From Sphingomonadales bacterium (lineage in GTDB: Bacteria > Pseudomonadota > Alphaproteobacteria > Sphingomonadales > Sphingomonadaceae), in the NCBI GenBank assembly GCA_025356275.1, contig JANXUK010000074.1:1-57381 (forward strand): 57,381 bases of DNA, written 5' to 3'. This document shows, piece after piece, positions 1 through 57,381 of the stretch; within the stretch, counting starts at the first letter, position 1, and each line of letters starts with the position of its first letter. The notes below the pieces were generated by a model. The model was given only the letters and a program-made list of their open reading frames with translations, made no database searches and had not been told where the DNA came from. The position numbers and the translations under genes were made by a program.

Positions 1-215
1 GGCGAGACAGCCCGAAGGGCATATGTCTCGCCGCCGGGCAGGGTGTCGGCACTCGACCAAAAAACGGCTGAAGCCTTTCCCGACTGAAAGTCGGGGGTTT
101 GAAACCGAAGGCGGGACAATCAATCCACTAGAACGAAAAGCGCCTTTTCGCGCTTTTCGTCAAACAGACTCCCGCAGGTCTGTTGTGATCGGGCGCGATG
201 GGGTAGGCGCGGGAC
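1..215. other. Non-coding leader with stacked hairpins
   Basis: No gene is supported upstream of recJ. Four inverted repeats are visible: GGCGAGACA (1-9) with TGTCTCGCC (24-32), enclosing a second small hairpin; CCCGACT (79-85) with AGTCGGG (89-95); and ACGAAAAGCGC (133-143) with GCGCTTTTCGT (150-160). The fourth is a short AGAC/GTCT pair near 167-183. Between them, at about 117-131, lies one end of the CTAG-bounded repeat family found elsewhere in the window. The open frame starting at 23 overlaps these hairpins and looks like chance. Confidence 0.5.
117..131. repeat. Partial CTAG-bounded hairpin element (one end only)
   Basis: The sequence CAATCAATCCACTAG matches the right end of the element at 29277-29351. 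No matching left end (CTAGTGG) is seen upstream, so this is a truncated or decayed copy. It ends two bases before a separate 11-bp inverted repeat. Confidence 0.5.
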
Positions 216-2033
216 ATGGTTCTCACCGCTGCCCCCGCCCTTCCCCCTCCCCCCATCCGCGGGCTTGGCGCATCGCTGAGCGGGCGCAACTGGTGTTGGC
301 GCGGGGGGAATATGGACCTGGGCGGCCAGAACGTTGAGACGGGCGGGCTGGAGGACGATCTAGTCACGCAATTGCTATTGGCGCGGGGGGTGGCGCGCGG
401 CGACCTGGAGCGGCACCGAGCGCCAACCTTGCGCGGCTTCCTGCCTGACCCTTCCGAATTTCGCGACATGGATGTCGCGGCTCGGCGGCTGGCCGATGCG
501 GTGGCGCGCCGCGAGAGCGTGACGGTCTACGGCGATTACGATGTCGATGGCGCGACCAGCGCGGCGCTGCTGATCCGGCTGCTGCGGATGCTGGGGCATG
601 ATGCGGGGCATTACATCCCGGACCGGCTGCTGGAGGGCTACGGCCCCAGCGGCGCGGCGCTGGTCAAAATTGCCCAGGGCGGCGCCAGCCTGATCGTCAC
701 CGTCGATTGCGGGGCGATGGCGCATGAGGCGCTGGCCATGGCCGCCGATGCCGGGGTGGACGTGATCGTGGTCGATCACCACAAATGCGCCGCCGAACTG
801 CCGATTGCCGCCGCGCTGGTAAATCCCAACCGCCTGGACGAGGGCGAGGTCGGCGCGGCGCATGGCCATCTGGCAGCGGTGGGCGTGGCGTTCCTGCTCG
901 CCATCGCGGTGCTGCGCGAATTGCGTGGGCGTGGATGGTTTGCCGCGAAGGTCGAGCCTGATCTGATGTCGCTGCTCGATCTGGTGGCGCTGGGCACGGT
1001 GGCGGATATGGCGGCGTTGCGCGGGCTGAACCGGGCGATGGTGGCGCAGGGGCTAAAGGTGATGGCGCGGCGGCGCAATATCGGCATGGCCGCGTTGATC
1101 GATGTCAGCCGACTGACGCGGGCGCCGCTGTGCAGCGATCTGGGCTTTGCGCTGGGGCCGCGCGTCAATGCCGGCGGGCGGGTGGGCGAGGCGAGCCTGG
1201 GCGTGCGCCTGCTGACCACGCTGGACCCCGATGAGGCGCGCGACATCGCGGCGCAATTGTCGCGGCTGAATGAGGAACGCCGCGCAATCGAGGCCGAGGT
1301 GCAGGCAGCGGCCGAGGCGGGCATCGCCGGGCAGCATAATCGCGCGGTGCTGGTTCTGGCCGGGCGCGGCTGGCATCCGGGCGTGATCGGCATCGTGGCC
1401 GGGCGGATCAAGGAGAAGACGGGCAAGCCGGTGCTGGTGATCGCGCTTGGGGTCGACGGGGATGACGCCCATGGCAAAGGCTCCGGGCGCTCGATCCCGG
1501 GGGTAGATCTTGGCGCGGCGATTATCGCTGCGCACGGCGCGGGCCTGCTGATCGCTGGCGGTGGGCATGCGATGGCGGCGGGGCTAACCGTCGCCGATGG
1601 CGGGGTGGCGGCACTGGCCGATTGGCTCGACGCGCATCTGGGGCGCGATGTGATGGCAGCGCAGGGTGGGCAGTCGCTGGCGCTGGACCTGGCGGTGGCG
1701 CCGCGCGGCCTCAACATCGACCTGATCGAGACGCTGGAGAGCGCCGGGCCATACGGTATGGGCTGGCCCGGGCCAAGGGTCGCGGTTGGCCCTGTACGGC
1801 TGGTCAAGGCCGATGTGGTGGGCAGCGATCATGTGCGGCTGATCGTGCGCGGCGGCGATGGGGCCAGCTTCAAGGCCGTGGCGTTTCGCGCGGCGCAAAC
1901 CGAGCTGGGCCAGGCATTGCTGCATGGCGTGCGCGACCGGCCGATCTGGCTGGCCGGGCGCGCCAAGATCGACGACTGGTCCTCGCGCCGGGCGGCTGAA
2001 TTGCACATCGACGATGCGGCTTGGGCCAGCTGA
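216..2033 (+). CDS. recJ: Single-stranded-DNA-specific exonuclease RecJ
   Basis: RecJ is the 5'-to-3' ssDNA exonuclease of the DHH phosphoesterase superfamily, used in RecFOR recombination and mismatch repair. At 605 residues it has the usual length. The metal-binding motif DYDVDG lies near residues 107-112 and VDHH near residue 188. The DHHA1 motif GGGHAMAAG and a C-terminal OB region follow. The start at 216 is chosen over the internal ATG at 312 because residues 15-29 (LGASLSGRNWCWRG) match the conserved N-terminus of alphaproteobacterial RecJ. The internal ATG has a G-rich Shine-Dalgarno-like stretch, so it remains an alternative. Two tRNA-Glu genes follow. Confidence 0.95.
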   Translation: MVLTAAPALPPPPIRGLGASLSGRNWCWRGGNMDLGGQNVETGGLEDDLVTQLLLARGVARGDLERHRAPTLRGFLPDPSEFRDMDVAARRLADAVARRESVTVYGDYDVDGATSAALLIRLLRMLGHDAGHYIPDRLLEGYGPSGAALVKIAQGGASLIVTVDCGAMAHEALAMAADAGVDVIVVDHHKCAAELPIAAALVNPNRLDEGEVGAAHGHLAAVGVAFLLAIAVLRELRGRGWFAAKVEPDLMSLLDLVALGTVADMAALRGLNRAMVAQGLKVMARRRNIGMAALIDVSRLTRAPLCSDLGFALGPRVNAGGRVGEASLGVRLLTTLDPDEARDIAAQLSRLNEERRAIEAEVQAAAEAGIAGQHNRAVLVLAGRGWHPGVIGIVAGRIKEKTGKPVLVIALGVDGDDAHGKGSGRSIPGVDLGAAIIAAHGAGLLIAGGGHAMAAGLTVADGGVAALADWLDAHLGRDVMAAQGGQSLALDLAVAPRGLNIDLIETLESAGPYGMGWPGPRVAVGPVRLVKADVVGSDHVRLIVRGGDGASFKAVAFRAAQTELGQALLHGVRDRPIWLAGRAKIDDWSSRRAAELHIDDAAWAS

Positions 2034-2116
2034 AGCCGCAGCGCACGCCCCCGGGGCTTGACCTTACGGGGCGGCTTGCCTAGAGGCGCGGCCTTGCTAT
2101 CGGCGCAAGCCGGCAT

Positions 2117-2191
2117 GGCCCCTTCGTCTAGCGGTTAGGACGCGGCCCTTTCACGGCTGAAACACGGGTTCGATTCCCGTAGGGGTCACCA
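2117..2191 (+). tRNA. tRNA-Glu (anticodon TTC)
   Basis: This is a 75-nt cloverleaf with acceptor pair GGCCCCT/AGGGGTC, a T-arm GTTCGATTC and an encoded CCA. The anticodon loop CTTTCAC at 2148-2154 places TTC at 2150-2152. It is nearly identical to the copy at 2250, differing mainly in the anticodon and T-stem. Confidence 0.97.
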
Positions 2192-2249
2192 GGTTTCATG
2201 CCCGTTTACGGGGATCGGGATCGGGGATATGCTGGGCAGCAATACCAAT

Positions 2250-2324
2250 GGCCCCTTCGTCTAGCGGTTAGGACGCGGCCCTCTCACGGCTGAAACACGA
2301 GTTCGATTCTCGTAGGGGTCACCA
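2250..2324 (+). tRNA. tRNA-Glu (anticodon CTC)
   Basis: This 75-nt tRNA is a near copy of the tRNA at 2117. The anticodon loop reads CTCTCAC, giving CTC, and compensated changes appear in the T-stem (ACGAG/CTCGT). CCA is encoded. The pair therefore looks like a tandem duplication whose second copy was converted to read GAG codons. Confidence 0.96.
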
Positions 2325-2412
2325 GGTTTCGCGCCGAAGCCGGTTTGATATTATCGATCGCACAATCTTACGCTCTGGTGCTGGCGCCCTTGCCCGCCTA
2401 TGCCGCCGGGCG

Positions 2413-3738
2413 ATGATCGATGGCTCCCGCACACCCTGGATTGGCATGCTGCTCGCGCTGGCGATGGCGTCGGTGATGCTGTTTGCCGGGGTCGGCGCGC
2501 TATGGGCTTTGGCGGTGCTGGTGGTGTGGTGCTACTCGCTGTGGGTCGGGGGCCGCCGGGTTGAGACGGGCGCTCCCTCGCCGCCCTTCACCCCGCCGCG
2601 CCGCGATCCGGGCGATGCCAGAGAAGCCATCGCCGAATGTATCGAACAGATCAGCCTGCCGTTGCTGCTGATGGACGCGCGGCGGATTATTGCCGCAAAT
2701 GCCGGCGCGCGCGCCGCACTGGGCAACCATATTCTGGGGCAGGATGCGCGGATTTCGTTGCGCCACCCGGAGGCGGTGCGGCTGCTCGACCTGCCCGATG
2801 GCACGGCGGTGAGCATCGCTGGCCTGTCCGGTCCGGGGCGGCTGTGGCAGCTCACCAAGCACCGGATCGATCCCTCGCTATGGCTGATCGAGCTGCTGGA
2901 CCGCACCGGCGAGGTCGATATGGGCCGCGCGCATACCGATTTCGTCGCCAATGCCAGCCACGAGCTGCGCACGCCCCTGTCGGCGATCATCGGCTATGGT
3001 GAGACGTTGGTCGACGACATGGGGGCCGAGAACATGGGGGCCGAGGACATTGGGGCCCACTACACCGGGACGATGGATGCCGGGACGCGGGCGCGGTTCC
3101 TGGGCGTGATCCTGCGCGAGGCGCGGCGGATGCAAAGCCTGGTCGCCGATCTGATGTCGCTGTCTCAGCTGGAGGCGGAGAAGCATGATACCCCCACCGC
3201 GCCGCTCGATCTGGGGCAGGTCGCGGCGCGGGTGGTCGGCGAATTTGCCGGCAATGGCCCAATGCGCGTCACGCTGGAGCGTGATGACAAAAAGCGGGAA
3301 CCGGTATTTGTCGACGATCCAACCAAGCGTCATCACGCTCCAGCACGCGGCGACGCGCCGTTAAGTGTGGCGGGCGATGCCGCGCAGCTGGAGCAATTGC
3401 TGCGCAACCTTATCGACAATGCGCTGAAATATGCCGACCCCGAGGCGGCGGTGACGATCTCGCTGAGCGCCGATGATCGCGGCATGGCGGTGCTGAGCGT
3501 TGCGGATCAGGGCCCCGGCATCGCGCCCGAGCACATCCCCTTGCTGACGCGGCGGTTCTATCGCACCGATCCCGGGCGCAGCCGGGCGGCGGGCGGCACC
3601 GGCCTCGGGCTCGCCATCGTCAAGCATATCGTGGAGCGGCATCGCGGCCGGCTCGACATTGCCAGCCAGCTGGGCGTGGGCACCACGGTGACCGTGCGCC
3701 TGCCGCTGCTGGTGCCGCTGCCCGACCCCGCGACGTAA
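2413..3738 (+). CDS. phoR: PhoR-type phosphate-regulon sensor histidine kinase
   Basis: This is a membrane histidine kinase expected to phosphorylate PhoB when phosphate is low. Residues 10-46 form a hydrophobic membrane anchor. A PAS-like stretch follows at about 75-165. The H-box FVANASHELRTPLS carries phospho-accepting His183, and the ATPase domain shows NLIDNALKYA (N box), DQGPGIA and GTGLGLAIVKHI. Two insertions are unusual for the family. One is a tandem MGAE(N/D) repeat at residues 203-217 between the two DHp helices. The other is a palindromic repeat read in frame at residues 288-310, just before the ATPase N box. The neighbours phoU and phoB support the name, but no pst transporter genes lie between phoR and phoU. 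Confidence 0.9.
   Translation: MIDGSRTPWIGMLLALAMASVMLFAGVGALWALAVLVVWCYSLWVGGRRVETGAPSPPFTPPRRDPGDAREAIAECIEQISLPLLLMDARRIIAANAGARAALGNHILGQDARISLRHPEAVRLLDLPDGTAVSIAGLSGPGRLWQLTKHRIDPSLWLIELLDRTGEVDMGRAHTDFVANASHELRTPLSAIIGYGETLVDDMGAENMGAEDIGAHYTGTMDAGTRARFLGVILREARRMQSLVADLMSLSQLEAEKHDTPTAPLDLGQVAARVVGEFAGNGPMRVTLERDDKKREPVFVDDPTKRHHAPARGDAPLSVAGDAAQLEQLLRNLIDNALKYADPEAAVTISLSADDRGMAVLSVADQGPGIAPEHIPLLTRRFYRTDPGRSRAAGGTGLGLAIVKHIVERHRGRLDIASQLGVGTTVTVRLPLLVPLPDPAT
3019..3063 (+). repeat. Three 15-bp tandem repeats inside phoR
   Basis: Units begin at 3019, 3034 and 3049 and encode MGAEN, MGAED and IGAHY. The first two differ by one base and the third is more diverged. They lengthen the loop between the two helices of the dimerization domain. 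Each unit is a multiple of three, so the frame is kept. Confidence 0.75.
3274..3343. repeat. Interspersed palindromic repeat inserted in phoR
   Basis: Perfect 15-bp arms CTGGAGCGTGATGAC (3274-3288) and GTCATCACGCTCCAG (3329-3343) flank a core containing AAAAAGCGGG and CCGGTATTTGTCGA. Arm and core match the reverse complement of the non-coding repeat at about 56157-56198, including GAGCGTGATGACAAAAAG. Here the repeat is translated as residues 288-310 of PhoR, rich in charged residues, in a region that is normally a short linker. Confidence 0.85.
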
Positions 3739-3747
3739 CCCCGCCCA

Positions 3748-3765
3748 CTGTCATCGTCCTGTCAT
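3748..3765 (+). promoter_or_regulatory. Pho box (PhoB binding site) upstream of phoU
   Basis: Two perfect CTGTCAT heptamers are separated by CGTC (CTGTCATCGTCCTGTCAT), which is the classical PhoB direct-repeat arrangement. A weaker third half-site may follow at 3770. The site lies 113 bp before phoU and just after the phoR stop. It suggests phosphate-starvation induction of phoU-phoB and autoregulation of phoB. Confidence 0.85.
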
Positions 3766-3877
3766 CGAAGCACGTCACAGGGCGGTCTTTGGCTGGTTTT
3801 GCGTTTGTACTTGAATTTGCGGCCCAGCCTGTGATGACATCGCCGCACGGCTGGTGCCGGCGGCGGGAGCGAGCGAC

Positions 3878-4561
3878 ATGATGACAGAGCATACCGTCAA
3901 AGCCTTCGACGAAGACATTACCCGGCTGCGCGGGCTCATCGCGGAGATGGGCGGATTGGCCGAGGTGGCGATTGGCGAGGCGATGGAGGCGCTGATCAAG
4001 GGCGCGGACAGCGTCGCGGCGCAGGTCGTCGCTCGCGACAAGCAAATCGACGCGCTGGAGCAAGAGGTCGACCGGCTGGCGATCCGCATCATCGCCTTGC
4101 GCGCACCGATGGCCGACGATCTGCGCGAAGTCATCGCCGCGCTGAAAATCGCCGGAATTATCGAGCGAATCGGCGATTACGCCAAGAATATCGCCAAGCG
4201 CACGGGCAAGATCGAGGGCCGCGCCCGATTCGAGCCGCTGACGCTGATCCCTGCCATGGCCGATATTGCCAGCGAGATGGTGCATGACGTGCTGACCGCC
4301 TATGCCGCGCGCGACCCCGCGATGGCAGTGGCGGTGGTGGAGCGTGACGCGCAGGTCGACGCGTTTTACGACAGCATCTTCCGCAATCTGGTGTCGTTCA
4401 TGGTGGAGAACCCCTCGACCATCACCACCGCCGCGCAATTGCTGTTCGTGGCGCGCAATCTTGAACGGATCGGCGACCATGCCACCAACGTGGCCGAGAT
4501 GGTCTATTTCGCCGCCACCGGCGACTATCTGACCGACCGCGCCGACCGGCCGGTCACCTGA
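3878..4561 (+). CDS. phoU: Phosphate signaling complex protein PhoU
   Basis: PhoU is a cytosolic three-helix-repeat protein linking the Pst transporter to PhoR and damping the Pho response when phosphate is plentiful. The 227 residues hold two PhoU repeats with the metal-site motifs ERIGDYAKNIAKR and ERIGDHATNVAEM. The ATG at 3878 (with another at 3881) is preceded by a GGGAG Shine-Dalgarno, so the upstream GTG/ATG-like codons are not needed. A Pho box precedes the gene and phoB follows 44 bp downstream. The Pst transporter genes that usually precede phoU are absent here. Confidence 0.95.
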   Translation: MMTEHTVKAFDEDITRLRGLIAEMGGLAEVAIGEAMEALIKGADSVAAQVVARDKQIDALEQEVDRLAIRIIALRAPMADDLREVIAALKIAGIIERIGDYAKNIAKRTGKIEGRARFEPLTLIPAMADIASEMVHDVLTAYAARDPAMAVAVVERDAQVDAFYDSIFRNLVSFMVENPSTITTAAQLLFVARNLERIGDHATNVAEMVYFAATGDYLTDRADRPVT

Positions 4562-4605
4562 GCCCGCCTCCGCCACCCCCGTCCCTGCAACCACGGAAGC
4601 CGGCG

Positions 4606-5295
4606 ATGACTGCACCCTGCCTGCTGCTGGTCGAGGATGACGCCGCACTGGCCGAATTGCTCGAATTCCGTTTCCGTGCCGAGGGTTACCGGGTCAGTGC
4701 CACCGGCGACGGCGACGAGGCCCTGCTGCGCGCCGCCGAGGAAGTGCCCGATCTGGTGGTGCTCGACTGGATGATCGAGGGGACCAGCGGCATCGAAGTG
4801 TGCCGCCGCCTGCGCCGCGACAAGGCCACCGCCCACGTGCCGATCATTATGCTGACCGCGCGCGGCGCCGAGGATGACATGCTGCGCGGGCTGGAGACGG
4901 GCGCCGACGATTACCTGACCAAGCCTTTCAGCCCGCGCGAATTGCTGGCGCGGGTGGCCGCGATCATGCGGCGCATTCGCCCGGCGTTGGCCGGCGAAGT
5001 GCTGGTGGTTGGCGATCTCAGCCTCGATGCCGCAGCGCACCGGGTGTCGCGGCGCGGGGCCTATGTGGCGCTGGGGCCGACCGAATTTCGCCTGCTGCGC
5101 TTTTTCATGGAGCATCCCGGGCGGGTGTTTTCGCGCGGGCAGTTGCTCGATGCGGTGTGGGGCACCGCCAGCGACATCGAATTGCGCACCGTCGACGTAC
5201 ATATCCGCCGGCTGCGCAAGGGTATCGAGATTGACGGCGCACCCGATCCGGTGCGGACCGTACGCTCGGCCGGATACGCGCTTGAGGCGGTTTAG
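4606..5295 (+). CDS. phoB: Phosphate-regulon response regulator PhoB
   Basis: This is an OmpR/PhoB-class DNA-binding response regulator of 229 residues. The receiver domain has the acidic pocket EDD at 10-12, phospho-acceptor Asp54 in VVLDWM, and the switch lysine in YLTKPFSP near 105. The winged-helix domain shows ALGPTEFRLLRFF and RTVDVHIRRLRKGIE. It is expected to bind Pho boxes such as the one at 3748. It ends the phoR-phoU-phoB cluster and converges on the permease gene across a short hairpin. Confidence 0.95.
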   Translation: MTAPCLLLVEDDAALAELLEFRFRAEGYRVSATGDGDEALLRAAEEVPDLVVLDWMIEGTSGIEVCRRLRRDKATAHVPIIMLTARGAEDDMLRGLETGADDYLTKPFSPRELLARVAAIMRRIRPALAGEVLVVGDLSLDAAAHRVSRRGAYVALGPTEFRLLRFFMEHPGRVFSRGQLLDAVWGTASDIELRTVDVHIRRLRKGIEIDGAPDPVRTVRSAGYALEAV

Positions 5296-5299
5296 GGTC

Positions 5300-5314
5300 G
5301 GCGGTTTAACCGCC
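5300..5314. terminator. Palindrome between convergent phoB and permease genes
   Basis: GGCGGTTTAACCGCC is a perfect 15-bp palindrome in the 35-bp gap between two convergent stop codons. There is no clear T-run on either strand, so a role in transcript ends is inferred only from position. Confidence 0.35.
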
Positions 5315-5330
5315 CCCAGCGCGCCAACGG

Positions 5331-6884
5331 TTACTCGGCGGGAGGCAACAGCGGCGAACCGATCGGGCTGCCGTCCTCCTCGATCCCGCGGCCCAGATAG
5401 GAACGGTGGCGGCTATAGGCGAAGTATAGCACCATGCCGATTGCCCCCCAGCCGAACAGCACCGCCATCGCCTGCCAGGGCAGGTTGACGAACAGGAAGA
5501 TGCAACCGACCACCGTTGCCGGTGCGATCACCCATGCCGCCGGAGTGCGGAACGAGCGCGGACGATCCGGCTCTGTCTTGCGCAGGACGAGCAGCGCGAT
5601 CGCGACCATCAGGAAGGCGTATAGCGTGCCCGCATTGGCGTAATCCGCCAGCTTCCCAACGGGTAGGAAGGCAGCGGCGATGGCCACAGCGACACCAGTG
5701 CCGGTCGTCACGACATAGGGCGTTTTCCATTTGGGGTGGATCTTGCTCCACGACGGCGGCAGCAGCCCATCGCGGCTCATCACGAAGAACACCCGGGTCT
5801 GGCCATACATCAGCACCAGCACCACCGAGGGCAGCGCGATGATCGCGGCATAGCCTACCAGATTGCCGATAGTGCCAAAGCCGATCACCCGCAGCACGTG
5901 CACCAGCGCTTCATTGCTGCACACCAGCGCCTCGTGGAATTGCGGCATCGCGCATTGGGTCGCGAGCGCGGCGGAGCCGGTTTCGAGCGGCACGCCGGGC
6001 GCGCCCATGATCGGTTGCCCCCCGATGGTGCCAATCGCGCCGGCTGCGACCAGGATGTAGAAAATCGTACAGAACAGCAGCGATCCGATCAGGCCGATCG
6101 GCACGTTTCGCTGCGGATTTTTGGTCTCTTCAGCAGCGGTTGAGACCGAATCGAAGCCTACGTAGGCGAAGAAGATCGTGGCCGCCGCGCCCACTGCGCC
6201 AAGCCCCGTGCCGATGCCGCCAAACACGCCGGCGGGCAGAAACGGGTTGAATTTGGACAGTTCGACCCGTGGCAAAGTCAGCGATATGAACACCACCAGT
6301 GCCACCACCTTGATGGCGACGAGGATGGCGTTGACCTTGGCGCTTTCGCTCGTGCCGATCACCAGCAATGCGGTTACCAGCAGCGAGATCAGCACCGCCG
6401 GCAGGTTGATGAACCCGCCTGGCACCCCGCCCAGGGCCAGCGGCCCGGATATCAGCCAGGTCGGTAAATGAATGCCCAGCGTTTGTTCAAGAATGGTTCC
6501 GGTAAAATGTCCCGACCACCCAACCGCGACCGCCGAAGCTGCCACCGCATATTCCAGAATAAGCGCCCAGCCGACCGTCCAGGCCAGCAATTCGCCCATC
6601 GTGGCATAGGTATATGTATAAGCGGAGCCGGCGACGGGCATCATCGAAGCGATTTCGGCATAGCACAGCGCCGCGACGATACAGATTACCCCGGCGATAC
6701 CGAAAGCCAGCATCAGCCCCGGCCCCGCTTTCTGGGCGCCAGCGGCGGTTAGCACGAAAATGCCGGTGCCGATCACACAGCCGATCCCGAACAGGGTCAG
6801 TTGAAACCAGCCGAGCGTGCGGTGCAACGATTTGCGTTGGGCGGTGGCGAGAATCGCGTCGAGCGATTTGATGCGAGCAAACAT
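5331..6884 (-). CDS. APC-family amino-acid permease
   Basis: This 517-residue inner-membrane transporter belongs to the amino acid-polyamine-organocation superfamily, in the cationic-amino-acid-transporter-like (YfnA) group. The first helix has the signature GIGCVIGTGIFVL near residue 33, and FAYVGFDSVSTAAEETKNP near the middle is typical of CAT-type members. About twelve to fourteen hydrophobic segments are visible. Substrate cannot be read from sequence. It stands alone on the minus strand, convergent with phoB and divergent from panB. Confidence 0.88.
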   Translation of the reverse strand: MFARIKSLDAILATAQRKSLHRTLGWFQLTLFGIGCVIGTGIFVLTAAGAQKAGPGLMLAFGIAGVICIVAALCYAEIASMMPVAGSAYTYTYATMGELLAWTVGWALILEYAVAASAVAVGWSGHFTGTILEQTLGIHLPTWLISGPLALGGVPGGFINLPAVLISLLVTALLVIGTSESAKVNAILVAIKVVALVVFISLTLPRVELSKFNPFLPAGVFGGIGTGLGAVGAAATIFFAYVGFDSVSTAAEETKNPQRNVPIGLIGSLLFCTIFYILVAAGAIGTIGGQPIMGAPGVPLETGSAALATQCAMPQFHEALVCSNEALVHVLRVIGFGTIGNLVGYAAIIALPSVVLVLMYGQTRVFFVMSRDGLLPPSWSKIHPKWKTPYVVTTGTGVAVAIAAAFLPVGKLADYANAGTLYAFLMVAIALLVLRKTEPDRPRSFRTPAAWVIAPATVVGCIFLFVNLPWQAMAVLFGWGAIGMVLYFAYSRHRSYLGRGIEEDGSPIGSPLLPPAE

Positions 6885-7001
6885 TGGTCAATCGTTCCTT
6901 CCGGAGCGGCGTAATGTCCGGCAAGCTAGTGGCAAGCACGCCGTTGGCAAGCGCCGATTGCCGCCCTTCCCCCGTAAGGCCGCAAGCCGTATAGGCGGGC
7001 C

Positions 7002-7871
7002 ATGTCCACCACCTTCCAGCTCGACACCGCGACCAGCCGCGCCAATCCCACCCCCGCCCCGATGAAGCGGCTGACCGTGCCCGCCATTCGCGCGCGCAAG
7101 GCCGATGGGGTGACGCGCGAACCGCTGGTGATGCTAACCGCGTATACGGCGCGCACCGCGCAGCTGCTCGATCCGCATTGCGACATGCTGCTGATCGGCG
7201 ATTCGCTGGGGCAGGTGATCTATGGGCTGCCCTCCACGCTGGGCGTCACGCTGGAGATGATGTGCGCGCATGGCGCCGCCGTGGTCCGCGGCAGCTATCA
7301 CAGCGTGGTGGTGGTCGACATGCCTTTCGGCAGCTACGAGGCCTCGCCCGCACAGGCCTTTGCCTCGGCAGCGCAGATCATGGCGGAGACCGGCTGCGCG
7401 GCGGTGAAGCTGGAGGGGGGGCAGAGCATGGCGGGGACCATCGCGTTCCTGTCGGCGCGTGGGATTCCGGTGATGGCGCATATCGGCCTGACCCCGCAGG
7501 CGGTGAACCAGCTTGGCGGCTATGGCGCGCGCGGACGGACGCAGGAGGAGCATGCGCGGATTATGGCCGACGGCAAGGCGGTCGAGGATGCGGGCGCGTT
7601 CGCGGTGGTGGTCGAGGGCGTGGTGGAGCCTATCGCCGTTGCCCTCACCCAGGCGCTCGAAATCCCGACCATCGGCATCGGCGCGTCGGCCACCTGCGAC
7701 GGGCAGGTTTTGGTTACCGAGGATATGTTGGGGATGTTCGACCGGGTGCCGCGCTTCGTCAAACGCTATGCCGACATTGGCGCGGTGATCGGCGGGGCGG
7801 CCGCGGACTATGCCGCAGAGGTGCGGGCGCGCGCCTTTCCCGGCCCCGACCAGACCTATCAGCCCAAATGA
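7002..7871 (+). CDS. panB: 3-methyl-2-oxobutanoate hydroxymethyltransferase PanB
   Basis: PanB makes ketopantoate from 2-ketoisovalerate and methylene-tetrahydrofolate, the first committed step of pantothenate and CoA synthesis. The 289 residues include the metal ligands in LLIGDSLGQ and [10 protein letters not shown] and the conserved [13 protein letters not shown] and [10 protein letters not shown] segments. The first 20 residues extend beyond the usual start, so Met21 (7062) is an alternative. No panC is adjacent. The stop overlaps the start of the downstream DUF475 gene by four bases (ATGA), implying co-translation. Confidence 0.95.
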
Positions 7872-8911
7872 GCTTCCCGCGCCAGTTCATCGGCCCAACC
7901 GTGTTTTCGCTGATCTGCCTCGGGCTGGCGGGGGCCTATGGTTGGCATTTTGGCGGCAATGCGGCGGCGGTGCTGGCCGATCTGTGGATCGTGCTGGTGC
8001 TGGCGGTGTTGGAAATTTCGCTCAGCCTCGACAATGCGGTGGTCAATGCGCGCGTCCTTGCCGAGATGGATACGGTGTGGCGGCGGCGATTCCTGACCTG
8101 GGGCATGGCGATCGCGGTGTTCGGCACGCGGATCGCGCTGCCGTTGGCGATCGTGGGGGTGACGGCGCGGCTGGGGCCGGCGGAGGCGCTGCGGCTGTCG
8201 CTGACCAAGCCCGACCTTTATGCGCAGATCGTTGGCGGCGCGCATATCTTTATCGCCGGGTTCGGCGGCTCGTTCCTGTCGATGGTGGGATTGGGGTTCT
8301 TTCTCGATCCGGCCAAGGACCTGCATTGGCTGGTGTGGATCGAGGCGCATATGTTCCGGCTGGGGCGGGTGCGGGCGAGCGGCGCGGCGTTGGTGCTGGC
8401 GGTGCTGATCGGGATCGCGCATTTCCTGCCGGGGGCGGAGGCCACGCGGTTTTTGATTGCGGGCGGGCTGGGGCTGGTGGCCTTTGTGGCGATGGAGGGG
8501 CTGGGCGTGCTGCTGGAGCCGCACCAGGGCGCCGGGACCGCCGCCGGGGTGGTGGTGCGCTCGGGGATCGGGGCGTTTCTGTATCTCAACCTGCTCGATG
8601 CCTCGTTCAGCCTGGACGGGGTGATCGGGGCCTTTGCGCTGTCGACCAATATGGTAGTGATCGCGCTGGGCTTGAGTATTGGCGCCATTTTCGTGCGCAC
8701 CCTGACCCTGATGCTGGTCGATCAAGGGACGCTGGGGCGCTATCGCTATCTCGAGCATGGCGCGTTCTGGGCGATCATCGCGCTCGGGGTGATCATGCTG
8801 GCCTCCGCGCTGGTGACGATGCCCGAGGTGGTGACCGGGGGCATCGGCGCGGTGCTGATCGGTGCGGCGATCTGGACCTCGCGAAGAGCAGGGACGGTGG
8901 GGGTGAGCTAA
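7868..8911 (+). CDS. DUF475 family integral membrane protein
   Basis: This 347-residue polytopic protein is related to the TerC/YjbE families. It shows the intramembrane acidic motif [11 protein letters not shown] near residue 55 and a second symmetric copy [13 protein letters not shown] in the C-terminal half, as expected for a duplicated fold with metal-coordinating aspartates. About nine hydrophobic helices are visible. It begins at the ATG overlapping the panB stop; longer open frames upstream in this register are shadows of panB. TerC relatives are linked to metal export, but the substrate of DUF475 is not established. Confidence 0.88.
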
Positions 8912-8937
8912 TTTTGCACGCATCCCTGTTGTTTTAA

Positions 8938-9040
8938 TGCAACGCCCGGACTCCAATTTAAGCCGAATTACCATTGCCGATTGCGGGCTCCGCACAATCG
9001 TGAAAAAGCGAGCCAACAAGAATTCCGGGAGGGGATGAGG
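8938..9040 (+). CDS. Possible 33-aa peptide before a terminator
   Basis: A short frame begins with ATG at 8938 and ends in TGA just inside the stem of the terminator at 9038. It encodes a basic 33-residue peptide ending VKKRANKNSGRG. No strong Shine-Dalgarno is seen. Its only support is position: about 130 bp separate the DUF475 stop from the terminator, more than a simple 3' end needs. It could equally be an untranslated RNA tail. Confidence 0.2.
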
Positions 9041-9070
9041 GCGGCCTAAATGGTCGCCCTTTTCTTTTGC
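9038..9070 (+). terminator. Rho-independent terminator
   Basis: The stem AGGGCGGCC (9038-9046) pairs with GGTCGCCCT (9052-9060) around the loop TAAAT, and a T-rich tail (TTTTTCTTTT) follows. It terminates rightward transcription from panB-DUF475 or from a short transcript in the 8912-9037 gap. Confidence 0.8.
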
Positions 9071-9092
9071 GGATCAGGGCTTTCGTTGCCCG

Positions 9093-10463
9093 TTAGCTGT
9101 TCAGATCATACTGCTTGAGCAGATCATACAGCGTCGGCCGGCTGATCCCCAGCATCCGTGCCGTGCCCGAGATATTGCCCTCGCTGCGGGCCAGCGCGTG
9201 GCGGATCACCTTGCGGTCGCTATGCTCGCGCGCGGCCTTCAGGTTGAGCGGCGCCGCCTCCCCGTCCTCGCGGCTGGCAAGATCGAGATCGCTGGCCGAG
9301 ATCATCTTGCTGTCGGCCATGATTACCGCGCGTTTGACCCGGTTTTCCAGCTCGCGGACGTTGCCCGGCCACGGCCAGCTGTCGATCGCGGCTAGCGCGT
9401 CGGCGGCAAAGCCCTTGACCGACGGGTTCATCTCGCGGGCAAACCGCGCCAGAAACGCCTTGCCGAGCAGCGTGGCGTCGCCGGGGCGCTCCGCCAGACT
9501 GGGAATTTTGACGACGATTTCCGCCAGGCGATAGAACAGATCCTCGCGGAAGCGGGCCTGCGCGATCATCGCCTCCAGGTTCTGATGCGTCGCGCAGACA
9601 ATCCGCGTATTGACCGCGATCGATTTGCGCCCGCCGATCCGCTCGATCACGCGTTCCTGCAGGAATCGCAGCAACTTAACCTGCAATTGCAGCGGGATGT
9701 CGCCAACCTCGTCGAGGAACAGCGTGCCGCCGTCGGCCATCTCGATCTTGCCCTCGGTGGTCTTGACCGCGCCGGTGAACGCGCCTTTTTCGTGGCCGAA
9801 CAGCTCGGCCTCCAGCAGGTTTTCCGGGATCGCGGCGCAATTGATCGCCACAAAGGCTTTGTCGCGCCGGTCGCTGGCCTCGTGCAGACCGCGCGCCAGC
9901 AGCTCCTTGCCGGTGCCGCTGGCGCCCAGCAGCATGACCGAGACGTTGGTGTTGGCCACCCGCTCGATCGTGCGCGCCACCCGCAGCATCTCGGGCGCGG
10001 CAGTGATCAGCGCGCCCAAAACCCGGTTATCCGGCCCGGCGCGCGCGGCGAGGCTGCGGTTTTCGGCCTCGATGCGGTGCAGTTCGAAGGCGCGGCGGAC
10101 GATCAGGCCGATCTCCTCCATCTTCACCGGCTTGTGGTAGAAATCATAGGCACCGCGCGCGATGGCGTTCAGTGCGCTGTCCTTGGCTTCATGCCCGCTG
10201 GCAACGATGACCTTGGTGTCGGGTTTGAGCGCCATGATCGCGTCGAGCACGGCAAAGCCCTCGGTTGTGCCGTCGGGGTCTGGCGGCAGGCCAAGGTCGA
10301 GCGTCACGACCGCGGGCTCCTCGGCCCGCAGCGCGGCCAACGCGGCGGCGCGGTCACCGGCGATGATCACATCGAAATCCTCATAGGCCCATTTGAGCTG
10401 AGCCTGGAGGCCGGGATCGTCCTCCACGACCAGCAGTTTGGGTTTTGCGGATGCGTCGGACAT
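9093..10463 (-). CDS. prsR: PEP-CTERM-box response regulator PrsR (sigma-54 activator)
   Basis: This is an NtrC-type regulator of 456 residues. The receiver domain carries EDD at 14-16 and phospho-acceptor Asp56. The AAA+ domain has Walker A GASGTGKE and the sigma-54 contact loop GAFTGA. The C-terminal Fis helix reads SGTARMLGISRPTLYDLLK. The receiver closely follows the PrsR pattern (DLGLPPDPDGTTEGF). Family knowledge puts PrsR with the kinase PrsK in control of exopolysaccharide and PEP-CTERM genes carrying an upstream sigma-54 box. Its start lies two bases from the prsK stop, so prsK and prsR are probably one transcript. Confidence 0.92.
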   Translation of the reverse strand: MSDASAKPKLLVVEDDPGLQAQLKWAYEDFDVIIAGDRAAALAALRAEEPAVVTLDLGLPPDPDGTTEGFAVLDAIMALKPDTKVIVASGHEAKDSALNAIARGAYDFYHKPVKMEEIGLIVRRAFELHRIEAENRSLAARAGPDNRVLGALITAAPEMLRVARTIERVANTNVSVMLLGASGTGKELLARGLHEASDRRDKAFVAINCAAIPENLLEAELFGHEKGAFTGAVKTTEGKIEMADGGTLFLDEVGDIPLQLQVKLLRFLQERVIERIGGRKSIAVNTRIVCATHQNLEAMIAQARFREDLFYRLAEIVVKIPSLAERPGDATLLGKAFLARFAREMNPSVKGFAADALAAIDSWPWPGNVRELENRVKRAVIMADSKMISASDLDLASREDGEAAPLNLKAAREHSDRKVIRHALARSEGNISGTARMLGISRPTLYDLLKQYDLNS

Positions 10464-10465
10464 GA

Positions 10466-12610
10466 TCAGGCCACTCTTGGTTGGGTGATGTCGGTGGTAG
10501 CGGCCGCAGCGGCACGGTCGAGCAGCAGGCGGATGACGAAGCGGGTGCCCATGCCCTCGCGCGATTCGACCTCCAGCCTTCCGTGCATGCCGCGCACCAA
10601 CTCGCGCGCTTCATAGGCGCCGATGCCGAACCCGCCGGGCTTGGACGATTCGAACGGGCGGAACAGGCGGGTGCGCAGAAATTCAGGCGACATGCCGTGG
10701 CCGGAGTCCACGATCTCGATCCGGCCATACGGATCGTCGGCCGACAGGCTGATGAACACCGGCATCTCGCCGCTGCTCGCGTCGATGCCGTTTTGCACCA
10801 GATGGCGCAGAACCTGTTCGATGGCGTGGCGGCTGCCGGTGACGAGGCAGGGCTCGCGCTCGATCACGGTGACGCGGCGGCCCTCGCCATAGCTGGCGGC
10901 AACCTCGCGGGAGAGCGCGCCGAGATCAACTGCTTCGGTCCGCGCCTCGGTCCCGCCGCCATATCGCGACAGGCGCGCCAGCAAGCCGCCCAGCCGGTCC
11001 GCCGAACTGCGCAAAGTGACCAGCATATCGGCGCGGAACGCCGGGTTTTCGGCATGACGCTCGGCATTGCCGGCGAGCAGGCTGAGCTGGCTGGCGAGGT
11101 TCTTGATGTCGTGCATGACAAAGGCGATGCGGCGGTTGAAATCATCGAAACGCGCCGCCTCGGCCAGCGCCTGTTGGCCATTGTGCTCGGCCAGGAAGCT
11201 GGCGAGTTGCTGACCCACGACGCGCAGCAGGTCGAAATCCTCCCAATCAAGCCGCCGGGCCTGTGGCGGCCTGGCCAGCACCACCGCACCGACCAGCCGC
11301 TCATAATGCAGCAGCGGCACCAGCGCCCATGCTCGCGGATCTTCGGCCAGCCACTCGGGCACCGCGAAATCGGCGGCTTCCTCGGCCACGCCGGGGCGCA
11401 GCGATGTGGGCGCGCCGCTGCGATGCTCGTCGAGATCGAGGATGAATTCATGACGCTCCAGAAAGCCGATCGCGCCCAAAGGCAGCGCGCAGGGCGGCAC
11501 ATCGGCGGTGGGCCACTGCCAGCGCTCGGCCAGCACCAGATCGCCGGCATCGTCGGGCACCAGCAGCAGCCCCGCCGGGCTCTCGGTAATATCGGCCAGC
11601 GCCTGGATCACGCGCGCGTGCAGCGGCGCGGCGTTCTCGGCCTTGCAGCCGATGGTATGGGTGAAGCGCAGCCACTCCCCCCGGTAATCATATCGGTGCT
11701 GAAACAGATGCTTGGCCAGCATCACCCGCAGCCACCCGCGCATCCGCCGCGACGGCAGCACCAGCACGGCGGCCACCGTCGCCGCCAGCAAAAAGCCGAA
11801 TTGCAACCAGCGCGCGAAATCACCGCCGGTATCGGCCAGCCACTGCGCCACCGCGACCATCGCAAAGAAATAGGCGCCGATCACCAGCAGCGACACCGAA
11901 CGGAACGCCGCCGCACGCGATGGGCGCAGGCGCAGCTGCTCCCCGCCGCGCAGCGCGCCGAACGCTATGGAGATCGCAAAACCGACGTCGACGACGCCGT
12001 GGATCGCGGCCAAAGGCTCGGGCCAGCGGTTGCCGAGATAGGCGACGGTATAAAGGTTGAGATCGAACACCCACACCAGCGCCAGCGCCAGCGACGGCCA
12101 GCGCAGCATCCGCCGGGCCGCTCCATCGGCACCGATATACAGATTATGGACCAGCATCAGCGAGCCAACCACCCCCAGCATCGCCAGCATGATGTTGAAA
12201 TGGAAAAACAGCATCGTGGTCGGGGCCGAGGCGGTGATCCGCGATTCGAGGAACACCGCGCCCGGTTGCAACAGATTGACCAGAGCCAGCACCAGCACCA
12301 CCGGGCGGACCGGGGTGACGCTGGTATGGCGCCCGTCGCTGGCGAACAGGCGGTAGATCGCGACCAGATACGCCAGGTTGCGCAGCGCCGAGGCGCATTG
12401 GCTGGGCAGGCTGAACCCGCCCGCCACCGCCACCGCCAGACACCAGCCGGCGGTCAGCATCAGGCTGGCGATGATCGCCGGGCCAGCCGTGCCAAAGCGG
12501 TCGCGCCGGCGCCACAACATCGCCGCCACCGTTGCCGAGGCGCAGGCCCCCGCAAGGTGCGTGGACGTGGCGACATGCTGCCAGATCGCCGATCCGGCGG
12601 AGGCGATCAT
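10466..12610 (-). CDS. prsK: XrtA/PEP-CTERM system histidine kinase PrsK
   Basis: PrsK is a 714-residue membrane sensor kinase, partner of PrsR. The N-terminal 270 residues form about eight hydrophobic helices, followed by a GAF-like region. The phospho-acceptor box is of the unusual type RRIAFVMHDIKNLASQ. The ATPase domain shows HLVQNGIDAS, DSGHGMSPEF and GFGIGAYEAREL. The length and membrane-GAF-HisKA layout match the PrsK family. It overlaps the upstream glycosyltransferase gene by four bases, a sign of translational coupling. The signal it senses is unknown. Confidence 0.92.
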   Translation of the reverse strand: MIASAGSAIWQHVATSTHLAGACASATVAAMLWRRRDRFGTAGPAIIASLMLTAGWCLAVAVAGGFSLPSQCASALRNLAYLVAIYRLFASDGRHTSVTPVRPVVLVLALVNLLQPGAVFLESRITASAPTTMLFFHFNIMLAMLGVVGSLMLVHNLYIGADGAARRMLRWPSLALALVWVFDLNLYTVAYLGNRWPEPLAAIHGVVDVGFAISIAFGALRGGEQLRLRPSRAAAFRSVSLLVIGAYFFAMVAVAQWLADTGGDFARWLQFGFLLAATVAAVLVLPSRRMRGWLRVMLAKHLFQHRYDYRGEWLRFTHTIGCKAENAAPLHARVIQALADITESPAGLLLVPDDAGDLVLAERWQWPTADVPPCALPLGAIGFLERHEFILDLDEHRSGAPTSLRPGVAEEAADFAVPEWLAEDPRAWALVPLLHYERLVGAVVLARPPQARRLDWEDFDLLRVVGQQLASFLAEHNGQQALAEAARFDDFNRRIAFVMHDIKNLASQLSLLAGNAERHAENPAFRADMLVTLRSSADRLGGLLARLSRYGGGTEARTEAVDLGALSREVAASYGEGRRVTVIEREPCLVTGSRHAIEQVLRHLVQNGIDASSGEMPVFISLSADDPYGRIEIVDSGHGMSPEFLRTRLFRPFESSKPGGFGIGAYEARELVRGMHGRLEVESREGMGTRFVIRLLLDRAAAAATTDITQPRVA

Positions 12611-13992
12611 CGCGCACCCTCATTCCACAAGACCACCCGCAGCGTCTGCAGGATGATCAGCATATCAAGGAACGGTGTGTAATTCTTGACGTAATAGAGA
12701 TCGTATTCGAGCTTGTGCCGCGAATCCTCGATCGATGCGCCATAGGGGTAATTGACCTGCGCCCAGCCGGTGATACCGGGCTTCACCATGTGGCGCTCGG
12801 CGTAATAGGGCAGCTTTTCCTCCAGGTCGGCGACGAATTCGGGGCGCTCGGGGCGCGGGCCGACAAAACTCATCTCGCCCTTCAGCACGCTCCATGCCTG
12901 GGGCAGTTCGTCGACGCGGACCTTGCGGATAAAGCGCCCGACGCGGGTAACGCGCGGGTCGTTCTTGACCGCCCATTGCGCGCCGCCGGCTTCGGCATCG
13001 GTGCCCATCGAGCGCAATTTGATGAGTTCAAAGCTTTGCCCATAGAGGCCGACGCGGCTCTGGCGGAAGAATGCGGGGCCTTTGCTGTCCAGCTTTACCG
13101 CCACGGCGAACACCGCGATGATCGGCGCGGTGACGACCAGCAAGAGGATGCTGGCGGCGATATCGAACAGCCGCTTGGCGGCGCTGGACAGGATGCGGCC
13201 CGAGGAAAATCCGTCGGAAAAAATCAGCCAGCTGGGGTTGAGCGTGTCGAGATCGACGCGGCCGGTCTCACGCTCCATAAAGCTGGAAAATTCATTGACA
13301 TGGACACCGGCGGTCTTGATCCGCAGCAAATCCTTGAGCGGCAAGGCATTGCGCCGCTCCTCCAGCGCCAGCACGACCTCGCTGACCCCCAGATTTTCGA
13401 CGTGACGCTTGAGGTTGTGGATCGCGTTTCGTGAGATCGCCTCCTCGACCGCCGGGCGTTCCTCGCTCATCCCGACATAGCCGACGATGGCGAACCCTGC
13501 CTCGCGCTGGTCGCCCAGATCGCGCAGCCGCTGCGCCCGCATCCCCGCGCCCAGCACCAGCACGCGGCGGCGGAACGTGGACGCGCCCAGCATCGCACCG
13601 ACCAGCAGGCGGTTCAGCACCAGCAGCGCAATCGCCGAAAGCATCGCATAGAGCAGCGTCGAGCGCCAGAAATCATGCCCGCCGATCGCCGAATTGAGCA
13701 CCGCCAGCGCAATGATCCCCAGCGATACCGCCACCAGCAGCCGCGCCGAGGCAAACCGCACCGAACGCAAGGCATCGGCGCCATACACGCCCACCGCGAT
13801 CATCGCGGTCAGCATCAGCAGGGTGAAACCAACCAGCGGCGCGGCGCGAACCCCGAACCCATCGAGCATCACGCCCATCTCGTCCGCGCGCAGCCGCCAC
13901 GCGAAATCGCCCGCCGCCATCAGCAGCAGCAGATCGACCAGCCCCAGCAGGATCACCGCATGCGGGATGTAATGTTTGAACAGGCGGACCAT
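12607..13992 (-). CDS. TIGR03013-type XrtA/PEP-CTERM system sugar-phosphate transferase
   Basis: This 461-residue polyprenyl-phosphate hexose-1-phosphate transferase of the WcaJ/ExoY superfamily is expected to start exopolysaccharide repeat units on the lipid carrier. Five N-terminal hydrophobic segments (to about residue 130) and a Rossmann-like domain precede the catalytic domain. That domain holds [33 protein letters not shown] and [10 protein letters not shown]. The direct link to prsK and prsR matches the family's known context. No exosortase, chain-length or export genes for the system are in this window. Confidence 0.9.
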
Positions 13993-14157
13993 GATACCGA
14001 TCGAGCAGCGTCCAGCCCTCCTGCGGGCCTTGGCTCAATATCTAGCGGCGAGGTGTGAAATGTCGGTAAATTTGACAGGTGTTTTGCGGCGTGAGCAGAC
14101 GAATTCGTCCGATTTTGGCCAGTCGCGATGGTTACACTGCCGGGCGGGGTGACAGGA

Positions 14158-14766
14158 TCAGAAGCATTCTCGCGCCAGGAACCCGCGCGCCTCGGCGTCG
14201 ATCACCGCGGCGTGGCCATAATGGGGATGGTCGATCACCAGCATCGCGGCGCCGCCACCCGTGTCCTGACCGCTGCGCCATGCCGCGATCGCCGAGGGGG
14301 TGAAATCAAAGTGGAGGAAATGGACCGCGCTGGCCTTGTTGTCGTGCTCGCGGGTACGTGACACGTCGCCTTCGGGGCGCGCGGGGATGCGTTCTCCGCA
14401 GACATGGATGGCGATATGGTCCTCGATGCCGCCGATGCTGCGCAAAAACGCGTCGCGCCGGTCAGGATCGGGGATCTCGAAAAACAGCGTCGCGGTCAGT
14501 TCACGGCCCTTGGGCACCAACGGGTCATAGGCGGCCAGTTCGTCGGCCAGTTGCTCCGCCCCGCCCTTTTCGATCCGCAGCATCTCCTGAATTTGCAGCC
14601 ACATCGAATCCCACACCTCAAAGGTCAGCATCGCATGCGGGCCGACCGGCAGCCGGGTCAGCTGCTTGCGCAGGATCGCCTCCTGCTTCTTGTCGGCGCG
14701 GATTTCCTCGTAATGCGCCAGCGGCAGGATATCGGCAGCGGTGATGGTGCGTTGGTCACGGGGCAT
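14158..14766 (-). CDS. DUF3501 family protein
   Basis: The 202-residue soluble protein matches the DUF3501 family (MPRDQRTITAADILPLAHYEEIRADKK at the start, WLQIQEMLRIEKGG in the middle). The biochemical role of the family is not established. It is the third gene of a minus-strand set with rubrerythrin and an HdrD-like Fe-S protein, an arrangement that recurs in proteobacteria. That points to a role in peroxide defence or a linked redox process, by inference only. The gene lies 14 bp after the Fe-S protein. Confidence 0.88.
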   Translation of the reverse strand: MPRDQRTITAADILPLAHYEEIRADKKQEAILRKQLTRLPVGPHAMLTFEVWDSMWLQIQEMLRIEKGGAEQLADELAAYDPLVPKGRELTATLFFEIPDPDRRDAFLRSIGGIEDHIAIHVCGERIPARPEGDVSRTREHDNKASAVHFLHFDFTPSAIAAWRSGQDTGGGAAMLVIDHPHYGHAAVIDAEARGFLARECF

Positions 14767-14780
14767 GTTGGTGGTCCTGA

Positions 14781-16106
14781 TTACAAATCATACGCCAGCG
14801 CCATCACCTCGATCGGGTGACCGATGCGGGGCGGCGGGGTGTCGCCATTGGCGGCAATGACCTGCCGCAGATGCGGGCCGGCCAGCGGGCATTCGCTGAC
14901 CATCAGATCGGGGTTGCCCTTGACCATGGTGCGCGCGGCGGGCTTGCCGAGTTGAACGGCGCGTTCGAAATTACCCTTGAATATCCCCCATTTGCCGCCG
15001 TGGCCGGAGCAACGCTCGGTCAGGGCGGGCTTGGCGCCGGGGATCATGCGCAGCATCTCCATCGCCTTTGGGCCCATGTTTTGCGCGCGCGCGTGGCAGG
15101 CAAAATGGACGCCGATGCTTTTGGCCATCGGCGCGATGGGGGCAAGGCCGGCGTCCTTGGACAGGCGCACGATATATTCCGAAACGTCGAAGCTGTGGCG
15201 CGCCAGCAGCGCGACATCCGTGCTGTCCGGCTCGATCAGCGGCCATTCGAACTTGAGCATCAGCGCGCAACTGGTGGTCAGCGGCACGATGTCCCAACCC
15301 TCGGCGATCAGCGGCGCGAAGAACCCCGATATGCGCAGCGCCGCGCTGGCGACCTTCGCCATATCGCCATTCTCAAGGCTGGGCATCGCGCAGCAATCGG
15401 GGTGCTCGACGCGCACGGTCAGCCCATTATGCGCCAACACTTTGATCGCTGCAGCGCCCGGCGTGCCATCGTTGAAATTGTCGTGACAGCCGGCATAGAG
15501 CACCACTTTACGGCCGAAAGACGGGCCATCGGGGTTGGGCGCGGGGATGATGCCGGGGCCCTGCTTGACCAGCGGGATCTCCAGGAATTTGGGCAGGTGC
15601 GCGTGGCGGTCGATGCCGATGGTGGTCTGCATCAGCGGCCGGGTCAGCGCGTTGCCCTGCTGCGTCGCCCAATTGGCCAGCGGCGCGGCGAGCGAGCCGA
15701 TGGTGCCGTTGCGACCCATCTTGGCCAGCTCGCGGTCGGCCAGCGAGGTCTGGCCCTTGCGGTTTTCCACCGCGCGGTGCCGGAGCATCAGGTGGGGGAA
15801 ATCAAGCTCGAACGGATGGGGCGGCACATACGGGCACTTGGTCATAAAACACATGTCGCATAGCGTGCAGGCATCGACGACCGCCGTCAGTTGCGTCGGG
15901 GTCAGGTCCTCGATCAGTTCATTGGGCGCCTCATCGACCGCGTCGAACAGGATCGGGAAGCTGTCGCACAGGTTGAAGCAGCGGCGGCAGCCGTGGCAGA
16001 TGTCGAACACGCGGCGCATCTCGGCGTCAAGCGCGGCTTCGTCATACCACGCCTCGTCCCGCCACGGGATGACGTGGCGAGTGGGCGCACCAAGGCTGCC
16101 TTCCAT
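14781..16106 (-). CDS. HdrD/GlpC-like iron-sulfur oxidoreductase
   Basis: The 441-residue protein has two N-terminal [4Fe-4S] ferredoxin-type motifs, CHGCRRCFNLC and CTLCDMCFMTKCP. The C-terminal half carries CCG-type cysteine clusters (AGCHDNFND with HPDCCAMP, and FACHARAQNMGPKAMEML with ERCSGHGG), the arrangement of heterodisulfide reductase subunit D and GlpC. It probably passes electrons between a membrane or cytosolic donor and a partner, but the partner is not coded alongside as in glpABC. Its place between rubrerythrin and DUF3501 suggests it serves rubrerythrin-linked peroxide reduction. Confidence 0.88.
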   Translation of the reverse strand: MEGSLGAPTRHVIPWRDEAWYDEAALDAEMRRVFDICHGCRRCFNLCDSFPILFDAVDEAPNELIEDLTPTQLTAVVDACTLCDMCFMTKCPYVPPHPFELDFPHLMLRHRAVENRKGQTSLADRELAKMGRNGTIGSLAAPLANWATQQGNALTRPLMQTTIGIDRHAHLPKFLEIPLVKQGPGIIPAPNPDGPSFGRKVVLYAGCHDNFNDGTPGAAAIKVLAHNGLTVRVEHPDCCAMPSLENGDMAKVASAALRISGFFAPLIAEGWDIVPLTTSCALMLKFEWPLIEPDSTDVALLARHSFDVSEYIVRLSKDAGLAPIAPMAKSIGVHFACHARAQNMGPKAMEMLRMIPGAKPALTERCSGHGGKWGIFKGNFERAVQLGKPAARTMVKGNPDLMVSECPLAGPHLRQVIAANGDTPPPRIGHPIEVMALAYDL

Positions 16107-16132
16107 GGCGCGGGCTCCGTCGTAAAATGGGA

Positions 16133-16162
16133 GGCCGGCCTCCCGCTTGGGAGAGGCCGGCC
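16133..16162 (-). terminator. Attenuator-like hairpin between rubrerythrin and the Fe-S gene
   Basis: GGCCGGCCTCCC (16133-16144) pairs with GGGAG-A-GGCCGGCC (16149-16162) around a 4-base loop, a stem of about 12 bp with one bulge. Read on the minus strand it is followed by a weak T stretch. It lies between the first and second genes of the set, so it may let rubrerythrin be expressed more strongly than the downstream genes. Confidence 0.45.
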
Positions 16163-16171
16163 GGTAAGGGC

Positions 16172-16597
16172 TCAGACTTCGGTCAGCAGCGTATCGAGCG
16201 TGCGCTGAAACTTGCCGGCGTGGCTCTTCTCGGCCTTGCCGAGGGTCTCGAACCAGTCGGCGATTTCCTCAAAGCCTTCCTCGCGCGCAGCCTTGGCCAT
16301 GCCGGGGTACATGTCGGTATATTCATGCGTCTCGCCAGCGACTGAGGCCTTGAGGTTGGCGACCGTGTCACCGATCGGCAGGCCGGTGGCGGGATCGCCC
16401 GAGGCCTCCAGATATTCGAGGTGGCCATGCGCGTGGCCGGTCTCGCCCTCGGCAGTGGAGCGGAACACCGCGGCAACGTCATTATGACCCTCGATGTCGG
16501 CCTTCTGCGCGAAATAGAGATAGCGGCGGTTGGCCTGGCTTTCGCCAGAAAAAGCGGCCTTGAGGTTTTCCTCGGTGCGTGAGCCCTTGAGTTCCAT
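16172..16597 (-). CDS. Rubrerythrin family protein
   Basis: This 141-residue protein has the four-helix diiron fold of rubrerythrin, with paired ligand motifs [17 protein letters not shown] and [12 protein letters not shown], and later [13 protein letters not shown] and AEKSHAGKF. The C-terminal rubredoxin-like CxxC domain of classical rubrerythrins is missing, so this is the short erythrin form. Family members reduce hydrogen peroxide. The ATG at 16597 is preceded by AAGGAA, which is better placed than the upstream ATG at 16633. An attenuator-like hairpin follows the gene, then the Fe-S and DUF3501 genes. Confidence 0.9.
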
Positions 16598-16766
16598 GAT
16601 ATGCGTTCCTTCCCGGTGGTGATGACCCGGCATGCATGAACCCGTGCCGACGCAAAGGCCATCCGATTTTTCTTATGCTGAAAATCGCCTAAAGCGATTA
16701 CTCGGCGGCGATGGGCGCGCGAAAGCGTTTTGTTGCGCGGCGCTCGCTGGCCGAGCTCGCGTCAAT

Positions 16767-16851
16767 TGGTGCCCCCGGCCCGAATCGAACGGGCACTCCT
16801 TGCGGAACCGCATTTTGAGTGCGGCGCGTCTACCAGTTCCACCACGGGGGC
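16767..16851 (-). tRNA. tRNA-Leu (anticodon CAA)
   Basis: This is an 85-nt class II tRNA with acceptor GCCCCCG pairing with CGGGGGC, a long variable arm and encoded CCA. The anticodon loop context ACTCAAAAT gives CAA, reading TTG codons. Confidence 0.96.
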
Positions 16852-16892
16852 ACGCCGCGAAGCCTATAGCGCGTGCGGCGCCGGGCGCAAGA

Positions 16893-17714
16893 TCAGGCTT
16901 TGAGACTCTGAACGATCACCTTGTGCAGCCGCGAATGCAGCGCGTCATTGCCGGCCAGCACCTCGGCGTCGCAGATCGGCAGCGAGGTGCCGCGCCAGTC
17001 GGTGACGAAGCCGCCCGCCTCGCGCACCAGCAGGCAGCCGGCGGCCGTGTCCCAGCACGATAGCCCGGTCTCCCAGAAGCCCTCGTAGCGTCCGGCGGCG
17101 ACCCATGCCAGATCGAGCGACGCCGCGCCGAACCGGCGGATGCCCGCGACCTGCGGCGCCAGCGCGCCATAGATCCGCGTCCATTCCGCGCTGTCGCCGT
17201 GGCCTGCAAACGGGATGCCGGTGGCGATCAGGCTCTCATCCAGATGCCGCCGTGCCGATACGCGCAGCCGCCGCGATTGCAGCCACGCGCCACGATTCTT
17301 CTCGGCCCAATAGCTTTCGTCGGTAATCGGCTGATAGACGATGCCGGCTATGACATCGCCCCAACCCTTGCCGTCCGCGCGCGGCTCCTGCACCGCGATC
17401 GAGATCGCGAAATGGGGAATGCCGTGGAGGAAATTGCTGGTCCCATCGAGCGGATCGATGATCCAGCGCGGCTTGGTCGGGTCGCCGGGGATGTCCCCGC
17501 CCTCCTCCATGATAAAGCCCCAGTCGGGCCGCGCCGCCAGCAATTCGTCATAGATCGTGCGTTCGGCGTTCTGGTCCGCCTTGGAGACGAAATCTGCGGG
17601 GCCCTTGCGGCTGACCTGGAGATGCTCGACCTCGCCGAAATCACGCCGCAAGCGTTGGCCGGCCTTGCGCGCGGCTTTTTCCATGATGCGGATGAGGCCT
17701 GATATGGCTGACAT
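16893..17714 (-). CDS. Inositol monophosphatase family protein
   Basis: This 273-residue Mg2+-dependent sugar-phosphate phosphatase shows the family motifs EEGGDIPG near residue 70, WIIDPLDGTSNFLHG near residue 85 and the C-terminal WDTAAGCLLVREAGG. The group includes SuhB, CysQ and histidinol-phosphatase relatives, so the natural substrate is uncertain. It lies nine bases downstream of efp on the same strand, and the two are likely co-transcribed, as in many alphaproteobacteria. Confidence 0.92.
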   Translation of the reverse strand: MSAISGLIRIMEKAARKAGQRLRRDFGEVEHLQVSRKGPADFVSKADQNAERTIYDELLAARPDWGFIMEEGGDIPGDPTKPRWIIDPLDGTSNFLHGIPHFAISIAVQEPRADGKGWGDVIAGIVYQPITDESYWAEKNRGAWLQSRRLRVSARRHLDESLIATGIPFAGHGDSAEWTRIYGALAPQVAGIRRFGAASLDLAWVAAGRYEGFWETGLSCWDTAAGCLLVREAGGFVTDWRGTSLPICDAEVLAGNDALHSRLHKVIVQSLKA

Positions 17715-17723
17715 AAGGCGCCC

Positions 17724-18287
17724 TCAATCCGCCTTTTTCACATAGGACCGCGCATAGACGTCGACCACGATGCGCGTACCGCTGCCGATATGCGGCGGCA
17801 CCATCACCCGCACACCATTGTCGAGCAGCGCGGGCTTGAACGAGGACGAGGCGGTCTGGCCCTTTACCACCGCATCGGCCTCCACAATCAGCGCCTCGAC
17901 ATATTCGGGCAGCTCAACCGAGATCGGGCGGTCATCATACATTTCGAGCAGCACCGTCATCCCGTCCTGCAAAAATGCGGCGGCATCGCCCAGCAGGTCG
18001 CTCGGCAAGGTGATCTGGTCGTAGTTTTCCACGTCCATGAACACCAGATCCTCACCCTCGGCATAGAGGAACTGAAAATCCTTGGTATCGAGCCGGACCT
18101 TTTCAATGGTATCCTGGCTGCGGAAACGGACATTGGTCTTGCGTCCGTCGATCAGATTCTTCATCTCGACCTGCATGAAGGCGCCGCCCTTGCCCGGTTG
18201 GGTGTGTTGGGTTTTGGCGACCTTCCAGATGCCTTTTTCATATTCAAGAATGTTGCCGGGACGAATGTCCACGCCGCTGATCTTCAT
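17724..18287 (-). CDS. efp: Translation elongation factor P
   Basis: EF-P rescues ribosomes stalled on polyproline stretches. The 187 residues comprise a KOW-like domain I and two OB domains, ending in the signature [26 protein letters not shown]. The tip of domain I reads [10 protein letters not shown], placing a lysine at residue 33. This is the position that is lysylated in EpmA-type systems (the Arg-type rhamnosylated form is excluded). The start at 18287 (MKISGVDI) is chosen because it matches the family N-terminus. An ATG for a divergent gene begins only 15 bp away. Confidence 0.96.
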
Positions 18288-18302
18288 GGGGATATGCCTT
18301 CG

Positions 18303-18797
18303 ATGGACAAGAGCAGGAATTCGGGAAAGCGCGCGCATAGCCCCGCACGCACGTTCTGGCAATCATGGCGCCAATCATGGCGCCAGTCATGGTGGGGGTG
18401 CGTGGGGGCATTGGCGCTGATCGGGGGCGCACCCGTGCTGGCGGTGCCGGGCGGAGAAATCGCCACCGCGCATCGCGGCGCGTGGGTCTGCGAGCTGCCC
18501 GGGGACGCGATGGGCACCGCCGGGGTGCATCAACCCGCGTTGGATTTCCGCATCGTCCACGGCTCAACCTATGTGGTTCGGGCGGGGCGCGGCAGCTATC
18601 TGCTGACCGGCAAGCTAATGGTGATGACCAGCGGGCCGCGCAAGGGCGAGCGCTGGCATGTGATCAGCGACGATTTCATGCGGCGGATGCTGCCCGATGG
18701 CAGCGACAGCGATCTGCGCTGTGTACGCGGCGTGGCCAACAATACCACCGCGCAGGAGCTTAACGCCGCGCGCGCGCTTAACCCCGCGCGGCCTTGA
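18303..18797 (+). CDS. Secreted or membrane-anchored hypothetical protein with QSWR repeats
   Basis: No family is recognised. The 164-residue product starts with a basic stretch, then a tandem [12 protein letters not shown] segment at about residues 20-31, then a hydrophobic stretch ending [11 protein letters not shown] that looks like a signal peptide or anchor. The rest is a compact domain with two cysteines (WVCELPG and DLRCVRG) that could form a disulfide. The ATG at 18294 is an alternative start. It is divergent from efp and overlaps the 3' end of thiE by 20 bp, tail to tail. Confidence 0.6.
18360..18395 (+). repeat. Three 12-bp tandem repeats
   Basis: CAATCATGGCGC occurs twice exactly (18360-18371 and 18372-18383), followed by a diverged third unit CAGTCATGGTGG. 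They encode [12 protein letters not shown] just before the hydrophobic segment of the protein at 18303. The period is a multiple of three, so copy-number change would keep the frame. Confidence 0.8.
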
Positions 18798-19476
18798 TCG
18801 CGGCGACAAGGGCGTGGAGGTTGGCGACCTCATCGCCCATCCACACCGCGCCCGACACCGCGATGAAATCGGCGCCGGCGCGGACCAGAGGCGCGCAATT
18901 GGCGGGCGTAATGCCACCGATCGCCACGCAGGGAATCTCGAACAACGATTGCCACCAGGTCAGCGTGTCGGGCTCTGCGGTGTGTTCGGTCAGCTTGGTT
19001 TCGGTGGGATAGAACGCCCCGAACGCGACGTAATCGGCCCCCGCCTCGCCCGCTTCCATTGCCAGGTGGCGGCTGGCGTGGCAGGTGACGCCGATCTGGG
19101 CCTGCTTGCCCAACCGTTCGCGCGCATCGGCGACGGTGCCATCCGATTGGCCGATGTGAACGCCATCGGCGCCGAGGCGTTTGGCCAGGCTGATCGAATC
19201 ATTGACGATAAAGGCGGTTTCGGCCGCCTCGCAAAGCTTTTGCAGCGGCTCGGCCAGACGCGCGGCGGCGTGCTCGTCGATGTCCTTGACCCGCATCTGG
19301 AACGCCGCAACCGCGCCAGTATCCAACGCGCGGGCCAGCCGGTCGGAAAACGCCCCCGACACGTCCAGCGGCGAGATCAGGTATATCTGACACTTGCGCT
19401 GGCGGTCCGCATTGAGCAGGACCGAGGCCAAAGGGCTTTCTGGCGGGCTTTCGGGGGGCGTGTATTCATCAGACAT
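18778..19476 (-). CDS. thiE: Thiamine phosphate synthase family protein ThiE
   Basis: ThiE couples HMP pyrophosphate with thiazole phosphate to give thiamine phosphate. The 232-residue TIM barrel shows VNDSISLAKRLGADGVHIGQSD (pyrophosphate and Mg site), GVTCHASRH and the phosphate-binding VAIGGITPANCAPLVRAGADFIAVSGAVW. The first 30 residues are a weakly conserved extension. It stands alone, with no other thi gene nearby, and some stand-alone members are TenI-like. The C-terminal codons overlap the convergent gene at 18303. Confidence 0.88.
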   Translation of the reverse strand: MSDEYTPPESPPESPLASVLLNADRQRKCQIYLISPLDVSGAFSDRLARALDTGAVAAFQMRVKDIDEHAAARLAEPLQKLCEAAETAFIVNDSISLAKRLGADGVHIGQSDGTVADARERLGKQAQIGVTCHASRHLAMEAGEAGADYVAFGAFYPTETKLTEHTAEPDTLTWWQSLFEIPCVAIGGITPANCAPLVRAGADFIAVSGAVWMGDEVANLHALVAAIKAARG

Positions 19477-19530
19477 CCTGGCGCCCTAGCCTTATGCGGC
19501 CAGAGCGCCAAGCGCTTGCGTCACGCAGCA

Positions 19531-19746
19531 TCAATTGCCGACCGAATTGCCCGCCTTCTTCGCAGCGTCGCCAACATTGTTAGCCGCATTTTCGATCGCA
19601 TTGTTCTTCGCGACCGAGCTGCCGGATTGCTGGCTATAGAAAAACAGCCCGCCGACAACCGCGATCAACAGCAACAGCGCGATAAACCACATCGCTCCGC
19701 CGCCACCTTCGCGAATGATAGTGGTGTTGGGTTCGTCGCTCATCAT
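19531..19746 (-). CDS. Small single-span membrane protein
   Basis: This 71-residue protein has one hydrophobic helix (about residues 19-37) between a short charged N-terminus and an Ala/Asn/Lys-rich tail (NNAIENAANNVGDAAKK). It resembles many small sphingomonad membrane proteins of unknown function. Met2 is an equally good start. It sits between thiE and the aldolase gene, all on the minus strand. Confidence 0.65.
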   Translation of the reverse strand: MMSDEPNTTIIREGGGGAMWFIALLLLIAVVGGLFFYSQQSGSSVAKNNAIENAANNVGDAAKKAGNSVGN

Positions 19747-19805
19747 GTCTCTCCTACAAGGCCCAAGGGCATGCGGAGGAAACGGAAAAGCAGCGATGCG
19801 GTTCC

Positions 19806-20717
19806 CTATTCCTTGTCCTTGTAAATCCGCACCAGCTTGGCCAGCATCGCCAGCGCCTCTTCGCGCGGACGCTGGAAGGTGTTGCGGCCGATGATCGAGC
19901 CGTTGCCGCCGCCATCGCGGATGTCGCGCGCGTCCTGATAGACCGCGTCAGCGCCCTTAGCCGCCCCGCCCGAGAACACCACGATCCGCCGCCCGGCAAA
20001 GCAGCTTTGCACGACGTGTGCGACGCGGCTGGCCTGGGTCGAGCCGTCGATTCCCTCATAGAGCTTCTTGGCTTCGGCCTGTTCGATATGCGCCGAGGGT
20101 AGCTTCACCTTGATGATATGCGCGCCCAGCAAGGCCGCCATATGCGCGGCATAGGCCCCGACATCGAAGGCCAGCTCGCCCGATTTGGGCAGGTTGCCGC
20201 CGCGCGGATAGGACCAGATGACGGTGGCGATGCCGACCGAGGCCGCCTCGGCGCGCATTTCGCGGATTTCCTCCATCAACTCAAAGCAATCGTCGCTGCC
20301 CGGATAGATCGTGAAGCCAATGGCAGCCGCGCCCAGCCGCAGCGCGTCATCGACCCCGCCGGTCACCGCCTGATTGGCGCCCCCTGCCCAGGAGTTCGAC
20401 GAATTGACCTTGAGGATCGTGGGGATCTGGCCAGCATATTGGTCGGCCCCCGCCTCCAGCATGCCAAGCGGCGCGGCATAGGCCGAGAGGCCCGCGTCAA
20501 TCGCAATCTGGTAATGATACAGCGGATCATACGCCGCCGGATTGGGCGCAAACGACCGCGCCGGGCCATGTTCAAAACCCTGGTCCACCGGCAAGATCAC
20601 CAGCTTGCCGGTCCCGCCCAGCTTGCCCTGCATCAGGATGCGATGCAGATTGGCTTTCACCCCGGGATTATCCGATTGGTAGTGGCTGAGGATTTTTTGA
20701 ACGGTGCGGGTGGTCAT
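19806..20717 (-). CDS. Class I fructose-bisphosphate aldolase (DhnA type)
   Basis: The enzyme cleaves fructose-1,6-bisphosphate through a Schiff-base lysine. The 303-residue sequence belongs to the archaeal/DhnA class I group (FbaB-like), shown by LVILPVDQGFEHGPARSF, IIKVKLPSAHIEQAE (with the catalytic Lys) and IVVFSGGAAKGADAVYQDARDI. It is separated from the tkt-gap-pgk set by 170 bp that hold a CTAG-bounded repeat, so it probably has its own promoter. A Shine-Dalgarno AGGAG precedes the ATG. Confidence 0.93.
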   Translation of the reverse strand: MTTRTVQKILSHYQSDNPGVKANLHRILMQGKLGGTGKLVILPVDQGFEHGPARSFAPNPAAYDPLYHYQIAIDAGLSAYAAPLGMLEAGADQYAGQIPTILKVNSSNSWAGGANQAVTGGVDDALRLGAAAIGFTIYPGSDDCFELMEEIREMRAEAASVGIATVIWSYPRGGNLPKSGELAFDVGAYAAHMAALLGAHIIKVKLPSAHIEQAEAKKLYEGIDGSTQASRVAHVVQSCFAGRRIVVFSGGAAKGADAVYQDARDIRDGGGNGSIIGRNTFQRPREEALAMLAKLVRIYKDKE

Positions 20718-20775
20718 GTCGGACTCCTGATTGTTAGCTTATCGTAAATATAGAGCATTTCCTTGGCGTGTCGCT

Positions 20776-20839
20776 CTAGTGGATTGATTTGCCTCTGCCC
20801 TTGCCGAACTGGATGCAAATGTCGGAAACGGACCACTAG
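20776..20839. repeat. CTAG-bounded hairpin element F (hybrid)
   Basis: This element starts CTAGTGGATTGATTT like the elements at 29277 and 32394. From GCCTCTGC onward it matches the element at 32487, ending GCAAATGTCGG-AAACG-GACCACTAG. The outer arms pair only as CTAGTGG/CC-ACTAG, so it looks like a recombinant of two subtypes. It lies between the 78-aa gene and the aldolase gene. The 20718-20887 gap holds no gene, but a further AGAGC/GCTCT hairpin sits at about 20751-20776. Confidence 0.8.
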
Positions 20840-20887
20840 CGTTCTTTTTTGCCTTCGACGCAACGTGTGTGTTCCAGCGCACCTTGG

Positions 20888-21124
20888 TCATAAAGAGATG
20901 TAAAAGTTAGCGGTCCGTGCTCTGACATATTTCGTGAAAGGCCATTTTAGCGAGTGGCTAAAGCGAGCGGCTAAAAGGCCATCGGGAAAGTCGTCGTCTC
21001 GGAGCATCATCAGATGCATCGCGGCCCAATACATTCGTTGCCATCCGGGCGCAAAGGAAGTTGCCAGCGTATCGATTGCTGCACCAAATTTCTGCCGCGC
21101 GTAATCGTATCGGCTAACGGTCAT
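20888..21124 (-). CDS. Hypothetical 78-aa protein coupled to pgk
   Basis: No family is recognised. The ATG at 21124 overlaps the pgk stop by four bases (ATGA), which strongly suggests translational coupling and a real gene. The product is soluble, rich in aromatic residues and Met ([21 protein letters not shown]), and ends in [14 protein letters not shown]. Longer versions starting within pgk are not needed. The last dozen residues fall in AT-richer DNA next to a repeat-bearing gap, so the C-terminus may have been altered. Confidence 0.6.
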
Positions 21125-22320
21125 TGCTCCAGCGCCTTCACCCCCGGCAGTTCGCGCCCCTCCATCCATTCAAGGAACGCGCCGCCGGCGGTTGAGATAT
21201 AGCTGAAATCGCCCGCCACCCCGGCATGGTGCAGCGCCGCAACGGTATCGCCGCCGCCCGCCACCGAGATCAGCGAGCCCTCACGAGTCAGCGCCGCTGC
21301 GGTGCGGGCCAGCGCGACCGTGGCCTCGTCGAAGGGCACCGTTTCGAACGCACCCAGCGGTCCGTTCCACACCAGTGTGCGGCAGGTTTTGAGGACATCG
21401 CCCAGAGCCTCGACCGCCGGTGCGCCGATGTCGAGGATCATCTCGTCGCCAGCGACCTCATGCACGTTGCAGCGGCGCAAGCTGGGCGGGTTGGCGGCGA
21501 ATTCTTTCGACACCACCACATCATAGGGCAGATGCACCGTGCAGCCGGCGGCCTCTGCCGCGTCCAGAATCGCTTCGGCAGTGGCGGCCAGATCATGCTC
21601 GCACAGGCTTTTGCCGACATCGACGCCGCGCGCCGCCAGAAACGTGTTGGCCATGCCGCCGCCGATGATCAGGTGATCGACCTTTGTGACCAGATGCCTC
21701 AGCACGTCGAGCTTGGACGAAACCTTGGCGCCACCGACCACCGCCGCGACCGGCTTCTCCGGCTGGCCCAGCGCTCGTTCCAGCGCCTCCAGCTCGGCCT
21801 GCATCGAGCGGCCGGCATAGGCGGGGAGCAGATGCGCGAGGCCCTCGGTGCTGGCATGCGCACGGTGCGCGGCGGAGAAGGCATCGTTGACATAGAGATC
21901 GGCATCGGCGGCGATAGCGCGGGCCAGTTCGGGATCATTGCCCTCCTCGCCGGGCCAGAAGCGGGTGTTTTCGAGGCAGGCGATGTCGCCCGGACGCATG
22001 ATACCCGCCGCTTGATGCACCACTGGCCCGGCGATCTCGGGCACGAACATCACCTCGCGCCCCATCACCTTTTCCACCGCGCCGATCACCATGCTCAGCG
22101 ACTGGTCGGAGCGGCGCGCGCCCTTGGGACGGCCGAAATGCGCCAGCAATAGCACCTTGGCGCCCTTGGCCGACAATTCCAGAATGGTCGGCGCGGCAGC
22201 GCGGATGCGGCTGTCCTCCGTCACCCGCCCGTCCGCCATCGGCAGGTTGAAATCGACGCGGACGAGCGCGACCTTGCCGGCAATATCGCCGAGGTCGTCA
22301 AGGGTGCGGAATTTGGTCAT
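21121..22320 (-). CDS. pgk: Phosphoglycerate kinase
   Basis: PGK interconverts 1,3-bisphosphoglycerate plus ADP with 3-phosphoglycerate plus ATP. The 399 residues show RVDFNLPM, the basic-patch [19 protein letters not shown] and the nucleotide loop [12 protein letters not shown]. The start at 22320 (MTKFRTLDD) matches the family; an upstream ATG reading lies within the gap intergenic region. The order tkt-gap-pgk on one strand with short spacings indicates a glycolytic/pentose-phosphate operon. Confidence 0.96.
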
Positions 22321-22337
22321 CTTAGCCGCTGCTCCGC

Positions 22338-23345
22338 TTACAAAAGGCCCGCCATCACGCCGGCCGTATCGATCATCCGGTTGGAGAAGCCCCATTCGTT
22401 GTCATACCAGCTGAGCACGCGGACCAGTTTGCCCTCCAGCACCGAGGTTTCCAGCGAATCGACGCTTGACGAGGCCGGATCGTGGTTGAAATCTATGCTG
22501 ACCAGCGGGTCCGTGACATAGGCCAGCACGCCCTTCAGCGGGCCATCGGCAGCGGCCTTCAGCGCGGCGTTGATTTCGGCGACACTGGTGTCGCGCTTCG
22601 GCGTGAAGGTCAGGTCGACCACCGAGACGTTCGGCGTGGGCACCCGGATCGCCGAACCGTCGAGCTTGCCCTTGAGCTCGGGCAGGACTTCGCCCACCGC
22701 GCGCGCGGCGCCAGTGGTGGTGGGGATCATACTCATCGCGGCGGCGCGGGCACGGCGCATATCGGGGTGGATCTGGTCGAGGATCTTCTGATCGTTGGTA
22801 TAGGAATGGATCGTGGTCATCAGCCCGCGCTCGATCCCCACGGTGTTGTTCAGGACCATCGCGATCGGCGCGAGGCAATTGGTGGTGCAGCTGGCGTTGG
22901 ACACGATCTTGTGGGCGGCGGTCAGCTTGTCGTGGTTGACGCCGTAGACCACGGTCAGGTCCACGCCCTTGGCAGGCGCGGAGATCAGCACACGCTTGGC
23001 GCCGGCGGTCAGGTGCTTGCCGGCGCTGGCGGCGTCGGTGAAGAAGCCGGTGCATTCAAGCGCGATGTCGATGCCATTGGCCGCATGCGGCAGGTTGGCG
23101 GGGTCACGCTCGGCGGTGACCTGGATGCGCTTGCCGTTGACGACGATGTCCTGGCCATCGACCTCAACCGTGCCATGGAAGGTGCCATGGACGCTGTCAC
23201 GCTTGAACAACAGCGCGTTGGACTGCGCATCGGCCAGGTCGTTGATCGAGACCAGCTCCAGCCCGCAATCGGGGCGCTCCAGAATGGCGCGGGCGACGTT
23301 GCGGCCGATGCGGCCAAACCCGTTGATCGCTACTTTGACAGCCAT
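22338..23345 (-). CDS. gap: Glyceraldehyde-3-phosphate dehydrogenase, type I
   Basis: This 335-residue phosphorylating GAPDH has the NAD-binding [13 protein letters not shown] at the start, the catalytic cysteine in [12 protein letters not shown], and the C-terminal [13 protein letters not shown]. It lies 12 bp downstream of tkt and 17 bp upstream of pgk. Coenzyme preference is not certain from sequence; Asn-Asp at the end of the second strand (SINDLAD) is usual for NAD-type enzymes. Confidence 0.96.
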
Positions 23346-23357
23346 ATGCGTAACTCC

Positions 23358-25373
23358 TCAGTTGGTTTGCAGCGCCGCAATGATGCGCGGCAGGATCTTG
23401 GCGGCGGTCAGGCCGAAGTAATCGTAGAGCACCTCGGCCGGGGCAGACGCACCGAAGCGGTCGATGCCGATGGTGATACCTCCCGAGCCGGTAATGCGCT
23501 CCCACCCCAGTGTCACGCCGGCCTCGATCGAGACCATTAGCGGGCCCTGCGGCAGCACGCTGTCGCGATAGGCGGCGTCCTGCGCGAAGAAGCGTGACAT
23601 CGAGGGCATCGACACCACATCGGCACCCAGCCCATGCTCCTCCAGCAGATCGGCCACCGATACCGCCAGCGACACCTCGGACCCCGTCGCCACCAGCACC
23701 ACACGGCGCGCGGCATTGGCGGTGCGCAGCGTATAGCCGCCCTTCGCGCTCAGCATCTCACCGCTGGTCCGCAGTTGCGGCAGGTTCTGGCGGGTCAGCG
23801 CCAGCACAGAAGGCCCGTCGCGATTTTCAATCGCCAGCTGCCAGCATTCGGCGGTCTCGATGATGTCGGCCGGGCGGAACACTTCGAGGCCGGGGATCAG
23901 GCGCAGGCTCATCACCTGTTCGATCGGCTGATGCGTCGGCCCGTCCTCGCCCACGCCAATGCTGTCATGCGTCAGCACATAGATCACCCGCGCCCGCTGG
24001 ATCGCCGAGAGCCGGATCGCGTTGCGGCAATAATCGGAGAAGATCAGGAATGTGCCGCCATAAGGGATGATCCCCCCGTGCAGCGCCATGCCGTTCATCG
24101 CCGCCGCCATGCCAAACTCGCGGATGCCGTAATAGACATAGCGCCCGGCGTAATTCTCTGGGGTCAGCGGCGCGGTGGCCTTGGTTTTGGTGAGATTCGA
24201 GCCGGTCAGGTCCGCCGATCCGCCCAGCAGTTCGGGGATGATCGGGGTCAGCACGTCGAGCGCCATCTCGCTGGCCTTGCGGGTCGCCACCTTTTGCGAT
24301 CCGGTCAGCCAGCCCTCGAACGCCGCTGCGCCATTGTCACCAGTCGGGAGGTCGCCGGCCATGCGGCGTGCGAATTCAGCGCCGCGCGGGTCGGCTGCGG
24401 CGCGGGTTGCCCACGCGGCGTGTGCGGCGGCGCCGGGTGCGGCCAGGCTGCGCCAGTCGGCGAGGATGTCCTCGGGGATCACGAAAGGCGCTGCGGTCCA
24501 GCCGAGGGCCACGCGGGCGGCGGCGATTTCTTCGGCGCCGAGCGGGCTGCCGTGTACGTTATGTGTGCCCTGCTTGTTCGGCGCGCCCTTGCCGATGACG
24601 GTGCGGCAGGCGACCAGCGAGGGGCGCGGGTCGGCCACGGCCTCGGCAATGGCGCGGACGATGTCGGCGCTGTCATGCCCGTCGCAGGCCGCGACGTGCC
24701 AGCCGGAGGCGGTGTAGCGGGCCGGGATGTCCTCGCTGGTGGAAAGCGATGCGGCGCCGTCGATGGTGATACGGTTATCGTCCCACAGCACGGTCAGCCG
24801 GCCGAGCTTGAGATGACCGGCGAGGCCGATCGCCTCATGGTTGATCCCCTCCATCAGGCAGCCATCGCCGGCAATCACCCAAGTACGATGGTCAACCAGA
24901 TCGCCACCGAAATCGGCGTTCAGATGCCGCTCGGCCAGCGCCATACCCACCGCCATCGCCAGCCCCTGCCCCAGCGGCCCGGTGGTGCATTCGATGCCGG
25001 GCAGCTCGAAATTCTCAGGGTGGCCAGCGCACGGGCTGTGCAGCTGGCGGAAGTTGGCGATATCGGCCATGGTCGGCGCGGCATAGCCGGTCAGGTGCAG
25101 CACCGCATAGGCCAACATTGAGCCATGCCCCGCGGAAAGCACGAAACGGTCCCGGTCCGGCCATTTCGGCGCGGCGGGGTCGAATTTCAGGAACTGCGAC
25201 CACAGCACCGCCGCGACATCGGCCATGCCCATCGGCATGCCGGGGTGGCCGCTGTTCGCCGCCTGCACCGCATCCATCGCCAGCGCGCGAATCGCATTGG
25301 CCATCGGGGTCAGACGCTGAGCGCTCAGGTCCGCAGGAGGAGCGACAGCAGGATGGGCGAGATCGGAATGCAT
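23358..25373 (-). CDS. tkt: Transketolase
   Basis: Transketolase moves two-carbon ketol units in the pentose-phosphate pathway with thiamine diphosphate and Mg2+. At 671 residues it has the normal size. Motifs include NSGHPGMPMGMA, GHGSMLAY, GDGCLMEG (ThDP) and the C-terminal HDSIGVGEDGPTHQPIEQ. The ATG at 25373 is preceded by GGGAG; the open frame continues further upstream but has no family support. It heads the tkt-gap-pgk set and is divergent from the 59-aa gene and zapA. Confidence 0.96.
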   Translation of the reverse strand: MHSDLAHPAVAPPADLSAQRLTPMANAIRALAMDAVQAANSGHPGMPMGMADVAAVLWSQFLKFDPAAPKWPDRDRFVLSAGHGSMLAYAVLHLTGYAAPTMADIANFRQLHSPCAGHPENFELPGIECTTGPLGQGLAMAVGMALAERHLNADFGGDLVDHRTWVIAGDGCLMEGINHEAIGLAGHLKLGRLTVLWDDNRITIDGAASLSTSEDIPARYTASGWHVAACDGHDSADIVRAIAEAVADPRPSLVACRTVIGKGAPNKQGTHNVHGSPLGAEEIAAARVALGWTAAPFVIPEDILADWRSLAAPGAAAHAAWATRAAADPRGAEFARRMAGDLPTGDNGAAAFEGWLTGSQKVATRKASEMALDVLTPIIPELLGGSADLTGSNLTKTKATAPLTPENYAGRYVYYGIREFGMAAAMNGMALHGGIIPYGGTFLIFSDYCRNAIRLSAIQRARVIYVLTHDSIGVGEDGPTHQPIEQVMSLRLIPGLEVFRPADIIETAECWQLAIENRDGPSVLALTRQNLPQLRTSGEMLSAKGGYTLRTANAARRVVLVATGSEVSLAVSVADLLEEHGLGADVVSMPSMSRFFAQDAAYRDSVLPQGPLMVSIEAGVTLGWERITGSGGITIGIDRFGASAPAEVLYDYFGLTAAKILPRIIAALQTN

Positions 25374-25556
25374 CTGGCAGGCTCCCGGCTGAACGAGCGT
25401 AGGGCGCGATTCCCCTTTGCGCTCCTTGCGGCGCTCCTTTGCGGATGGGCTCGCCCCCGTCAAGGCGGCGCGGTGCCGATTGGGCGATGGCCGGGGTGCG
25501 AGATGCGCCGCCGGAGCCCTTTTGCAATTTACATTGATGTGGGTTAGGCAACCGGC

Positions 25557-25736
25557 ATGGGTGATGGTGACCAACAGCAGCAGCTGGCACGGATCGATGC
25601 CGCGCTGGCACGGATCGAGGCGGCGGCGACGCATCCGCGCCCCGATGACGCCGCGCATGCCCGTCTGCGCGCGGCGGTAGGCGGGGCTCTGGCCCGACTC
25701 GATATGCTGATCACGGCGCAGGAGGGCGCGGCTTGA
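25557..25736 (+). CDS. Small 59-aa protein preceding zapA
   Basis: The frame starts with ATG at 25557 and its stop overlaps the zapA start (TTGA). The product is Ala/Arg-rich and helical, with two near-repeats of LARIDAALARIEAA and a later ALARLDMLI, giving a heptad-like pattern suited to a short coiled coil. No family name is offered. The overlap with zapA and good codon use support it as real. By inference it may act with ZapA, itself a coiled-coil division protein. Confidence 0.6.
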   Translation: MGDGDQQQQLARIDAALARIEAAATHPRPDDAAHARLRAAVGGALARLDMLITAQEGAA

Positions 25737-26053
25737 GCAATCTGATGCTTACCATCGGCGGCCGTGATTATGGCATTGCCTGCGCGCCGGGCGAGGAGGC
25801 GCGGATCGCGATGCTGGGCGCCGCCATCGACGCGCGCATCGCCGCGCTGCCCGGCGGGGCCAAGCAGGGCGAGGCGCGCTGTCTGCTCTATGCCGCGCTG
25901 TTGCTGGCCGATGAATTGCACGAGGCGCGCGCCGGGGCGGTGCCCCCTCTCCCCGCCAATAGCACGCTTGCCGCCCATGGCGCCTTGGCCGCGATTGCGC
26001 AAAGGCTGGAAAATATCGCAGCACACCTTGAGGAAGCCGGCCAGAGCGCCTAA
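25733..26053 (+). CDS. zapA: Cell division protein ZapA
   Basis: ZapA bundles FtsZ filaments at the division site. The 106 residues match the family: an N-terminal LTIGGRDYGIACAPGEEARI, then a helical dimerisation region (LLYAALLLADELHEA) and a C-terminal coiled coil (IAQRLENIAAHLEEA). Translation most likely starts at TTG 25733 (giving MSNLMLTIGG), overlapping the stop of the 59-aa gene. An ATG at 25745 is the alternative. The order zapA, 6S RNA, fthC is widely conserved in proteobacteria. Confidence 0.9.
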   Translation: MSNLMLTIGGRDYGIACAPGEEARIAMLGAAIDARIAALPGGAKQGEARCLLYAALLLADELHEARAGAVPPLPANSTLAAHGALAAIAQRLENIAAHLEEAGQSA

Positions 26054-26094
26054 GTTGATGGTGACGGGTACTGCCCGGTGCGCGCCGCATGAAA

Positions 26095-26247
26095 ATCCCT
26101 GAGGCTATAAGCAATCCTAGGGGGCTGTCTCTGGCTGAATTCCGGTTTGGCACACATGGTCCCCACCTGACGAAATGTCGTCAGAGGATTTCCCGGCACA
26201 CGGCCCATGGTGGTCCCGTCACCCGATTTGCAGGCGCTCCGATGGGG
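26095..26247 (+). ncRNA. ssrS: Probable 6S RNA
   Basis: The 250-bp gap between zapA and fthC is the classic place for 6S RNA, which binds the housekeeping RNA polymerase. Visible structure fits: a closing stem of CCC-T-GAG (from about 26097) with CTC-CGAT-GGGG (to 26247), and an apical hairpin CTGACGA-AATG-TCGTCAG at 26167-26184. Between them lie largely unpaired flanks suggesting the open central bubble. Ends are approximate. After it, GCGCTCC (26234-26240) can also pair with GGAGCGC (26293-26299) ahead of five T residues, a possible terminator just before fthC. Assignment rests on position plus hand folding. Confidence 0.6.
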
Positions 26248-26303
26248 CAGGTGCCCGAGTGGCCTGGCCCGATTGACCTGAACCCGATCTTTGGAGCGCG
26301 TTT

Positions 26304-26897
26304 TTGAGCGATATTAGACGGATCGATGCCAGGCAGGGCCTGCGTAGCAAACTGCGCGCGGCGCGGCGGGCGCATGTCGCCGCGCTGCCAGCCGCTACCC
26401 GCGCGCTGGTGATGATGCGGCCGCCGGGGGCTGTAGCCGATCTGGCGCCGGCTGACGCGGTGGTGGGCCTGTATCATGCCACCGGGGATGAGGCCCCGAC
26501 GCGGTCCTATGCCAAATGGCTGAGCGAGAATGGGCGGCGGCTGGCTTTACCGTGGTTTGCGGCGAGGGGTGAGGCGATGCACTTTCGCGAATGGCTTGAT
26601 CCCTATAGCGACGATGCGCTGGTGGCGGGGCCGTATGGCGCCTTGCAGCCGGGCGATGATGCGGCGGAATTGGTGCCGGAGGTGGCGTTTGTGCCGTTGC
26701 TGGGCTTTACTGCGGGGGGCGATCGGCTGGGGCAAGGCGGCGGGCATTATGACCGCTGGCTGGCAGCGCATCCGGGGGTGACGGCGCTGGGGCTGGCGTG
26801 GGATTGCCAGCTGGTTGATGCCCTGCCGCTGGAGCCGCATGACCGGATGATGGACGCCGTGATCACGCCGACGCGCCTGTACCGAAGGGACGCCTGA
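26304..26897 (+). CDS. fthC: 5-formyltetrahydrofolate cyclo-ligase
   Basis: The enzyme converts 5-formyl-THF to 5,10-methenyl-THF using ATP. The 197 residues include the basic N-terminal SKLRAARRAHVAALPA, the substrate region VPLLGFTAGGDRLGQGGGHYDRWLA and VGLAWDCQLVD-like C-terminal ALGLAWDCQLVDALPLEPHD. Translation appears to begin at TTG 26304. It overlaps the DUF2842 gene by one base (TGATG). The pairing with upstream 6S RNA is a common arrangement. Confidence 0.92.
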   Translation: MSDIRRIDARQGLRSKLRAARRAHVAALPAATRALVMMRPPGAVADLAPADAVVGLYHATGDEAPTRSYAKWLSENGRRLALPWFAARGEAMHFREWLDPYSDDALVAGPYGALQPGDDAAELVPEVAFVPLLGFTAGGDRLGQGGGHYDRWLAAHPGVTALGLAWDCQLVDALPLEPHDRMMDAVITPTRLYRRDA

Positions 26898-27112
26898 TGC
26901 GCCGTGAGCCGAGTTGGCGGATACCCGTGGGGGTGCTGGCGCTGATCGCCGCGCTGCTGGCCTATGGCGCGGTGCTGTCGCATTTTCTGGGGCCGCTGAT
27001 CGCGGGGTGGCCGGTGCTGTTGCAGGTGCCGGTGTATCTGGTGCTGGGGGTGATCTGGCTGCCGCCGCTGCGGCGCTATATGATCTGGATGGAGACGGGG
27101 CGCTGGGGTTAA
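26897..27112 (+). CDS. DUF2842 family small membrane protein
   Basis: The 71-residue protein has two hydrophobic helices (about residues 9-32 and 38-56), a basic N-terminus and the ending RRYMIWMETGRWG, characteristic of DUF2842. The function is unknown. The start overlaps the fthC stop by one base, so the two are translationally coupled. Confidence 0.85.
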   Translation: MRREPSWRIPVGVLALIAALLAYGAVLSHFLGPLIAGWPVLLQVPVYLVLGVIWLPPLRRYMIWMETGRWG

Positions 27113-27143
27113 CCAGCGCCACCGTTTCGAATAAATCCCCAAG

Positions 27144-27220
27144 TGGCGCGAGTGACGGGGCTCGAACCCGCGACCTCCGGCGTGACAGGCCGGCACTCTA
27201 ACCAACTGAGCTACACCCGC
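27144..27220 (-). tRNA. tRNA-Asp (anticodon GTC)
   Basis: This is a 77-nt cloverleaf with acceptor GCGGGTG pairing with CACTCGC, discriminator G and encoded CCA. The anticodon loop context CCTGTCACG gives GTC. The gap from 27221 to 27393 shows no other gene. Confidence 0.96.
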
Positions 27221-27393
27221 TCGCCGCTTGGAGAGCCGCGCCCCTAAGGCAGGGGGCCAGACCTGTCAACCGCCCCTGTCAACCGTGGTTGCCGGGTGCG
27301 GACTGCGTAATGCCGATCAGATGAAATTAACCATTCCTTCGCCTCTGGCTGCGACACTGAGCGTAACGCAATCATCTTGCCGAGGGCCTGCCG

Positions 27394-27960
27394 ATGTTCG
27401 CATTCCGCCACATGAAGCATCGCGCCAAAAAGTGGGAACCGGTTTTTGACATTAAGCGATGCGACAACATAAAACTGAAGCGGGCAGTGGTTTCGCATTT
27501 TGCGCTGCCCGCTCTAGCCGCTGCGATGACCGCGCTGCTGGTGCCGCTTGTCGCAGGCGCGCAGCCGGCAGTGCCCCCGCCGAACGTGGCATTGGACAGC
27601 GCGGTTTACGTCGAACACACGAGCATGCAGGGCGGCGAGCCGGTCCATATGCTGGAGCCTGCCGGGCAATTGGCACATGGCGCGCGGGTGGTGACCCTGG
27701 TCAGCTGGTTCCGGCTGGGCGGCAGCGGCGGTTTCACCGTCACCAACACCCTGCCGCGCAGCCTGCATTACCAGCTAAGTGCCAATGGCGACGAGCAGGT
27801 CTCGGTCGATGGCGGCAAAAGCTGGGGGCATTTGGGGACGTTGCAGATCGGCGCGCGGCTGGCGTCGCCCGAAGATGTAACGCATGTGCGCTGGCGGATC
27901 AGCGAGGCCGAGGCTTTGGCCGGCAGCGGACGGATGACCTATAGCGGGCTGGTCAGGTAA
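27394..27960 (+). CDS. Secreted hypothetical protein with repeat-derived N-terminus
   Basis: The 188-residue product carries a hydrophobic signal-like segment at about residues 36-57 (FALPALAAAMTALLVPLVAGAQP). It is followed by a beta-rich domain (GARVVTLVSWFRLGG, FTVTNTLPRSLHY, VSVDGGKSWGHLGTL) like small extracellular proteins of unknown role in sphingomonads. GAGGG lies seven bases before the ATG at 27394. Residues 8-23 are coded by an interspersed palindromic repeat (27417-27462), giving an unusually long charged stretch before the signal segment. If translation begins later (for example GTG near 27487) the repeat would be in the leader instead. Confidence 0.6.
   Translation: MFAFRHMKHRAKKWEPVFDIKRCDNIKLKRAVVSHFALPALAAAMTALLVPLVAGAQPAVPPPNVALDSAVYVEHTSMQGGEPVHMLEPAGQLAHGARVVTLVSWFRLGGSGGFTVTNTLPRSLHYQLSANGDEQVSVDGGKSWGHLGTLQIGARLASPEDVTHVRWRISEAEALAGSGRMTYSGLVR
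27417..27462. repeat. Interspersed palindromic repeat at the start of a secreted-protein gene
   Basis: Arms GCATCGC (27417-27423) and GCGATGC (27456-27462) enclose CCAAAAAGTGGG-AACCGGTTTTTGAC. The core matches the repeats at 3274 and 56149 (CAAAAAG, GGG, CCGGT, TTTTG), while the arms differ. Similar AAAAAGTGGGAACCGGTTTTT palindromes are common in alphaproteobacterial intergenic DNA. Here it lies within the apparent coding frame. Confidence 0.75.
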
Positions 27961-28932
27961 CTATACCGCCACCGGCGCCGCGATATGCGCCTGCGGGCGG
28001 TAATCCGGCACCGCGAAATCCTCGATCGTGTAGCCATAGATGCTGTCCGGGTTGCGCAATATATCCAGTCGGGGCGGCGTGCCGGGGTGCCGGCGCAATT
28101 GTTCGGTCACCAGCGCCTCATGGTTGCTGTATAGGTGGACATCCCCGCCCATCCAAACCAGCTCGCCCGGCTCCAAACCGCATTGCTGCGCCAGCAGCCG
28201 GATGAACAGCGCCGCGCTCCACAGGTTGAACGGTACGCCCAGCGCCAGATCGGCGCTGCGCTGATAGAGCAGCCCCGACAGCCGGCCATCGGCGACATGA
28301 AACTGATAGGTCTTGTGACAGGGCGGCAGCGCCATCTGGTCTAGCTCGGCGACGTTCCAGCCCTCGACGATATGGCGCCGGCTGCCGGGGTTGGTCTTGA
28401 GGCTGTGGACGACGGCAGCAATCTGATCGATGCCTTTGGCGCGGCGCCGGTAAAGCCCCTCGCCCGCCGGCTCATAGGCTGGCCAATCGGTCCATTGCTT
28501 GCCATAGACCGGCCCCAGATCGCCCCAGCGCGCAGCAAAAGCACCGTCGGCCACGATGCGGGTGGAGAACTCGGCGCGGGTGATGGCTTCACCCGTTTCG
28601 GCGCGATACTTCGCCAGCGGCCAGTCGGTCCAGATCTCCACGCCCTGCGCGCACAGGTTGCGGATGTTGGTGTCGCCAGTCAGGAACCACAGGAATTCGC
28701 GCGTCGCGGTCTTCCAATAGACCCGCTTGGTGGTCAGCAGCGGCATCGCCCCGCCCGCCAGATCGCAGCGAATTTCGGCGCCGAACAGCGCGCGGGTGCC
28801 GGTGCCGGTGCGATCCTGCGTCACCGCGCCGTGATCCCAGACGCGCCGCATCAGCGCGAGATATTGCCCCTCCCAGCCGTCCCCGGCAGGCGTCGAGCGG
28901 GGCGAATCGGGAATGGGGTCGGCGCTGGGCAT
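27961..28932 (-). CDS. thyA: Thymidylate synthase
   Basis: ThyA methylates dUMP to dTMP with methylene-THF. The 323-residue protein shows RTGTGTRALFGAEIRCDL, TTKRVYWKTATREFLWFL, the catalytic cysteine in ALPPCHKTYQFHV, the dUMP-binding YQRSADLALGVPFNLWS and DVHLYSNHEAL. It is longer than E. coli ThyA because of a short N-terminal extension and insertions around residue 110-180. The start at 28932 is preferred, since longer readings run into tRNA-Pro. It converges on the secreted-protein gene with no gap between the two stops. Confidence 0.95.
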   Translation of the reverse strand: MPSADPIPDSPRSTPAGDGWEGQYLALMRRVWDHGAVTQDRTGTGTRALFGAEIRCDLAGGAMPLLTTKRVYWKTATREFLWFLTGDTNIRNLCAQGVEIWTDWPLAKYRAETGEAITRAEFSTRIVADGAFAARWGDLGPVYGKQWTDWPAYEPAGEGLYRRRAKGIDQIAAVVHSLKTNPGSRRHIVEGWNVAELDQMALPPCHKTYQFHVADGRLSGLLYQRSADLALGVPFNLWSAALFIRLLAQQCGLEPGELVWMGGDVHLYSNHEALVTEQLRRHPGTPPRLDILRNPDSIYGYTIEDFAVPDYRPQAHIAAPVAV

Positions 28933-29030
28933 AATCTGCCCTAGCCCCGGCAATGCCTGCTTGCCACCCCGGGAAAGCCGCCCTATAGGCCCGCTCCTGC
29001 CTCGGGCACCCTTGGGTGTCCTTGATCGGT

Positions 29031-29107
29031 CGGGGAATAGCTCAGCCTGGTAGAGCACTGTCTTCGGGAGGCAGGGGCCGGAGGTTCGAATCCTCTTTCC
29101 CCGACCA
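29031..29107 (+). tRNA. tRNA-Pro (anticodon CGG)
   Basis: This is a 77-nt cloverleaf with acceptor CGGGGAA pairing with TTCCCCG and encoded CCA. The loop TTCGGGA between stems CTGTC and GGCAG places CGG at the anticodon. Three palindromic repeats begin eight bases downstream. Confidence 0.95.
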
Positions 29108-29114
29108 AATCATT

Positions 29115-29190
29115 CTAGTGACCCGAATCTGAATTTCGCCGCATGTATAATCCAGGTTGGAGCGAACTTCAGATTCAAGAGGGTCACTAG
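29115..29190. repeat. CTAG-bounded hairpin element A
   Basis: The ends are CTAGTGACCC and GGGTCACTAG (perfect 10-bp inverted repeat). Inner arms GAATCTGAA and TTCAGATTC pair after a 4-base bulge. The inner TTCGCC...GGTTGG...AGCGAA portion resembles element B (29204) in inverted orientation. It starts eight bases after tRNA-Pro. Confidence 0.85.
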
Positions 29191-29203
29191 CAACTATATG
29201 ATT

Positions 29204-29280
29204 CTAGTGTGGTTTCAGGATTTGAAATTCGCTCCGTACCCAACCGCTTGATGTGGCGAATTTCAAATCCACCACACTAG
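29204..29280. repeat. CTAG-bounded hairpin element B
   Basis: The ends are CTAGTGTGGT and ACCACACTAG. Inner arms GGATTTGAAATTCGC and GCGAATTTCAAATCC form a 15-bp perfect match. Its last CTAG (29277-29280) is also the first CTAG of element C. Confidence 0.9.
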
Positions 29281-29351
29281 TGGATTGATTTGGACATTCG
29301 AGTGCCGCTTGCGGCAAAGGGTGCTTTCGAATGTCAAAATCAATCCACTAG
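29277..29351. repeat. CTAG-bounded hairpin element C
   Basis: The ends CTAGTGGATTGATTT and AAATCAATCCACTAG are inverted, and inner arms GACATTCGA and TCGAATGTC continue the hairpin. A small CCGCTTGCGG palindrome sits in the middle. It is nearly identical to element D (32394), with two substitutions and a four-base length difference. It ends 31 bp before the asparaginase start. Confidence 0.9.
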
Positions 29352-29382
29352 CTGCGGGCGTCGATCCTGCAAGGAGCAGGCC

Positions 29383-29883
29383 GTGCATCACACCCCGATC
29401 CTGATCCTCACCACCGGCGGCACGATCGACAAGGTCTATTTCGACGCGCTCAGCAGCTATCAGATTGCCGAGACGGTGATCACTGAAATGCTACAAACCG
29501 CCCGGGTGGCCGCACCCTTCACCATCACCGAATTGATGCGCAAGGACAGTCTGGAGCTGGACGATGCCGACCGCGCTGCCATCCACGCGGCGGTGACCGA
29601 AAGCGCGTCCAGCCGGATCATCATCACCCATGGCACCGACACGATGACCGATACCGCGCGCGTGCTGGCGGGGGTGGCTGGCAAAACCATCGTGCTGGTG
29701 GGCGCGCTGGCGCCGGCGCGGTTCGCGGTCAGCGATGCGCCGTTCAATCTGGGCATGGCGTTTGCGGCGGCGCAGCTGGCGCCGCCGGGGGTCTATATCA
29801 CGATGAACGGATCGGTGTTCGCCGCCGATGCCGTGGTCAAGGACCGGGCGGCAGGGCGGTTCGTCGCGATTGAACCCCAATAG
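29383..29883 (+). CDS. Single-domain asparaginase family protein
   Basis: The 166-residue protein corresponds only to the N-terminal domain of type I/II L-asparaginases (usually about 330 residues). It shows the first catalytic motif ILTTGGTIDK and the second IIITHGTDTMTDTA. Short proteins of this kind exist in several proteobacteria and may be complete; activity without the C-terminal domain is unproven. The GTG start at 29383 is chosen because AAGGAG lies six bases upstream. The earlier ATG at 29290 falls within repeat element C. The gene ends two bases before the convergent GH39 gene. Confidence 0.8.
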   Translation: MHHTPILILTTGGTIDKVYFDALSSYQIAETVITEMLQTARVAAPFTITELMRKDSLELDDADRAAIHAAVTESASSRIIITHGTDTMTDTARVLAGVAGKTIVLVGALAPARFAVSDAPFNLGMAFAAAQLAPPGVYITMNGSVFAADAVVKDRAAGRFVAIEPQ

Positions 29884-29885
29884 GA

Positions 29886-31418
29886 TCAGGCGAGTTCGAT
29901 CAGCGCTACCCCCTCGGGTGGCAGGTCCAGCGACAGGTGCCCCCCCTGCCCCAGCCGCATCGCGACCGGCGCACTGGGCTGAGAAATGCGGGCCAGCGCC
30001 GCGATCTGCGCCACGGTGGGGTATTGCGGCGCGCCCATCGCGCGCCATGCCGGCATTGGCGAGCCGCGCGTCTCATCGACATAGCGGACATGCGCAATAG
30101 CCCCGGCCTGCGCGCCCGCAATCCTGATGTCGAGGCGTTTGGCGTCGCCCGTCACCTTGCGGACCATCGTTGAGGCGGGCAATCCCATCGCCTGCGGCAC
30201 ATCGGCGAGGTTCCACACCAGCGCGGCGACCCCGCCATCGGCGCGGCGTGACGCCAGCACAGGGCCCTCGCCCGCCAGCCGCGTCTGCCCCAGCGCGTGG
30301 AGCAGGCGATAGGTGTTGAAGCTGGGCCGGGCGATGCCCCGGAACATCGCGGGAAAGCCATTGTCGCCCTCCTTCAGCAGAAAATCGGGCACGCCGATCT
30401 CCTCATAGCTGCCCGACAGCGCCCAATGCGACATGGCTTGCAAGTGCGGCAAACAACCCGAGATGACATGCGCGATCATCGCCGGGCTGTCCGACGACCA
30501 TTCAGACAGGTACAGCGGCAGGCCGGCAAAGCGCGTCGCCGCGATCCGCTGACGCACCTGCGCCACGGCATCGGGGATCACCGAATTTTGGGGTCTATGC
30601 TGGGCGGGGCCGAAGATCGGGCCTTGCGCGTCGCCGGCATAGCAATGCGTGGAGACGAAATCGACCGGGGCGTTATTGTCCGCGCAAAAGGCGAGAAATT
30701 CCGCGATCCATTGCGTGCCCGAAGTCGAGGGCCCGCCTACCTTGATCCCGGCATCGACGTTTTTGATGGCGGTGGCCGTGGCCTTGTAGAAGTCGAAATA
30801 ATCGGCCTGCTTGCCGGCCCAGAAGACCGGCAGGTTGGGCTCATTCCACACTTCGAACGGCCAATTGCGCACCGCCGCGATGCCGTATCGGTCCGCCAGC
30901 GCGCGGGTGAATGTGGTTATGAACGCCGCCCACGCCTCCATGCTGGCGGGGGGCGTGACGTTGCCATTGTAGAAGCCAAAGGTGCGCGTGCCGCTGGCCA
31001 GCGCCTTGGGCATGAAGCTGAGTTTGACAAAGGGCGCAACGCCGCGCGCCAGCAACCCGTCATAGACCTCGAACACTTCGCGGAAATTGGGGGTGGGCTT
31101 GCCGGCGTTGAGCCAGGTCGGGGTGTCGACGCCCAGTTCGTCATTGAGGATGCCGTGGAAGCGGACGCGTTTGAGGCCGACCTCATTGCGCCAGCGATCG
31201 AGATCATGCCGCCAGCTTTCGCGCATTGTGATCGCGGCGCGGTCCGATCCGGCGCATTCCTCCCACACATGGTGCAGCGGGCCGGGGTACAGCGGGCCGG
31301 TGGAATGGCGGGCATCGATGGCAACCGGGATACTGGCCAGCGGTTTACCCAGTGTGGGGCGTGCCAGCGTAGCGGCGGCGAGGATGCCGGTGGAGCCAAT
31401 AAAGCCGCGCCGATCCAT
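29886..31418 (-). CDS. Glycoside hydrolase family 39 protein (beta-xylosidase-like)
   Basis: The 510-residue retaining glycosidase has the acid/base glutamate Glu193 in FEVWNEPNL and the likely nucleophile Glu305 in LYLSEWSSDS, as in GH39 beta-xylosidases. The N-terminus MDRRGFIGSTGILAAATLA resembles a Tat or Sec signal, so export is likely. The C-terminal 130 residues form the expected beta-sandwich domain. The substrate (xylosides or other glycosides) is not fixed by sequence. It overlaps nothing but lies one base from the hydroxylase gene, suggesting co-transcription. Confidence 0.9.
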   Translation of the reverse strand: MDRRGFIGSTGILAAATLARPTLGKPLASIPVAIDARHSTGPLYPGPLHHVWEECAGSDRAAITMRESWRHDLDRWRNEVGLKRVRFHGILNDELGVDTPTWLNAGKPTPNFREVFEVYDGLLARGVAPFVKLSFMPKALASGTRTFGFYNGNVTPPASMEAWAAFITTFTRALADRYGIAAVRNWPFEVWNEPNLPVFWAGKQADYFDFYKATATAIKNVDAGIKVGGPSTSGTQWIAEFLAFCADNNAPVDFVSTHCYAGDAQGPIFGPAQHRPQNSVIPDAVAQVRQRIAATRFAGLPLYLSEWSSDSPAMIAHVISGCLPHLQAMSHWALSGSYEEIGVPDFLLKEGDNGFPAMFRGIARPSFNTYRLLHALGQTRLAGEGPVLASRRADGGVAALVWNLADVPQAMGLPASTMVRKVTGDAKRLDIRIAGAQAGAIAHVRYVDETRGSPMPAWRAMGAPQYPTVAQIAALARISQPSAPVAMRLGQGGHLSLDLPPEGVALIELA

Positions 31419-31419
31419 G

Positions 31420-32190
31420 TCAGGCCTCCGCCGGCTGCTTCCCCGGGCGGACCGGGCGCGATTTCAGCTTTTCGAAATCGGCCTCGAACCTGGGGCGCAT
31501 CGTGCCGCAGATCCGATCCCAGATGGTGGTGTAGCCGCCAAAATTGGCAGTGAAATATTTGTGATGCTGATCGTGGAAAGCGGCGGTGATGAACCACTTG
31601 GTCGCCCAGCTCCTGTTCCACCAGCGCGGGAAAAATTCATAGCCCGAATGCACATAGGGCCCCATGATCATGCTGGTCGGTGCCATCAGCACATAGGCGG
31701 CCTGATGGACGTGGAACAGCGACACGAAAATCACGATAAACCCGCCATTGATCACCGATTCCAGCGGATGCACCGACAGCGTGGTCAACAGATTGGGCGC
31801 GGTGGAGCGGTGGTGGAGCTTGTGAACCCAGCGATAGATCGGCTCATTATGCATCCAGCGATGGAGCGAGTAAAACCAGGTGTCGAAGCCGAGGAAATAG
31901 GCGGTGTATTCCAGCGCGATCGCCCACCACGGCGCAGCATTGTGGCGAAAGGCGATGATGCCATGGGCCAGCAGCCATTTCTGGGTCCAGCCGATCGCGG
32001 TGCCCGAAATGGTCAGCGTGATCGCCGCGACCAGGGCCTCCTGCCCGAAGGTCTTCCATTTGAAGCCTCTGGGCTGGATCTTGCGCGCCTTGAAAAAGCC
32101 GCTGAGGATGCCGGCGGCAAGGCCGACCGCGATGAAGCCGACCACATACCAATGCAGCAACTGGGCGTCGGAAAAGGTGTGTTTGAACAT
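31420..32190 (-). CDS. Sterol desaturase / fatty acid hydroxylase family protein
   Basis: This 256-residue membrane di-iron oxygenase carries the histidine clusters HRWMH and HKLHH (about residues 115-130), a further HxxxH-type HPLESV, and HDQHHKYF near residue 211. At least four hydrophobic helices are visible. Bacterial relatives hydroxylate lipids, carotenoids or related hydrocarbons. The substrate here is unknown. It is the first gene of a pair with GH39; upstream lies a 626-bp gap containing two repeats. Confidence 0.9.
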   Translation of the reverse strand: MFKHTFSDAQLLHWYVVGFIAVGLAAGILSGFFKARKIQPRGFKWKTFGQEALVAAITLTISGTAIGWTQKWLLAHGIIAFRHNAAPWWAIALEYTAYFLGFDTWFYSLHRWMHNEPIYRWVHKLHHRSTAPNLLTTLSVHPLESVINGGFIVIFVSLFHVHQAAYVLMAPTSMIMGPYVHSGYEFFPRWWNRSWATKWFITAAFHDQHHKYFTANFGGYTTIWDRICGTMRPRFEADFEKLKSRPVRPGKQPAEA

Positions 32191-32393
32191 GCGCCTTACA
32201 TAGATTGCCAGCTTGTCCGCGCAAACGCGGGGGCGTTATTTTTCCCGTCGAATTCACCGGCCAACCGCTCATCCCGCCGGGCCAGACTTCGCCAGAAGCG
32301 CATCGAGCTGGTCGTACCATTCCTGCCAAGACGCGGACATGCAGCCGGCCAAGCGCATAGGTGTGGTGAGATCGATTTGCGACCGAAACCGTC

Positions 32394-32472
32394 CTAGTGG
32401 ATTGATTTTGACATTCGAGTCCCGCTTGCGGCAAAGGGTGCTTTCGAATGTCAAAATCATGAAATCCACTAG
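32394..32472. repeat. CTAG-bounded hairpin element D
   Basis: This element is nearly identical to element C: the same CTAGTGGATTGATTT left end, GACATTCGA core and TCGAATGTC arm. It differs by two substitutions and an extra TGAA before the right end ATCCACTAG. It is followed 14 bp later by element E. Confidence 0.9.
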
Positions 32473-32486
32473 AAACAATATAATAT

Positions 32487-32564
32487 CTAGTGGTTCTTAT
32501 GTTTTTGCGACATTTGCCTCTGCACTTGCCGAAAGGGATGCAAATGTCGGAAACGCACCACTAG
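32487..32564. repeat. CTAG-bounded hairpin element E
   Basis: The ends are CTAGTGGTTC and GCACCACTAG. Inner arms GCGACATTTGC and GCAAATGTCGG surround TGCACTTGCC. The inner part matches element F (20776). Its terminal CTAG supplies a TAG stop to the doubtful minus-strand frame at 32561-32767. Confidence 0.85.
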
Positions 32565-32767
32565 TCCTTGATCTTTTTACGCCAATCGTTGCGATAGCGT
32601 TTGCTGACCAGATATCGTCCTGACATTGCCGCTGGCGCCGCATGCCGGAAATGCCTGCGAGGCTGGCATTGGGCATCGATGAAACCGTGCCTGGCTCGCC
32701 AGTCCATCCCGCTGGCCGGATAGAGCCGCTTGATAGCACCCGAAAATGCCGCCACAAGGCGGGACAT
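32561..32767 (-). CDS. Doubtful 68-aa protein ending in a repeat
   Basis: A minus-strand frame from ATG 32767 encodes a very basic 68-residue product ending GRYLVSKRYRNDWRKKIKD. The stop TAG comes from the CTAG end of element E, so if the gene is real its 3' end is defined or altered by the repeat. No family is recognised and the start has no clear Shine-Dalgarno. It is divergent from the GH3 gene. Confidence 0.3.
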   Translation of the reverse strand: MSRLVAAFSGAIKRLYPASGMDWRARHGFIDAQCQPRRHFRHAAPAAMSGRYLVSKRYRNDWRKKIKD

Positions 32768-32816
32768 CGATCGGAGGGCGGCCAGCCTTTCCAGCCTGCC
32801 GTATGAAAGGCCTGCC

Positions 32817-35530
32817 ATGACCCGCTGTCTACCTGTTCGCAGCTGGCGCGCGCTGCTGCTGGCGGCCGCCGCGATCCCCGCCGCCGCGCAGGCGCAAGCC
32901 CAGCCGCAAGGTCCCGTCGTCACCGGGGTGGCGCGGGTCGATCACCTTTTGGCCCAGATGAGCGATGCCGAGAAGCTCGACCTGATCCGGGGCGGCATCG
33001 AGGACCCGAAGATCAGCCCGGCACAGGCTGGATATCTTCCGGGCGTGCCGCGTCTGGGCATACCGTCGCTGCGGCTGGCCGACGGGCCGCCCGGCGTGCT
33101 GACCCGCGAGGCCTCCGCCGGCGAGACCGCGACGATGGGCCTTGCCGCCACTTTCAGCACCACCGACGCGCGCGCCAACGGCGAGGTTATCGGGCGCGAG
33201 GCCAAGGCGGCGGGCATCGACATCGTGCTCCAGCCGTTTATCAACATCGACCGCGATATCACCTTTGGGCGCGGCTATAACACCTATGGCGAGGACCCGG
33301 TGCTGACCGGCAGCATCGGCGCCGCGCTGATTGCCGGGGTGCAATCGCAGGGCATCATGGCGCAGGCGAAGCATTATGTCGGCTATGACACCCAGGGCAA
33401 CAATGTGGAGATCGGCGAGCAGGCGCTGCACGAGGTCTATGTCGCGCCCTTCGTCGATGCGGTGAAGGCCGATGTGTCGTCGATCATGTGCAGCTATAAC
33501 AAGCTCAATGGCGTGTCGGCTTGCGGCAGCCGCTCGAGCTTGACCGATATTCTGCGTGGCGATCTGGGGTTCAAGGGCTTCGTCACCTCCGATTGGGGTG
33601 CGGTGCATGGGCCGCAATTCCTGCTGGCGGGGCTGGATATGGAAATGCCAGGGGCGGATAATCCGGCCAGCCCGTTCAGCGCCTTCATGTTCAACTTCTA
33701 TTCGCTGAAGCCTGCGCCGACCAGCATCGCGGCCAAGCTCGACCCGAGGTGATCGCCGGGCTGATCGGCGGTTCGATGCCCGAGGAGCCTCAGCCCGAAA
33801 GCATGAACGGGGCCGGCATAGGCGCGGACGCCGATCCGCGCGCGACGCTGTATGATTTGGCGCAGGCCGGCCAGATGGGCGCCACCGACATCACGCGCGC
33901 CGCCGGGCGCGTCCTGTATGAGATAGACCGTTTTGGCTATCTCGACCATCCACCCTCGCACCATAGCCAGCCCTATGCGGTGGCGGTGAATGCGCGCGTG
34001 ATCGAGCAGACAGCGGTGGACGGCGCGGTGTTGCTGAAGAATGAGGGCGGGATCCTGCCGCTCGATCCGGCGGCATTGGACTCGGTGGCGCTGATCGGGC
34101 CGGGGGCGGCGCAATTGGTGGCGATCGGCACGGCGGGTGAGCGTTCGACCGGGCTGACCGCCCGGCAGGTGAGCCCATGGGCGGCGCTCAAGGCCCTGGC
34201 GCATGGCGGCGCGCCGGTGCTGGCGGTGGCAGATGACATGGCGGGCACGGTGATCCCGGCGGCGCAGCTGAGCCATAAAGGTGGGCCGGGACTGCTGAGG
34301 GTTGGCGGCGCCAATGCCGGGGGAAGTAGTGATGGCGTGATCGATTTCACCGGACGCAAGGCGCTGCCCGCCAATTCGGCGACCGTTTGGGAGGGCAGCC
34401 TGACCGTTCCAACGGCCGGCGATTACTGGATCGACCTGCATCTGCTGGGCGCGTCGGGATCGGTGAAGATCGACGGGCGGTTGGTCGCGCATGCCGGCGC
34501 GGTGATCGGCACGATGCATGGCGATACCGTGCTGGCGGGCAAGGATGGCCTGCTGCCAACGCCGGGCGGGCTCGACAATGCGCGCGGCGCGGTGATGCTA
34601 AGCGCGGGGGCGCATCATATCTGGCTGGGGATCAAGCCCGATACGTCCGATGCGCCGGCGCAGGTGCGGCTGGCCTGGACTACGCCCGAGAGCCGGGCGG
34701 CGACGCGGGCGGCGGCCATTGCGGCGGCGCGGCAGGCCAAGGTGGCGGTGGTGTTTGCCTGGTCGCGCGGCAACCCGGCGTTCGGCCTGCCCGGCGATCA
34801 GGATCAGCTGATCGCGGATATTGCGGCGGTGAACCCCAATCTGGTGGTGGTGCTGAACACCAGCCAGCCGGTCGCTCTGCCGTGGCTGGGCAAGGCCAGG
34901 GCGCTGGTCCAGATGTGGTGGCCGGGCGATGAGGGCGGGCAGGCGACCGCGCGCATTCTGACCGGGCGGGACAGCCCGGCGGGGCGTCTGCCGTTCACAT
35001 GAGCCGCGAAATTGAGCGATTACGCCGCCAATTACCCAGCGCATCCCGAGCGTTCGGCGGCCGGCGCGGGCGGGGTGACGCGGTTCAGCGAGGGAGTCGA
35101 TGTCGGCTATCGCTGGTTCGCGCGCCAGAATATCGCGCCGTCATTCGCGTTCGGATACGGGCTCAGCTACACGCATTTCGCCTATTCCGGAGTCAGCGCG
35201 GTGCCGGCAGGCGATGGCGGGCTGGATGTCGGGTTTACCCTGCGCAACACCGGAGCGCATGATGGCGATGATGTGCCGCAGGTTTACCTGGGCGCGCCGC
35301 AACGGGCGCCGACAGGCGCCGATTTTGCGGTGAAGGCGCTGGCAGGGTTCACCCGGCTGCATCTGGCGGCGGGGGCCAGCACGGCGATCAAGATCCACGT
35401 ACCGGCGCGCAGCTTGCAATATTGGTCGGTGGCGCGGGGCGGCTGGCAGGTCGCGCATGGGCCGCGCGCGGTGATGGTGGGTGGCGCGTCGAACGACCTG
35501 CCGCTGAGCGTGGTGGCCAGCGTTCCCTGA
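32817..35530 (+). pseudogene. Glycoside hydrolase family 3 beta-glucosidase, broken by two lesions
   Basis: Three consecutive segments together make one GH3 protein of about 904 residues. Segment 1 (32817-33752) has a signal peptide, the N-terminal barrel and the nucleophile Asp259 in GFVTSDWGAVHG. It then ends early because GACCCGAGGTGATC lacks one G compared with the expected Asp-Pro-Glu-Val. Segment 2 (from about 33746, next frame) continues with the linker, the alpha/beta sandwich and a PA14-like insert to GRLPFT. An in-frame TGA (35000-35002) stands where Trp is expected (PFTW). Segment 3 resumes in the same frame to the fibronectin-like domain and stops at 35530. GAAAGG precedes the ATG. 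Both lesions are single-base, so sequencing error is possible. Confidence 0.85.
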
Positions 35531-35541
35531 CGCCGCCCGCC

Positions 35542-36204
35542 TCAGCCGAAGTTCTTGTCCGCCACGAAGGGGTTGGTCGCGCGTTCGTGGCCAAAGGTGC
35601 TGGTCGGGCCGTGGCCGGGGATGAAGGTGATGTCATCGCCCAGCGGCCACAGCTTGCCGGTGATCGATGCGAGCAATTGCTGATGGTTGCCGCCTGGAAA
35701 ATCGCTGCGTCCGATCGAGCCTGCGAACAGCACGTCGCCGACCATCGCCACTTTTGAAGGCGCATGTACGAACACTACGTGGCCGGGCGTGTGGCCGGGG
35801 CAATGCACGACATCGAGCACCTGATTGCCGATGGTCACAGTGTCGCCATCGACGAGCCAGCGGTCGGGGGTGAAGCTCTCGCCCGGCAGGCCATAGCGGC
35901 GCGCGGGATCGTCGAGGCTCTCGATCCAGTAGAGGTCGGCCGCATGCGGCCCCTCGATCGGCACGCCCATCTCCCGCGCGAACACACCGGCGAGGCCGCA
36001 ATGGTCCATATGGCCGTGGGTCAGGATGATTTTCTCCAACGTAACCCCGGTTTTATCGAGCGCCAGCCGGAGCTTGTCCAGATCGCCGCCCGGATCGACA
36101 AACGCCCCGCGCATCGTCCGCGTGCACCATACAAGCGAGCAATTCTGCTCAAACGCGGTGACCGGGATGATCGCGGCGCGTAACGGAGGCACAGGCTGGG
36201 TCAT
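35542..36204 (-). CDS. MBL-fold hydrolase, GloB/YcbL type
   Basis: The 220-residue metallo-beta-lactamase-fold protein has the zinc motif THGHMDHCG near residue 70, followed by HCPGHTPGHV, GDVLFAGSIGRSDFPGG and a final GHGPTSTFGHE. These make it a glyoxalase-II-like hydrolase of the YcbL group, which cleaves S-lactoylglutathione or other thioesters. The ATG at 36204 (MTQPVPPLRAA) fits the family; the longer frame upstream does not. It converges on the GH3 gene and diverges from the thioredoxin-like gene. Confidence 0.9.
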   Translation of the reverse strand: MTQPVPPLRAAIIPVTAFEQNCSLVWCTRTMRGAFVDPGGDLDKLRLALDKTGVTLEKIILTHGHMDHCGLAGVFAREMGVPIEGPHAADLYWIESLDDPARRYGLPGESFTPDRWLVDGDTVTIGNQVLDVVHCPGHTPGHVVFVHAPSKVAMVGDVLFAGSIGRSDFPGGNHQQLLASITGKLWPLGDDITFIPGHGPTSTFGHERATNPFVADKNFG

Positions 36205-36379
36205 GGTGCGGCTCGGATGTTGCAGGGTCGCTGGCGGGCTAGCTTTGCCCGGGGCGGAATGCAATGCGGTGCGTGCGGAGATTGGGTTGCGCGTGGGGGG
36301 ATTGCTTTTTACGGTCGGCGCCCCAATGTCTGCGCTGGAACGAATTGGCGGGCAGACCGGCCCCGAACAGGATGGTTTT

Positions 36380-36889
36380 ATGCGCAAGGTTTTGATGATT
36401 GGGGCGGCGGTTCTGGTTTCGGGGACGGCCTCGGCTGCGCCGGCGCCGCATCTGGCCGAGACAAGCTTTGCGCAATTGGCCCAGCCGCTGCCGCTGCCCT
36501 ATGACGAGAGCGCCGATGCGCAGCGCGCGGTGGCTACGGCGCGGGCGCGGGCGATTGCCGAACGCAAGCTGCTGATCATCGACATGGGGGGCAATTGGTG
36601 CCTCGATTGCCGCATTCTGGCGGCGACGATGGCACTGCCCGATCTGGCGTCCTTTGTGCACGCGCATTTCGAGGTGGTGACGGTGGATGTCGGGCGCTTT
36701 ACCAAGAATATGGCGATCGCTGCGCAATATGGTGGGGTGCCGCCCAAGGGGGTGCCGGCGGTGATGGTGATCGCGCCGAAATCGGGCCGCTTGCTCAATC
36801 CCGGCAAGACCGAGGCTTTGTCCGATGCGCGGTCGCTCAATCCGCAGGCGCTGGCCGATTGGTTGGCCCATTGGACGCAGGTGCGATAA
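36380..36889 (+). CDS. Periplasmic thioredoxin-family protein
   Basis: This 169-residue exported thioredoxin-fold protein has a clear signal peptide (MRKVLMIGAAVLVSGTASAAP). The redox motif is WCLDC within LLIIDMGGNWCLDCRIL, and the cis-Pro loop is KGVPAVMVI. It resembles the DsbD-C/thiol:disulfide interchange type. A partner is not coded nearby. A CTAG-bounded mini-element lies 27 bp after its stop. Confidence 0.88.
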   Translation: MRKVLMIGAAVLVSGTASAAPAPHLAETSFAQLAQPLPLPYDESADAQRAVATARARAIAERKLLIIDMGGNWCLDCRILAATMALPDLASFVHAHFEVVTVDVGRFTKNMAIAAQYGGVPPKGVPAVMVIAPKSGRLLNPGKTEALSDARSLNPQALADWLAHWTQVR

Positions 36890-36915
36890 CGCGGACCCCG
36901 ATGCGATAACGCGGG

Positions 36916-36938
36916 CTAGTGGTTCGTTTCTCCACTAG
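36916..36938. repeat. Minimal CTAG-bounded element H
   Basis: Only 23 bp remain: CTAGTGG, a 9-base spacer (TTCGTTTCT) and CCACTAG. The left end CTAGTGGTTC matches element E, so this looks like an internal deletion form. The last CTAG contains the TAG stop of the S24 regulator on the minus strand, so the element defines that protein's C-terminus. Confidence 0.75.
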
Positions 36939-37597
36939 AGCCGGCCGCATTTCCACGCCACCCGGCCAATGATCACCAATTCGGCGGGGGGCAGGTCGAG
37001 CTTGGGATAGGCGGCATTGTCGCTGATCAACGTGACCCGGTCGGGCCGCGTCAGGTCCAGGCGTTTGACAAGCAACGCGTCGCCCAGGCGGACAACATGG
37101 ACGCCGTTTTGCCAGATGCGCGGCGTGCGATCGACGAGGATTTCGTCGCCGTCATAAAGCGTGTTTTGCATCGAATCGCCGCTGACCGCGATTGCCGAGA
37201 GCATTGCGGCATTGAGGCCCTGCGCGCGCAGCCAGCTGGCCGCGAAACGGAATGCGCCGATGGCGGCCTCCCCCCCCGCAACCGCGCCCGGCCCTGCCGA
37301 GGCGTCAATGTTGAGGCGGGGGATATCCAGCCATTGCGCCACGCGGGATTTTGCCGCAGTGGGCAGGTATTTATCCTCTGACCCACCCAGCGCCGCCTCG
37401 CTGACGCCGAAAAAGCGGGCGAGGGTCTGGCGATCCCCTTCCTCCAGTTTTCGCGGGCTCCCCTTGCGGACAAATTGTTGAAGATACGTCGTATTTCTGC
37501 CAATCAATGCCGATAAGGACGACAGGCTTGCCCCGCGATCGCTGGCCAGCTGCATCAGGTAATGGCGGGGATCAGACGGCTCCATGCTTCGTTTCAT
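36935..37597 (-). CDS. HTH-S24 (LexA/CI-like) transcriptional regulator
   Basis: The 220-residue protein joins an N-terminal helix-turn-helix (about residues 20-65, SLSSLSALIGRNTTYLQQFVRKG) to a C-terminal S24 peptidase fold. The likely catalytic serine is in AVSGDSMQNTL and the lysine in DALLVKRLDL. A possible self-cleavage Ala-Gly occurs in DASAGPGA. Proteins of this type are repressors, some inactivated by RecA-dependent self-cleavage. Its stop codon is part of repeat element H. The divergent small genes at 37685 and 37863, across an 87-bp gap with a palindrome, are probable targets. Met5 is an alternative start. Confidence 0.88.
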   Translation of the reverse strand: MKRSMEPSDPRHYLMQLASDRGASLSSLSALIGRNTTYLQQFVRKGSPRKLEEGDRQTLARFFGVSEAALGGSEDKYLPTAAKSRVAQWLDIPRLNIDASAGPGAVAGGEAAIGAFRFAASWLRAQGLNAAMLSAIAVSGDSMQNTLYDGDEILVDRTPRIWQNGVHVVRLGDALLVKRLDLTRPDRVTLISDNAAYPKLDLPPAELVIIGRVAWKCGRL

Positions 37598-37601
37598 ACC
37601 A

Positions 37602-37615
37602 TAGGATTTTTCCTA
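37602..37615. promoter_or_regulatory. Candidate operator in the divergent regulator promoter
   Basis: TAGGA-TTTT-TCCTA forms an inverted repeat four bases upstream of the S24 regulator start, with a further TAGGAA copy at 37621-37626. The gap is AT-rich relative to its surroundings. A regulator site is inferred from position and symmetry only. Confidence 0.4.
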
Positions 37616-37684
37616 GACAAGTAGGAAATAATATGGAACGAATCAGGAACACCAAATGGTGATTCTCAAAGCCGGGGGGCCACG

Positions 37685-37873
37685 ATGCTGCTGCGCAAGA
37701 TCGAACATTTTCTCAAGGCCTCGGGCATGCCGTGGACCAAATTCGGCCGGCTGGTCGCGCATGATCCGCGTCTGGTCGGGGATATGCGCAATGGCCGCCA
37801 GCCCGGAGAGCCGCTGGTGCGGCGTATCGAAGCCTTCATCACCGCCTATCCGGAGAATCAGCATGCTGTGTGA
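37685..37873 (+). CDS. Small basic hypothetical protein divergent from the S24 regulator
   Basis: The 62-residue product (MLLRKIEHFLKASGMPWTKFGRL) has a helix-turn-helix-like layout: a first helix, GMPWTKFGRLVAHDPRLVGDMRNGR as a turn and recognition-like helix, and a final helix. It is similar in feel to small phage-type DNA-binding proteins. The ATG follows GGGGGG. Its last codons overlap the next gene by 11 bp. The role is unknown; context with a repressor suggests control or a Cro-like function. Confidence 0.65.
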   Translation: MLLRKIEHFLKASGMPWTKFGRLVAHDPRLVGDMRNGRQPGEPLVRRIEAFITAYPENQHAV

Positions 37874-38270
37874 CGTTCCTTTCGAGGTCAAGAAGGCCGA
37901 GCCCGCGCTGTTTGCCGCGCCCGCCTATGCCGGCCCTGCCCCGCGCCGCGCCGCACCGCGCCATCCGGGAACACAGTTGGTGCGCGCGGTGATGCAGCTG
38001 GCTGGCGGGCAGGCCGAAATACTGCGCCATGCCGAGCGACCCTGGGCAAGCGTGACCTTCTCAGGCGCGCGCCACACACTGGTCCTGCGCTTTGCCGGCG
38101 CAGAGGGTTGCGCGGCGGGGGAGGCGTTTGTCGCCGCGCTGGCCGACCACGAGTTCACGCTGCGCGGGCAATTGGTGGCCGATGCGGCGGTGACAGCGGT
38201 GGTGCATGACCTGCTGCCCGAACCATGCATGGTGGTCGATGCGGAGTTGTTGTTGCTGGAGGAGGCGTGA
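37863..38270 (+). CDS. Hypothetical 135-aa protein overlapping the small HTH-like gene
   Basis: The protein of 135 residues has a Pro/Ala/Arg-rich stretch (PAYAGPAPRRAAPRHPG), then a folded part with TFSGARHTLVLRFAG and DHEFTLRGQLVADAAV. No catalytic motif or known domain is seen. The ATG at 37863 overlaps the previous gene's end, so coupled translation is likely. It is the second gene of the set divergent from the S24 regulator. Confidence 0.6.
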   Translation: MLCDVPFEVKKAEPALFAAPAYAGPAPRRAAPRHPGTQLVRAVMQLAGGQAEILRHAERPWASVTFSGARHTLVLRFAGAEGCAAGEAFVAALADHEFTLRGQLVADAAVTAVVHDLLPEPCMVVDAELLLLEEA

Positions 38271-38323
38271 GGCCGTTGCTTTGTTCGGCGTGAGCGTTAC
38301 CCTGCTGAGCCGGGGAGAACGAT

Positions 38324-39034
38324 ATGCGGCGGGTGATGGTCGGGGCGTTGACGGTGTTGCTGGCGATGCCCGTGCCAGCCCTTGCGCAAAATGAGGGCGC
38401 GGCCGAGATCATCGTCACCGCCCAGCGCCGGGCAAGCGAGGATTATGCGCCGACCATGCCCGCCGTTGGCCTGCGACGTAGCGCCGATTTCGCGGTGCAG
38501 GAGGTCACGATATCGGGCGACACCCGCGATGCCGAGCGCCGTGCGTCCGAGATCTATGAGATGGTGCGCGGCGCGATTCTGGCCGCGCCGGCGCATGGCA
38601 TCGTCCTGGCCTATGGCAGCAGCGTGCTGACCAAGCTGACGCTGGACAATTATCGCGCGCTGGCGCTGGCCAAGGACAATCGGCCCGACAGTTCCAAGAT
38701 CATGTTTCTGGCCAAGGCGCGGCTGGGCGCGGGCACCGATCTGCGCGATGCTCAGGCGCGGATCACGAGCTATATCAAAACGGTGACGCCGGTCGGCCGG
38801 GCGCAGATCGAGACGAGCGATGATCTTACCCTGTCAGTCGTGGCGCCCGATCAGTATCGCGGCGCGATTATCGATGCGGTGAGCAAAGATGCGCGAGCCG
38901 TCGCGGCGCAGGTTGGCGATGGCTATGGCGTGCAGATCGACGGGCTGAACCAGCCGGTCGAATGGGCGCGCGCGGGGCTGGGCGAGGTGCTGCTGTACAT
39001 CCCCTATCGGCTAACGATCTTGCCCCGTAAGTAG
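38324..39034 (+). CDS. Exported hypothetical protein with TonB-box-like start
   Basis: The 236-residue protein has a clean signal peptide (MRRVMVGALTVLLAMPVPALAQ). Just after it lies EIIVTAQRR, a motif usually seen at the N-terminus of sphingomonad TonB-dependent receptors. The remaining 200 residues are a soluble alpha/beta domain with no receptor barrel and no recognised family. It may be a periplasmic protein that shares the motif by descent or chance. GGGGAG precedes the ATG, and it is 53 bp downstream of the 135-aa gene. Confidence 0.65.
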   Translation: MRRVMVGALTVLLAMPVPALAQNEGAAEIIVTAQRRASEDYAPTMPAVGLRRSADFAVQEVTISGDTRDAERRASEIYEMVRGAILAAPAHGIVLAYGSSVLTKLTLDNYRALALAKDNRPDSSKIMFLAKARLGAGTDLRDAQARITSYIKTVTPVGRAQIETSDDLTLSVVAPDQYRGAIIDAVSKDARAVAAQVGDGYGVQIDGLNQPVEWARAGLGEVLLYIPYRLTILPRK

Positions 39035-39059
39035 CCGCGATTGTGGCGCCGACCTGATC

Positions 39060-40577
39060 TCAGCTAAGTTTCCAGTCCCAGCCGAGCGGGTCGCCGTCCA
39101 TTACCTCGACGCCTTGCGCGGTTAGGTGGGCGCGCAGGGCGTCGGATTTGGCGAAGTCCCTGGCGGCGCGGGCCTCCTTGCGTTGGGCGAGGGTGGCTTC
39201 GATTTCGGCCTCGGTGATGGCCGCGGATTTGGGGCGGAGGCGGAGGTCGGCGCGGGTCAGGGCGAGGAGGTTGAGGCCGAGGACGGAGTCCATTGTGGCC
39301 AGCAGCGATAGCTGCATAGATTCCCCGATGCCAATGTTACCGAAATTAGCGATGACCTGCTCAACCACTGTCAACGCCAAGGCTGTGTTCAGATCGTCCG
39401 CTATCGCCTGTTGAAACGTGTGGAAATAGGCGGCGGACATCGGAGGTTGCGGAGGTAGCGCAACCGTAAACGCTTCAATATCCCGTCCGCCAAGTCCTAG
39501 CTTCAGTTTCTCCACCGCCATCACCAATCGCTTCAACCGCGTCAACGCCGCCCCGAGCCCCTCCCAACTAAACTCCAGTTCGCTGCGGTAATGCGCCTGT
39601 AGGCACAGCATGCGGTACGCCATCGGGTGATAGCCGCGATCGATCAGCAATTGCAGACGCAGGAATTCGCCGCTGGATTTGCTCATTTTGCCGGAGCGCC
39701 CCTCTTCCGCTCTGGCCACCAGAAAATTGTTGTGCATCCATAGTTTCGCGCCCGAATGCTGCGCACAATCCAGCCCGCCATGGGTGTGGTCGAACCCCTG
39801 CAAAGCCTGGTTTTGCGCGATCTCATTGGGGTGGTGGATTTCGCGGTGGTCGATACCGCCGGTGTGGATATCGAACGGCAGGCCGAGCAAAGCCGCGCTC
39901 ATTACCGAGCATTCGAGGTGCCAGCCGGGCGCCCCCCTGCCCCATGGCGAATCCCACTCCATCTGGCGCGTTTCGCCCGGCGGCGTGCGGCGCCAGATCG
40001 CGAAATCGGCGGGGTGGCGCTTGCCCTCGACCGCCTCGATCCGGCCTTCTCCCTCATCGGTCGCGGCGCGGGCGAGGCGTCCGTAATCGGCCACGGTGCC
40101 GGTGTCGAAATAAAGTCCGCCGGGCAATTCATAGCAATGCTGCGCAGCAATCTGCTCCGCCGCCGCGATCATCTGGGGCACGAAAGCGCTGGCGATCGAC
40201 CACTCAGCCGGCGGGCGGATGTTGAGCGCGGCGATGTCGGCCCAGAACGCCTCGGTGTAATGCTGCGCAATATCCCAGATCGAGCGGGCGGCGGCGGCGG
40301 CGGCCTGCTCCAGCTTGTCCTCCCCGGCATCGGCATCATCGGTGAGGTGGCCGACATCGGTGATGTTGATGATATGGGTCAGCCTATAACCGTTGTAGGT
40401 CAGCGTGCGGCCCAGAATATCGGCAAAGACATAGGCGCGCATATTGCCGATATGCGGGTAATTATAGACCGTGGGGCCGCAGGTATAAACGCGCGCCTCA
40501 CCGGGGTGGACCGGCGTGAACGGCTCGAGCGCGCGGGTGAGGCTGTTGAACAGGTTGAGAGGCGCGGGCGTGGTCAT
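39060..40577 (-). CDS. cysS: Cysteinyl-tRNA synthetase
   Basis: CysRS charges tRNA-Cys. The 505-residue class I enzyme has the zinc and HIGH region YTCGPTVYNYPHIGNMRAYVF near residue 31 and GAPGWHLECSVMS. The zinc ligands are in GIDHREIHHPNEIAQ, and the KMSKS loop is GKMSKSSGEF. The C-terminal anticodon-binding helix bundle is present. Some local DNA (39300-39500) is less GC-rich than usual for the window. It converges on the exported protein at 38324 and diverges from the small gene at 40706. Confidence 0.96.
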   Translation of the reverse strand: MTTPAPLNLFNSLTRALEPFTPVHPGEARVYTCGPTVYNYPHIGNMRAYVFADILGRTLTYNGYRLTHIINITDVGHLTDDADAGEDKLEQAAAAAARSIWDIAQHYTEAFWADIAALNIRPPAEWSIASAFVPQMIAAAEQIAAQHCYELPGGLYFDTGTVADYGRLARAATDEGEGRIEAVEGKRHPADFAIWRRTPPGETRQMEWDSPWGRGAPGWHLECSVMSAALLGLPFDIHTGGIDHREIHHPNEIAQNQALQGFDHTHGGLDCAQHSGAKLWMHNNFLVARAEEGRSGKMSKSSGEFLRLQLLIDRGYHPMAYRMLCLQAHYRSELEFSWEGLGAALTRLKRLVMAVEKLKLGLGGRDIEAFTVALPPQPPMSAAYFHTFQQAIADDLNTALALTVVEQVIANFGNIGIGESMQLSLLATMDSVLGLNLLALTRADLRLRPKSAAITEAEIEATLAQRKEARAARDFAKSDALRAHLTAQGVEVMDGDPLGWDWKLS

Positions 40578-40705
40578 GCCCGCAGCGGTTGGCGCGGGAT
40601 GGGGGAAAGGTCAAGCGGGGGCGGGTTGATCCTCGCGTCGACCGAGAAAGGATGCCAGACCGCAGGCCGCACATTTGCCGATTCGTATTCTGCAAAGGGG
40701 GACGC

Positions 40706-41101
40706 ATGAAAGCGCTGCTACCGTTATCGTTGGTTGCTGGATTTGCACTCTCGGCCGAGGCTCCGCCACCGCGTGAGACCGGGCTCAACATCCCGACCGC
40801 GCAATCGATGCCAATACTTGCAGCATGCATCAAAAAAAGGCTTGGATCGTTCACTCAGGCCGAGTTGCCGAACGGAGGCCTTTCCATACGATTTGGCGAG
40901 GCACGGTCCCTTTTCATACATTACCAGCCTACGCTTTATTTCGATATCAGCGAAGTCGATGGAAATCGGCAAATCAACGTCCGTTACCGTCATCCGATGT
41001 CAAAGGGTAACGCAGCTAAAATGCTTAGAATGATCGGCAGAAAGTGCTTTCCCTACGAGCTGGAGGCGGCAGGCGGCGGTGTATTGCTCGGTGCCGGCTG
41101 A
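40706..41101 (+). CDS. Secreted hypothetical protein, 131 aa
   Basis: No family is recognised. The product has a signal peptide (MKALLPLSLVAGFALSAEA), then about 110 residues with two cysteines (ILAACIKKRLG, GRKCFPYE) that could pair. AAGGGGG lies just upstream of the ATG. Base composition is lower in GC than the backbone. Its last 49 bp overlap the convergent gene at 41053, and the C-terminal GGGVLLGAG tail is coded in that overlap. Confidence 0.6.
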   Translation: MKALLPLSLVAGFALSAEAPPPRETGLNIPTAQSMPILAACIKKRLGSFTQAELPNGGLSIRFGEARSLFIHYQPTLYFDISEVDGNRQINVRYRHPMSKGNAAKMLRMIGRKCFPYELEAAGGGVLLGAG

Positions 41102-41958
41102 GGTGTTGAAGGCGCTGGCGATATAGGTGTGATGCCCGAGCCCGCTTCCGGCGGTTTGATACGCGGGCGATTTCCCAAGGCAGCCGATGTAAACGCTGGC
41201 GGCCGGTTTTTACCCTGCTCAGTCATCCGAAACGTGAACGGATAGTCCGTTCCGTTGAAATGCATGGTGAGAGTGACATCATAAGGCAGTTTGGCACCGG
41301 ATGGTTTTTCGATGACCACTTCGCCACCGTAACTGTTATCAGGATCAATGGTTGTTGTTTGTACGACATCTGTTGCCAAGGTGCCTAGGGTGTAGTCCAG
41401 CCGGTTTTGGATACCGACAATGCCAGCGGTTCCCGCCGCAACTGCGGCGCTAGCGCCCAATACGCCGATACTGTTGTCCCGGTAACTCGATGACCAGAAA
41501 TACGTCCCATTCGGCGTGCGGATGTTACCGTAGGACTGATTGGAGGTATACGCCGTGGAGGCTGCGGCAGCGGCGACACCCGCCAAAAGGGCCATTCCCA
41601 CCGCAGACCATGCCGCGCGGCTCTTCGCCCGTCTCTGCAACTCCTCGCGGCTCAGGACGGGGGTCGGTTTTCCATCGACAGTCGCGGTGATATCCTCAAT
41701 CCCAAAGTTGGTAGAATTGTCACCCTTGTTGTAGACCGCAACACCAAAAGTAGCGTGATTGTGATCCAGAGGCAGCGGAGTAATCGTGATCGACCCAGAT
41801 GGGGTTTCTATATTCAACGTGGGTATGCCCGTGCGATATCGGATGGTCTCCGATCCGACCTGCACTGGGTACAGAATCAAGTCAGCGGCGGAGGCTTCGG
41901 TCACAAGCGACATGCTTAAGACCACGGCAAGAATATGCTTAATAATTCCTCCTTCCAA
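41053..41958 (-). CDS. Exported hypothetical protein with proline-rich tail
   Basis: The roughly 300-residue product has a signal-like start (KHILAVVLSMSLVTEASA), a beta-rich domain, a central hydrophobic Ala/Gly segment (WSAVGMALLAGVAAAAAS) and a Pro/Ser-rich tail (PSTPQPAPSNTPPP). No family is recognised. No ATG begins the frame. TTG at 41958 opens it, but AAGGAGG sits only four bases before ATT at 41943, which would give a typical start (M)KHIL. GTG at 41925 is a third option. GC content here is well below the backbone, suggesting acquired DNA together with the gene at 40706. Confidence 0.55.
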   Translation of the reverse strand: MEGGIIKHILAVVLSMSLVTEASAADLILYPVQVGSETIRYRTGIPTLNIETPSGSITITPLPLDHNHATFGVAVYNKGDNSTNFGIEDITATVDGKPTPVLSREELQRRAKSRAAWSAVGMALLAGVAAAAASTAYTSNQSYGNIRTPNGTYFWSSSYRDNSIGVLGASAAVAAGTAGIVGIQNRLDYTLGTLATDVVQTTTIDPDNSYGGEVVIEKPSGAKLPYDVTLTMHFNGTDYPFTFRMTEQGKNRPPAFTSAALGNRPRIKPPEAGSGITPISPAPSTPQPAPSNTPPPAASSS

Positions 41959-42004
41959 TACGTTCGATTCTCAATCCGCTAGATTAAAAACCTGAAATTA
42001 TAAA

Positions 42005-43858
42005 TCACCCATCTTCAAACAACCCCGCCAATTGCTCAATCATCGTGCCGCCCAATTGTTCGACATCCATGATCGTTACCGCGCGCCGGTAGTAACGCGT
42101 AACATCATGGCCGATACCGATCGCCACCAATTGCACGGGCGATTGCCTCTCGATCCCGTCGATCACGCGGCGCAGGTGTGCCTCCAGATAGCCGGCGGTG
42201 TTGACGCTCAGCGTCGAATCGTCGACCGGGGCGCCGTCCGAGATGACCATCAGGATGCGGCGGTCCTCATGGCGGGCCAGCAGGCGGGAATGCGCCCAGA
42301 GCAGCGCCTCGCCGTCGATGTTTTCCTTGAGCAGTCCCTCGCGCATCATCAGGCCAAGGTTTTTGCGCGCGCGCCGGTACGGGTCCTCGGCGCGTTTGTA
42401 GATGATGTGGCGCAGGTCGTTGAGCCGCCCCGGGTGGGCCGGTTTGCCGCTGCCCAGCCAGGCCTCGCGCGACTGGCCGCCCTTCCACTGGCGGGTGGTG
42501 AAGCCGAGGATCTCGGTGCGCACGCCGCAGCGTTCCAGCGTGCGGGCCAGCACATCGGCGCTGATCGCCGCGATGCTGATCGGGCGGCCGCGCATTGATC
42601 CCGAATTGTCGATCAGCAGGGTAACGACGGTATCCTTGAACTCCACCTCGCGCTCGATCTTGTAGGACAGCGCATGCCCCGGCTGGACCACCACGCGGGC
42701 CAGCCGCGCGGCATCGAGCATGCCCTCCTCCTGGTCGAAATCCCAGCTGCGGTTCTGCTGCGCCAGCAGGCGCCGTTGCAACCGGTTGGCCAGCTTGGTG
42801 ACGATACCTTGCAGGCCCTTCAATTGCGCATCGAGATAGGCGCGCAACCGGGTCAGCTCCTCCTCGTCGCACAGGTCGCTGGCGGCTATGGTTTCGTCGT
42901 ATTTGTTGGTGTGGATCTTGTAGTCAAAGCCGCCCAGCGCATCGTTCCACGGGCGGTTGGGGCGGACCGGCAGCATGCCATCCTCGCCGTCGTCGCTGGC
43001 GTCGGCGTCGCCGTCATCGTCGCTGAGGTCGGATTCGGTTTCGCTGTCGCCCTCTTCGTCGCCCTCGCCGGCTTCGGTGGCGATTTCGGAGGGCTGCGGC
43101 TCCTCATCCTGATTCTCGCCATCCTCCCCGTCGGGGGTTTCCGCCTCGCCGTCGGGCGCTTCGGAATCCTCAGGCGGGATGTCGAGCTGTTCCATGCGGG
43201 TGAGGTCAAGGTGCTGGAGCAGATCGAGCATCCGGCTCTGGAATGCCTTCTGGTTGCCGAGGGCGCGCGCCATAGCTGCGAAATCCTTGGCGCCGCGACC
43301 CTCGATCCAGCCGCGCACCTGATCGACCCCGGCCCGCGCCGCCTGCGGCACCGCGTCGCCGGCCAGATGCTCACGCAACAACAGCGCCAGCGCGACGGGC
43401 ATCGGCACTTCGTCGGGCGTGGCGGCGCGGGTGATCGGGTCCGCCGTCAGCCGCCGATCGAGCGCGGCGGTCAGATTGTCGCGCATCCCGCCATAGGCAT
43501 TGGCCCCCAAAGCCTCATAGCGCACCTGCTCGATCGCGTCATAGCAGGCGCGCGCTATCGGCTCGGCGGGGGTGTGGCGGGCGTGGAGCGCAGGATTGTG
43601 ATGACGCAGCCGCAGCGCGAAACTGTCGGCATGGCCGCGCGCCTCGGCGGCGGCGGCAAGCGGCAGGCTGCGCGCGGGCATCGGCACACGCAGGCTGGTC
43701 CCCGCCAGCGCCGGGGCATCGGCGGTCCACGCAACCTCCAGCTCCGGCTGGCGCGCGATGGCGCGCGCGGTGCCGGTCAGAACGGTCTTGAAACGGTCGA
43801 GAGGGGATTCGTCGGGCAAGGCCAGCGGCTTTAGATGCTTTGGCCGGTCTTGGCCCAA
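42005..43858 (-). CDS. cobT: Cobaltochelatase subunit CobT
   Basis: CobT is part of the aerobic CobNST cobalt chelatase, where CobS and CobT form the AAA+/chaperone complex. The 617-residue protein has an N-terminal domain, an acidic low-complexity linker at about 225-290 rich in Asp/Glu, and a C-terminal von Willebrand A domain. The MIDAS motif DNSGSM appears in [17 protein letters not shown]. No cobS, cobN or other cobalamin gene is nearby, although cobS is often adjacent. The start overlaps the transaldolase end by 28 bp. Confidence 0.93.
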
Positions 43859-44481
43859 TCGGCCATGAAGCCTTCGATGCCCTTGTCGGTCAGGACGTGT
43901 TTGAACAGCCCCTTGATGACGGCGGGGGGCGCAGTCATCACGTCGGCGCCGATGCGGGCGCTTTCCAGCACATGGATGCCGTGGCGGACGCTGGCGACCA
44001 GAATCTCGGTCGGAAAGGCGTAATTGTCATAGATCAGGCGGATGTCGCGGATCAGCTCCATGCCGTCGAAGCCATTGTCATCGTGCCGGCCGACGAAGGG
44101 CGAGATGAAGCTGGCCCCCGCCTTGGCCGCCAGCAACGCCTGATTGGCCGAGAAGCACAGCGTCACATTGACCATCGTGCCCTCCCCCGTCAGCGCCTTG
44201 CAGGTTTTGAGCCCATCGATGGTCAGCGGCACCTTGATGCACACATTCGTCGCGATCTTGCGCAGGATTTCGGCCTCGCGCATCATACCGGGGTGATCGA
44301 GCGCGACGACCTCGGCGCTGACCGGGCCGGCGACCAGCCCGCAGATTTCGCGCGTGACCTCTAGAAAATCGCGCCCCGATTTGGCGATCAGCGTCGGATT
44401 GGTGGTCACTCCGTCAAGCAGGCCGGTGGCGGCCAGATCGGCAATTTCGGCGGTGTCGGCGGTGTCGACAAAGAATTTCAT
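43831..44481 (-). CDS. Transaldolase / fructose-6-phosphate aldolase (TalC type)
   Basis: The 216-residue short-form transaldolase begins [13 protein letters not shown] and shows [11 protein letters not shown], the Schiff-base lysine in [30 protein letters not shown] and [24 protein letters not shown]. This family is either transaldolase subfamily 3 or fructose-6-phosphate aldolase; the two cannot be separated by eye. It overlaps cobT by 28 bp on the same strand and is divergent from priA. Confidence 0.93.
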
Positions 44482-44592
44482 ATTGAGTTTCCTGAAGGGT
44501 GGGGGCGAATCCAGCCCCGCCTATAGGCATGCCGGGCCTTTTCCCCAAGCCCCTCCCTCGCCATCGGCGCGTCGGCACCATATAGGGCGGCG

Positions 44593-46770
44593 ATGACGCG
44601 CGTTCGCCTGCTTGTGATGAATGCCGCGCTCGGCCCGCTCGATTACCGGGTGCCGCCGGGCAGCGAGGTGCCGCCGCCGGGCAGCGTGGTGGTGGCACCG
44701 CTGGGGCCGCGCCAGATCATCGGCGTGGTGTGGGAGCCCGAGAAACTGCCCTGTGACGAGGTCGGCGACAACCGGCTGCGGCCGTTCATCTCGGTGCTGC
44801 CGGTGCCGCCGCTGACCGCCCCGCTGCGCCGGTTGATCGAATGGACCGCCGATTATTACTGCGCGCCGATGCCTTCGGTGGCGCGGATGGCGCTGTCGAG
44901 TGGGGCGGCACTGCGCGGCGGGCGGATGATGACCGAATATCGGCTGGTGGCCGGGGCGGAAGGCGTGCCGGTACGGCTGACCGCGCAGCGGCGCGCGGCG
45001 ATGGAAAAGCTGGCCGGCGCGCAGGGGGTGCTGCGCGAACTGGCGGAGCTGGCCGGGGTCAGCGAAGCGGTGCTGCGCGGGATGGCGGCGGCGGGCCTGA
45101 TCGAGGGGGTCAGCGTCGATCTCGACCGGGCCTATCCGGCGGCGAACCCCGATTTTGCGGTGCCGGTGCTGGCCGAGGGCCAGCAGGCGGCGGCGGATGT
45201 GTTCGTGCGCGCGGTGGCCGACGGAGGTTTTGCGCCGTTCCTCCTCGATGGCGTGACCGGTTCGGGCAAGACCGAATGCTATTTCGAGGCGGTGGCGGAG
45301 GCGATCCGGCTGGGCCGGCAGGTGCTGGTGCTGCTGCCCGAGATCGCGCTGACCCAGAATTTCCTGCGGCGATTCGCGGCGCGGTTCGGGGCCGAGCCGG
45401 TGCTGTGGCACTCCAGCCTGAAATCGGCAGAGCGGCGGCGGGCCTGGCGCGCAGTGGCGGATGGAGCCGCGCAGGTCGTCGTGGGGGCGCGTTCGGCGCT
45501 GTTCCTGCCGTTTGCTGCGCTGGGGCTTATCGTGGTCGATGAGGCCCACGAAGTCAGCTTCAAGCAGGACGACGGGGTGCGCTATAATGGCCGCGATGTC
45601 GCGGTAATCCGCGCGCGGTTCGAGGGTGCGCCGGTGATCCTCGCCTCCGCCACCCCGGCGCTGGAGAGCCTGCAACTGGCCGAGGCGGGGGTCTATCGGC
45701 GGGTGGTGCTGCCCGACCGGTTTGGCGGCGCCACCCTGCCCGCGATCCGCGTGATCGACCTGACCCGCGACCCGCCCGAGCGGGGGCGTTGGCTGGCGCC
45801 GGCGCTGGTGGCGGCGATGCAGGAACGTCTCGCGCGCGGCGAGCAGAGCCTGTTGTTCCTCAACCGGCGCGGTTATGCGCCGCTGACGCTTTGCCGGCAT
45901 TGCGGATACCGGTTTCAGTGCAAGGCATGCAGCGCCTGGCTGGTCGAGCATCGGCTGTCGCGGCGGCTGGCCTGCCATCATTGCGGGCATCAGGAGCCCG
46001 TGCCGTCCGCGTGCCCCGGATGCGCCGAGCCCGACTGTCTGGTCGCTTGCGGGCCGGGAGTGGAACGGATCGCCGATGAGGTTGCAGCAATCCTGCCCGA
46101 GGCACGGCTGGCCTTGGCGACATCGGATACGTTGAACAGCCCGGACCGGATCGGGGCTTTTGTGGCGGCGGCGGAGGCCGGAGAGGTCGACGTGATCATC
46201 GGCACGCAATTGGTGACCAAAGGCTATCACTTCCCCAATCTGACGCTGGTGGGGGTGGTCGATGCGGACCTTGGCCTGGAGGGCGGCGATCTGCGCGCGG
46301 GCGAGCGTTCGTATCAGCAGATCGCGCAGGTCGCCGGGCGGGCTGGGCGCGCGGCGAAACCGGGCGAGGTGATGATCCAGACCCGGCACCCCGAGGCGGC
46401 GGTGATCGCGGCACTGGCCAAGGGCGACCGCGATGCGTTTTATGCGGCGGAGGCAAGGGCACGGCGAACGGCTGGCGCGCCGCCGTTCGGGCGGTGGGCG
46501 GCCATCATCGTGTCGAGCGAGGATGAGGCGGAGGCGCGCGATGCGGCCCGGGCAATTGGCGGCGCGCGGCCGCATCTGGCCGATGTCGAGATCCTGGGCC
46601 CGGCGCCGGCGCCGATGACCCTGCTGCGCGGGCGCTATCGCTATCGGTTGCTGGTCAACGCGCGGCGTTCGGCGGAGTTGCAGGCGGTGCTACGGACCTG
46701 GCTGGGCGGATTACGCTTTGGGCCCGGGGTGCGGGTGGGAATAGACGTGGACCCGTATAGTTTTGTTTAG
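44593..46770 (+). CDS. priA: Primosomal replication restart helicase PriA
   Basis: PriA reloads the replisome at collapsed forks. The 725-residue protein has an N-terminal DNA-binding domain, Walker A GVTGSGKTE near residue 222, DEAH in IVVDEAHEVSFKQ, and ASATPALESL. A zinc-binding cysteine cluster follows (CRHCGYRFQCKAC, CHHCGHQEPVPSACPGC), then QVAGRAGRAAKPGEVMIQT. It converges on the CPBP protease gene with a four-base overlap of stops. Large antisense frames across it are shadows of GC-rich codon use. Confidence 0.96.
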   Translation: MTRVRLLVMNAALGPLDYRVPPGSEVPPPGSVVVAPLGPRQIIGVVWEPEKLPCDEVGDNRLRPFISVLPVPPLTAPLRRLIEWTADYYCAPMPSVARMALSSGAALRGGRMMTEYRLVAGAEGVPVRLTAQRRAAMEKLAGAQGVLRELAELAGVSEAVLRGMAAAGLIEGVSVDLDRAYPAANPDFAVPVLAEGQQAAADVFVRAVADGGFAPFLLDGVTGSGKTECYFEAVAEAIRLGRQVLVLLPEIALTQNFLRRFAARFGAEPVLWHSSLKSAERRRAWRAVADGAAQVVVGARSALFLPFAALGLIVVDEAHEVSFKQDDGVRYNGRDVAVIRARFEGAPVILASATPALESLQLAEAGVYRRVVLPDRFGGATLPAIRVIDLTRDPPERGRWLAPALVAAMQERLARGEQSLLFLNRRGYAPLTLCRHCGYRFQCKACSAWLVEHRLSRRLACHHCGHQEPVPSACPGCAEPDCLVACGPGVERIADEVAAILPEARLALATSDTLNSPDRIGAFVAAAEAGEVDVIIGTQLVTKGYHFPNLTLVGVVDADLGLEGGDLRAGERSYQQIAQVAGRAGRAAKPGEVMIQTRHPEAAVIAALAKGDRDAFYAAEARARRTAGAPPFGRWAAIIVSSEDEAEARDAARAIGGARPHLADVEILGPAPAPMTLLRGRYRYRLLVNARRSAELQAVLRTWLGGLRFGPGVRVGIDVDPYSFV

Positions 46771-47627
46771 CGCTTCCAGCTGGGCGCCATAAAATGCCCG
46801 CGCCGCGCCGCCAGCCAGAGCATGACGCAGCCAGCAAGAGTGGCCACCACCATCGCCACCGCCGATGCCTCCAGCCCGAAGGCGCCGCCGGTCAGCCATT
46901 CGGCGCCGTGGCGCTGGGTGATCAGCAGGCCGTGCGGGGCCTTGCCGCCGGACACCGGCGCGCTGAATATCCAGCCTTGCGTGAAATTCCACGCCGCATG
47001 GATACCCACGGCCAACCACAGCCGCCGCGTCAGCATATAGGCCCCGCCGAGCAGGATGCCGGCCTCGAACGCGATCGCCACCGCCGCGAACCATGTCGCG
47101 CCCGGATTGGCCAGATGCGCCGCGCCGAAAAACGCCGATGTCGCGGCTAGCGCCCACCAGCTGCCGGCCCAACGCTCGATCTGGCGGAACAGGATGCCGC
47201 GAAACAGCAGCTCCTCATACAGCCCCGACGCCACTGCCATCGCGCCAATCACCCAGATATCGCCCAGCCCGCCGATCCCATCGGCCTCCAGCCCGTGCAT
47301 CAGCGCGACAAGGCCGGCCATCGCCGAGAACAACACGAAGCCGATGCCAAGCCCCGCCGCCAGCTCTGGCACCGCGCCCGCAGCCGCGAACTCGGCATCG
47401 GCGCGGTGTTCGACATGGCGCTCAAACGCCTTGTAAAGATAAATGCCCAGCCCGGCGCAGACCATGATGCTCGCCAATTGCAGCGGGGTGTTGCGCAGCG
47501 GCGCGCCGAACACGATGTGCTTGGACGCGGAGGCAAACCCGCTCAGCGCATAGGCGATGAAAAAGGCGATAAACCCCAAAATAGTATGCGTGACCGGATG
47601 CGCAAATATCCGCCTGATGATGTTCAT
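46767..47627 (-). CDS. CPBP family intramembrane metalloprotease
   Basis: The 286-residue polytopic protein has the CPBP (Abi/Rce1-like) motifs: EE-xxx-R in SGLYEELLFRGILF, FFGAAHL, and HxxxN in GIHAAWNF. Seven or eight hydrophobic helices are visible. Substrates of bacterial members are mostly unknown. The ATG at 47627 (MNIIRRIFAHPV) is chosen over an ATG 13 codons upstream because a G-rich stretch precedes it and the family start fits. Confidence 0.88.
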   Translation of the reverse strand: MNIIRRIFAHPVTHTILGFIAFFIAYALSGFASASKHIVFGAPLRNTPLQLASIMVCAGLGIYLYKAFERHVEHRADAEFAAAGAVPELAAGLGIGFVLFSAMAGLVALMHGLEADGIGGLGDIWVIGAMAVASGLYEELLFRGILFRQIERWAGSWWALAATSAFFGAAHLANPGATWFAAVAIAFEAGILLGGAYMLTRRLWLAVGIHAAWNFTQGWIFSAPVSGGKAPHGLLITQRHGAEWLTGGAFGLEASAVAMVVATLAGCVMLWLAARRGHFMAPSWKR

Positions 47628-47685
47628 GCCTGCCCCCCCAAATGCCCCAAGATGCCGGCGAAGCAATCACGATTGGCGAGGATGG

Positions 47686-48705
47686 TCAATCGGCCTCACG
47701 CGCCAGCAGGGCCTGCTTGACCGCCAGCCCATAGGCATAGCCGCCCATGCTGCCATCGGTGCGGATGACGCGGTGACAGGGAATCAGCACCGCGACCGGA
47801 TTGGCGCCGTTGGCGCTGCCCGCCGCGCGCACCGCGCCGGGCTTGCCGATGGCGGCGGCAATCTGCGCATAACTGCGGGTCTCACCGGCGGGGATTTGGC
47901 GCAGCGCCTGCCACACCGCCTCCTGAAACGCGGTGCCGCGCACGTCGAGCGGGATGGCCGGGGCCAGCGCGGGGCTTTCCACCGCCGCCAGCACCTGTGC
48001 CAACAAAGCCTCGAATTCAGCGCCGCCCTGGCGCAGCTCGGCATGGGGGAAGCGTTTGGCCAGCGCCGCCTCGTCCTCGTCGAACGACAGCCGGCACACC
48101 CCTTTGTCGGTCGCCGCGACCAGCATCGGGCCGAGCGGGGTCGCCGCCACCGCCCAGCGGATCGTCACGCCCTTGCCGCCATTCGCCCATGCCGATGCCG
48201 CCATGCCCAATCGCTCCCCGCTCGCCTGATAGAAGCGCGACGGCGCGGCGAAGCCGGCATCATACAGCGCAGCGGTGACAGTGCCACCAGCGCTGAGCGC
48301 GGCGCGGGCGCGTTCAAGGCGTAATGCGCGCGCATAGGCCGCCGGCGACAGGCCAGTGGCGCGGGTGAAAATGCGTTGGAAATGCGCCGGGCTGTAGCCG
48401 ATGCGGGTGGCCAGATCGGCGAGGCTGGGCGGGGCCTCGGCGGCAGCGATCATCGCCAAGGCCGCCGCCACCGCCGCCTCCTCGCGGCTGACATCATCTG
48501 GGGCGCAGCGCAGGCAGGGGCGCAGGCCGGCGGCGCTGGCCTGTGCTCCGTCGGCGAAGAAGCGCACATTCTGGCGCAGGGGCCGGCGCGCAGCACACGA
48601 AGGCCGGCAATAGATGCCCGTCGTGCTCACGCCGAACACAAAGCTGCCATCGGCGGCGCGGTCACGGGCGGTCACTGCGGTCCAGGCCTGGGCGTCAGCG
48701 ATCAT
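47686..48705 (-). CDS. ada: Ada: methylphosphotriester/O6-methylguanine-DNA methyltransferase and regulator
   Basis: Ada repairs alkylated DNA and activates the adaptive response. The 339 residues run in order: the zinc domain with GIYCRPSCAAR and PCLRCAPDD (acceptor cysteine in the first), an AraC-type helix-turn-helix (LATRIGYSPAHFQRIFTRATG), and the MGMT domain with the acceptor cysteine in VLIPCHRVIR. It overlaps the DUF1203 gene by four bases, so the two are likely expressed together, possibly under self-activation by methylated Ada. Confidence 0.95.
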   Translation of the reverse strand: MIADAQAWTAVTARDRAADGSFVFGVSTTGIYCRPSCAARRPLRQNVRFFADGAQASAAGLRPCLRCAPDDVSREEAAVAAALAMIAAAEAPPSLADLATRIGYSPAHFQRIFTRATGLSPAAYARALRLERARAALSAGGTVTAALYDAGFAAPSRFYQASGERLGMAASAWANGGKGVTIRWAVAATPLGPMLVAATDKGVCRLSFDEDEAALAKRFPHAELRQGGAEFEALLAQVLAAVESPALAPAIPLDVRGTAFQEAVWQALRQIPAGETRSYAQIAAAIGKPGAVRAAGSANGANPVAVLIPCHRVIRTDGSMGGYAYGLAVKQALLAREAD

Positions 48706-49211
48706 GGTGCGATGCTTTCGGGGCGCTCGATCCGGGCCACAAAGCAGCCATGCGCGGCATTATGCGCATGGATGCTGGCGATCTGCGTATTGGCAAGCAG
48801 CGCGCGGATGCCGGCATCGGCCTCATCGGGAAGTGCCAACTTCGCGTCCAGCAGCATGCCGCCGGCGGAAAACCCGCGCAGCCCCAGCGGGCGTCCGGCG
48901 AACACCGGGGGCACGCAATCGACATAGGGCGCCGGGGCAAACGCGCCCTCCCCCACATAGATCGCATAGGCGCTGCGATAGGGTGTGGCGAGGTCGTGGC
49001 TGACATGGTGGAGCAGGATCATCCGGTCGCCGGCCTTGGCATCTTTCAACGCGACACGGCAGGGGAAGCCCCGGTCGGCGCTGGCGGTGACGCGCATCGC
49101 GCCGCGCACGGCCAGCGCCCAGTGGTGCCCGCCGTCACTGAGCGCGAACAGATCGGTGAAGGGTTCATAGGGCAGGCCGGCGATACGGTAAGTCAGAGGG
49201 CCATGGTTCAC
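48702..49211 (-). CDS. DUF1203 family protein
   Basis: The 169-residue soluble protein matches DUF1203 (FPCRVALKDAKAGDRMILLHH, TPYRSAYAIYVGEGA, RGFSAGGMLLDA). The function of the family is not known. Translation most likely begins at GTG 49211, with AAGGAGG six bases upstream; longer readings lack such a site. It overlaps the start of ada by four bases, so a role linked to alkylation stress is possible but unproven. Confidence 0.85.
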   Translation of the reverse strand: MNHGPLTYRIAGLPYEPFTDLFALSDGGHHWALAVRGAMRVTASADRGFPCRVALKDAKAGDRMILLHHVSHDLATPYRSAYAIYVGEGAFAPAPYVDCVPPVFAGRPLGLRGFSAGGMLLDAKLALPDEADAGIRALLANTQIASIHAHNAAHGCFVARIERPESIAP

Positions 49212-49471
49212 AGAAAGCCTCCTTGCAAAAGCGATGGCGGTTAATACCGCCGGGCACAATCGCCAGCTTCCCGAAACTTGCGATCAAACGATGTTTTCGA
49301 TGGGTAGAGCCGCCGCGCCTCGGCGCTGCCTGCCCGCCCCGCCTTGCATCGCAGCAAGATCGTCGCTATGCGCGCCCCCGTCGGCAGCAGGGCCGCGCTG
49401 AGTCGGCGCGTCCGGCTTTCGTGCCGCCCAGCCACTGGGCAGAAGCCATTGGGCAATAGGGGACCTATCGC

Positions 49472-50020
49472 GTGGAGAATTCCGCCGGCATTACCGCCAG
49501 CCTGCAGGGGCGCTACGCCTCGGCACTGTACGAGCTGGCCGCTGAGCAGAATGCGCCGGTCGAGGCCGATCTGATCGCGCTGGGCGAGGCTTTGGCTGGT
49601 TCCTCCGACCTCAGCGCACTGATTCGCGATCCCTTGGTTGGGCGTGAAGCGGCGGGCCGCGCGATGGACGGCGTGGCCGCGCTGATGGGCTTTTCCACAA
49701 TTACCCGAAATTTCCTTGGCGTTCTGGCGGGCAATGGCCGACTGGGCAAGCTGCCCGAGATTATCGCCGCCTTCGCCACCATCGCTGCCGCTGCCCGCAA
49801 CGAAGTGACCGCGCAGGTGGTCAGCGCGCATGTGCTCAGCGCCGTTCAGCTCAAGACGCTCACCGCCAAGCTGGCCGCGCGCGAGGGGCAGAACATCAAG
49901 ATTAATGCGCATGTCGATCCCGAAATCCTCGGCGGCCTGATCGTGCGGATCGGCAGCCAACAGATCGATGCCTCGATCCGCACCCGTCTCAATTCTCTGT
50001 CGCAGGCGATGCGGGGCTGA
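49472..50020 (+). CDS. atpH: F1F0 ATP synthase subunit delta
   Basis: The delta subunit (182 residues) connects F1 alpha to the peripheral stalk. It shows the N-terminal RYASALYELAAEQ helix and the C-terminal domain ending GGLIVRIGSQQIDASIRTRLNSL. The GTG start at 49472 is taken as the first codon consistent with the family start. It is the first gene of atpHAGDC. The 260-bp gap before it (49212-49471) holds no gene and must contain the operon promoter; no terminator is seen there. Confidence 0.93.
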   Translation: MENSAGITASLQGRYASALYELAAEQNAPVEADLIALGEALAGSSDLSALIRDPLVGREAAGRAMDGVAALMGFSTITRNFLGVLAGNGRLGKLPEIIAAFATIAAAARNEVTAQVVSAHVLSAVQLKTLTAKLAAREGQNIKINAHVDPEILGGLIVRIGSQQIDASIRTRLNSLSQAMRG

Positions 50021-50040
50021 GGCCCTGACGTTTGTGATGA

Positions 50041-51621
<1,581 letters not shown>

Positions 51622-51630
51622 GGATTGTAA

Positions 51631-52524
51631 GTGGCCAGTCTCAAGGAACTCAAAGGGCGGATCAACTCGGTCAAATCGACCCAGAAGATCACCAAGGCCA
51701 AGCAGATGGTCGCCGCCTCCAAGCTGCGCAAGGCGCAGGCCAATGCCGAGGCGGCGCGCCCCTATGCCACGCGCCTCGCGGCGGTGATGGGCAGCCTGGC
51801 CAGCAAGGTCACGGTCAGCGAGAGCAGCCCCAAGCTGCTGGCGGGCACCGGGCGCGACGCGGTGCATCTGTTGGTCGTCGCCAATTCGGACAAGGGGCTT
51901 TGCGGCGGCTTCAACTCCAACATCGTCAAGGCCGCAAGGCTGAAGGCGCGCAGCCTTGAGGCCGAGGGCCGCAAGGTGCTGTTCTATCTGATCGGCAAAA
52001 AGGGCCGCGCGGTCATCCGCCGCGAATTTCCTGGGCAGATCCTGGCCGGTTTCGACACCTCGACCGTGCGTGAGGCCGGTTATGCCGAGGCCGAGCAGAT
52101 CGCGCGCGAATTGCTCGACCTGTATGCTGCCGGCAAGTTCGACATCGCACATCTGTTCTACTCACGCTTCCGCAATTCGCTGATTCAGGAACCGACCGAG
52201 CAACAGATCATCCCAGTCCCCGTTCTCAATGCCCCCGCCCCCAAGGTGGCGGCGATCGAGACAGCCGGCGCCGCGATCGAGTATGAGCCCGATGAGGAGG
52301 AAGTGCTGGCGGCGTTGCTGCCCCGCTATCTCAACACGCAATTGTTCGGGGCATTGTTGGAGAATTCGGCGAGCGAACAGGGCGCCTCGATGACCGCGAT
52401 GGACAACGCCACGCGCAACGCCGGCGACCTGATCCAGCGGCTGACCATCCAATACAACCGCAGCCGCCAGGCCGCGATCACCACCGAGCTGATCGAGATT
52501 ATCGCCGGCGCCGAGGCGCTGTAA
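51631..52524 (+). CDS. atpG: F1F0 ATP synthase subunit gamma
   Basis: This is the central rotor shaft of F1, 297 residues. The N-terminal coiled coil [35 protein letters not shown] and C-terminal [41 protein letters not shown] are highly conserved. GTG is the start codon, with AAGGA-type spacing from the atpA stop. Confidence 0.97.
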
Positions 52525-52586
52525 ACATAGCAAACTTTGGCGCACAGGCGCCGCAACCAACCCGGCCCACGCCGCGCTGACGATGA

Positions 52587-54101
<1,515 letters not shown>

Positions 54102-54106
54102 TCGCG

Positions 54107-54367
54107 ATGGCCGAACTGCACTTCGAACTGGTCACGCCGACCCGCCTCGTCCGCAGCGAGGACGTCTATATGGTGGTCGTGCCGGGCACCGAGGGCGAGG
54201 CTGGCATTCTGGTGGGCCATGCCCCGCTGATGACCGCGCTGAAGGATGAGCCGTTGCAGGTGTGGCGCAATGAAGGCGGCGCGCCCGAGCTGATCCGCAT
54301 CACTGGCGGCTTTGCCGAGGTGTCGCTGACCGGGCTTACCGTGCTGGCCGAACATGTGATCGATTAG
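54107..54367 (+). CDS. atpC: F1F0 ATP synthase subunit epsilon, short form
   Basis: At 86 residues this has only the N-terminal beta-sandwich domain ([39 protein letters not shown]). The C-terminal two-helix domain, which inhibits ATP hydrolysis in E. coli (total about 139 residues), is absent. The stop is followed by a strong terminator, with no sign of a broken tail, so the short form appears natural. It ends the atp operon. Confidence 0.93.
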
Positions 54368-54395
54368 GGGTTTACGCCTGTTTCACGGACATGCC

Positions 54396-54425
54396 GGGGC
54401 CGGGGGTAACCTCCGGCCCCTGTTT
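54396..54425 (+). terminator. Rho-independent terminator of the atp operon
   Basis: GGGGCCGG (54396-54403) pairs with CCGGCCCC (54413-54420), followed by TGTTTTGT. The hairpin lies 28 bp past the atpC stop. The rest of the gap to cpaF (54426-54579) shows no gene. Confidence 0.85.
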
Positions 54426-54579
54426 TGTGGCCCCAGTGAGCCGCCATTCGCGTAATGCTAACGATTGCGACCCGGCATTAGCAAATCATCAAAGTTTCCA
54501 GTCTATTCACCAATTCCATAGAGCGGCAAGAAGGCATGATCTGTCATGCCCGGTTGCGGCAGCACGGGATGAAGTAGCA

Positions 54580-56097
54580 ATGAGCGCATTCGGGCGGAAA
54601 AGCGGACCAGCCGGATTTGGCCAGGCGGCCAAGCCGGCATTCGGTGTCGCTCGCCCGATGCAAGGCGGGGTTTCCGCTGCGCCCGGCGCGCGCGCGGGCG
54701 GCGATCAGTTTCCTCCGCTCCCCGGCGAGCCACAGGCCATTCGCGGCGGTGATGACGGCAAGAACGGCGACGCGCTGAGCCGGCTGGCCGAACGCTCCAA
54801 CGGCGTTGCCGAGGGGCCGGCCAAGCTTGAGGGCTTCGAGGCATCGGTCCACAAGATCAAGGAACAGGTGCTGCCGCGCCTGCTGGAACGCGTCGACCCC
54901 GAGGCCGCCGCCACACTGACCAAGGATGAGCTGGCAGAGGAATTCCGCCCCATTATCATGGAGGTGCTGGCCGAACTTAAGATCACGCTGAACCGCCGTG
55001 AGCAATTCGCGCTGGAAAAAGTGCTGATTGATGAGCTGCTCGGTTTTGGTCCGCTGGAGGAATTGCTCAACGATCCCGACGTCTCGGACATCATGGTCAA
55101 TGGCCCCGACCAGACCTATATCGAAAAAAAGGGCAAGCTTCAGCTTTCCACCATCCGCTTCCGCGACGAACAGCATCTGTTCCAGATCGCGCAGCGCATC
55201 GTCAATCAGGTCGGCCGCCGCGTCGATCAGACCACGCCGCTGGCCGACGCGCGGCTCAAGGACGGCAGCCGCGTCAACGTGATCGTGCCGCCGCTGTCGC
55301 TGCGCGGCACTGCGATCTCGATTCGCAAATTCTCCGAGAAGCCGATCACGCTGGATATGCTGCGCGATTTTGGCTCGATGTCGGACAAGATGTGCACCGC
55401 GCTGAAGATTGCGGGCGCCTGCCGGATGAATATCGTTATCTCGGGCGGCACCGGCTCGGGCAAGACCACGATGCTCAACGCCATGTCGAAGATGATCGAT
55501 CCGGGCGAGCGCGTGCTGACCATCGAGGATGCCGCCGAGCTTCGGCTGCAACAGCCGCACTGGCTACCGCTGGAAACGCGCCCACCCAACCTTGAGGGCC
55601 AGGGCGCGATCACCATCGGCGATCTGGTCAAGAACGCGCTGCGTATGCGGCCGGACCGGATCATCCTGGGCGAAATTCGCGGCGCCGAGTGCTTCGATCT
55701 GCTGGCGGCGATGAACACCGGCCATGACGGCTCGATGTGTACGCTCCACGCCAACAGCCCGCGCGAGTGCCTTGGCCGCATGGAAAACATGATCCTGATG
55801 GGCGACATCAAGATCCCCAAGGAGGCGATTTCGCGCCAGATCGCCGAATCGGTAGATCTGGTGGTTCAGGTCAAGCGGCTGCGCGATGGCTCGCGCCGCA
55901 CCACCAACATCACCGAGGTCATCGGCATGGAGGGCGATGTTATCGTCACCCAGGAGCTGTTCAAGTTCGAATACCTCGACGAGACCGATGACGGCACCAT
56001 CATCGGCGAATTCCGCCCGTCGGGTCTGCGCCCCTATACGCTCGAAAAGGCACGGCAATTTGGGTTCGACCAAGCCTATCTGGAAAGCTGCCTCTAA
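54580..56097 (+). CDS. cpaF: CpaF/TadA-type secretion ATPase
   Basis: This 505-residue PilT/VirB11-superfamily ATPase drives Tad (Flp) pilus assembly. After a low-complexity first 90 residues (Gly/Ala/Pro-rich) come the N-terminal domain with GFGPLEELLNDPDVSDIMVNGP, Walker A GGTGSGKTT, the Asp box, Walker B IILGEIRGAE, and the His box HDGSMCTLHANSP. The ATG at 54580 fits. No other tad/cpa gene is in the window on either side, so it looks isolated, though partners may lie elsewhere. Confidence 0.92.
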   Translation: MSAFGRKSGPAGFGQAAKPAFGVARPMQGGVSAAPGARAGGDQFPPLPGEPQAIRGGDDGKNGDALSRLAERSNGVAEGPAKLEGFEASVHKIKEQVLPRLLERVDPEAAATLTKDELAEEFRPIIMEVLAELKITLNRREQFALEKVLIDELLGFGPLEELLNDPDVSDIMVNGPDQTYIEKKGKLQLSTIRFRDEQHLFQIAQRIVNQVGRRVDQTTPLADARLKDGSRVNVIVPPLSLRGTAISIRKFSEKPITLDMLRDFGSMSDKMCTALKIAGACRMNIVISGGTGSGKTTMLNAMSKMIDPGERVLTIEDAAELRLQQPHWLPLETRPPNLEGQGAITIGDLVKNALRMRPDRIILGEIRGAECFDLLAAMNTGHDGSMCTLHANSPRECLGRMENMILMGDIKIPKEAISRQIAESVDLVVQVKRLRDGSRRTTNITEVIGMEGDVIVTQELFKFEYLDETDDGTIIGEFRPSGLRPYTLEKARQFGFDQAYLESCL

Positions 56098-56198
56098 AGC
56101 ATGATGTGATAAGATAGAATCGCATCATGCTCTAGAGTCTTTGTTTTCGCGTGATTTATCGACAAAAACCGGCACCCACTTTTTGTCATCACGCTCTA
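56098..56198. repeat. Composite alphaproteobacterial-type palindromic repeat
   Basis: Two palindromes lie in tandem. The first has arms AGCATGATG (56098-56106) and CATCATGCT (56123-56131). After a TCTAGAG linker, the second has arms GCGTGAT (56149-56155) and ATCACGC (56188-56194) around a core with TCGACAAAAACCGG and CCCACTTTTTGTC. The reverse complement of the second matches the repeat inside phoR (3274-3343). It begins right after the cpaF stop. Confidence 0.85.
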
Positions 56199-56203
56199 AG
56201 CCC

Positions 56204-56413
56204 TCACCCGCCAGCCAGCCATAGTTTAACCGCTGTGGACAGGCTGACCACGCCGACCAGCATCGCGAAGAAAAACACGCTGGTCCATGGCACGGGCCCC
56301 ACCGCGTCGGGTTCGCTGCGATGCCGGCGGCGGTGATCGCGCCACCAGGCGAACCCAGCCAGCGCCAGTGCGGCGGCAGCGATCATCGCCAGCCAGGAGG
56401 AAAAATCGTCCAT
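56204..56413 (-). CDS. Small two-span membrane protein
   Basis: The 69-residue product has one hydrophobic helix near residues 8-24, a basic loop (WWRDHRRRHRSEPD) and a second helix near residues 46-66 (SVFFFAMLVGVVSLSTAVKLWLA). No family is recognised. It is divergent from the DMT transporter gene by about 40 bp. Confidence 0.6.
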   Translation of the reverse strand: MDDFSSWLAMIAAAALALAGFAWWRDHRRRHRSEPDAVGPVPWTSVFFFAMLVGVVSLSTAVKLWLAGG

Positions 56414-56454
56414 CTCCTCCCCTTGCCTCAGCGGGCGCGGCGCTTAAAGCCGGA

Positions 56455-57381
56455 ATGATGGCGACCCCCGCAAAGTCCCCCCCTGCCGATCAACGTCCGC
56501 TATATGCGCTGGTGCTGCGCCTGGGTTCCGCGTTAATGATTGCCACGCTGTATATGCTGATCAAGCTAGCGGCGCGCACCGGGATCGCGCTGGGCGAGCT
56601 GATGTTCTGGCGTCAGGCGGTGCCGGTGGTGGTGTTGCTGATCTGGTTGGTGGTGACCCGGCAATGTGGTCTGCTGCGGACCCGGCGGCTGGGCTCGCAT
56701 GCCGGGCGCGCGGTGACGGGTATGCTGGGCATGGCGCTCAGCTTCGAGGCGTCGATCCTGCTGCCGCTGGCGGTATCGACGGTGCTGGGGTTCAGCACAC
56801 CGCTGTTCGCGGTGATCCTGACTGCGCTGGTGCTGCGTGAAGTGGTGGGGAAGTGGCGCTGGCTGGCGGTCGCTTTCGGCTTTCTGGGCGTGCTATTGAT
56901 CGCCCGGCCCAGCGCGCTGGCCGCGGCCGGGCCACTATCGCATCTGGGGGTGGCAACGGGGCTGGGCTCGGGGCTGATCGTGGCGATCATCAGTTTGCAG
57001 ATCCGCGATCTCAGCCGCACAGAGGCGTCGCTGGCGACGGTGTTCTATTTCTCGATGTTCGGCGCGCTGGCGACGGCGCCGTTGCTCCCGTTCCTGATGC
57101 AACCGCACAGCGCCCGCCAATGGGCGATGCTGATCGCAATCGGGGTCACCGGCACCGCCGCGCAACTGCTACTGACCAATGCGCTGCGCTATGGCTCGGT
57201 GGCGAGCGTGGTGGTGATGGATTATACCGCGCTCATCTGGACGGTGCTGTACGGCTGGCAGGTGTTCGACCAGCTGCCGCCAGCGGCGACCTGGACCGGC
57301 ACGCCGCTGATCGTGGCCGCCGGGCTGATCATTGCCTGGCGGGAGCATCGGCTGGTGCGGATGCACATGCGGAGCCAAGCC
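56455..57381 (+). CDS. EamA/DMT-family transporter (3' end outside the window)
   Basis: The frame starts at ATG 56455 (or 56458) and stays open to the end of the window, giving 309 residues without a stop. It has about ten hydrophobic helices in two halves with the EamA pattern (MLGMALSFEASILLPLAVSTVLGFSTPLFAVILTAL; QLLLTNALRYGSVASVVVMDYTALIWTVLYGWQVF). Such proteins export amino acids or metabolites; the substrate is unknown. The gene is probably complete but for its last few codons. Confidence 0.85.
   Translation, partial: MMATPAKSPPADQRPLYALVLRLGSALMIATLYMLIKLAARTGIALGELMFWRQAVPVVVLLIWLVVTRQCGLLRTRRLGSHAGRAVTGMLGMALSFEASILLPLAVSTVLGFSTPLFAVILTALVLREVVGKWRWLAVAFGFLGVLLIARPSALAAAGPLSHLGVATGLGSGLIVAIISLQIRDLSRTEASLATVFYFSMFGALATAPLLPFLMQPHSARQWAMLIAIGVTGTAAQLLLTNALRYGSVASVVVMDYTALIWTVLYGWQVFDQLPPAATWTGTPLIVAAGLIIAWREHRLVRMHMRSQA

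Follow-up and report, generated by a model that had tools for sequence, protein, structure and literature searches.

The closest described relatives of the repeat examined here are found among insertion sequences, MITEs and REP-like palindromes. IS481-family members such as ISRe46 (TnRErm46) target CTAG, and the available part of PMC6794481 gives the ISRe46 direct repeat as NCTAGN. Prokaryotic MITEs (RUP, NEMIS, ERIC and others, named in the accessible sections of PMC3733652) are short, non-coding and high in copy number, with inverted ends and the target on both sides. The REP, BIME and REPIN repeats and the TIR families of Y1 genes consist of paired inverted hairpins with bulges and a tetranucleotide at the foot (excerpts of PMC3733652 and PMC8266576), and the former source, which also describes REP-like dimers, gives REP stems as 5–13 bp long, one end bearing GTAG or CGTC, in the sections available. 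Alphaproteobacteria also contain the palindromic repeats Bru-RS1 and Bru-RS2 (Brucella) and RIME (rhizobia), which we compared by published description; Bru-RS copies measure 103 and 106 bp in the available text of PMC10800456, and IS711 is said to prefer Bru-RS in that of PMC2266754. A description of the present family was not found among open-licence PMC papers, most subscription journals lying outside this scope.

The window, a 57,381-nucleotide stretch of DNA from a Sphingomonadales bacterium, contains copies of this repeat in several states of preservation. A complete double-hairpin element of 171 bp lies at 32394–32564 on the minus strand, with hairpins at 32394–32472 and 32487–32564 and a spacer at 32473–32486, as identified by fold and alignment. 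A diverged double-hairpin element occupies 29115–29280 on the plus strand. Its hairpin 1 (29115–29190, 76 bp) has CTAG feet and is identified by sequence, fold and alignment with 37 other dimers, and its hairpin 2 (29204–29280, 77 bp) by sequence, fold and alignment. The 13-nt spacer between them, CAACTATATGATT (29191–29203), matches many Rhizobiales elements in length and resembles them in sequence. A collapsed single hairpin of 75 bp, neither arm of which is bulged in the fold, follows on the minus strand at 29277–29351. The original prediction described three hairpins in a row, the last two sharing one CTAG. All three are present and the CTAG at 29277–29280 does lie in both neighbors, but the row is composed of one double hairpin and one collapsed single hairpin.

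Smaller remnants complete the set. A single-hairpin copy with an internal deletion folds at 20776–20839 (64 bp, minus strand). A 23-nt stump at 36916–36938, with no strand assigned, keeps both ends but has lost its interior and folds weakly (−8.3 kcal/mol). The last 13 nt of a further element stand at 119–131 on the minus strand, where an IS200/IS605-type insertion, the end of which forms the start of the window, interrupted the element at TTGAT. The eight CTAGTG...CACTAG hairpins first proposed are therefore six hairpins, this stump and this 13-nt remnant (listed as 117–131); the coordinates were otherwise correct when rechecked in the sequence. The tetranucleotide is as rare as had been supposed, with 37 CTAG in the window against 62.9 (s.d. 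7.5) in dinucleotide shuffles. An S24-peptidase (LexA-like) open reading frame at 36935–37597 terminates at the TAG within the right CTAG of this 23-nt remnant.

The full unit has the arrangement CTAG, hairpin 1, CTAG, a spacer of 12–14 nt, CTAG, hairpin 2, CTAG. Its length is 164–172 bp in 75 of 77 oriented dimers and 179 bp in the remaining two, all retrieved with a pattern permitting 150–185. The inner arms, which face the spacer, usually carry 3–5 extra nucleotides at a fixed place, and the outer arms do not. Among the 62 full matches, CTAG occupies the outer foot in 60 on one side and in 61 on the other; the search pattern fixed one of the two sides. In the source genome the spacer type tracks the partner hairpin, ATATTATATTGTTT occurring with one partner type and AAGATTTTGATT with another, and spacers elsewhere are mostly 13 nt of the type CAAnnnnATGATT. 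The collapsed form, of about 75 bp, consists of the left arm of hairpin 1 linked to the right arm of hairpin 2, and neither of these arms carries a bulge.

Comparison with the described systems reveals partial likeness to each. The element shares the CTAG target with IS481, and in most alphaproteobacterial IS481 ends examined here a CATTTG box is spaced from CTAG exactly as it is in the element. Unlike IS481, the element has no transposase gene, its ends are only partly alike, and it starts directly after CTAG rather than one base later. It has the general properties of the RUP, NEMIS and ERIC MITEs, but differs in its two covarying bulged hairpins with a spacer and in a length that is near-constant across several alphaproteobacterial orders. 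It shares the paired, bulged, inverted hairpins and foot tetranucleotide of the REP-like families, whereas its arms are 25 bp, CTAG stands on all four feet in most copies and there is no link to a Y1 gene.

We searched the source genome (3.18 Mb, 143 contigs) for further copies, as the original prediction had proposed. Copies are far in excess of chance. The pattern CTAGTGN{40,70}CACTAG gave 151 matches and its reversed form 43. With the 24-nt outer-arm pattern CTAGTGGNYYGNTTYYGACATTYG we identified 83 + 89 = 172 element ends, with 0 for the control. Sixty stretches around copies were fetched among the matches listed, fewer than all 172 ends. A profile built from 53 dimers and applied to these stretches and the window detected 50 full double hairpins; a further 6 matches were single or half hairpins and 10 were partial, 6 of the partial ones lying at contig edges. 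Among the full double hairpins the median nearest-neighbor identity is 96.7%, and it reaches at least 95% in 36 of 50. Thus many near-identical non-coding copies stand at unrelated sites, as in a MITE family. The element, a small repeat that is plentiful in some parts of a large bacterial class, coincides with assembly breaks; among the matches listed, at least 11 contigs begin no farther than about 240 nt from a copy.

A taxonomic scan with the exact pattern, in a collection holding one genome per species and so giving a lower bound, found at least 103 stretches, all labelled Proteobacteria or an alphaproteobacterial taxon and spanning several alphaproteobacterial orders. Carriers include Brucella (among them daejeonensis, tritici and cytisi), Phyllobacterium, Rhizobium, Agrobacterium, Methylocystis, Bradyrhizobium, Jiella, Hyphomonadaceae, Caulobacterales, Novosphingobium, Sphingobium, Sphingomonas and others, and 62 of the 103 loci listed show an end-to-end model match. 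Within the source genus the exact pattern is present in 22 of 195 genomes, hereafter the carriers, and absent from 173.

Evidence for insertion at CTAG came from a separate repeat in the source genome, ACAAAGACT-NNNN-AGCAnGATGCG. Of its 17 empty copies, 15 have an exact single CTAG, and at one locus (L090) the repeat contains a double hairpin, with the repeat on both sides and CTAG on each side. These copies show that CTAG is the target, as originally suggested, and at least five more element copies have the host repeat flanking one side. The host repeat is itself a second palindromic family with an internal CTAG, providing a landing site for the double hairpin; it occurs in the window at about 56093–56200 and at L090, L108, L110 and L111, 17 places being found by pattern. 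Pairs of elements sharing one CTAG were seen at 29277–29280 in the window and at two other loci (L061, L069).

Orthologous loci point in the same direction. At three places where the same-genus genome G097 carries the element, the related species G098 has the neighboring DNA but no element, and one of these places is also empty in G184. At the first of them about 30 nt of flank is missing from G098 too. Intergenic DNA at the empty places is diverged. Of six joined-flank queries, two aligned across the junction, the other four matching one flank or nothing. The predicted empty sites were therefore found at three loci, but the junctions in the relatives lack the single CTAG that they had been expected to hold. 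Three flank searches seeking empty sites for plasmid copies covered the query only in the originating record. Doubling of the target is thus seen in the host repeat, and absence of the element from an occupied site in the three orthologous places. G097 contains 13 further full-length dimers at 91–99% and 9 further single-hairpin matches at 96–100% identity to the query copies, and three of these single hairpins, examined in sequence, have unrelated flanks. We take these near-identical sets to reflect recent spread of both the double and the single form. The elements are very probably mobile, CTAG-directed and non-autonomous.

Next, we investigated constraint on the fold using 38 dimers, comprising 34 of 45 from other records (near-duplicates dropped), 2 from the source genome and both window dimers. 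Pairing is retained in 97.9% of 1,900 cells, a figure favored by the derivation of the structure string from one sequence. Two-sided changes occur in 24 of 50 pairs, in both hairpins, compared with 10.0 in shuffles, which related sequences may exceed without any structure, and at most 7 in slid controls. The choice of structure string and kinship leave the gap between the two-sided changes and the slid controls unexplained. One-sided changed cells number 11 against 140 two-sided, and G-U pairs are nearly absent. RNA helices normally tolerate G-U pairs, and from their scarcity here we infer that the constraint, or a copying process, acts on DNA rather than RNA.

IS481 uses CTAG, and for this reason the family was tried as a source of the mobilizing enzyme. 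We collected 23 IS481 loci from the source genus and from plasmids of Rhizobium, Cereibacter, Octadecabacter, Indioceanicola, Sphingomonas and Novosphingobium. In 18 of these, 33 ends of the type n-TGTTTRGTCCC were located without requiring CTAG; the preceding tetranucleotide is CTAG in 23, TTAG in 6 and something else in 4, so that IS481 ends and element feet share the same target. The other five loci lack this end, two of them (L291 and L345) showing a different type. The 15 two-ended copies have CTAG on both sides in 6 cases, CTAG and TTAG in 6, and CTAG and something else in 3. Compared in register, the element outer arms resemble the 33 ends with p = 0.00125 (left) and 0.026 (right) by column shuffles, values given without correction for having tried three enzyme families. 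An earlier comparison with 14 ends picked by eye yielded p = 0.0016 and 0.029, and register 0 scored highest among ten offsets; the three ends of the different type gave p = 0.16 and 0.41. The similarity is partial (11.2 and 8.8 expected matches over 21 columns), and the base between CTAG and TGTT is present in IS481 and absent in the element.

In carrier G002 (L306) an IS481 right end adjoins a single hairpin, with one TTAG between them. The source genome retains multi-copy IS481 as fragments only, mostly at contig ends; of the four right ends, three are at CTAG, with no difference among them across 132 nt. Carriers do not have an IS481 match above the cut-off more often (3 of 22) than non-carriers do (16 of 173). 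A search of the carriers for a transposase of the relevant clade, full or fragmentary, found it in 11 of 22, and gave no match in the other 11, including the one-contig genome G178. No copy bearing a gene between its two ends was recognized among the 103 loci listed, in which half matches were not each examined. At two loci (L303, 1453–2400; L294, 1441–2406) the stop codon of the IS481 transposase gene is the TAG within the target CTAG, and the same is described for ISRe46 in the available part of PMC6794481.

From these comparisons we consider it somewhat probable that the elements are MITE-like and are moved by an IS481-type transposase. The outer arms (CTAG-TGGnnnGATTYYGACATTYG) would then act as terminal inverted repeats, on which an IS481-family DDE transposase favoring the same CTAG target would act in trans. 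The extra 3–5 nt of the inner arms may prevent their use as ends, and neighbors sharing a CTAG would be produced by insertion of a new copy into the CTAG bordering an old one.

We weighed three other origins against an IS481-type driver. The paired inverted hairpins, with their conserved bulges and spacer, would suit REPIN- or BIME-like units that a Y1 tyrosine transposase (RAYT or TIRYT) mobilizes in folded single-stranded form, in which the inner CTAG would be a guide pairing with an outer CTAG target, and strong covariation with few G-U pairs is expected of folded DNA. However, Y1_Tnp (PF01797) is found in 9 of 22 carriers compared with 53 of 173 non-carriers, and was not found in 13 carriers, including G002, which has 45 element ends, and the one-contig G178. 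The element profile has no match beside 32 Y1 loci, some of them cut by contig ends, so a repeat-flanked RAYT or Y1 gene was not found there; the outer feet carry CTAG, not GTAG or CGTC at one end. Element orientation relative to GC skew is unbiased (37 of 65, p = 0.32, with low power), and single hairpins lacking both inner arms spread too. We rejected RAYT/Y1 as the driver on the failed correlation and flank tests and regard this origin as distinctly unlikely. Thus, of the MITE- or REP-like character originally proposed, the MITE-like half fits, while a REP/RAYT driver is unsupported, since 13 of the 22 carriers lack such genes.

MITEs of another DDE family targeting CTAG or YTAR, for example of the IS5/IS427 or IS701 types, are unlikely, though less so than a Y1 origin. 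IS5-type families can also use YTAR targets, as does IS711, and the reported preference of IS711 for the Brucella palindromes would fit such an origin (accessible portion of PMC2266754). The element sequence permits duplication of either TA or CTAG. Among the enzymes, PF13546, which we take to be linked to IS701, is present in 8 of 22 carriers and 47 of 173 others, and it has no match in the source genome or in G002; its absence from the source genome led us to reject it as the driver. It is highly improbable that the repeats are regulatory or terminator RNA hairpins retained for function, the alternative against which the original prediction was set. The hairpins are strong, and a flanking CTAG forms the stop of an open reading frame of at least 150 codons in 27 of 143 cases at the fetched loci, against 48 of 396 strand readings of control CTAGs, a slight excess (p = 0.049). 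Such a role is contradicted by the empty orthologous places. The absence of the exact pattern from most genomes of the source genus, the predominance of two-sided changes and the scarcity of G-U pairs also speak against it. Rfam returned no element match at the gathering score, the only hits in the window being tRNAs.

The IS481-type reading leaves one feature to be accommodated, in that terminal repeats by themselves do not account for covariation of the inner arms. The DNA-level covariation is explained by neither a plain MITE nor a plain REP model. It is possible, though rather unlikely, that the DNA hairpin fold itself, in addition to the terminal repeats, is a substrate of a CTAG-directed transposase, with four CTAG feet, inner arms whose bulges mark the inside, and compensatory changes from which G-T pairs are excluded. 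If so, the element would combine REPIN and MITE structure in one hybrid found widely among alphaproteobacteria and unnamed in the papers searched. The element lends itself to testing whether IS481-type transposases, instead of RAYTs, can spread short palindromic repeats in bacteria.

The element is rare on plasmids, with 20 records for a Rhizobiales-type query and 6 for a source-genome-type query, and a search of the phage collection with the former query found no copy. In IMG/VR the outer-arm pattern occurs on six contigs (L346–L351). A plasmid search also matched resistance plasmids with ISKpn27. In Rhizobiales a second subfamily (CTAGTGTCCCGAATCTGAAGTT / CTAGTGTGGTTTACGGATTTGA), resembling the window element at 29115–29280, adjoins the main type with a shared CTAG, at L147 6026–6187 and at L113 from about 7675.

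Finally, we examined the IS200/IS605-type element that truncates the copy at the start of the window. This element (tnpA, end TGTCCCGCC) sits at TTGAT in the outer arm of a CTAG element in three places of the source genome, namely window 1–131, L030 1–321 and L033 1–320. The 13-nt element stumps at the L030 and L033 Y1 loci are there because the insertion sequence cut into an element. The source-genome copies were considered as an autonomous relative because they end in ATCAATCCACTAG, and rejected, being insertions into the element at TTGAT. A further IS200/IS605-type copy, at L020, has no element stump. From the three TTGAT insertions it follows that CTAG elements serve as landing sites for IS200/IS605-type elements.
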